From assembly GCA_006226755.1 (NCBI GenBank), contig SBGE01000042.1, forward strand, positions 1-32,461: a stretch of DNA of 32,461 nucleotides. The letters run 5' to 3'. Made by a program: the position numbers and the translations under genes. The first letter of the stretch is position 1, and every line of letters starts with the position of its first letter. Origin of the DNA: Deltaproteobacteria bacterium. Lineage in GTDB: Bacteria; Bdellovibrionota; Bacteriovoracia; Bacteriovoracales; Bacteriovoracaceae. Of this stretch, positions 1-32,461 are shown piece by piece. The notes under the pieces are model-generated. The model made no database searches. It saw only the letters and a list, made by a program, of their open reading frames with translations, and was not told the DNA's origin.

Positions 1-1
1 A

Positions 2-49
2 AAACCATCCGATAAGAAACTACGTCCACTTAACGAGGAGTTTCTATGA
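2..49 (+). CDS. 3' end of an upstream gene (partial)
   Basis: An open frame enters from the left edge and reads KPSDKKLRPLNEEFL before a TGA at 47-49. The stop overlaps the ATG of the next gene in an ATGA arrangement, the usual sign of translational coupling. The other two frames are less convincing; one stops at 13-15. Only 15 residues are visible, so no function can be given. It suggests that the two small lipoproteins that follow are the distal part of a longer operon. Confidence 0.5.
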   Translation, partial: KPSDKKLRPLNEEFL

Positions 50-204
50 AATCACTTTCAACATTGTTTTTGATTTTAACATCGGCCTTCATTCTTGGAG
101 CGTGTGCCACGCCTTCTAGGGATATTGCCAGTTCGTACTGTGACAGCCAATGGTCTGACACTCCTTCTAAATCTCCTGATACATACAAGTGTAAAAAACC
201 TTAA
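46..204 (+). CDS. Small lipoprotein (52 aa)
   Basis: A 52-residue protein with a lipoprotein signal: MKSL, a hydrophobic stretch, then the lipobox ILGAC with Cys at residue 20. A clear GAGGAG ribosome site lies 6 nt before the ATG. The mature part is only about 33 residues and holds two further Cys (CDSQWSD and YKCKKP), which could form a disulfide in the periplasm. It overlaps the upstream gene by ATGA and ends 3 nt before the next lipoprotein gene, so the three are probably co-transcribed. I do not recognise a family. It is shorter than usual gene-calling cut-offs, but the signal peptide and ribosome site make it convincing. Confidence 0.7.
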   Translation: MKSLSTLFLILTSAFILGACATPSRDIASSYCDSQWSDTPSKSPDTYKCKKP

Positions 205-207
205 GAT

Positions 208-522
208 ATGACAAAAATTTATCTTCTGCTTGGAGTATTCTTGCTCTCGGCCTGTGCCAGTTCACCAAAAGAACAGGTTGAAGATATCTTCAAGCAATAT
301 CATCCTCAATATAAAGAGTGCCTTCAAGGCCAATTGGCAAAGGTACTCTTTCGAGTAAGACTACTTCCAACAGGCAACACCTGGGAGAAGAAAGTTATCT
401 ACAAGACTAAGGTACTTCAAGAGAGTAAAGTTTGTGTTGAAAAAGTTTTGAAAGAGATGGATTTCAGCAGTATCGAAATGGAGCAGCCACAAGATATTTT
501 CTATGTCTTGAAAATCAAATAA
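208..522 (+). CDS. Lipoprotein with TonB/AgmX-like C-terminal domain
   Basis: A 104-residue lipoprotein. The signal peptide ends in LSAC with Cys16 as the lipidated residue. The mature part (about residues 33-104) has the layout of the short TonB-like C-terminal domain found in AgmX/PglI-type proteins of Myxococcota and Bdellovibrionota: a conserved Cys early (YKECL), a strand pair with a turn (KVLFRVRLLPTGN), then a second Cys (SKVCVEKVLKEMDFS) before a final strand. Known members have this domain at the end of long gliding or energy-transducing proteins; here it stands almost alone, tethered to a membrane. It starts 3 nt after the previous stop and is probably translated by coupling. The domain call is by pattern and needs a profile search. 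Confidence 0.65.
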   Translation: MTKIYLLLGVFLLSACASSPKEQVEDIFKQYHPQYKECLQGQLAKVLFRVRLLPTGNTWEKKVIYKTKVLQESKVCVEKVLKEMDFSSIEMEQPQDIFYVLKIK

Positions 523-523
523 A

Positions 524-1411
524 TCAGCTCTTCAGACTTCCTGAAATACGTTCACCTTTACTGTGCTTTTTATAAGTATCTGCATCCAAGGAAGGAAAAC
601 TTATTATTGGAAGCAAGCTTTCCGTTTGTTCGTTAGGATTACTCGAAAAATTATAACAAACTACAAAGAAGTAAAATGAACAACCATCTCTTTCATAGGC
701 CTTGATATAGGTATAGAGTGTATCTCCATCCTCATCCATATAGGTATAGACTTCATCTGGGTTTTCTATTGTAGGCTCAAAAAACGGTTCATAGTTGGCA
801 AATTCTTCAATAGGAATATCGTGAGGACTTCTTTCTTCAATCATCTGAGCAAGAAGTGAACTCTTTTTTTGCTCTACAGTCTCGAGAATCTGCTTGGGGT
901 CTCCACTTACTTCCATCTCTTCATCGGTGGCCAAAAAATCTTCGATATCTTCAACTGGATCACCAATCCTAAAGTGATCAACAAACTCTTCATTTTCAGT
1001 TGCAGTCAGCAAAAAGACAAAGGAAGGTTTAGCATCATAAACATAACAAAGAGAGATCAACCAAATCTCTTTCCCTTTATCTTGGGGAAATTTACCAATA
1101 AATGAGTAAATTTCTTCTTCCAGTTCATTCATAGAATGGTAAATTTCAAGAGGAGCTGAAAAAAGTTTGTCTACCAACTCGCTTTTTTCTAAGAGCTTCA
1201 GGCAGGTTTCATTCTGTATACCTAATTCAGAACGAAGTTCCTTTTCTTTGGCCTCATAATGCTTGAAAAGTGGAGAATAAAAATTTTCAATACATTTTTC
1301 AGAACAGAATCCGCGTGAAGAGTCTTCCTCGACAAAAAGAAGATCTTCGACATTATTGAGAATTTTTTTGCACTGATTACAAAAATATAACTTGTTATTT
1401 GAGAAGCTCAA
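524..1411 (-). CDS. Hypothetical protein with N-terminal Cys4 zinc-finger-like motif
   Basis: About 295 residues, mostly acidic, with no membrane segment. Near the N terminus is CNQC, about 23 residues, then FCSEKC followed by IENFY; this C-x2-C...C-x3-C layout with the FCS..C...F signature resembles TRASH/MYM-type metal-binding fingers. The rest is rich in Asp and Glu (EEEIYSF, EDIEDFLATDEE, YTYMDEDGDTLYTY) and I recognise no enzyme motif. A longer frame opens at 1483 but would run through the end of the upstream gene. I prefer TTG at 1411, just after that gene's stop, with GGAA about 6 nt upstream. The gene follows the outer-membrane barrel gene by 11 nt, so the two probably form one operon. 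Confidence 0.7.
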   Translation of the reverse strand: MSFSNNKLYFCNQCKKILNNVEDLLFVEEDSSRGFCSEKCIENFYSPLFKHYEAKEKELRSELGIQNETCLKLLEKSELVDKLFSAPLEIYHSMNELEEEIYSFIGKFPQDKGKEIWLISLCYVYDAKPSFVFLLTATENEEFVDHFRIGDPVEDIEDFLATDEEMEVSGDPKQILETVEQKKSSLLAQMIEERSPHDIPIEEFANYEPFFEPTIENPDEVYTYMDEDGDTLYTYIKAYERDGCSFYFFVVCYNFSSNPNEQTESLLPIISFPSLDADTYKKHSKGERISGSLKS

Positions 1412-1422
1412 ACCATTTCCAA

Positions 1423-2352
1423 TTAGATTGAGATGTCCAAACCAGCATGAATGGATGATCCATAAACACCACTCATATCCCAAAGTCTGGCCCCAATCAA
1501 ACTCTCGGTATCAGTAACCTTATCGGTTCGAAAAGTTGCTCCGAGACCGAGCCCAACCATGGACCCGAGTTGTAAATTGATTTTTGGAGAGATAGTTCCA
1601 AAAGACTCTTTTGTCTTGAGAATACTTGCTCGCGTTACTGAATCAGAATTACCGATATTATAGACGGCCCCTTCAACTTCAAAGGAAATATCATGAGAAA
1701 CCTTCCATCCAAATGTTGCATAAAGCTTTTGAATGTTACCAATATCGACTTCTGCTTCATCCTCAGGAGTTCCCGTCATATAGAGTCTGTAACCGAGACC
1801 TAATGCAAAAGTATAAAAACGTTTTACTGACTCAATTCCAAAAATCTTGTCCGTTCTAGAAGAGGCCAAGTCTGAAGATGAACTAAAACGACCACCAAAA
1901 AGAAGATCGACAGAAGTCCCATCTTCTCCTCCTCCAAACTGAAGCCAATTGAAACCGAGAAGAACCTCAGGGTTACCTTCTTGACTGGAACTATTATCAG
2001 TTAAAGATTCAATATCAGTGCTCGCCTGCCAGTATTTGAAATCTAAAAAGATATTGAAGTTGGTCGCTAGATGACCTTTCACTTCCATCACATTAACTTT
2101 ACCCGTGGTTTCATCAGATTTTACATCAATAGACTTGTAGGCCATTCCAAGATCAAACATGCCAGAAGGTGAATAACTAGGACCAGAAGAAGATGCTCTT
2201 GTTGGTGCTGCTGCTTTTGAAACAGCTCTAGGTCTCGCTTTGGCCTTTGGTGCCGGAGCAACAGTTTCGGTCTCACTATAATCGACCAAACCATGTGCAC
2301 TAAAACTTCCAAAAAAGCTGAGAATGATAAAGAAAACAAACTTCCTGTTCAT
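1423..2352 (-). CDS. Outer-membrane beta-barrel protein
   Basis: A 309-residue exported protein. It has a signal peptide (MNRKFVFFIILSFFGSFSAHG), then a low-complexity Ala/Pro/Lys/Arg linker (KAKARPRAVSKAAAPTRASS), then about 240 residues of alternating amphipathic strands such as MFDLGMAYKSIDV, VLLGFNWLQFGG, VDLLFGGRFSSS, FALGLGYRLYM and VGLGLGATFRT. That pattern is typical of a porin-like barrel of 8-12 strands; the last strand, SIHAGLDISI, lacks the usual terminal Phe. I chose ATG 2352 over 2364 because GGAGAG lies 5 nt before it. A plausible promoter lies about 60 nt upstream. The family was not identified; a small-solute porin or a structural barrel are both possible. Confidence 0.75.
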   Translation of the reverse strand: MNRKFVFFIILSFFGSFSAHGLVDYSETETVAPAPKAKARPRAVSKAAAPTRASSSGPSYSPSGMFDLGMAYKSIDVKSDETTGKVNVMEVKGHLATNFNIFLDFKYWQASTDIESLTDNSSSQEGNPEVLLGFNWLQFGGGEDGTSVDLLFGGRFSSSSDLASSRTDKIFGIESVKRFYTFALGLGYRLYMTGTPEDEAEVDIGNIQKLYATFGWKVSHDISFEVEGAVYNIGNSDSVTRASILKTKESFGTISPKINLQLGSMVGLGLGATFRTDKVTDTESLIGARLWDMSGVYGSSIHAGLDISI

Positions 2353-2413
2353 ATGACTCTCCATCCATAAGAGTAGTTAATGAAGACCTTGTATAAAGGT
2401 CATTTACACCATA

Positions 2414-2441
2414 ATTGTATACTATTCGTGGCCGAGATCAA
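2414..2441 (-). promoter_or_regulatory. Candidate sigma-70 promoter for the barrel-protein gene
   Basis: On the minus strand TTGATC (2441-2436) and TACAAT (2419-2414) are 16 nt apart. Transcription would start about 55 nt before the barrel protein's ATG at 2352. The fit is reasonable but unproven. Confidence 0.35.
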
Positions 2442-2480
2442 AATCACCTTTCCTTACTGGAGTTTTTTTCTCGTTCTTTA

Positions 2481-2528
2481 TTCAACACATCTATGTAAGG
2501 TGTTGAAAACCCGATGTTTAAACACGGG
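2481..2528. repeat. Hairpin and adjacent near-palindrome upstream of the 2604 operon
   Basis: Inside the 251-nt gap between the divergent genes, TTCAACAC (2481-2488) and GTGTTGAA (2500-2507) form an 8-bp inverted repeat with an 11-nt loop. Three bases later CCCG-A-TGTTTAAACA-CGGG (2510-2528) is a nearly perfect palindrome with a 10-bp symmetric core. Neither is followed by a T run, so they are not terminators. They could be an operator or a structured leader of the operon that starts at 2604. Apart from these and the minus-strand promoter I see nothing else in the gap. Confidence 0.4.
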
Positions 2529-2603
2529 GAAAGACTTACCCTCTAAAGCTCCTAAAAGGATTCTTCTAAACTATTAAGAGAGGAACTTTGAAAGGAGAAT
2601 CCA

Positions 2604-2912
2604 TTGGAACTACCCAGAAGAAAAAATGAACAAAGCTTGAAAACCCTTGTGCAATTGGGAACAAAAGGTTTTTTTCCACTCTTCTATGACAACTGGATCG
2701 AAGAACATTTTGAAAAACAATATTCAAATCTTACTAGTCAGGAAAAACAAAAAGCAAAACAGATCATGCAAAAACTGGTCAAGCACAAAAGCATAGATCG
2801 AAAGCGAACTCTCTTGATGGCACTTGATGAAAATGAAAGAAGAACATTCATCAAGGCCTTTATGAAAATGGTAGAAGGACAAATTCTTGATGAAAAACCA
2901 GAACTCCATTAA
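2604..2912 (+). CDS. Conserved-looking helical hypothetical protein
   Basis: A 102-residue, basic, probably all-helical cytoplasmic protein without signal peptide or membrane segment. The start is a TTG preceded by a strong AAAGGAGAA at 2591-2599; no ATG offers an alternative near the N terminus. The middle is rich in Lys and Gln (LTSQEKQKAKQIMQKLVKHKS), and the C-terminal half (ALDENERRTFIKAFMKMVEGQI) reads as an amphipathic helix. I do not recognise a family. It is the first gene of a unit of three overlapping genes, ending 23 nt inside the next one, so its product probably works with the coiled-coil/Hsp20 protein encoded at the end of the unit. Confidence 0.7.
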   Translation: MELPRRKNEQSLKTLVQLGTKGFFPLFYDNWIEEHFEKQYSNLTSQEKQKAKQIMQKLVKHKSIDRKRTLLMALDENERRTFIKAFMKMVEGQILDEKPELH

Positions 2913-3207
2913 ATTGTTTCTCGTATTCATCGCCTTCTGGGCCACTTCGGTCCAGGCGGAATACCGAGTTTATCAATATTATGTGAAATCCAGATTTTCC
3001 CTGCCTCAGGATAAAAATTCTTACATTGTCACTTCTACATTAGACCCCGTGAGTTATGTGGCCTATCATGGAGGGTATGACAGTTTAAAAGTGGATTTGA
3101 TCAGGTCCTGGACTTGTGTCGGACACACTGGAGCTGGAAAAGAACTCTGTGAACCAGTACTAGAAAGCTTCAATGAACAAGAAAGATTAAACCAAGGTCG
3201 TCTTTGA
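2890..3207 (+). CDS. Small exported hypothetical protein
   Basis: A 105-residue protein with a clear Sec signal peptide (MKNQNSIKLFLVFIAFWATSVQA, cleavage after the AXA-like site) and a mature domain of about 80 residues. The mature part contains YRVYQYYVKSR, a Tyr-rich stretch (VSYVAYHGGYDSLKV) and two Cys (SWTCVGHTGAGKELCEPV) that are well placed for a disulfide. ATG 2890 has GAAGGA about 10 nt upstream; a TTG directly before it is less likely. It overlaps the previous gene by 23 nt and shares TTGA with the next start, so the three genes are translationally coupled. No family recognised. Confidence 0.7.
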   Translation: MKNQNSIKLFLVFIAFWATSVQAEYRVYQYYVKSRFSLPQDKNSYIVTSTLDPVSYVAYHGGYDSLKVDLIRSWTCVGHTGAGKELCEPVLESFNEQERLNQGRL

Positions 3208-4376
3208 AAATTGAACAGGAAAACAAATTCTACGAAAATCGTCTCAAAAAACTCAATGAACATTTGAGAAAGAGAATTGATGGTCGTCAAAAAGAAATAG
3301 AAAAAACAGAAGAGATCTATGATCTCAAAACTCAAAATGTCAAAAATGAGGCCAATCAAAAAGAAGTAGAGGCCAAAGAAAAAGTCAGTAAAGAAATAGC
3401 CATGGCCATGGAGAATAAGCAAAATAAACTCCATGAAATGAAGGAACAACTTAATAAAGATAGAGATCTTATTGACGCTGAAAGACAACTCCTTACCGAT
3501 CGAAATAATTTTCAAATGACATCTATGCAGACTGATTTCGATCAAACTTATAAAGAAAGATTCGCAGAAGCATATAATCAGGCCCAACAAATCAATGATC
3601 AGAGTCAAAATACCATAGTAAAGATGGAAGCTGATACGACTGAAGGTATTCAAGAGGCCAACCGTGATGCTCGTAAAAAAATGGACAACGTCATCACAAC
3701 CAATGAAGATCTGCTAGCAAGAGAAAGAGACGCCTACCTTCGCACATTAAACAAAACTCAGGCCGAGAATGCTGAAATGTTGGCAAAAGAAAAACTCAGA
3801 TTTGAAGATGAGATGAGAAAGCTCTATTCTACTCAAGCTGATTCGGCCAACCAAAAGCAAAATATCCATGCTCAGCAATTGAGAAAGAAAGAAGAATTCT
3901 ATTCTAGACTCATGAAACAAAAAGAACTGGGTTTTAAGAGTAAAGTTCAAAAAATGCATGAGCAGCATGAAACTCTGATATCCAAAATCCAAGAAAGATT
4001 CAAAGTAGAACTCGATAAGCTACTTCAGGCCCATTCCAAGAGAAAACAAAATGTAATGGAAAAGTCAGCAGACGACTTTTATACCGTAAAAACCATCACA
4101 CCTAGAGTTATGGATGGACTAGATCACTACATTGTCACAATGGAGCTCCCGCCCCATGAAAAGGACAGCATCAATATCAACGTGAATGATAGAAAACTGA
4201 GACTCACCCTTTCAAGAAACTTTGCAGAAACTCACTCAGAGGGTGGTGTTGAAAACCGCGCCAAGCGAAATGAAGTTCTCACCAAAACGGTAACACTCGA
4301 AGACATCATGGACCCAGGCAAAGTAACTAGTTCATATAAAGACGGCACTCTTTATATCAAGATTGGCAAGGCCTAA
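3204..4376 (+). CDS. Long coiled-coil protein with C-terminal Hsp20/alpha-crystallin domain
   Basis: 390 residues in two parts. Residues 1 to about 285 form an almost unbroken charged coiled coil, rich in Lys, Glu and Gln, with no Pro and no membrane segment. Residues about 293-390 look like an alpha-crystallin (Hsp20) or CS-type beta-sandwich: VMDGLDHYIVTMELPPHE, then INVNDRKLRLTLSRNF, then TKTVTLEDIMDPGKVTSSYKDGTLYIKI, which matches the ACD strand order and the closing 'dGvL.I.i' strand. Ordinary small heat-shock proteins are about 150 residues with a short N-terminal arm, so a 285-residue coiled-coil arm is exceptional. The TTG start overlaps the upstream stop (TTGA). The stop overlaps that of the convergent mgtC-like gene by 4 nt. 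Possible roles are a filament or scaffold with a chaperone tip; this is inference. Confidence 0.8.
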   Translation: MKIEQENKFYENRLKKLNEHLRKRIDGRQKEIEKTEEIYDLKTQNVKNEANQKEVEAKEKVSKEIAMAMENKQNKLHEMKEQLNKDRDLIDAERQLLTDRNNFQMTSMQTDFDQTYKERFAEAYNQAQQINDQSQNTIVKMEADTTEGIQEANRDARKKMDNVITTNEDLLARERDAYLRTLNKTQAENAEMLAKEKLRFEDEMRKLYSTQADSANQKQNIHAQQLRKKEEFYSRLMKQKELGFKSKVQKMHEQHETLISKIQERFKVELDKLLQAHSKRKQNVMEKSADDFYTVKTITPRVMDGLDHYIVTMELPPHEKDSININVNDRKLRLTLSRNFAETHSEGGVENRAKRNEVLTKTVTLEDIMDPGKVTSSYKDGTLYIKIGKA

Positions 4377-5125
4377 TCATCATCAAGACCTTTTTTCGTC
4401 CCAACATGATCTGTTAGATGCACATTAACTTTTTCAACTTTGATAATTTCTTTGATTTCTTTTCTAAGATCGGCAATTTTTCTGGGGTGAATAGTGATAT
4501 AGACATTAAGAAGTCTCGAATCCAAATCTTTATTCAGGACTTCTTCATAAATTTCGTTGATAGTATCTATTTCCTGAAGAATGACATCCTTGATATTTCT
4601 TTTAGCAGAGCCTTTGGTTAAGACTTCAACATGATAATTTTTAAAGTCCTTTTCTTGCTCGATGAAACGATACAAAGGATTAATGAGATTCAACACCACA
4701 AGAATTGTGACGGTGAATAAAGAAGCAATCAAAGGATAGCCAGCGCCAATCGTCACACCAATTGCTGCAACAACCCAAATAGTTGCGGCCGTAGTCAGAC
4801 CTTTGATTGAACCACGCCCTTGAATAATCGAACCAGCACCAAGAAAACCAATACCTGACACAATTTGTGCGGCAATACGGGAAGGGTCAGAAGTCGGTGT
4901 ACCGTGATCTTTTGATATGATCAGAGAAAGGGCCGTATACAAAGTTGCACCGAGACAAATCATCAAATTTGTCTTGATACCGGCCGATTTCATCTTTCTT
5001 TCACGATCAAAACCAATCAATCCACCAAGTAAAAGTGACGTTAAAATCAAGACTCCGAGACCGAAGTAAATATTCACTTCGCCAAAGAGTTCCACATAGA
5101 TTTTTTTATGAAGCAAATTAGGCAT
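4373..5125 (-). CDS. MgtC/SapB-family inner-membrane protein
   Basis: A 250-residue protein matching the MgtC family. Four to five membrane helices occupy about residues 18-155, with the family signature GGLIGFDRERKMKSAGIKTNL followed by ICLGATLYTALS, and the glycine-rich IVSGIGFLGAGSII. A soluble C-terminal domain of about 90 residues, ACT-like in known MgtC proteins, follows (YHVEVLTKGSAKRNIKDVI). MgtC proteins are linked to growth at low magnesium, to modulation of the F1Fo ATPase and to intracellular survival in pathogens. Here the gene stands alone, with no MgtA/B transporter beside it. ATG 5125 is preferred over TTG 5137 because GGAA sits 6 nt before it. A perfect TTGACA lies close upstream. 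Confidence 0.85.
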   Translation of the reverse strand: MPNLLHKKIYVELFGEVNIYFGLGVLILTSLLLGGLIGFDRERKMKSAGIKTNLMICLGATLYTALSLIISKDHGTPTSDPSRIAAQIVSGIGFLGAGSIIQGRGSIKGLTTAATIWVVAAIGVTIGAGYPLIASLFTVTILVVLNLINPLYRFIEQEKDFKNYHVEVLTKGSAKRNIKDVILQEIDTINEIYEEVLNKDLDSRLLNVYITIHPRKIADLRKEIKEIIKVEKVNVHLTDHVGTKKGLDDD

Positions 5126-5149
5126 ATTTATTTCCAAAGGTTATAATTA

Positions 5150-5178
5150 ATTGTTTCGATAAAGGAGCAAGTTGTCAA
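5150..5178 (-). promoter_or_regulatory. Candidate promoter of the mgtC-like gene
   Basis: Minus-strand TTGACA (5178-5173) and AACAAT (5155-5150) are spaced by 17 nt. The -35 is perfect and the -10 matches four of six positions. Transcription would begin roughly 20 nt before ATG 5125. Confidence 0.4.
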
Positions 5179-5190
5179 ACTAGGACAGAG

Positions 5191-6318
5191 ATGAAAAGAC
5201 CTACGATTGTTCATTTTCTTTCAATTATCACCAATGACTTTATCAATATAAGAGCAAGTATTTCTCTAAAAGATAATCCGCTTTATTTGACCAAGGAAAG
5301 TGACACTATCGGTCCGGCCAACCCGATTCAGAATTTCAAACTGCTCTCCAGTAATGACTTCACAATTAAACTAGTTGGACTCGATTCCTCTCATAAAGAA
5401 GTTTATAAGAAAAATTTTGATTCTGATCAGTTTGGAAATTTCAATTTCAAGATTCCATTGACTGACGAAAGAAGAAAGATTGAAGTCCTACAAGTTTATG
5501 AGGTCAAAAGCGCTCCTGGCCTCGAACTTCTACTAGGTTCATTTATACCATTGGTTATTACAACACCTAAAAATCTTGTGATTTCAGATTTTGACAAAAC
5601 TTTAGTGGACACCAGATATCACACGACTAAAGAAGTTTATTATTCTTTAACTAAATCAATTGATCACTTCCCAACCGTCCCAAACAGTGTAGAAATCATC
5701 AAAAACTATATTAAAGATGGTTACCATCCCTTTATCCTGTCGGCCTCTCCACACTTTTATGAAGATGCGATGAGAGACTGGCTCTATCAGAATCAAATTT
5801 ATACTGCTGGGATTTTTTTAAAAGATTACCGTCACATTTTCTCCCTCTTTGAATGGGATTTGACTCCAAAAGATCTGAAAATTCATGGGTTGTACAAATT
5901 AAATCATCTACTCGATATGCTCCTGATGACAGGAGTCCCCGACAATCTTGTACTGATGGGAGACAATTTTGAATCTGATCCGGCCATCTATATGGCCCTT
6001 TCAAAAATGCTTCGAGAAGATATGGATCCATGGTTGGTTTGGAAAACTCTGATCAAACACGATGCCTTTGCCAGTAATAAGAAACAAGACAGCCAAATTC
6101 TCAACAAAATCTATCAACTACAAAATCTAGTCACTAGAAGAGATCAAAATGGTATGAGTCGAAGCCAGATCAAAATCTACATTCGTAAAAAGGGTGATGA
6201 AAAAGAAGTCAATCTTCCGGAAGATTTCAAGACGCAGTCGCATCTCATTAAATTGTATGATGGACATCCAAAGCTTGAATCAAAAGAAACGAAAGAGCTG
6301 GAAACAAGTCCTGCTTAA
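5191..6318 (+). CDS. App1-like HAD-superfamily phosphatase (DUF2183 type)
   Basis: A 375-residue cytoplasmic protein. Residues 1-125 form a beta-rich N-terminal domain; residues 128-290 are the catalytic part. HAD motif I is DFDKT (133-137) after ISDF, motif II is the Ser of LSAS (183-186), a Lys suited to motif III lies in HGLYKLNHL, and the acidic motif IV is GDNFESDPAIY (257-267). The GD....DP.IY ending is characteristic of App1/DUF2183 proteins, whose yeast member is a Mg-dependent phosphatidate phosphatase. The tail (residues 300-375) is charged, with several KK/EE runs. The substrate here is likely a phospholipid or phosphorylated metabolite, by family only. AGGA lies 5 nt before the ATG. 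The stop overlaps the convergent gene's stop by 4 nt. Confidence 0.8.
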   Translation: MKRPTIVHFLSIITNDFINIRASISLKDNPLYLTKESDTIGPANPIQNFKLLSSNDFTIKLVGLDSSHKEVYKKNFDSDQFGNFNFKIPLTDERRKIEVLQVYEVKSAPGLELLLGSFIPLVITTPKNLVISDFDKTLVDTRYHTTKEVYYSLTKSIDHFPTVPNSVEIIKNYIKDGYHPFILSASPHFYEDAMRDWLYQNQIYTAGIFLKDYRHIFSLFEWDLTPKDLKIHGLYKLNHLLDMLLMTGVPDNLVLMGDNFESDPAIYMALSKMLREDMDPWLVWKTLIKHDAFASNKKQDSQILNKIYQLQNLVTRRDQNGMSRSQIKIYIRKKGDEKEVNLPEDFKTQSHLIKLYDGHPKLESKETKELETSPA

Positions 6319-6554
6319 GACATCAAGATACTTGGTGCGAACAAAAGTATATACCCAACGGAAAAATACAATCCCATTCGATGGAATTTCCTCAATCGAT
6401 CTTCACCATTTGCAGCAGAAAGCTTTGCCGTGATTGGAAGCTTCTGGAAATTAAACCCGATGATTTCGAGCCAGATTCTTCCTACGGCAAGACAAAGTGT
6501 GACTATAATAAACGTCGGATTGTTGCTATAATCGAGGTTCATTAATGTTTCCAA
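6315..6554 (-). CDS. Small two-helix membrane protein
   Basis: A 79-residue protein with two hydrophobic segments (about PTFIIVTLCLAVGRIWLEIIGF and GLYFSVGYILLFAPSILM) joined by a basic loop (AANGEDRLRKFHRM). This suggests a hairpin in the inner membrane. A TTG at 6554 has GGGAG 6 nt upstream; ATG 6542 with GGAA is a possible alternative. The stop overlaps the App1-like gene's stop by 4 nt, the same arrangement seen at other convergent ends in this window, which supports a real gene. The start is 27 nt from the divergent acyltransferase gene. No family recognised. Confidence 0.6.
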   Translation of the reverse strand: METLMNLDYSNNPTFIIVTLCLAVGRIWLEIIGFNFQKLPITAKLSAANGEDRLRKFHRMGLYFSVGYILLFAPSILMS

Positions 6555-6581
6555 ATCTGTCTCCCTGTTGGTGATTGAAGA

Positions 6582-8228
6582 ATGAGCTCAAATAAAGACA
6601 CCATTCCCGTTGTTTCTCTTTTCGGAAGTTCAGAAGAGAATTTTTACCAACTAGGACTTAAAGACAGAGAGTCACACTCGGATGTCCTCAACCACATCAA
6701 AGGTCTGATCAAAAGTCCTTGGCAACGAGTTGATAAAGCTGTTCAACAAGTTGCTGGAATTATTGCAAATCAAGGTTTAAATCACTGTCCTGGATTTCAA
6801 AAAAGAGTGCTGGCCTATGCAGAGGGACTCGACGCAGACCCGGCAGATATTACCTTGGCAATCATGATTCCCGAGATCGTAAGCTTCATGACAAGGTGGG
6901 TACCCGGTATTCCGACCTCCCTTTTGGGGTGTTCAAGTTTTTTTGCTTGGGACGAACAAACAAACTCACCTATGCATGGAAGAGTTTTAGACTTCCCTCT
7001 GCAGGGAACCTATGACAAAAGAGAAAGAGCGATCTATTCGAAACTTGATAACGGTCCGACCATGTTGAGTTTTTCTGCAACAGGTTTCCCCTACCCATCA
7101 ATAACAACACTAACTTCTGAAGGTGTAACCTTTGCTCTTCATCAAAAATTTACAGATACTTTCAATTCAAAGGGTATTCCTATTTTTGAACTCATTTTTC
7201 AAATGCTTCAAAATTGTGGAGATTTAGAGTCTACAGTTGAGTTTTTGAAAAAAAACAATTCAATTACAACTTGGGCCTTCTACATGAGCTTTCAAAATGG
7301 AGATGTTCTGGCATGTGATGTTATGGGTGAAGATAAAACATTTAATACCTACAAAATAGAGCCTGGTAAGATTATTTACTTCAACAATTGTCTTGAAAAC
7401 CCTCGTTGCCAAAAAGCTCACTTCCTCCCCATGGGAATAGCTCCCTACAATAAAATGCGGTGGGATGTTGCCGATCAAAAAATAAAAACATTAAGTAAGG
7501 AAAAGAACCTCAATCAACTAAAACTACTCAAGGCGATTGCAACCCCCGTTCCAACAAGGGGAAAGACATCGGCCACAAATTGGAAAATGGATACTGTTAC
7601 ACCGAGTTCTATTTCAATCATGACAATGAATGCAAAATCAGGTGAATCACTTTATCTCCCTGGACCTGCTCCAAAATTCTATCAAAAAGACTATCTCAAA
7701 TTTGAAAATTGTTTTTCTGAAGATGGACCAAAACAAAGTTTGAAGTCTTCCACTAAAACTAAAACTTCCCGAGACAAAATCCTCGGAAATAGAAGCTTGA
7801 TGGAAGCACAAACGTGCTGGGATCGCTCAGACTATCATGGAGCTTATCATAATATCCAAATGGCCATAGATCTATTTGACGGAATGCCAGAGTCCTTTAT
7901 CGCTAGATTTTTCTTTGCAGTTCTACAATACATTCATGAACCACATGAAAAAGTGAGAAATCATCTCTTGGCCGAATTTTATGAACTAAAAGACAAGCTT
8001 CCTCCTTACCTGAACGATCATTGCATACTTTTCATTGCAAGACTTGAAAAAATCCTACAAGGAAAAACTACGATGCGCTCAGGTGAAATTCAACATGAAT
8101 TACTTAGAAAAATTATGGCCTTTGAAAGAAAACTACCCAGACTCTTTTTTCATAAGGCAACAGCAGTTTTGATGAATCCAAGAATTGACAATCTTGATGT
8201 CATTTATGCTCACGTGAAAGCTATTTAA
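6582..8228 (+). CDS. C45-family Ntn-hydrolase/acyltransferase with helical C-terminal extension
   Basis: 548 residues. The first 380 match the acyl-CoA:6-aminopenicillanate acyltransferase (C45) group of Ntn hydrolases: an N-terminal helical segment with the conserved YAEGL motif (residues 79-83), then LLGCSSFFAWD, whose Cys117 would be the autocatalytically exposed nucleophile, then MHGRVLDFPL, corresponding to the family's 'GRN.D'. These enzymes cleave or transfer acyl groups on amides. Residues about 395-548 are extra for the family and look helical and TPR-like (AQTCWDRSDYHGAYHNIQMAIDLF). There is no signal peptide, so it is probably cytoplasmic. A weak GGTGA lies about 9 nt before the ATG. 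It ends 1 nt from the convergent kinase gene. Natural substrate unknown; N-acyl lipids or amino acids are plausible. Confidence 0.8.
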   Translation: MSSNKDTIPVVSLFGSSEENFYQLGLKDRESHSDVLNHIKGLIKSPWQRVDKAVQQVAGIIANQGLNHCPGFQKRVLAYAEGLDADPADITLAIMIPEIVSFMTRWVPGIPTSLLGCSSFFAWDEQTNSPMHGRVLDFPLQGTYDKRERAIYSKLDNGPTMLSFSATGFPYPSITTLTSEGVTFALHQKFTDTFNSKGIPIFELIFQMLQNCGDLESTVEFLKKNNSITTWAFYMSFQNGDVLACDVMGEDKTFNTYKIEPGKIIYFNNCLENPRCQKAHFLPMGIAPYNKMRWDVADQKIKTLSKEKNLNQLKLLKAIATPVPTRGKTSATNWKMDTVTPSSISIMTMNAKSGESLYLPGPAPKFYQKDYLKFENCFSEDGPKQSLKSSTKTKTSRDKILGNRSLMEAQTCWDRSDYHGAYHNIQMAIDLFDGMPESFIARFFFAVLQYIHEPHEKVRNHLLAEFYELKDKLPPYLNDHCILFIARLEKILQGKTTMRSGEIQHELLRKIMAFERKLPRLFFHKATAVLMNPRIDNLDVIYAHVKAI

Positions 8229-8229
8229 T

Positions 8230-9261
8230 CTATTTCTTTTTCTTGTTAATGATCTTATCGAATTCTTCAGGCGACATATTCTCCATTACGTCTTTGATTA
8301 TGGCACCAGATACTTTTTTACGAAGTCTATCTCCAGCACCTCTACGCTCATCTGCATAAACCTTCTCAAGAAGTTTAACAACACCCGTTCTGTCGGCCGT
8401 ATCTTGGGTAACACAATATTTATCCAATTCTTTTACACATTCTTTCAGTGTAGAAAAACGATCTTTTGGTTTTTCATTAAGCATGGTCATTACGACATTA
8501 TCAACACTCTTTGGAACAGAAGTTCTAAAACTAGATGGAATTGGAACTTCACACTTATCAACATTTCGAAGTGTTTGAACAACTGAAGGTGCTTTAAAGA
8601 GAGGTTTCCCACACAAGAGTTCCCAAAAGACAATTCCTAATGCAAATTGATCAAATCGATGATCATATTTTTTCCCATTAACATACTCCGGCGACATATA
8701 CGAAGGTTTCCCTTTCACTGCACCAGTTTGTGTTTTGACTTCATTATCTTCTGTTTTTGCAATTCCAAAATCAATGACTTTTACTTGTCCTTCAAATGAG
8801 ACCATGATGTTCTGGGGTGAAATATCACGATGAACCAGGCCCATCTCTCTATCGTTAAAATCATCTCTGAAATGATGAGCATAATTTAATCCCTGCGCAG
8901 CTTCTTTTATAATCCATGAAATGATTGGAACTGGAATTTTGCGTTTCCTCTTTTTCATATGTGTAATCAGTTCTTTAAGACTGACCCCATCCACAAATTC
9001 CATTACACAATAAAGCATGTCATCATGCCTTCCATAATCATAGATCGTTGTTAAATTAGGATGATTGAGCGGAAATGCTGCTTTGATTTCTTCAAGAAAG
9101 AGTGTGTCGAACTGTTTATCTTCGAGCCTTGAAGGCTTGATGGTTTTTATAACAACCAGTCTGTTGGCCAACTGCTTTTTTTCTAGAGCAAGCTGAACCT
9201 TTCCAAAGCCACCTTCTGCAAGATCCTTTACGATAATGTAATTTTTAAATCGTACAGTCAT
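8230..9261 (-). CDS. Hanks-type Ser/Thr protein kinase
   Basis: A 343-residue soluble kinase. The Gly-rich loop is AEGGFGKV (15-22), the ATP-binding Lys is K39 in VVIKT, the catalytic loop is HRDISPQN (144-151), DFG is at 164-166 and the activation segment ends in SPEY (190-193). All catalytic residues are present, so it should be active. The HRD-x-SPQN form is common in Myxococcota and Bdellovibrionota kinases. The C-terminal 80 residues form a helical, Lys-rich tail without PASTA, TPR or membrane segment. The ATG overlaps the SDR gene's stop (ATGA), with AAGGA 5 nt upstream, making it the last gene of a coupled hydrolase-SDR-kinase operon. Substrates may be those neighbours, which is inference from context. 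Confidence 0.92.
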   Translation of the reverse strand: MTVRFKNYIIVKDLAEGGFGKVQLALEKKQLANRLVVIKTIKPSRLEDKQFDTLFLEEIKAAFPLNHPNLTTIYDYGRHDDMLYCVMEFVDGVSLKELITHMKKRKRKIPVPIISWIIKEAAQGLNYAHHFRDDFNDREMGLVHRDISPQNIMVSFEGQVKVIDFGIAKTEDNEVKTQTGAVKGKPSYMSPEYVNGKKYDHRFDQFALGIVFWELLCGKPLFKAPSVVQTLRNVDKCEVPIPSSFRTSVPKSVDNVVMTMLNEKPKDRFSTLKECVKELDKYCVTQDTADRTGVVKLLEKVYADERRGAGDRLRKKVSGAIIKDVMENMSPEEFDKIINKKKK

Positions 9262-10028
9262 TTATCCTTCTTGAATATCTTGGTGGATAGTAATTTATTA
9301 GCATTCATAAGAAGATCAGGTGCAAACCTGTTAATTGTCTTAAGCACCTTACCTGAAGAATCAGGGATGATATGTCTTTCTTTATTCAAAAGCGCTTCAA
9401 CTATCTTTTCACCTGCCTTTTCGGGACTAGTCGTTAAGGCCTGTAACTTCTCAGGAAATCCATTCTTGTGACCAATTTTCATGATATCTGTCTTGATAAA
9501 TCCTGGAGTAATGAGACTAATATATACAGGAATGTCCTGTGCTCGAAGTTCAAGCCCAAGACTCTCAGTAAACCCAACTACTGCATGCTTACTGGCAGAG
9601 TAACTGCACATGCCAGAAGGGGAAATATGTCCGGCCATTGAGGCCATATTGGCTATATGTCCGCCACCTTTACCTTGAAAAAACCGCAACCAATAGCGAG
9701 TTGAGATAACAAGGGAGTTAAAATTAATATCCATGACTTGTTGCCATTTTTGATCTGACTCATCCAAAAACAATTCTAAGTTTGCTATGCCTGCATTATT
9801 AATCACCATAGTGACTTCTGGATATTTACCTGAAATACGACCCATTACTTTTTCAACGTCATCTAAGTTTGATAGATCCAATTGAAAATAATCCAAAAGA
9901 GAAAGTGATCCCTCAGACTTCTCTTGCAAATCAGAACCAATAACTCGATGACCTCTTGATATAAAAGAAGAGGCCATGCATTTACCGATTCCTCCATGAA
10001 CTCCAGTAATCAACACAACTTCACTCAT
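9258..10028 (-). CDS. Short-chain dehydrogenase/reductase
   Basis: A 256-residue classical SDR. The NAD(P)-binding motif is TGVHGGIG (8-15), followed by GSDLQEK with an Asp at the end of beta-2 that favours NAD(H). It also has NNAG with the conserved Asn helix (MDINFNSL), and the catalytic set Ser (ANMASMAG), Tyr and Lys in YSASK. The C-terminal part (SLITPGFIKTDI) fits substrate-loop sequences of this family. It would oxidise or reduce an alcohol/ketone on a lipid-like substrate. It overlaps the upstream hydrolase and the downstream kinase by ATGA on both sides, so all three are translationally coupled. Exact substrate unknown. Confidence 0.92.
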   Translation of the reverse strand: MSEVVLITGVHGGIGKCMASSFISRGHRVIGSDLQEKSEGSLSLLDYFQLDLSNLDDVEKVMGRISGKYPEVTMVINNAGIANLELFLDESDQKWQQVMDINFNSLVISTRYWLRFFQGKGGGHIANMASMAGHISPSGMCSYSASKHAVVGFTESLGLELRAQDIPVYISLITPGFIKTDIMKIGHKNGFPEKLQALTTSPEKAGEKIVEALLNKERHIIPDSSGKVLKTINRFAPDLLMNANKLLSTKIFKKDK

Positions 10029-10843
10029 AGATTATCTCCATTTACGAAAGACTTAATTCTTTGACAAAGACTCTGAACATCGTCGAGCATCGGCCAATGT
10101 CCACTTTCCAAATCAACGATACTCCAATTCGAATATCGTTTATCCATTTCTTTTTGTTGAGGTCGATTAAGAAATGGATCTTCAGTTGACCAAATGTAGA
10201 GAATTTCGTTTTTCCAGAAAGAATCATCTAGAAAAGAAGAAATATCTTTTAAGAGTGATTTGTAAAAATGAAAACCATTCAAAATATTTTCATTATAAGA
10301 ACTTGGAATATTTAGTACAGAGCTTCTCCCTATACGTGCAGCGCTTTTTCTAATCTCACTCCAATATTTACCTAATAAGGTTTTATTCACAAAAGGAAAC
10401 TGAAAAAGCGACATATATGAACTTTTCATCAATTGAATAGGATTGAATTTTCTATCAATAAGCATCTGGCCGGAAAGAGTATTTATGCAAATCAGTCTTG
10501 TACTATCAGGGAGGAACTTTAACATTTGATGAGCATATGGCCCTGCCATGTCATGGGCGATCAAAGTAACAGGAGTCAATTCGGCCATAGCAAATGATAA
10601 AATCTCTCTGTAGTATTTCGCCAAACTCTCCAACCGATATAAATCTGAAAGATTGCTTTCATCGGTTACCGTGCCAGGTGCACTAGGACAAATCAGATTA
10701 TAATCTTCATCCAAGTCTTCACAAACCTTATCCCAAACTCTCATGTTGTCTGGGAAACCATGAAGAAAGAGCAGAGTTTCTCTTTTGGAATCAAAAGTGT
10801 TTCCGAGGTAGAGCCGATGATTCCATTCTTTTAACTCAATCAT
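10025..10843 (-). CDS. Alpha/beta hydrolase with Asp nucleophile (epoxide hydrolase/dehalogenase-like)
   Basis: A 272-residue alpha/beta-hydrolase. The oxyanion-hole motif is LFLHGFPDNMRVW, the HGFP form typical of epoxide hydrolases. The nucleophile elbow reads IAHDMAGP, with Asp where esterases and lipases have Ser, as in epoxide hydrolases and haloalkane dehalogenases. The acid and base appear to be in WSTEDPFL and ESGHWPML. No signal peptide. ATG 10843 is preferred to an upstream TTG at 10858, which has no ribosome site; the ribosome site of the ATG is itself weak. It is the first gene of the hydrolase-SDR-kinase operon. Probable chemistry is hydrolysis of an epoxide or halide; physiological substrate unknown. 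Confidence 0.85.
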   Translation of the reverse strand: MIELKEWNHRLYLGNTFDSKRETLLFLHGFPDNMRVWDKVCEDLDEDYNLICPSAPGTVTDESNLSDLYRLESLAKYYREILSFAMAELTPVTLIAHDMAGPYAHQMLKFLPDSTRLICINTLSGQMLIDRKFNPIQLMKSSYMSLFQFPFVNKTLLGKYWSEIRKSAARIGRSSVLNIPSSYNENILNGFHFYKSLLKDISSFLDDSFWKNEILYIWSTEDPFLNRPQQKEMDKRYSNWSIVDLESGHWPMLDDVQSLCQRIKSFVNGDNL

Positions 10844-10870
10844 AATACCGATTTTCAAGGGGTTATATTA

Positions 10871-10899
10871 ATTATCATCTCAAAATGCCCTTCATACAA
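10871..10899 (-). promoter_or_regulatory. Candidate promoter of the hydrolase-SDR-kinase operon
   Basis: Minus-strand TTGTAT (10899-10894) and GATAAT (10876-10871) are 17 nt apart. The -35 hexamer lies in the spacer of the inverted repeat at 10886-10907. Start would be about 20 nt before ATG 10843. Confidence 0.4.
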
Positions 10900-10907
10900 G
10901 TAGGGCA
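10886..10907. promoter_or_regulatory. Inverted repeat (candidate operator) between divergent operons
   Basis: TGCCCT (10886-10891) and AGGGCA (10902-10907) are 6-bp inverted arms separated by 10 nt, giving a 22-bp site with half-site centres about 16 bp apart. It covers the -35 of the leftward promoter and abuts the rightward extended -10, so one regulator could control both operons. The regulator is unknown. Confidence 0.4.
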
Positions 10908-10915
10908 AAATTCTT

Positions 10916-10924
10916 TGGTATAAT
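10916..10924 (+). promoter_or_regulatory. Extended -10 promoter of the PF10118/M24-like operon
   Basis: TGGTATAAT is a consensus extended -10 (TGn plus TATAAT, 10919-10924). The -35 region (near ACAAGT) is poor, as expected for this class. The ATG at 10941 is 16 nt downstream, so the leader is very short. Confidence 0.5.
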
Positions 10925-10940
10925 GAATTGAGAGGTGCCA

Positions 10941-11756
10941 ATGAAGCCACGAAATATCATTCATAGAAAGCCAAATTTCACCTTTGAAGAAGAGTTTGAA
11001 AAACATTGGCTTGGTGGTTCACCTTTTAAAACTCATTTTCTAAACAGTCTTACCTTGATCTTCCCAACTGGCGAAAAATACTTTATCAGATCGATCAACA
11101 AAGTATTAAAGAAGGTAAAAAAGAAAAATCTGAAGCAAGAGGCCTATCAATTCATCAAACAAGAGGCCCAACACTCAATGGAACACGAAAAGTTTTTTAA
11201 AGTCCTCGAACGTCAAGGATATGACATTAGAAAACTTGTAGGAATTCTCGACAAGTTGGTCACAAATTATTTTGAACCCTTCTTTTCAAAAGAATCCAAT
11301 ATGGCAATCACCTCAGGACTAGAACATATTACGGCCCTGTTGGCCGAAATCTCATTAGAAGAAAATTTTCTAAAAGAAGCTCCTCAAAAATTGCAAGAGT
11401 TGTTTAATTGGCATGCTGCTGAAGAAATTGAACATCGAGCTGTAGCTTTTGACGTTCTTAAAGAAATCGACGATAGCTACCAAAAAAGACTTCTAGGAAT
11501 CACAGTGGCCTATGTCCTCATGTCTGCCTATGCTGGAGTTTCAACTGTTCATTTACTCCATCAAGACAAGTTATTATTCAAAAAAGAAACTGTAAAAGAT
11601 TTCACCAGTATGTTTTTTACAGATGAAAAACTTTTCTTCAAAGCTGTCTCAATATTTTTCAGATATCTCGACCCAGATTTTCATCCAGACAAGCAAGATA
11701 TAGATGAATTGTCTGAATCTTTTTTTAATGTCTTTCAAATGGCAAAGGTCGCTTGA
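10941..11756 (+). CDS. Predicted metal-dependent hydrolase, PF10118 family (ferritin-like)
   Basis: A 271-residue protein resembling the 'predicted metal-dependent hydrolase' family (PF10118/COG3687). All-helical, with metal-ligand motifs EAQHSMEHEKF, a glutamate helix (SGLEHITALLAEISLEE) and AAEEIEHRAVAFDV. These E-x2-H pairs on four helices fit a diiron ferritin-like centre. The family is uncharacterised biochemically and often lies near SDR and lipid-metabolism genes, as here. ATG 10941 is used because GAGAGG sits 5 nt before it; a GTG 6 nt upstream would bury that site. The stop overlaps the next gene's ATG (TGATG). It could be an oxygenase rather than a hydrolase. Confidence 0.8.
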   Translation: MKPRNIIHRKPNFTFEEEFEKHWLGGSPFKTHFLNSLTLIFPTGEKYFIRSINKVLKKVKKKNLKQEAYQFIKQEAQHSMEHEKFFKVLERQGYDIRKLVGILDKLVTNYFEPFFSKESNMAITSGLEHITALLAEISLEENFLKEAPQKLQELFNWHAAEEIEHRAVAFDVLKEIDDSYQKRLLGITVAYVLMSAYAGVSTVHLLHQDKLLFKKETVKDFTSMFFTDEKLFFKAVSIFFRYLDPDFHPDKQDIDELSESFFNVFQMAKVA

Positions 11757-12622
11757 TGGATCATTATATTGCCAGAAACCTAAAATTTGTTCAAGAATTG
11801 GCCCTAGACTGTGCAAGGGAAATTTTTCTCGATTTAAGAATTGGTATGACGGAAAAAGAAGCTGCCAACTTAATGGAAGAATGGTTAAAAAATAAAGGTG
11901 TTAAAAAATATTTCCATCGTCCCTTTGCCTGGTTTGGAGAAAGAACACTTTTTTCAGATTTTTCAAGACCTCTTCCACTATTGCAAAAAAAAACCTGGGG
12001 AGACTTCAAATTACCAAGTCTTAAATCACCACTTCCCCATTTTGGTTTGGAGTTTCTGCCAACCAAAAAGAAACTTGAAACGAACATGCCAGTGATTTTG
12101 GATGTCGCTCCTGTTCATAATGATTTCTTTGCAGATATCGGATATGCCGCTTTCTTTGGGGAAAACCAACTCCACAAAGAAATGATGTACTTTCTAGAAG
12201 AATTAAAAGACGAAATTCCAAAAATTGTAAAAAGTAAAAAAATAATTGGCGAGATCTATGATGAAGTTGACAAGCTACTTATCAAACAAAGTTACAATAA
12301 TTGTCACCAACTCTATCCACTCGGTGTCCTAGGACACAAAGTGGGGCTTTTCCCCAATTTAAAAGGTATAAAAATACCAAGAATCAACTTACTAGGTTTT
12401 GAGCCCGAAGCTTTTGCCTTTTTATTGAAGCAAAACCCTACTGCTCCAGTGAAGTACAATCAAGAGACACCCTTTTTAGCTGAAGGAATCAAAGAGAAAA
12501 TATCCGATGGATTCTGGGCGATTGAACCTCATATTGGTAAAGATGATATAGGTGTCAAATTTGAAGAGATTCTTGTGGTTGATGGAGAGAAAGTTGAATG
12601 GCTCTCAAGAATGGATCTTTAG
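11756..12622 (+). CDS. M24-fold (methionine/Xaa-Pro aminopeptidase-like) protein
   Basis: A 288-residue protein with the 'pita-bread' M24 layout. Five candidate metal ligands are in order: Asp in VILDVAPVH, Asp in FADIGYAAF, His in GVLGHKVG, Glu in AIEPHIG and Glu in KFEEILVV, which matches the D-D-H-E-E set of dinuclear aminopeptidases. The N-terminal part (RNLKFVQELALDCAREIFLDLRIGMTEKEAA) also fits. A lengthy insert (residues 55-105) is unusual. In this family some members are peptidases and others only bind partners. The ATG overlaps the preceding stop, so it is translated with the PF10118 gene. The stop overlaps the convergent PilZ gene by 4 nt. Substrate unknown. Confidence 0.75.
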   Translation: MDHYIARNLKFVQELALDCAREIFLDLRIGMTEKEAANLMEEWLKNKGVKKYFHRPFAWFGERTLFSDFSRPLPLLQKKTWGDFKLPSLKSPLPHFGLEFLPTKKKLETNMPVILDVAPVHNDFFADIGYAAFFGENQLHKEMMYFLEELKDEIPKIVKSKKIIGEIYDEVDKLLIKQSYNNCHQLYPLGVLGHKVGLFPNLKGIKIPRINLLGFEPEAFAFLLKQNPTAPVKYNQETPFLAEGIKEKISDGFWAIEPHIGKDDIGVKFEEILVVDGEKVEWLSRMDL

Positions 12623-13251
12623 TTTAAAAATTCGAATCCTACTCGGTAAACCAACTGACTGGTGAGAACTTTATCCACTGGCGCTTTATTTCTCACAATA
12701 CAGATTTTTCCAACACATTGATCAACAGAGCTTTCTTTAACGATAACTTTTAGTTTCATATGAAACGCTTCATACTGCGACTTATTGATCAGAATTGCCA
12801 TCCCACCTTCTGAGATATCGAGAATATTCACTTTCATCTCATCCTGACTATCAAAAACCAAAATTGCAGTATGGTAAGACTGGAGACCAAAATTCTTGCG
12901 TTCACTGGCCCTGGAGTTATCAATCTTTAAAATCGATGGCCGGTAGATCCACACTTCCTTATCTTCAACCCGATCAATCTTGGTTTTGAAAATCATTTGT
13001 TTATAAGGAGAATGAAAAAAGAGTTCCTTCTTTTTGTCGAAATTGAAAAGATGACCCTTTTGAGCTCGTATTTCTAGTCGATCTTGCATTCCATTATATT
13101 GATAAATAAAACCCTCAGCAAAATAATGGGTCTCATCATAGCTTTGCCATATTTTGATCACTGATTTCGTCTTGGAAATATCCTTCAAAATCTTGCGAAT
13201 CATCTGCGTATTCGCAATATCAATTTTCTCATTTTTCTGATCTTCACTCAT
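12619..13251 (-). CDS. PilZ-domain protein (candidate c-di-GMP receptor)
   Basis: A 210-residue soluble protein. The PilZ domain is at about residues 112-210: the RxxxR loop is RASER (114-118) and the D-x-S-x-x-G motif is DISEGG (145-150), followed by the expected beta-barrel strands (MAILINK, MKLKVIV, VYRVGFEF). Both c-di-GMP-contact motifs are intact. The N-terminal 105 residues form a second domain of beta strands that recalls the YcgR N-domain, though I cannot confirm this. C-di-GMP receptors control motility and predatory growth in Bdellovibrio. There is no obvious Shine-Dalgarno before the ATG; a TATAAT lies 8 nt upstream, so the message could be leaderless. Confidence 0.85.
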   Translation of the reverse strand: MSEDQKNEKIDIANTQMIRKILKDISKTKSVIKIWQSYDETHYFAEGFIYQYNGMQDRLEIRAQKGHLFNFDKKKELFFHSPYKQMIFKTKIDRVEDKEVWIYRPSILKIDNSRASERKNFGLQSYHTAILVFDSQDEMKVNILDISEGGMAILINKSQYEAFHMKLKVIVKESSVDQCVGKICIVRNKAPVDKVLTSQLVYRVGFEFLN

Positions 13252-13300
13252 TAGTTAAGATTATAACTCAGAAATGAAATATGAGGAGAAAGGGTTGATT

Positions 13301-13933
13301 TTACTCTAATCCAAGAGCAGAAGCATAAAAGTTGACTGTTTCACCTAGGAGTTCTTCGACTTCACTTTCAACTTCTCCTTCAAGCCAATGATGAAAAATC
13401 TGAACAATTCCGCCAATGATACACATGGCCGCTACTCGAGGATGAAGTTTTTTAATTATTCCTACACTCATTGCCATTGCCAGTGTCTGTTCAGAAGTTT
13501 CGACTAATTCGAGATAATAGGCGGACATTTTACGATCAATCTCTGAGCTGACAGCTCGTCCTTCTCGAAAAAGAAATTTGCCCGCGACTTGATTGGCCGA
13601 CAATGTTTCAGCTAGCATGCGTGCCTCACTCAAAAATATATCCTTGATGCCGGCTTCACTGTCTATGTTCTCATGAACCCAGATAAGCGTCTTACCAATC
13701 TGCTCACGAAAATTATCCAAGCACTTCTCAACCACTTCTTCCTTATTCTTATAATAAAGATAGAAGGTTCCCTTACCGACTTTTGCTCTGGCAATGATGT
13801 CCTCAATTCGGGTCGGATGAAAGCCTTTCTCAAGAAAAACCTCTAATGACGCTTGCATAAGAAGCTCGGATTTATCAGTATTTTTACTTGATTTCGATAA
13901 GTTGGAATAATTTGTAGGAGTTGAGTCTTGCAT
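13301..13933 (-). CDS. TetR-family transcriptional repressor
   Basis: A 210-residue TetR-type regulator. The N-terminal helix-turn-helix covers about residues 22-70 and has the standard signature: LLMQASLEVFLEKGFHPTRI, then EDIIARAKVGKGTFYLYYKNKEEVV. The remaining 140 residues are the helical ligand-binding domain with no recognisable ligand. AAGGTG precedes the ATG by 6-7 nt. It is transcribed away from the hydroxylase/desaturase gene at 14024, and a 20-bp palindrome lies between them in the desaturase promoter. This gives a textbook layout of a local repressor sensing a lipid or hydrophobic ligand. The PilZ gene follows 49 nt downstream on the same strand and may be co-transcribed. Confidence 0.9.
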   Translation of the reverse strand: MQDSTPTNYSNLSKSSKNTDKSELLMQASLEVFLEKGFHPTRIEDIIARAKVGKGTFYLYYKNKEEVVEKCLDNFREQIGKTLIWVHENIDSEAGIKDIFLSEARMLAETLSANQVAGKFLFREGRAVSSEIDRKMSAYYLELVETSEQTLAMAMSVGIIKKLHPRVAAMCIIGGIVQIFHHWLEGEVESEVEELLGETVNFYASALGLE

Positions 13934-13970
13934 TTTTTACACCTTATCTCGCTTATTCTTAAAAAGCTAT

Positions 13971-13999
13971 TTGCAATACTGACCAGTCAGTATTATACT
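13971..13999 (+). promoter_or_regulatory. Sigma-70 promoter of the hydroxylase/desaturase gene
   Basis: TTGCAA (13971-13976) and TATACT (13994-13999) are exactly 17 nt apart. The predicted start is about 18 nt before ATG 14024, just ahead of the AAGGAG ribosome site. The spacer is almost wholly occupied by the palindrome at 13975-13994. Confidence 0.6.
13975..13994. promoter_or_regulatory. TetR-type operator palindrome
   Basis: AATACTGAC and GTCAGTATT form perfect 9-bp inverted arms around a 2-nt centre (CA), 20 bp in all. The core TGAC..GTCA is like operators of FadR/AcrR-type TetR proteins. It spans the -35/-10 spacer of the desaturase promoter and lies between the TetR gene and its probable target, so binding should block transcription and could also autoregulate the repressor. 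Confidence 0.75.
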
Positions 14000-14023
14000 A
14001 TATCTCATCAAGGAGATCAAACT

Positions 14024-14809
14024 ATGAGCACGAAAGGTTTGGAAAATATCGAAAGAACCAAGAAGTATACTAACGACCAGTATCGAGCGTGGTTTAGAGA
14101 AAATGGTATTCCAAAATCATATAATCCTGTCGTTCATTTGTCTTTTAACTTGGGTACTTTGGCGTTGCTTCTAGGATGGCATCTCTCCTTTGTAACTGAA
14201 TGGAACTGGAAGGTCTTTTCTGTATTGGCCTTTACATTGGTACTTGGAAATCTGGTCGTTTTTCTGATTCACAAGTATCCGCTTCATAAGAGAATGAAGA
14301 TTTGGAGTTTTCCCTATGATGCTCACACAGTAGAACATCACAGATACTTTACTCACGAAAATCCTGTTTATCAGAGCTCATTTGATTTTTATGCAGTCTT
14401 TTTCCCTTGGTTTGTGGTTTTAGGGTTCGCTTTAGTGGCCCAACCATTATTTTATTTTTCCACCAAATTTATCATTGGTAATGAATTGGCCCATGTCTTT
14501 GCCGGCTCTACCGCAGGATATTTTCTTCTCTATGAATTTGTTCATTGGTGTAGTCATCTTCCTGAAGATCATTTCTTTTTGAAAGTGCCTTGGCTTAAAT
14601 ATATGTGGGAACACCATAGAGTTCATCACAATCCAAGACTAATGAATCGATACAACTTTTGTATTGTTTATCCACTTTTTGACATGCTTCTAGGAACACA
14701 TTTTAAAGGAGAGATGCCAAGAAGTAGTGATGAAGACCACTACCAGGACGTCAGGGAGAATCTGAGGCAGAACCCTTCCGGGGCGCCAGTGGAGTCAACT
14801 CTCCAGTAA
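14024..14809 (+). CDS. Fatty-acid hydroxylase / sterol-desaturase family membrane protein
   Basis: A 261-residue integral membrane protein. The eight-His diiron signature is present: HKYPLH (83-88), HTVEHH (101-106), HWCSH (174-178) and HHRVHH (197-202). Hydrophobic segments lie at about 39-58, 66-83, 124-150 and 158-172. Family members insert oxygen or double bonds into fatty acids, sterols, carotenoids or sphingoid lipids, using O2 and an electron donor at the inner membrane. The longest frame opens at 13928, but the start at 14024 has AAGGAG 7 nt upstream and lies after the promoter. Expression is probably controlled by the neighbouring TetR protein. The 3' end overlaps the convergent M48 gene by 59 nt. 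Confidence 0.85.
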   Translation: MSTKGLENIERTKKYTNDQYRAWFRENGIPKSYNPVVHLSFNLGTLALLLGWHLSFVTEWNWKVFSVLAFTLVLGNLVVFLIHKYPLHKRMKIWSFPYDAHTVEHHRYFTHENPVYQSSFDFYAVFFPWFVVLGFALVAQPLFYFSTKFIIGNELAHVFAGSTAGYFLLYEFVHWCSHLPEDHFFLKVPWLKYMWEHHRVHHNPRLMNRYNFCIVYPLFDMLLGTHFKGEMPRSSDEDHYQDVRENLRQNPSGAPVESTLQ

Positions 14810-15608
14810 GAGGCCAGTTGTTTTCCTGAGCATAGATTGAAATTCTATCAACTCGTTCAACAGACAAGGGATGTGTGGAAAAGTATTTTTCCATAATCCC
14901 TTCTTTTTCGGCCAATCTTTCGAAAAACACCAAACCTCCGGCCAAGTGACCATACTTTTTAAAAACCAGACCTGCTCCGAACAAATCGCAATCACTTTCT
15001 TGAGCTTGATTAAATTGTCGATCGGTATAATCAAGGCCACCAAGAAACAATTTGGAAATTGGATTGTCATCACCAAAAATCATCATGGAGAAAAAACCCA
15101 TGACAAGCCTTCGACCCATCCCTTTAAGATGATGCCTGTAATGAAAGTGCCCAAGTTCATGCCCGAGAACCATGGCCAATTCATTTTCACTTTCTACTTT
15201 ATCCAAAAGCTCCTCGACCAACAGTATTGTATCACCAGGGATCGCGAAGGCATTGATATCCTTGCCAGGAATCACTACGACTTCAAAGCTTCTATTCTTC
15301 AAATCAGAAAATTGAAGGAGTTCATTCAGAAGCTGTCTTGCCGTCAGTAATCTGGGTTCAACGTTTTCTTCCTTTTTATCACTAATCAATGGATTCAATT
15401 TTTTTGAGCTACCTATGTATTTCATCAACTGCGCTTCTCTTTCTGGCGAGAGACGTTCGACTATGGAATCTAAAGCAAAAATACTACTCCAGTATAAAGC
15501 GATCAAAATGGCGAATATGGATAAGACCAAGATAATGACTTCTTTAACGTGATTCACGTCTGAGACATTATGGTTATGCTCTTCCGGATTAACTTGGCGA
15601 ATACTCAA
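14751..15608 (-). CDS. M48-family membrane-anchored metalloprotease
   Basis: A 285-residue protein. One membrane helix at about 22-46 is followed by a periplasmic-type M48 catalytic domain. The zinc motif is HELGH (150-154, in MVLGHELGHFHYRH) and the third ligand is probably Glu204 in QESDCDLFG, where the family usually has E-x-x-AD. The 'STHPLSVERVDRI' segment near the C terminus is the conserved 'THP....R' motif. M48 proteins such as BepA and Oma1 handle envelope protein quality control. It is the last gene of a coupled YbjQ-YbjQ-M48 unit; its start overlaps the preceding stop by 4 nt. The 3' end overlaps the desaturase gene by 59 nt on the other strand. Confidence 0.9.
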   Translation of the reverse strand: MSIRQVNPEEHNHNVSDVNHVKEVIILVLSIFAILIALYWSSIFALDSIVERLSPEREAQLMKYIGSSKKLNPLISDKKEENVEPRLLTARQLLNELLQFSDLKNRSFEVVVIPGKDINAFAIPGDTILLVEELLDKVESENELAMVLGHELGHFHYRHHLKGMGRRLVMGFFSMMIFGDDNPISKLFLGGLDYTDRQFNQAQESDCDLFGAGLVFKKYGHLAGGLVFFERLAEKEGIMEKYFSTHPLSVERVDRISIYAQENNWPLTGELTPLAPRKGSASDSP

Positions 15609-16060
15609 ACTTTGTTCCTGAACTTGACAGCGGTTGCATAAGCAACAGCTTCAATACTGCCAACACTTTTTTCTCCCTGTCCCTTGGAAATCGAACTGGT
15701 CTCTATCCGAACATTAAGAAAGATATCAGCATCTTTTGCATCTTCTTTCATTCGAAGAAGTGCTTCACGTCTGGCCCGATCAAGAAGAGACTCATAACTT
15801 GTCAGTCGACCTCCAAAAACCATTTTGAGTCCGGCCAAAAATCTTTTGAAATAATCGACACTGACAACTGTACTACCAACGGCCAGAGCTGAACTTTCAA
15901 TCTCTCGACCTTCAAGTGGTACACTTTTCATATTCACAGCAGGACGCTTGGAATGTCTTCTTTCTCTTTTTAGAATCGATTTATAATGTTTCTTTTCGTA
16001 ATGAGTTCCAAATCCATAACCTAGGATAAGAAAAACGACGACGCCAATCAGTTGTTCCAC
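15605..16060 (-). CDS. YbjQ-family protein with N-terminal membrane anchor
   Basis: 151 residues. The first 20 form a membrane helix (LIGVVVFLILGYGFGT), then a basic linker (KKHYKSILKRERRHSKR), then a YbjQ/UPF0145-type domain (about 45-151) with the motif GGRLTSYESLLDRARREALLRM followed by a 'VRIETSS' strand. YbjQ proteins form pentameric rings of unknown function and are sometimes called 'heavy-metal-binding', which is not well supported. The gene starts at the last base of the previous YbjQ gene's stop and ends inside the M48 gene, so all three are coupled. It resembles its neighbour closely enough to be a duplication that gained a membrane anchor. Confidence 0.85.
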   Translation of the reverse strand: MEQLIGVVVFLILGYGFGTHYEKKHYKSILKRERRHSKRPAVNMKSVPLEGREIESSALAVGSTVVSVDYFKRFLAGLKMVFGGRLTSYESLLDRARREALLRMKEDAKDADIFLNVRIETSSISKGQGEKSVGSIEAVAYATAVKFRNKV

Positions 16061-16374
16061 TAATCAATCCTTACAGCTGTGCCATAGACATATAGTTCCG
16101 CAGCTCCTTGAGCGACACTTGAAGTTGAAAAGCGAACATTTAAAACCGCATTTGCTCCAAGCTCTCTGGCCTGTGCAACCATTCTTTCCATGGCCTCGTT
16201 TCGTGATTCTTGAAGAAGTTCGGAATAACCTTTAAGTTCACCACCAACCAAATTCTTGAGTCCCGCCATGATATCTCGTCCGATATGTTTTGCTCTGACA
16301 GTACTTCCTGAGACCAAACCGATATACTCAACAATGTTTTTTCCTGGAATAGATTCCAGATTTGATACTTCCAT
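16060..16374 (-). CDS. YbjQ/UPF0145-family protein
   Basis: A 104-residue soluble protein close to the normal YbjQ length. The signature is complete: IVEYIGLVSGSTVRAKHIGRD, then GGELKGYSELLQESRNEAMERM, then GANAVLNVRFSTSSVAQG and the closing AELYVYGTAVRI strand. The function of the family is unknown; crystal structures show a pentameric ring. It has an AAGGAG ribosome site 5 nt before the ATG and is the first gene of the YbjQ-YbjQ-M48 unit, divergent from the ECF sigma gene across a 217-nt gap. Confidence 0.9.
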   Translation of the reverse strand: MEVSNLESIPGKNIVEYIGLVSGSTVRAKHIGRDIMAGLKNLVGGELKGYSELLQESRNEAMERMVAQARELGANAVLNVRFSTSSVAQGAAELYVYGTAVRID

Positions 16375-16458
16375 ATAAACTCCTTGTTTTCTTATTATCT
16401 AACTCACATCCAGATGCAGATAGGAGGCAAGTTTTGTTTAATTTGTCCCACAGCACTC

Positions 16459-16486
16459 TTGAATTATGATGGATATGAGATAAAAT
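16459..16486 (+). promoter_or_regulatory. Candidate sigma-70 promoter for the ECF sigma operon
   Basis: TTGAAT (16459-16464) and TAAAAT (16481-16486) are 16 nt apart, giving a leader of about 100 nt. A second element closer in, GAAAAC near 16548 and GTCC near 16568, vaguely resembles an ECF-type autoregulated promoter but would start inside the ribosome site. The rest of the 16375-16591 gap shows nothing I can name. Confidence 0.35.
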
Positions 16487-16591
16487 TTTAACCAATAAAC
16501 ATCTGAAATTACAGGTTTTTCAAAGAAACTCCCAAAAATCTTCTAAGAAAACTCCTGCTCGTTCGTTGTCCTACCAGAAGGAGTGAAAACG

Positions 16592-17101
16592 ATGTCTTCT
16601 GAAAACAAACAGGCCTGGTTTCAATTAACCGTAAGGCAACAACAATCTCCACTGATCAACTACACCAGAAAAATTACTCTGGATGTGGAAGCAGCTAAAG
16701 ATGTTGTGCAAGAAAGTTTTTTGAAACTTTGGAAAGAAGACTATCCCGAGATAGTCGAATTGATTCCACCTTGGCTTTTCAGAGTCTGTCGCAATCACGC
16801 CATTGATATCAAACGAAGGGAGAAGAGATTGACCCGAACGGAAGATGGTGCTGAGTTGGCCATTGTAATGGGAGATCAAGAAACAAGAACTGAAGGAAAC
16901 ATGGCCCTGGCAACCTTGACCAGAGTTCAAATCAAGTATCAGGAAGTTCTTATTCTCAAACTCACCCACGAACTCTCTTATAAAGAGATCGCGGACATTA
17001 CAGGACATTCAGTGACCAATGTGGGTGTACTCATCCACGAAGGCATGAAGGAGTTGCGTGAACTCTTAGGCGCAAACTCTATGGAGGTGGCCAATGACTA
17101 A
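16592..17101 (+). CDS. ECF-type RNA polymerase sigma factor
   Basis: A 169-residue sigma factor with region 2 (about 15-80, with AKDVVQESFLKLWK and PPWLFRVCRNHAIDIKRR) and region 4 (about 110-160, YQEVLILKLTHELSYKEIADITGHSVTNVGVLIHEGMKEL, containing the helix-turn-helix). AGAAGGAG at 16576-16583 selects ATG 16592 over a GTG at 16583. The gene overlaps the next one by 8 nt, and that product carries an anti-sigma-like N terminus, so the pair forms a sigma/anti-sigma switch. It should direct RNA polymerase to envelope- or stress-responsive genes; targets are not visible here. Confidence 0.9.
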   Translation: MSSENKQAWFQLTVRQQQSPLINYTRKITLDVEAAKDVVQESFLKLWKEDYPEIVELIPPWLFRVCRNHAIDIKRREKRLTRTEDGAELAIVMGDQETRTEGNMALATLTRVQIKYQEVLILKLTHELSYKEIADITGHSVTNVGVLIHEGMKELRELLGANSMEVAND

Positions 17102-19157
17102 TCTATTAAACGATCCACGTCTAACCGCTTATGCACTCGGTGAACTCTCTCCTGAACAAACCAGGGAGTTTGAAATGGAACTACAAAAAGATCCAAAAGC
17201 ACAAAAAGAAGTTGAAGAAATTCAACAAACAGCAGCACTTATGAAAGGTGAACTTTCCAAGGAAGAGACGATGAATCTCGATCCTGAAAAATTATCAGCT
17301 CTTGAAAGTCAAACTATTGAGAAAAAATCGTGGTTAGACTTTCTAAGAAATAAGTACATGATGGCCGGTATTCCTGCTCTCGCCGCCTCTGTTTTGATCG
17401 TTCTTAATGTCGCCAAAGAAGAGAAGAATATCCAGTACCTTTCGAAGACAGCTCCTGAGAAAAAGACCGATGCTGTAAATCAGGCGATTGGACTATTAAA
17501 AGAAGGACAAGGAAATATTGTTTCCACCGACGGAGCCAGAAAAGGTCGAAGTAATGAAGCAAAGAAACTCAGTAAACCTAAAGCTGAGATGGATATGTTG
17601 GCCGATGAAGAAATTGCAATGCCTTCAACAATAAGTGCCCAACGGAGTGCTGGAGCACCCGTTGCAAAAATCAATTCTTTTGCAGGGGGAATGATTGCTC
17701 ATGAACCGATGCCTGTAGATAGACAGGAATTTAATACAGAAGATTATGACAAAATCGAAAATGCGGATTGGACAAGGGTCAGTGACCAGCCCCTCTCAAC
17801 TTTTTCAATTGATGTTGATACCGCAAGCTATTCAAATATGAGACGTTTTCTCAACAATGGTTCCCTACCTCCTGTCGATTCAGTTCGTATCGAGGAGTTT
17901 GTTAACTATTTCGATTACGACTACGAAGGACCTAGCGGAAAACACCCTTTTGCTGTGAACTTTGAGCAATCTGTTTCGCCTTGGAATTCAAAAAACAAAC
18001 TTGTTCGAATCGGAGTTAAGGGTAAAGAAATCAAAACAGAAGAAAGACCAAACTCAAACTTTGTTTTTCTACTTGATGTCAGTGGCTCAATGAATGATCC
18101 CAACAAGCTTCCAATTTTGAAGGATGCTATGAAACTTTTGACAAGAAAACTCACTGAAAAAGATAGAGTTTCTATCGTTGTTTATGCTGGTGCCTCAGGT
18201 CTTGTTCTTCCTTCAACACCAGGGGATCAAAAAGCAAAAATACTGGGAGCTTTGACACAATTGAGTGCTGGAGGCTCGACAAATGGTGGGCAAGGAATCG
18301 AGCTCGCTTATAAAGTGGCCAAGGAAAATTTCATCAAAGGTGGGATCAACAGAGTCATTCTTGCGACCGATGGGGACTTTAATGTTGGAAACACCTCAAG
18401 AGGTGGACTCCTTACCATGATCGAGGAAAAGGCCAAGTCCAATATCTTTTTGACAGTTCTTGGTCTTGGGATGGGGAACTACAAGGATGGAACACTTGAA
18501 CAATTGGCGGACAAAGGTAACGGTAATTATGCTTATCTCGATACCTTGAACGAGGCAAAAAAAGTGCTCATCAACGATATGGATTCAACTTTGATCACCA
18601 TCGCCAAAGACGTCAAAATTCAGGTTGAATTCAATCCGTCAAAAGTTTCGGCCTATCGTTTGATTGGTTATGAAAACAGAAAATTAGCGGCCAAAGACTT
18701 CAACGATGACAAAAAAGATGCGGGAGAAATTGGGGCCGGTCATACTGTGACAGCTTTTTACGAAGTGGTTCCTGCTGGAGTTGAGATTGACTCCCCTTCT
18801 GTTGACGCTCTGAAGTATCAACGTCCGAAGAAGGTAGTTAAGGGAAATACTGACGAACTTATGACTGTTAAGCTGCGTTATAAAGAACCAGAAGGCGACA
18901 AATCGAGCAAGTTAGAATTCCCTCTCAAAGACGAGAGTAAGAAATTCGAATCTGCTTCACGAGATTATCAGTTCGCAGCTTCGGTAGCGTCATTTGCCAT
19001 GATCTTAAGAAAAGACCAGAAAATCGGCGATATGAGCATCCAAAAGATCATCGATACCGCTAAGGCCAATAAGGGTGATGACCCTTTTGGCTATAGACAA
19101 GAGTTCATCGAGAACGTTGAACTAGCCAGAGAACTTTATAAAGCACAAAACCAATAA
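17094..19157 (+). CDS. Membrane VWA protein (YfbK-like) with anti-sigma-like N terminus
   Basis: 687 residues. Residues 1-55 (DPRLTAYALGELSPEQTREFE) match the start of membrane anti-sigma factors but lack the zinc-ligand His/Cys set. A single membrane helix follows at about 88-106, then a linker, then a YfbK-type N-terminal segment (STFSIDVDTASYSNMRRFL, 236-255). The von Willebrand A domain starts at about 320, with the MIDAS motif DVSGSM (328-333), a downstream Thr (GGSTNGG) and ATDGD. The C-terminal 170 residues fit DUF3520. The MIDAS is intact, so metal-dependent binding is expected outside the membrane. Such proteins next to ECF sigma genes are known in several phyla. The gene overlaps the sigma gene by 8 nt and is followed by a strong terminator. 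Confidence 0.9.
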   Translation: MTNLLNDPRLTAYALGELSPEQTREFEMELQKDPKAQKEVEEIQQTAALMKGELSKEETMNLDPEKLSALESQTIEKKSWLDFLRNKYMMAGIPALAASVLIVLNVAKEEKNIQYLSKTAPEKKTDAVNQAIGLLKEGQGNIVSTDGARKGRSNEAKKLSKPKAEMDMLADEEIAMPSTISAQRSAGAPVAKINSFAGGMIAHEPMPVDRQEFNTEDYDKIENADWTRVSDQPLSTFSIDVDTASYSNMRRFLNNGSLPPVDSVRIEEFVNYFDYDYEGPSGKHPFAVNFEQSVSPWNSKNKLVRIGVKGKEIKTEERPNSNFVFLLDVSGSMNDPNKLPILKDAMKLLTRKLTEKDRVSIVVYAGASGLVLPSTPGDQKAKILGALTQLSAGGSTNGGQGIELAYKVAKENFIKGGINRVILATDGDFNVGNTSRGGLLTMIEEKAKSNIFLTVLGLGMGNYKDGTLEQLADKGNGNYAYLDTLNEAKKVLINDMDSTLITIAKDVKIQVEFNPSKVSAYRLIGYENRKLAAKDFNDDKKDAGEIGAGHTVTAFYEVVPAGVEIDSPSVDALKYQRPKKVVKGNTDELMTVKLRYKEPEGDKSSKLEFPLKDESKKFESASRDYQFAASVASFAMILRKDQKIGDMSIQKIIDTAKANKGDDPFGYRQEFIENVELARELYKAQNQ

Positions 19158-19167
19158 GAGCTATTGT

Positions 19168-19200
19168 AGCGCTCCGAGCTAATTCGGAGCGCTTTTTTTT
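19168..19200 (+). terminator. Rho-independent terminator after the sigma/VWA operon
   Basis: AGCGCTCCGA and TCGGAGCGCT form a perfect 10-bp stem with a 6-nt loop (GCTAAT), followed by eight T. It lies 11 nt after the VWA stop codon. Confidence 0.95.
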
Positions 19201-19265
19201 CTTATACAAGAGTAAAAAAATCTATCTTTTTCTCCTCTTACCCTCTCCCCTTTCTTTAGAGTAAG

Positions 19266-19274
19266 TGTTATGAT
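19266..19274 (+). promoter_or_regulatory. Candidate extended -10 promoter for korAB
   Basis: TGTTATGAT contains the TGn extension and TATGAT (19269-19274), giving a leader of about 75 nt. No -35 is visible. I see no other convincing element in the 199-nt gap between the VWA gene and korA apart from the terminator. Confidence 0.35.
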
Positions 19275-19356
19275 TCCCGAGTTATTTGCCCATTAAAAAC
19301 GGTATCAAATTGAAGTTTAAAAAAACTTTTTCTCATAATCTTAAAGGACTCATTCT

Positions 19357-21177
19357 ATGCAAGAATTAGACAGTGTCGTCATCCGTTTTTCCGGAGACTC
19401 CGGGGACGGTATGCAGCTTACAGGTACTCAGTTCTCTAACACGTCGGCCCTTATGGGGAACGACATCGCAACTTTCCCAGACTTTCCAGCTGAAATTCGT
19501 GCCCCGGCCGGTACAGTTGCTGGTGTATCAGGTTTCCAGGTTCACATCGGAGCCAGTGAAATTAATACTCCTGGAGATGAACCACAGGTTCTAGTAGCGA
19601 TGAACCCAGCAGCATTGAAGGCCAACCTCCAGTCCGTCAAGAAAGGTGGAACCATCATTCTTAACATGGATGCCTTTACTGAAAACAATGCTCAAAAAGC
19701 AGGATACAGTGGGGACCCTCTTCAAATTGAAAACCTTGACGACTACTTAGTCATCAAGGCGCATATCACTACTCAAACAACAGAAGCGTTGAAAGACCTT
19801 GATCTCGACAATAAGTCGAAGGCCAGATGTAAAAACTTTTACGCTCTAGGTATGACTTACTTCATGTTCAACCGTGAACTTGAGCCAACCTTGAAATGGA
19901 TCAACGATAAGTTTGGAAAAAAACCTATTCTTGCTGAAGCCAACACCACTGCACTAAAAGCTGGACGTAACTTCGCCGAGACTTTGGAAGCTATTCCAAA
20001 TACCTTTGTTGTTCCAAAGGCCAATATTGAAAAAGGAACATATAGAAGCATCAACGGTAATACTGCGACTGCTTGGGGATTCATTCAAGCTGCTCAAGCT
20101 GCAGGACTTGATCTTTTCCTTGGTTCTTACCCTATTACTCCTGCTTCAGATATTCTTCACGAACTCTCAAAGCATAAAAACTTTGGAGTAAAAACTTTCC
20201 AAGCTGAAGATGAAATCGCAGGTATTTGTACAGCAATCGGTGCTTCGTATGCCGGTGCTCTAGCACTGACAACTTCATCAGGTCCAGGGATCGCCCTTAA
20301 AGGTGAGGCCATGGGTCTTGCCATGATTTACGAACTACCACTTGTAATCGTCAACGTACAAAGAGGTGGACCTTCAACTGGTCTTCCAACAAAAACTGAG
20401 CAGTCCGATCTTCTTCAATGTATGTATGGAAGAAACGGTGAATCTCCAATGATCGTTGTTGCTGCTTCTAGACCTGCTGATTGTTTTGATATGGCCTTTG
20501 AAGCCTCAAGACTTGCTCTAGAGCATATGACTCCAGTTGTTCTTTTGACTGACGGATACATTGCCAACGGTGCAGAGCCTTGGAAACTTCCAGACCTTTC
20601 AAAAGAGTTCAACAAGATTTCTGTCAAGAAACCTAAGAAGGATGCTGACAATTGGTTGGCCTACGAAAGAGATGAGAACCAAGTAAGAACTTGGGCCATT
20701 CCAGGAATGGAAGGTTACGAGCACAGACTAGGTGGTCTTGAGAAAGCCCTTAATACTGGTAACGTCTCATACGATCCAAACAACCACGAAACCATGTGCC
20801 ACATCAGAGAGGAAAAAGTTCAAAAAGCCTCTTTGAATATTCCTCTTCAAGAGCTTGAAGGTGATGAGAGTGGTGATCTTCTCGTTGTGAGCTGGGGTGG
20901 AACTTATGGAGCTACTCACATGGCAGTAAAGCAACTCAGAAAAGAAGGACATAAGGTTTCGTTGATGCACCTTAAGTACATTAATCCAATGCCTAGAAAC
21001 GTCGAATCTATTTTCAAGAACTTCAAGAAAGTCATCGTTGCCGAGTTGAACCTTGGTCAAATGAGACAAATATTGAACGGGAAATATAATATCGGCGCAA
21101 AAGGTTATAATAAGGTTCAGGGTCTACCATTCAAGATTTCTGAACTGGTTGAAGCTTTTAAACAAGAACTAGGCTAA
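19357..21177 (+). CDS. korA: 2-oxoacid:ferredoxin oxidoreductase, fused gamma-alpha subunit
   Basis: A 606-residue protein. Residues 1-190 are the gamma domain (VVIRFSGDSGDGMQLTGTQFS...), residues 200-600 the alpha domain (TATAWGFIQAAQAAGLDLFLGSYPITPASDILHELS, then FQAEDEIAGICTAIGASYAGALALTTSSGPG). This fused gamma-alpha layout is the two-subunit KorA type. With KorB it decarboxylates 2-oxoglutarate (or a related 2-oxoacid) to the acyl-CoA with reduction of ferredoxin. AAAGGA lies 9 nt before the ATG. It is followed by korB after 14 nt. The codons look tuned for high expression compared with neighbouring hypothetical genes. Substrate preference between 2-oxoglutarate and other 2-oxoacids cannot be read from the sequence, but the neighbours and length favour Kor. 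Confidence 0.9.
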   Translation: MQELDSVVIRFSGDSGDGMQLTGTQFSNTSALMGNDIATFPDFPAEIRAPAGTVAGVSGFQVHIGASEINTPGDEPQVLVAMNPAALKANLQSVKKGGTIILNMDAFTENNAQKAGYSGDPLQIENLDDYLVIKAHITTQTTEALKDLDLDNKSKARCKNFYALGMTYFMFNRELEPTLKWINDKFGKKPILAEANTTALKAGRNFAETLEAIPNTFVVPKANIEKGTYRSINGNTATAWGFIQAAQAAGLDLFLGSYPITPASDILHELSKHKNFGVKTFQAEDEIAGICTAIGASYAGALALTTSSGPGIALKGEAMGLAMIYELPLVIVNVQRGGPSTGLPTKTEQSDLLQCMYGRNGESPMIVVAASRPADCFDMAFEASRLALEHMTPVVLLTDGYIANGAEPWKLPDLSKEFNKISVKKPKKDADNWLAYERDENQVRTWAIPGMEGYEHRLGGLEKALNTGNVSYDPNNHETMCHIREEKVQKASLNIPLQELEGDESGDLLVVSWGGTYGATHMAVKQLRKEGHKVSLMHLKYINPMPRNVESIFKNFKKVIVAELNLGQMRQILNGKYNIGAKGYNKVQGLPFKISELVEAFKQELG

Positions 21178-21191
21178 GAGAGGATAGAAAA

Positions 21192-22199
21192 ATGACTGAG
21201 AATCCAACGTATAAGAAAAAAGATTTTGTTAGTGATCAGGAAGTCAGATGGTGCCCAGGTTGCGGAGACTACGCTATCCTTTCATCTGTTCAGATGGCGT
21301 TGACAAAAATTGGAAAGAAAAAAGAAGATATCGTATTCGTTTCTGGGATCGGTTGCTCTTCACGTTTTCCTTACTATGTAAACACTTACGGACTTCATAC
21401 CATTCACGGTAGAGCACCTGCTTTTGCTTCTGGTATCAAGTCTACAAATCCAAACCTTTCAGTTTGGATCATCACTGGAGACGGAGACGGACTTTCCATT
21501 GGTGGGAACCACTTGATTCACATTTTGAGAAGAAATATCGATTGTAACATCATCCTTTTCAACAATGAGATCTACGGTTTGACCAAAGGCCAATACTCTC
21601 CGACTTCACAAAGAGGTCTTGTCACTAAATCGACTCCTTACGGATCAATTGACCGCTCTTTTACACCAGCGAAACTTGCCATTGGTGCTGGAGCGACTTT
21701 CTTTGCTAGAACTATGGATACTGATCCAAAGCACATGCAAGACATTTCTCTTGCAGCTGAAGAACACAGAGGTACTTCTTTGATTGAAGCATACCAAAAC
21801 TGTGTAATCTTCAACGATGGTGTTCACGATCTATATACCAATAGAAAAACCAGAGATGACCACTGTGTATTCATCGAGCATGGACAACCAATGATCTTTG
21901 GAAAAGACAAAAATAAGGGAATCAAGCTTACAGGTTCAAAACTTGAAGTTGTCACTATTGGTGAAAATGGTGTGACTGAAGCTGATCTTCTTGTTCACGA
22001 TCAAACTGATGAAAGATTGGCCTTCATGCTTGCTGGTATGAAAGGACCTGAACTTCCTGTTGCAGTTGGTATCCTTTATAAAGTTGATGACGTTCACTAT
22101 GACGAGCAAATCTGTGCTCAGGTAGAAGAAGTTAAGGCCAAGAAAGGTGCCGGAGACATGAACAAGCTTCTCCACTCTGGAGACACTTGGGAAATCTAA
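21192..22199 (+). CDS. korB: 2-oxoacid:ferredoxin oxidoreductase, beta subunit
   Basis: A 335-residue ThDP- and [4Fe-4S]-binding subunit. The four cluster Cys are visible: WCPGC (21, 24), GIGC (55) and YQNC (204). The thiamine diphosphate motif runs from GDGDG (96-100) to the Asn pair in FNNEIYGLTKGQ. The GIGCSSRFPYYVNTYG segment is diagnostic for the KorB/PorB family. AGAGGA precedes the ATG. It completes the enzyme with KorA; a separate delta ferredoxin-like subunit is absent, so an external ferredoxin must accept the electrons. It ends before a terminator shared with the convergent protease gene. Confidence 0.92.
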   Translation: MTENPTYKKKDFVSDQEVRWCPGCGDYAILSSVQMALTKIGKKKEDIVFVSGIGCSSRFPYYVNTYGLHTIHGRAPAFASGIKSTNPNLSVWIITGDGDGLSIGGNHLIHILRRNIDCNIILFNNEIYGLTKGQYSPTSQRGLVTKSTPYGSIDRSFTPAKLAIGAGATFFARTMDTDPKHMQDISLAAEEHRGTSLIEAYQNCVIFNDGVHDLYTNRKTRDDHCVFIEHGQPMIFGKDKNKGIKLTGSKLEVVTIGENGVTEADLLVHDQTDERLAFMLAGMKGPELPVAVGILYKVDDVHYDEQICAQVEEVKAKKGAGDMNKLLHSGDTWEI

Positions 22200-22224
22200 T
22201 TTCACTTTAAAATTTGTTAAAAAG

Positions 22225-22250
22225 AAAGGGATCCTTCGGATCCCTTTTTT
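22225..22250. terminator. Rho-independent terminator, probably bidirectional
   Basis: AAAGGGATCC and GGATCCCTTT pair as a 10-bp stem around a TTC loop, with a T run on the plus strand and an A-rich left side that gives a broken T run on the minus strand. It sits between korB and the convergent C25 protease gene and could serve both. Confidence 0.9.
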
Positions 22251-22254
22251 ATTT

Positions 22255-23895
22255 TTATCTCACTTGAAGCTTAAGGCTTGGGTCACCTTGAAGGTGATAC
22301 CATTTCAAATTCTCCGTCGAGGCATTTCGATCATCGTAATTTTGAATAAGATACATTTGACCAGCAAGAAGAACCTCTCCTAATGTTTGATTTGGATTAG
22401 CAGCAACTGTTTCACTCACTCCACGGGCCATTATTGCAGGTGGATGCCAAGAAATATCAACAGACCCACCATAAAAAGCAACTGCTCCAACTGGTTGACC
22501 ATTGTTTGTCGTATTCATGAATCTTTCACCTAATCTATTATCGAGTTTAAAACGACCATTCTGACAAGCGACATCAACAATAACTGGCTTAACCAGACCT
22601 GGATTGATCGATCTTATGTCATTTGTATCATATTCACGACTCTTTACAGAAATCCACGAAGGGCCTGAACCATGTCCAATATAATTCACCCACATCAAAC
22701 CTTGGTTGAAAGCTCTATTTATGGTTTCAGGTGTTGAATCATTATTTGCCTGAAAAACGTTAACGATTTCAGCGTTGAAACTTCGTTGGAATGGTGAAGT
22801 AAATTGATTAGTATATTCAACATCAGTTGGATTCCAACCTTCATCACTGGCAATACCAAGCATTCTTCCCATTCCATTACTGTTTGACCAAGAACGAGTT
22901 TCATATTCAATGGTTTTTGCAATTTGATTTTGTACATCATCAACAGAAGCAGCTGTCATTCTCCCGTAAAGTACATCCGGAATATTGTCACTGTTGCCAC
23001 TCATGGTGAAATAACCCAAATCACTTGGAGTATTAGGATCATTACTTGTAGTGACGTAATCAGTTGGAAAGAGTTCTTCATGTCCAACAATTAAGGCGTA
23101 ATCAAAATTTTCTTTCTTATAAAGCTTATGAATGCTTTTCTTTATTGAATTGTAATCACTTCCTAGATCTTCCATCGAAACCAGTTTCATTTCATAACCT
23201 TGAGATGATTTATGGTTGATGAACGCCGAGAGTGCTCCATGGAATTCGTTAGGTGAGAAAATTACATATTTTTTCCCTTTTGCAGTAACTTCTTTAAAAG
23301 AGAATGTGTCTGTGCTTTTGTTTTTATTTTGAATGGAGACTCTCAATTCAGGGTAAGCATAAAGGGAGTTTTCACGGTATTGAAATGGAGTGAAAACGAC
23401 ATGAGTCAGAGGCGTTCCACGATAGTCGCCAACGTAAACCACTTTTTGAATCAGTTTTCCTGAATTTTTGAAGGCTTCCTGGTCAAAAGAAAAAGGAATT
23501 TCCTTTTCATCTTTTTCACAACGACATGGTGCCTTCTGATATGGGGCCGGAGTTACATCTACTTTGTACTCACTTCCCTTGATCATTTCAAAACTAAACT
23601 CTGATGGATGTCCTACAAGAAGCATTGAATAAAAAGGAAGTTCTGGTGCTCCTACTTTGTGTGTTGTTTCCAAACCTTGAACCTTAAGGGATTCAAATCC
23701 ATCATTATAAGGAACACGCTGAGCGGCCTTGTTGGTTACAAGCGAGTTGATCGCAAACTGAACTGTCAATTGACCACTCTTTTGTCTCTCTAATGAGACA
23801 ACCTCTCCACGATTTTTTACTGTTTTAAAATGATAAACACCGGCCTCTAGCGTGGTGGCCATTAAAAAGCCAAGAAGTAGCCATAGTTTGTTCAT
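22255..23895 (-). CDS. Exported C25-family (gingipain-like) cysteine protease
   Basis: A 546-residue exported protein. A signal peptide (MNKLWLLLGFLMATTLEA) is followed by a propeptide-like beta domain (about 20-205), with a Cys pair CRCEKDEKE at about 124-126, and then the C25 catalytic domain (about 210-546). The catalytic His is in YIGHGSGPSW (His408) and the Cys in VDVACQNGRF (Cys444), the two gingipain catalytic motifs. The protein ends with WYHLQGDPSLKLQVR, the usual end of the C25 domain; no type IX sorting domain follows. ATG 23895 is preferred to 23904 because AAGGA then has proper spacing. It probably acts in the periplasm or outside, for example on prey proteins; this is inference. 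Confidence 0.88.
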   Translation of the reverse strand: MNKLWLLLGFLMATTLEAGVYHFKTVKNRGEVVSLERQKSGQLTVQFAINSLVTNKAAQRVPYNDGFESLKVQGLETTHKVGAPELPFYSMLLVGHPSEFSFEMIKGSEYKVDVTPAPYQKAPCRCEKDEKEIPFSFDQEAFKNSGKLIQKVVYVGDYRGTPLTHVVFTPFQYRENSLYAYPELRVSIQNKNKSTDTFSFKEVTAKGKKYVIFSPNEFHGALSAFINHKSSQGYEMKLVSMEDLGSDYNSIKKSIHKLYKKENFDYALIVGHEELFPTDYVTTSNDPNTPSDLGYFTMSGNSDNIPDVLYGRMTAASVDDVQNQIAKTIEYETRSWSNSNGMGRMLGIASDEGWNPTDVEYTNQFTSPFQRSFNAEIVNVFQANNDSTPETINRAFNQGLMWVNYIGHGSGPSWISVKSREYDTNDIRSINPGLVKPVIVDVACQNGRFKLDNRLGERFMNTTNNGQPVGAVAFYGGSVDISWHPPAIMARGVSETVAANPNQTLGEVLLAGQMYLIQNYDDRNASTENLKWYHLQGDPSLKLQVR

Positions 23896-24031
23896 AAAGG
23901 TCATCCTTGATCTGCAGGTTAATTTTTGTGATTACTTTCTGATCGGGATGCGGCTTGGCGTTGTGAGAAATCTGTCAGTTGGAATACCCGAGAGGCAATT
24001 TATGTCCGGAAGTAAAATTTGCCCCGCGTTA

Positions 24032-24051
24032 TTTTCACAAATTGTGGAAAA
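24032..24051. repeat. Near-palindrome in the gap before phnD
   Basis: CACAA-A-TTGTG with flanking TTTT and GAAAA gives a 20-bp near-symmetric site with one extra base on the right arm. It lies in the 283-nt gap between the divergent C25 and phnD genes, about 38 nt upstream of the phnD -35-like element. It could be an operator. Apart from this and the candidate phnD promoter I see only AT-rich sequence in the gap. Confidence 0.3.
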
Positions 24052-24088
24052 TACGGCATAAAAAAAACTAACCAACTCAATTCTTGAC

Positions 24089-24117
24089 TTAAAACCTCGT
24101 GTCAATCGTGCTATAGA
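24089..24117 (+). promoter_or_regulatory. Candidate promoter of phnD
   Basis: The extended -10 TGCTATAGA (24109-24117) has a 17-nt spaced, weak -35 TTAAAA (24089-24094). The leader would be about 55 nt. Confidence 0.4.
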
Positions 24118-24178
24118 TTCAGAGCTTTGAGATTCAAGTTCAATAGTATAACTATTTGAATATTTTAGGAGTTCATCT

Positions 24179-25084
24179 ATGAAAAAACTGTTCCCATTTG
24201 GAATGGTTGTGATGGCCCTTCTTTTCGCTTCTTGCGTGAAAGAAGACAAGCTAGGTACAACCAACAACCCTGTAAAACTTTACTTTACCCCATCAGTTGA
24301 CTCGGACACTATTGCTTCGAACTCTGATCACTTCATTAAATTTCTTGAGCAAGAAACTGGTTTTGCCTTCAAGACAGGTATTCCAACAAACTACGTTGCT
24401 GTTGTTGAGGCCTTTGGTTCTAGCCGTGCCGACATTGGTGTGATGAACTCTTTTGGTTACATCATGGCAAACAACAAGTACGGAGCGGAAGCGAAACTTA
24501 AAGTGATCAGATACGGTGAAGATCACTATAGAGGACAAATTATCGCTCACGTAGATTCAGGTATCAAAACTGTGAAGGATATCAATGGTAAGAAATTTGC
24601 TTACACTGATCCTTCATCTACTTCAGGATTTATGTTTCCAAAAAAGATTTTGAACGATAACGCTGCAGAGCCATCGAACACAACTTTTGCTATCAAACAT
24701 GACAACGTTGTCACCATGATTTACCAAAGACAAGTTGACGCTGGAGCGACTTACTACTCTCCTCCATCGAAAGATGGTCAAATCAGAGACGCCAGAGCAA
24801 GAGTTAAAACTCAGTTCCCTGATGTTGAAGAAAAAATCAAAATTGTTGAGATTACAGAAGCCATTCCTAACGATCCGTTCGTATTCAGAAAAGATCTTCC
24901 AACTGAAGTTGTGACCAAGTTCATTGCTGCTGTTAAGAAATATCTTACTACTGAAAAAGGTCAGGAAATCTTCAAGAACATCTACTCAGTTGAAGGTGTT
25001 GTTGACGCTACTGATGCCGACTACAATGGTTTGAGAGACATGATCAAGTCAATCAACCTTGATACAGAAAAATTGATCAAATAA
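24179..25084 (+). CDS. phnD: Phosphonate/phosphate-type ABC transporter substrate-binding lipoprotein
   Basis: A 301-residue lipoprotein: the signal peptide ends in LFASC (Cys19), so the binding protein is membrane-tethered. It has the PhnD-family layout: VKLYFTPSVDSDTIASNSDHFIKFLEQETGF, then FGSSRADIGVMNSFGYIM, SSTSGFMFPKKIL and a ligand-lobe ending TDADYNGLRDMIKSI. Family members bind phosphonates, phosphite or related phosphorus compounds. AGGAG lies 7 nt before the ATG. It is followed by phnC after a terminator-like hairpin, an arrangement that would give more binding protein than permease. No phosphonate lyase genes are visible, so the ligand is uncertain. Confidence 0.88.
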   Translation: MKKLFPFGMVVMALLFASCVKEDKLGTTNNPVKLYFTPSVDSDTIASNSDHFIKFLEQETGFAFKTGIPTNYVAVVEAFGSSRADIGVMNSFGYIMANNKYGAEAKLKVIRYGEDHYRGQIIAHVDSGIKTVKDINGKKFAYTDPSSTSGFMFPKKILNDNAAEPSNTTFAIKHDNVVTMIYQRQVDAGATYYSPPSKDGQIRDARARVKTQFPDVEEKIKIVEITEAIPNDPFVFRKDLPTEVVTKFIAAVKKYLTTEKGQEIFKNIYSVEGVVDATDADYNGLRDMIKSINLDTEKLIK

Positions 25085-25105
25085 TCAGTTATAAATTGAT
25101 AAGCG

Positions 25106-25137
25106 GGCTCCTTTTACACGAAGGAGCCTTTTTTTTT
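25106..25137 (+). terminator. Terminator hairpin between phnD and phnC
   Basis: GGCTCCTT and AAGGAGCC form a perfect 8-bp stem with a 7-nt loop and then nine T. It lies 21 nt after the phnD stop and 11 nt before phnC. It is probably a partial terminator that lowers expression of the downstream genes. Confidence 0.9.
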
Positions 25138-25148
25138 GAGAGACACGT

Positions 25149-25907
25149 ATGCTTGAAGTCAGAAATCTACAAAAAGTTTATGACAACGGAACACACGCTC
25201 TAAAGGGTGTGTCTTTTGATGTCAAACAAGGTGAGTTCCTTGTTGTAATCGGTCTATCCGGTTCAGGGAAGTCTACTCTTCTTCGTTGTATCAACCGACT
25301 CCATGATCCAACTAGCGGTGCCGTAAATTTTGAAGGTGAAGATATCACAAAACTTAGAGGTGCCAGAATCAGATCAGTAAGAAGTCGAATTGGAATGATT
25401 TTCCAGCACTTCAATCTTATTCCAAGAAGAACTGTTCTCACCAATGTTCTCTCTGGAAGTCTTTCAAAGACAAGCGTTCTTAAGTCTATTCTTGGAATGT
25501 GGCCTGAAGAAGATAAGATTAAGGCCAAGCAGTACATTGATATCGTCGGGTTAACTGGAAAAGAAAATATCCGTGCCGACAATCTTTCTGGTGGGCAACA
25601 GCAAAGAGTCGCTATTGCGAGAGCTTTGATGCAAAACCCGAAAATTCTTTTGGCCGATGAACCGGTTGCTTCACTTGACCCTGCAACCTCACACTCGGTC
25701 ATGCAATATCTTAAAAAAGTAAATGAAGAACTTGGAGTGACAGTCATTTGTAACCTTCACTTCCTCTCTTTGGTTCGCCAGTACGCCTCAAGAGTGATCG
25801 CTCTTAAAGGTGGAGAACTTATCTATGAAGGGAAACCCCTGGATATAGATGAGAACTGGTTTAAAACAATCTACGGTGAAGAAGCTGTAGAAGTGACAAT
25901 TAACTAA
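25149..25907 (+). CDS. phnC: ABC transporter ATP-binding protein (PhnC type)
   Basis: A 252-residue ATPase. Walker A is GLSGSGKST (35-43), the Q-loop is in IFQHFNL (85-91), the signature is LSGGQQQR (146-153), Walker B is ILLADEP (166-172) with the D-loop SLDPA, and the H-loop His is in CNLHFLSL. The IFQHFNLIPRRTVLTNV stretch and HFLSLVRQYASRVIALKGG are typical of PhnC. It powers import together with PhnE. The downstream phnE begins after a 16-nt gap, so it shares one transcript with it. Confidence 0.92.
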   Translation: MLEVRNLQKVYDNGTHALKGVSFDVKQGEFLVVIGLSGSGKSTLLRCINRLHDPTSGAVNFEGEDITKLRGARIRSVRSRIGMIFQHFNLIPRRTVLTNVLSGSLSKTSVLKSILGMWPEEDKIKAKQYIDIVGLTGKENIRADNLSGGQQQRVAIARALMQNPKILLADEPVASLDPATSHSVMQYLKKVNEELGVTVICNLHFLSLVRQYASRVIALKGGELIYEGKPLDIDENWFKTIYGEEAVEVTIN

Positions 25908-25923
25908 GATTGGAGAAATTGAC

Positions 25924-26994
25924 ATGTCAGCGAATACACCAGCATTAGAAAACAAAAAAACGATGGGTATGGGACAGATGAAGTCTGTTATCCTTGCCCT
26001 TCTCCTTGATACCTTCCTGTGGACATATGTTTCACTTGTTCTCTACAAAATCATTTATGAAAAAATGATTCTTGGGTTGAGGTTTCCAGATTTTACTTGG
26101 AACCAACCTATTACGGCCTTGGTTGTCGGTGGTCTCATCACCCTCGCCCTCTTTTTTACAAAATTCTCTATCGGTCGTGCGACTCAAGGTCTCTATGATC
26201 TCGATGAAAACAAGTCGATCATGAAAGAACCTTTTACTCTTCTAGGTCTTTTCATTGTCTTTTTGACTTTCATTGCGGGACTTTATGTTTCTCAAATTTC
26301 AATTAGAGAATTTCTAAGCCAGTCTGGTTTGACAGGAGCCAGAAGAATTTTCACGGCCCTTTTCCAACCAAACCTTGGAATACTTGAACCCGCTCTTTTT
26401 GCTGCTGTAGAGACCATTTACATGGCCTTCATCGCAACAACTCTCGCTCTTCCTTTCGCTTTTCTTCTTGGCTTTTTCGCTGCAAGAAACCTGATGAATG
26501 GAAGCCGTTTAGGTCTTGCTATTTATTACATCGTAAGATTTTTCCTAAACCTAACAAGATCAATTGAGCCTCTTGTTTGGGCGATTATTTTTTCTGTTTG
26601 GGTTGGAATTGGTCCTTTTGCCGGGATGCTTGCTTTGATGATTCACTCAATTTCGTCATTAGCAAAACTCTATTCTGAACAAATTGAAAACATTTCTAAT
26701 GGACCAATTGAGGCCATCACAGCGACTGGTGCTCACCCAGTTCAAGTCATCTGGTTTGGTGTTGTACCTCAAATCGTTCTTCCCTATCTTTCATTCACAA
26801 TCTATCGTTGGGACATTAACGTGAGAATGGCGACTGTTATTGGTCTAGTTGGTGGTGGTGGGATCGGTACCATGCTTATGCAATACCAAGGTCTCGCTAA
26901 GTGGAATGAAGTCGGACTACTTGTTATTGTCATCGCTTCAGTTGTCTGGGTGATGGACTACGCTTCTTCAAAAATCAGGGAAGCTATCAAGTAA
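25924..26994 (+). CDS. phnE: ABC transporter permease (PhnE type)
   Basis: A 356-residue inner-membrane permease, longer than most PhnE (about 260-290) because of an N-terminal extension with extra helices. Segments visible include about 20-45, 65-82, 100-123, 160-190, 205-235, then 270 onward. The cytoplasmic EAA loop reads EAITATGAHPVQVIWFGVVPQ, which couples to PhnC. The C-terminal part (GLVGGGGIGTMLMQ) is the conserved PhnE sequence. TTGGAGA precedes the ATG. One permease gene is present, so a homodimer is likely. Confidence 0.88.
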   Translation: MSANTPALENKKTMGMGQMKSVILALLLDTFLWTYVSLVLYKIIYEKMILGLRFPDFTWNQPITALVVGGLITLALFFTKFSIGRATQGLYDLDENKSIMKEPFTLLGLFIVFLTFIAGLYVSQISIREFLSQSGLTGARRIFTALFQPNLGILEPALFAAVETIYMAFIATTLALPFAFLLGFFAARNLMNGSRLGLAIYYIVRFFLNLTRSIEPLVWAIIFSVWVGIGPFAGMLALMIHSISSLAKLYSEQIENISNGPIEAITATGAHPVQVIWFGVVPQIVLPYLSFTIYRWDINVRMATVIGLVGGGGIGTMLMQYQGLAKWNEVGLLVIVIASVVWVMDYASSKIREAIK

Positions 26995-26995
26995 A

Positions 26996-27577
26996 ATGGG
27001 TCTGATGTACATCATGCCGGTTTCTGAAAAAGAAATCGATCGCATCGAAATCAATGAAACAAAAGACGGTAAGTCCATAACTTTAAAAAGTTATGGGCTT
27101 CCGCTGATTTTTTGGGGTTACCTCGCAGGTATCCTAGTCGTTTTATTTGCAATGGGACTCGCTATCAAAGGCCCAATGTTAAAAATGCTTCAGATGGATG
27201 ACCCAATCAATCACGCCTTGGCATGGATTGTCTTTGCTACCATTTTGGCCATCCCACTCACCCTTCTTGGTTTTCTCTTTTATGAAAAGTTGATCACCAA
27301 GGTTGGAACAAAGCTGACTGTTACTCACCGACTTTTTTGGATACCTGTCTATAAAAAATGTTTTGAACTAAAGAAAAATGATTCACTTTACGTCGAACAT
27401 TTCCTCGACTCACCTAATATGGCCAAGCTTGAGGGAAAACAAGAACTTAGAGCTTTTCAAAATCAGGGATATTACAATCTTCACGCAGAACTCAGTTCAA
27501 ACAAATTTATTTTAATTGACCGTCACTCAAGACGAGCTGATTTAAATAAACTGTCCGAAATTCTATCGAGATATTAA
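26996..27577 (+). CDS. Small membrane protein with two helices
   Basis: A 193-residue protein beginning 1 nt after the phnE stop. It has two hydrophobic helices (about 38-60 and 77-98), a charged N terminus (EKEIDRIEINETKDGKS) and a C-terminal soluble domain (YKKCFELKKNDSLYVEH..., DRHSRRADLNKLSEIL). The overall layout recalls PH-like bacterial membrane proteins, but I cannot assign it. Internal ATGs at 27005 and 27014 could also be starts since no good ribosome site is visible; coupling to phnE is likely. Possibly an accessory protein of the transporter. Confidence 0.75.
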   Translation: MGLMYIMPVSEKEIDRIEINETKDGKSITLKSYGLPLIFWGYLAGILVVLFAMGLAIKGPMLKMLQMDDPINHALAWIVFATILAIPLTLLGFLFYEKLITKVGTKLTVTHRLFWIPVYKKCFELKKNDSLYVEHFLDSPNMAKLEGKQELRAFQNQGYYNLHAELSSNKFILIDRHSRRADLNKLSEILSRY

Positions 27578-27734
27578 GAACTTACAAAAATTTTCCTCTC
27601 AATATTGGCAGATTTTTGCGAGATTCATAAAGTAGTGAATATCCGAAACAGAAAAACCTACCCACTAACCCCTCAAATTTGTACAGAAATGCTTTCAAAG
27701 CTTAAGAAACAGTCATTTAGGACCGATACGATTC

Positions 27735-27740
27735 TATAAT
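27735..27740 (+). promoter_or_regulatory. Possible -10 element upstream of the first FN3 lipoprotein
   Basis: A perfect TATAAT (27735-27740) lies 37 nt before the GTG at 27778, but no -35 or TGn extension is visible. The remaining 200-nt gap shows only a short GCTTT-C-AAAGC hairpin near 27691 and no terminator. Confidence 0.3.
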
Positions 27741-27777
27741 TTACCAATATGCGCAAAAGGTAAAAAGTAGGACGTAA

Positions 27778-29838
27778 GTGATTGTGAACAAAAACAAAAC
27801 CACATCATTTCTGAAAAGACTCAACAAAGAATTCTTCTTTGTAGCTTTTCTGTTTTTGTTTGCCTCATGTGTAGGAACGATCGATGACAAAAACCCCGAC
27901 ACAACCAAAGGCTCAGAAGCAGGAAGTGCATTGGTTTTCTTTAACGGAATCAATAAAGCTGAACCTGTTTCAGATGAAAAGATTAATGTCTTTTTCGAAC
28001 CGGCCCAAGGGAGTGCTCAAGATCTAACTTACCTCGTAAGTTATGACGGTCTTGCCGTTCCATTTAGTTATCCTGCAACGCTTTTAAGACCTGAGTACAA
28101 CGGGCTTTTGAAAGTAACTATTGCAGGATTAAGTATTAATACTGACTACAACTTTCAAGTTCAAGTGAGAAATAAACTTGGACAAACTTCCAAAAACGAC
28201 AAGTCTGTAAAAGTCAGAACCTTTTCAAACAGAACTGCAAGATTTCAAGGAATCAAGTCCGTTAAAAACTTGTCTGGTGTCGATGGTCGATATGCAGTCA
28301 GAGTTGAATGGACAGCTGCTGATGATTCAGGAAAGACACTCAAAGAACCTAGAGATCCAATCAATTATGAAATTGTTCTTCTTAGAAAATTAAAAGAGAC
28401 AGATTCTTCTGCTCAAACAGCAGATCCTTCGCAGTTTGATAATAAATCTCTTCCAAACGAAGTAAGAAAAGAAATTATCGTTAGTTCTGATAAGCTCTTT
28501 CACCAAGTGAATGGACTTGAATCAGGAACTGAATACTACGTACGTGTACGTTGTACACACGATGAATTTTCAGATAACTCAACTAACCCTCTCTATAAGC
28601 GAGAAGAAAACACCAACTATAAAGAGATTAAAACCCTCAGTTCAAATGGTGACCCTCTTGAATTTGACCAGGATTCACTCACATTTATTTCAGATCAAGG
28701 GCCATCAGGTCTAAACTCATTCAACCTAACTTGGGATCCGGCCAAAGGATCATTTGATCATTATAGAATTTATTATCGTGAGTTCACTCCTGATAATACT
28801 CAATGGCCGACTACTGAAGTATTTAGCTCTTATTATGGTGGATTTCCTAAAGATCAATTACTACCTATTTGTAATGGTGCAGATCCAAGACTAGGTAAAG
28901 AGTATTGGAAGTGTCAAAAAGAAGAATTCTCAGCTTCAACTGCGACTTTGACAGACCTAAAACCATTTACCAAATATATGGTTCATCTTATTGCCTGTTA
29001 TGAAGCTGATTGTGCACCAAAAGCTCCAAACCCAGCCTTTGATGAATACAACTCTAATACTGATCCAATAACCAATCCAGGTATTGCAAGTTTTTCTGGT
29101 ATAGAAGAAGTCATCAATCCAAAATATTATTGGGCACTTGGTGAAGTTTATTTGAAAGTAACTCCTCCAGACTTAAGTTCAGGTGTTGCCGATGGTCTAT
29201 TGGTTGGAATGCAAGTACAAGATGAAAATGGGGATCTTATCTTTTCAAGTGGCCCAACTGCTGGTGAAATCAATGACTATCAAATCATTAACTCTCCTGA
29301 TGTAGATAACAGTACATCTCCTTATCAAGTACCACCTTTTGATTTTGAAACAACAGAAGAAATTGTTGTAAGAGGTGTAGACCCAACTTCAGACAATACC
29401 TACTGTTTCACAGTTATGCCATTCACTTGGCAAAATGGTTCAGCTGTTGCTTTTAAAGATGGTGCCGTTCAAGAATGCCAGAAGATTGTCATTCAACCTC
29501 CAACATTGAGCCAATTTCAAGGTTTCACCGGTTATCAAATCAATACTAATGATAATTCAGTCACACTTAGCTGGAATTCACCAACTGGTGGATTGTATGA
29601 CAAGTTTGTTGTTTGGATTAGAAATGATGGAACTCAGTTTAATTATTCTGATGTAAATGGAGTGACTAACCCTCCAGAATACTATCGTTTTGAGCTTCCA
29701 TTCTCTGCTAGAACTTTTACAGCACCATTTTTAACACCTGGTAATTACCAGTTTGGAATATTAACTCAGTTTAGTGGAACAGGACAGTACTCAGAACCTT
29801 ATCCTGCTTCAATACAAACAATTACTATCGATCCATAA
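27778..29838 (+). CDS. Large lipoprotein with fibronectin-III-like repeats
   Basis: 686 residues with a lipoprotein signal (LFLFASC, Cys31) followed by CVGTIDDKNPDTTKGSEAG. The mature protein is made of repeated beta domains with FN3 features: a Trp-containing strand (VEWTAADDSG, FNLTWDPAKG, VTLSWNSPTGG), then a Tyr-rich strand and the closing 'L.p.t.Y.v.V' motif (LESGTEYYVRVRC, LKPFTKYMVHLIACY, LTPGNYQFGI). At least four such domains can be seen. It starts at GTG 27778, with AGGA 5 nt upstream. A paralogue begins 11 nt after its stop, so both are expressed together. It is probably tethered at the cell surface or periplasm and may mediate binding or adhesion; this is inferred. Confidence 0.82.
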   Translation: MIVNKNKTTSFLKRLNKEFFFVAFLFLFASCVGTIDDKNPDTTKGSEAGSALVFFNGINKAEPVSDEKINVFFEPAQGSAQDLTYLVSYDGLAVPFSYPATLLRPEYNGLLKVTIAGLSINTDYNFQVQVRNKLGQTSKNDKSVKVRTFSNRTARFQGIKSVKNLSGVDGRYAVRVEWTAADDSGKTLKEPRDPINYEIVLLRKLKETDSSAQTADPSQFDNKSLPNEVRKEIIVSSDKLFHQVNGLESGTEYYVRVRCTHDEFSDNSTNPLYKREENTNYKEIKTLSSNGDPLEFDQDSLTFISDQGPSGLNSFNLTWDPAKGSFDHYRIYYREFTPDNTQWPTTEVFSSYYGGFPKDQLLPICNGADPRLGKEYWKCQKEEFSASTATLTDLKPFTKYMVHLIACYEADCAPKAPNPAFDEYNSNTDPITNPGIASFSGIEEVINPKYYWALGEVYLKVTPPDLSSGVADGLLVGMQVQDENGDLIFSSGPTAGEINDYQIINSPDVDNSTSPYQVPPFDFETTEEIVVRGVDPTSDNTYCFTVMPFTWQNGSAVAFKDGAVQECQKIVIQPPTLSQFQGFTGYQINTNDNSVTLSWNSPTGGLYDKFVVWIRNDGTQFNYSDVNGVTNPPEYYRFELPFSARTFTAPFLTPGNYQFGILTQFSGTGQYSEPYPASIQTITIDP

Positions 29839-29849
29839 GGGAATATAGG

Positions 29850-32461
29850 ATGAATAGGTTAAAGTGGACATACATTCTATTTGCGATATTGATTCTTGTA
29901 GGTCAAGGATGTGTGGGAACTATTGAGGATAAAAACCCTAAAGATACAAAAACTGCTGTTGCTGGCGGTGAGCCTCCTACATTTGCAGGAATTACAGAAG
30001 CAAGACCAATTTCTCACGACAGAGTAGAAGTTTACTTTTTCCCTTCTCCAGGAAATCCTAAAGACTTAACTTATAAGATTGTTGTCAACAGCAACCCTAA
30101 CCCTATCAAAGTAAAAGGTGATGCTCTTAACATTGCTCAAGGTGGGGCCTATGTCTATACAGTTTCAGGTCTTACAGTAAATACTGAATACACATTTGCT
30201 GTAGGTGTTATCGATGGGATCAGTGGAAAAGAAACTGAAAACGACAAAAGCCTAAGAGCAACAACGTTTTCAAACTATACAGCGACTTTTGCTGGTATCT
30301 CCTCTGTTACACCAAAGGCCGGTCTCGCTGGTCAGACCACTGTTAATGTTAACTGGGTTCCAGCTACCATTCTTGGAAGCCAGTTTTTTGCCAATGATAG
30401 AGATCCTGTTGGATATGAAATCAGGTTCATGAGAAAACAAGATGGTCCTCCTCAAAGTATCTATGATGCCAACAACCCACTTGTTGAAGTAAGACAGTTC
30501 CCTACAAGTTTTGGAACAAACCCAAAACCCGACTTTGCAGCAACTCAAGAAATTGGAGGCTTGTTACCAGGGACTGAATATTATTTCTTGGTTAGAGCAA
30601 TTCATAAAAGATATGTCGAACTTGTTATCAAATCTGACCCTCCACTTGCAGGTTATAAAAGAGAAGAAAACGGAAAGATCGCTTCTGTCGTAACTCTTGA
30701 AGCTGGTGGAGTATTTGACTGGCCATATCCAAATTTTCAAGCTGACCCAGCACCTGGTGAAGCAGGACTTGGGACAGTTAACTTTAGCTGGGAACCTGCT
30801 GTCGGTCCTTATACTAATTATAGAATTTATCTTCTAAAACTAACTAACGATAAAGCACTCGTTCAGACTGCCGCATCTTTAGATATGACTTCATTAGATG
30901 GACCAGAAACATCTCCTGGCTCTGGAATTTATACTCAAATTGATAATAGCACGCACGGAAAAGGTATCCTTTGGACTCTAGAAAGTGCCTTTGATGATAT
31001 CTTTAATGGAACAAATAATTGTACCTATGCAGATCCAGGAGCTGGACATGCACTAGATCCAACTAATGCATTCACTCAAGAATACGCGACAAACTGGCCA
31101 TGTAACCCAGCTGAATGTGTGGACATAAGCCCTTCAGATGGAAGATCTGATAAATTACCGTGTTTAATGAAATATGGTTCAAAATTCTATGCTAACCCTT
31201 CTGCTGAAGATAGATTCATTAGTTGGGCAGGATTACAAAAATTCTCTAACTATCGTGCCCTGGCCTTTGTATGTGAAGATACTGCTTGTAATAACAGATT
31301 ACAGGCCCAAGAAAAAGTTTTCAGAGTAGAACCAAATGTTGCTCCATTTTCTGGCGTACTCTTCATCTCGGATCCGCAAAGTGCAACTGAAAAAGATATT
31401 ATTACAGTTAACTTTGATGCTCCGGTTATCTCGAGTGGTTATTTAACAGATCTTGAACTCTATTGTTTTGATGGTCCAAATGATACGTCACCTGTACTTA
31501 TTCCAGAAGATGGGACAACTCTTGATCCAACCATTCCAACTCCGGCTGGTCACACAACAAAAAATAATTGTGACTGGTTAAGAAGAATGGATCCCGACCC
31601 AGGCTCACAAAATGGTTTTAGTACATTTACAAAAATTCGTGTTCAACACACAGGAAGAAAAGCTCCCGACTCGCCTGTCGGTGAAAAGTTTTTTGTAGGC
31701 AGTGATAGACTTTCTGATAGAAGCTATTGCTTTGGTGCTGTCCCTACTATTGTCGATGCAGACTCCGGGTTTGTTTATAGAGATATCTCACGTGCCATTG
31801 TGAGATGTAAGCAACTGGAAATAAAAACCCCTAGCTTAGTTGAATTTACTGGTGCAAATAGCGGCTGTTACGCAGGAGCGGATAACCTAGATGTAAAATG
31901 GACCACTCCTACTGGTGGTATTTACACTAACTTTATCCTCTTTTACCGTAACAATGATGGTTCAGCATTTCAATTCAGCGAGGCCATCGATTGGTTTAAA
32001 AGAAGTGAAGTTGACGGTGAAGTTGATAATTTAACCAACAACCCAAAACAATATAAGTATGTAGATGGTCTGGCCAAGACTGATACAAATTATATGATCA
32101 ATGGTCTTATTCCGGGTGAAACATATCAATATGGAGTACTCGCCTATATCGATGATGCTGATAAGAGTAAATATATCTACTCTAAGCCAAATCAAGGCAT
32201 AAGAAACTGTGGGATTCCCCTTCCTGTTGGGTATTTCCAAGAGTGGATTGATATATTCTCTATCGGTCCAAAAACAGATTCAAGAATTGAAGAGAACAAA
32301 GATACGGGAGCAAGACTACAGATTCTTGAGACATTGAACAAATATGGACAACCAATTGAAGTACAAACCGGTTCAGATGGACTTCCACAGAATGGTCAAT
32401 ATGCAACAACTATTGCAACTGCCAATGTCGAACCAACAACAAATGCTGCAGGATTTGTTGA
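29850..32461 (+). CDS. Second FN3-like lipoprotein, paralogue of the preceding gene (3' end outside window)
   Basis: The frame is open from ATG 29850 to the end of the window (870 complete codons) with no stop. The signal peptide reads MNRLKWTYILFAILILVGQGC, with Cys21 lipidated although Gly at -3 is atypical. The mature start CVGTIEDKNPKDTK nearly repeats that of the previous gene, and further stretches match in order (NDRDPVGYEIRFMRK versus EPRDPINYEIVLLRK; PTGGIYTNFILFYRN versus PTGGLYDKFVVWIRN). It adds Cys-containing inserts absent from the first copy (NCTYADPGAGH, CNPAECVD). AAGGG lies 8-9 nt before the ATG. Same likely surface role; final length unknown. Confidence 0.82.
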   Translation, partial: MNRLKWTYILFAILILVGQGCVGTIEDKNPKDTKTAVAGGEPPTFAGITEARPISHDRVEVYFFPSPGNPKDLTYKIVVNSNPNPIKVKGDALNIAQGGAYVYTVSGLTVNTEYTFAVGVIDGISGKETENDKSLRATTFSNYTATFAGISSVTPKAGLAGQTTVNVNWVPATILGSQFFANDRDPVGYEIRFMRKQDGPPQSIYDANNPLVEVRQFPTSFGTNPKPDFAATQEIGGLLPGTEYYFLVRAIHKRYVELVIKSDPPLAGYKREENGKIASVVTLEAGGVFDWPYPNFQADPAPGEAGLGTVNFSWEPAVGPYTNYRIYLLKLTNDKALVQTAASLDMTSLDGPETSPGSGIYTQIDNSTHGKGILWTLESAFDDIFNGTNNCTYADPGAGHALDPTNAFTQEYATNWPCNPAECVDISPSDGRSDKLPCLMKYGSKFYANPSAEDRFISWAGLQKFSNYRALAFVCEDTACNNRLQAQEKVFRVEPNVAPFSGVLFISDPQSATEKDIITVNFDAPVISSGYLTDLELYCFDGPNDTSPVLIPEDGTTLDPTIPTPAGHTTKNNCDWLRRMDPDPGSQNGFSTFTKIRVQHTGRKAPDSPVGEKFFVGSDRLSDRSYCFGAVPTIVDADSGFVYRDISRAIVRCKQLEIKTPSLVEFTGANSGCYAGADNLDVKWTTPTGGIYTNFILFYRNNDGSAFQFSEAIDWFKRSEVDGEVDNLTNNPKQYKYVDGLAKTDTNYMINGLIPGETYQYGVLAYIDDADKSKYIYSKPNQGIRNCGIPLPVGYFQEWIDIFSIGPKTDSRIEENKDTGARLQILETLNKYGQPIEVQTGSDGLPQNGQYATTIATANVEPTTNAAGFV

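Follow-up and report, generated by a model that had tools for sequence, protein, structure and literature searches.

A conserved gene unit of the Bdellovibrionota encoding a predicted hendecad rod with a C-terminal alpha-crystallin domain

Genes of the locus

The window, i.e. the whole stretch of DNA that was analysed (32,461 nucleotides of contig SBGE01000042.1), contains near one end a unit of three overlapping genes on the forward strand, termed P1, P2 and P3, preceded by two genes on the opposite strand, one of which is termed PB (Table 1). The family to which the source genome belongs is referred to as the home family.

Table 1. Features of the P1-P2-P3 locus; positions are those of the window
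Feature	Position	Strand	Description
PB	524-1411	-	Tandem PBECR2-like regions; TTG start at 1411; near the unit in 55/61 loci
Exported protein of unknown function, between PB and P1	1423-2364	-	Present in 34/61 loci, home family only
P1	2604-2912	+	102-aa helix-rich cytoplasmic protein; TTG start
P2	2890-3207	+	105-aa exported protein; ATG start; signal peptide; invariant Cys pair
P3	3204-4376	+	390 aa; hendecad rod followed by a C-terminal alpha-crystallin domain; TTG start
Rod of P3, residues 7-289	3222-4070	+	Single predicted helix; 11-residue repeat
Alpha-crystallin (Hsp20) domain of P3, about residues 293-390	4080-4373	+	Pfam HSP20; Foldseek

The overlaps described in the first-pass annotation, 23 nt between P1 and P2 and 4 nt (TTGA) between P2 and P3, were confirmed from the ORF coordinates, the former with P2 starting at the ATG at 2890. 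This is the most likely start of P2; the mechanical ORF list places it one TTG codon upstream, at 2887. The use of TTG starts in two of the three genes was likewise upheld, for P1 and P3. An alignment of 47 orthologues shows the first residue of P3 (M1) retained in at least 90% of them, which makes its TTG start credible. A family-model search gave no convincing match for P1, and promoter and terminator scans gave results no better than those from shuffled sequences.

The second gene had been read from the sequence as a small exported protein with a pair of cysteines. An alignment of 48 P2 sequences bears this out: the signal peptide has its cleavage site between AxA and EYRVYQY, and two cysteines (C77 and C88, numbered from the TTG at 2887) are invariant and probably form a disulfide. 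The AlphaFold2 model of P2 is confident (pLDDT 90.5). Searches by sequence, with Foldseek and with VIA-align (best Z 4.4) gave no convincing solved relative, a result that does not by itself prove a new fold, and no P2 was found in viral contigs. A P2 homologue also occurs in family f3, where it lies directly downstream of a TatC-like gene (L096, 5901-6254; L097, 6143-6493) without P1, P3 or PB.

PB is transcribed divergently from the unit and lies next to or near it across the phylum; the unit drawn in the first-pass annotation left out this conserved member of the neighbourhood. In the home family PB has a zinc-ribbon-like N-terminus. The PBECR2 score of the window protein (24.2 bits) is below the cut-off of 27.1, and five orthologues score between 27.7 and 74 bits, the last value being that of the orthologue in a Bdellovibrio-like genome (locus L079, 5249-6118, minus strand). 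As a single-copy gene conserved next to P1 in much of the phylum, PB would place an RNase-type (BECR nuclease) fold in a core-like locus. The exported protein encoded between PB and P1 has no Pfam match.

Architecture of P3

The alpha-crystallin-like domain first proposed for the C-terminus of P3 was confirmed. Residues 306-389 match Pfam HSP20 with 29.3 bits in the whole protein and 33.9 bits when the C-terminal part is searched alone (cut-off 20.8 bits), and 31 of 47 P3 orthologues match at an E value of 0.01 or better. An AlphaFold2 model built with 47 orthologues (mean pLDDT 84, with 90 or more at 183 of the 390 residues) consists of one helix, residues 7-289, followed by a beta-sandwich, residues 301-389. 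The best PDB matches listed by Foldseek are all alpha-crystallin domains (best E 2.7e-5). Solved small heat-shock proteins of non-metazoan origin align with the domain, also in the stretch between strands 5 and 7, which appears compatible with the usual strand-exchanged dimer. In all 47 P3 proteins the C-terminus lies 98-104 residues beyond F292, at the last strand or shortly past it, and a C-terminal extension is thus absent. P3 is not the only such protein of the cell, since the source genome contains three further HSP20 matches above the cut-off (best 91 bits). No signal or membrane segment was found in P3, and its rod and crystallin domain as a whole are captured by no Pfam or NCBIfam model.

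The remainder of the protein had been described as about 285 residues of coiled coil. The predicted single long helix agrees with this description as to extent; the repeat is a hendecad and not the heptad of intermediate-filament-type proteins. In the hydrophobic-residue spectrum of the window rod the peak lies at a period of 3.66 with a power of 21.4 (maximum in 2000 shuffles, 11.8), close to the hendecad reference of 11/3 = 3.667, while the heptad period of 3.5 has a power of 0.3 and is preferred only in a short stretch at about residues 47-102. A peak at 3.64-3.67 was found in 50 of 51 P3 proteins of the home family and in 17 of 18 from the outgroup. Hydrophobic residues gather at four of the 11 repeat positions (0, 3, 4 and 7), which span about 98°, and the charged and polar residues of the rod sit outside this narrow seam. 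Position 7 is enriched in His, Phe, Leu, Tyr and Asn, and charged residues are almost absent from it.

In most P3 proteins the repeat stands in a fixed phase to an FY motif that precedes the crystallin domain, even though anything from about 285 to 453 residues separates the protein start from this motif; the outgroup P3 of L089 is out of phase. Within the home family the rod has a mean identity of only 19% to that of the window P3, yet 40 of 46 comparisons are free of insertions and deletions. Near-constant length at such low identity is what would be expected of a rod whose register and length matter, and the possibility of a scaffold, raised at first reading, fits a rod of near-fixed length. 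P3 belongs neither with the canonical small heat-shock proteins nor with the heptad-based, intermediate-filament-like proteins. Two further observations concern the rod. A shortened P3 of 255 aa (L087, 6250-7017, minus strand; genus g53 of family f6) has no clear hendecad repeat, and the rod of P3 weakly matches the PADLOC model of ZorA (15.6 bits, E 0.001), which may reflect helix-rich composition only.

Distribution of the unit and of flagella

The three genes were searched for together in other Bdellovibrionota, and their adjacency was found across the phylum. All 51 home-family loci analysed contain P3, and P2 was recognised in 50 of them and P1 in 45; the order P1-P2-P3 is kept, usually with short gaps or overlaps, and is also seen in other families, one example being a Bdellovibrio-like genome (locus L079, 6262-8434). 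The set recurs far beyond chance. A P3 match was obtained in 108 of 129 home-family genomes, most of these being full-length and the weakest being ordinary Hsp20 genes. In the phylum as a whole the P3-type profile matched 259 of 291 genomes; many of the matches weaker than an E of about 1e-15 belong to ordinary Hsp20 proteins, and a hand count of true P3 gave roughly 205 of the 291. P2 is present in 181. Two scans with single P3 proteins of a genome-contig collection, from which records near the genome of the window may be missing, found no relatives. The open-access literature searched gave no earlier description of the cluster, and no dedicated Pfam or NCBIfam model exists. The conserved unit thus appears to be without description, in keeping with the initial view that it represents an undescribed system.

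The grouping into three genes was retained in part: P1, P2 and P3 are conserved as neighbours, but in the home family it is P2 and P3 that are present or absent together, whereas P1 travels with PB. Incomplete sets occur in family f8 (P1-P3 at one locus, P3 without P2 at others) and in family f12 (P3 without P2). In several outgroup loci (L085, 6761-11428; L086; L087; L098) an unrelated gene lies between P1 and P2, which adds to the evidence that P1 is separable from the P2-P3 pair.

FliG was found in 255 of the 291 phylum genomes. By a count derived by hand, P2 occurs in 177/255 FliG-positive and in 4/36 FliG-negative genomes; the overall Fisher p of 1.7e-11 ignores phylogeny and is not to be taken at face value. 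Of the four FliG-negative carriers, G105, G179 and G300 have four to seven flagellin-type matches each, and G182 shows a partial match to FliG within a short open frame, so P2 was found in no clearly non-flagellate genome. Neither was P3 found in any clearly non-flagellate genome sampled, the sole ambiguous case being G283 (74% complete). Eleven genomes without a flagellin match (G065-G069, G131, G139, G141, G153, G165 and G268) contain no P2 and no full P3; all 11 keep a match to the type IV pilus protein PilN. Within family f11 the P2-P3 pair is present in 11 of 12 flagellate genera and in none of the four non-flagellate genera (hand count; Fisher p = 0.003).

The manner of absence was followed in individual loci. 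In the non-flagellate genus g28 (L109-L111) the divergent pair of PB and P1 is kept, and P1 is followed directly by an APP1-type gene, which in the flagellate relatives of g28 lies downstream of P3. P2 and P3 are thus missing as a pair between intact flanks, and their absence is probably a loss rather than an original state. P1 is likewise kept without P2-P3 in G065 (L113). In four flagellate home-family genomes that lack P2-P3 (G022, G025, G072 and G078), P1 and PB were also not found, which suggests loss of the whole locus or an assembly gap. Overall the distribution points to the flagellum or to motility, through a link that is correlative and drawn from few independent events, with statistics that ignore phylogeny.

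Interpretation and comparison with known systems

The explanation that we favour, tentatively, is that P3 is a cytoplasmic rod that presents crystallin domains and acts with the envelope protein P2 in a task linked to the flagellum or to motility, as a scaffold or as a dedicated holdase. The rod would be a hendecad helix some 283 residues long, measuring about 42 nm at full extension, which would join partner helices along its narrow a/d/e/h-type seam in an oligomer and present paired alpha-crystallin domains at one end. P2 and P3 would form a functional pair on or near the flagellum, perhaps in contact with it, or in a process that is lost together with it. Their task might be that of a spacer or scaffold, the crystallin domains binding a partner, or that of a dedicated ATP-independent holdase with chaperone activity towards clients. 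P1 and PB would be more widely retained companions, perhaps regulators.

Several observations count against this explanation. Small genomes are common among the non-flagellates. P2-P3 is absent from many flagellate genomes, and the pair is therefore not needed for flagella in general. In the loci examined no flagellar gene was recognised beside the unit, and P2 without P3 (f3) as well as P3 without P2 (f8 and f12) exist. P2 is exported, whereas P3 has neither a signal nor a membrane segment, so that a further component would have to bridge the two. A more specific version, which we regard as rather unlikely, is that P2-P3 is a new flagellum-associated machine of the phylum, in which a cytoplasmic hendecad rod of defined length uses its paired crystallin domains to position or protect a flagellar component and is coupled to a disulfide-bonded envelope protein. 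The flagella of the Bdellovibrio phylum are typically sheathed. If this version were true, P3 would to our knowledge be the first crystallin-domain protein to provide a motility organelle with a structural rod or ruler.

Of the other explanations, the one that survives best, with perhaps one chance in a few, is a general stress function: P3 would be a holdase of the small heat-shock type whose enlarged N-terminal arm helps to bind aggregating proteins, and the flagellar correlation would reflect lifestyle or genome size. The crystallin domain is genuine by profile and by Foldseek, and the N-terminal arm is where small heat-shock proteins vary most. Variable arms are nevertheless unlike a rod of near-invariant length at low identity, and P3 lacks a C-terminal extension, is tightly linked to an exported protein and is encoded in a genome with separate Hsp20 genes; the absence of P2-P3 as a pair where the flanks are kept also argues against a general role. 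Somewhat less probable is a cytoskeletal function in cell shape or polarity, in which P3 would form a rod or, along the lines suggested at first reading, a filament that the crystallin domains cap or cross-link. The length of the predicted rod and the precedent of the Bdellovibrio coiled-coil protein Ccrp speak for such a function; against it stand the hendecad instead of a heptad repeat, a genome position suggesting that P3 is not Ccrp (see below) and the absence of P2-P3 from genomes that keep MreB, which was present in all 35 genomes examined.

It is improbable that the cluster is a toxin-antitoxin or defence locus, with PB as an RNase under chaperone-type control by P1-P3. Chaperone-assisted toxin systems exist and a divergent PBECR2-domain gene is conserved here, but the locus is single-copy and largely syntenic over the phylum with no sign of mobility, has no convincing PADLOC match, encodes an exported P2 and retains PB and P1 where P2-P3 is absent. 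No more probable is a helix that binds membranes or tolerates drying in the manner of apolipoprotein or group 3 LEA repeats, with the crystallin domain as a protective partner, since against the 11-residue periodicity (period 3.66) and weak, likely compositional profile matches to apolipoproteins A-I and A-IV stands a narrow hydrophobic seam, unlike a broad lipid-binding face.

Crystallin domains are of a known kind. As far as Pfam, NCBIfam and the searched open-access literature show, what is new is that one such chaperone-type domain is joined to a long hendecad rod of a controlled length and encoded in a conserved, flagellum-restricted operon, which occurs in much of a phylum noted for its predators. 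The restriction to flagellates and the paired absence of P2 and P3 turn an unannotated operon into a specific hypothesis testable in Bdellovibrio, in which gene deletion and fluorescent tagging are established.

Among known proteins, long helical cytoplasmic rods are common to P3 and to crescentin, FilP and the Bdellovibrio protein Ccrp; these have a 7-residue repeat, whereas P3 has an 11-residue repeat and a folded terminal crystallin domain. We take the gene for Ccrp to be Bd2697. In the Bdellovibrio-like genome the P3 orthologue is followed, at a distance of about 29 kb, by a Dps-like gene, and Dps is Bd2620 (PMC11318664). This position weakens an identification of P3 with the published Ccrp, which is probably a different protein. 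As cited in PMC8938487, Ccrp prevents cell indentation and does not set vibrioid shape or curvature (Fenton, 2010). Another protein of the Bdellovibrio-like genome (G186:C1:2680306-2682690; L108), of 794 aa with an FHA-like start and a long helix-rich region low in Gly and Pro, is a better positional candidate for Ccrp than P3.

With the small heat-shock proteins (Hsp20/alpha-crystallin, PF00011) P3 shares the C-terminal domain by both profile and fold. Their arm is short, variable and largely disordered, whereas that of P3 is a hendecad rod of about 285 residues and near-constant length; they have a C-terminal extension with an IXI motif, which P3 lacks; and, unlike them, P3 is encoded together with an exported protein, the other Hsp20 genes lying elsewhere in the genome. 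Small heat-shock proteins also act as holdases in large, dynamic oligomers. The 11/3 periodicity is held in common with apolipoproteins and group 3 LEA proteins, from which P3 differs in its narrow hydrophobic seam, fixed length and fused crystallin domain. In proteins of the NudC type a coiled coil is likewise followed by a crystallin-like sandwich; these proteins are eukaryotic, carry a CS domain rather than Hsp20 and have a much shorter coil than the rod of P3.
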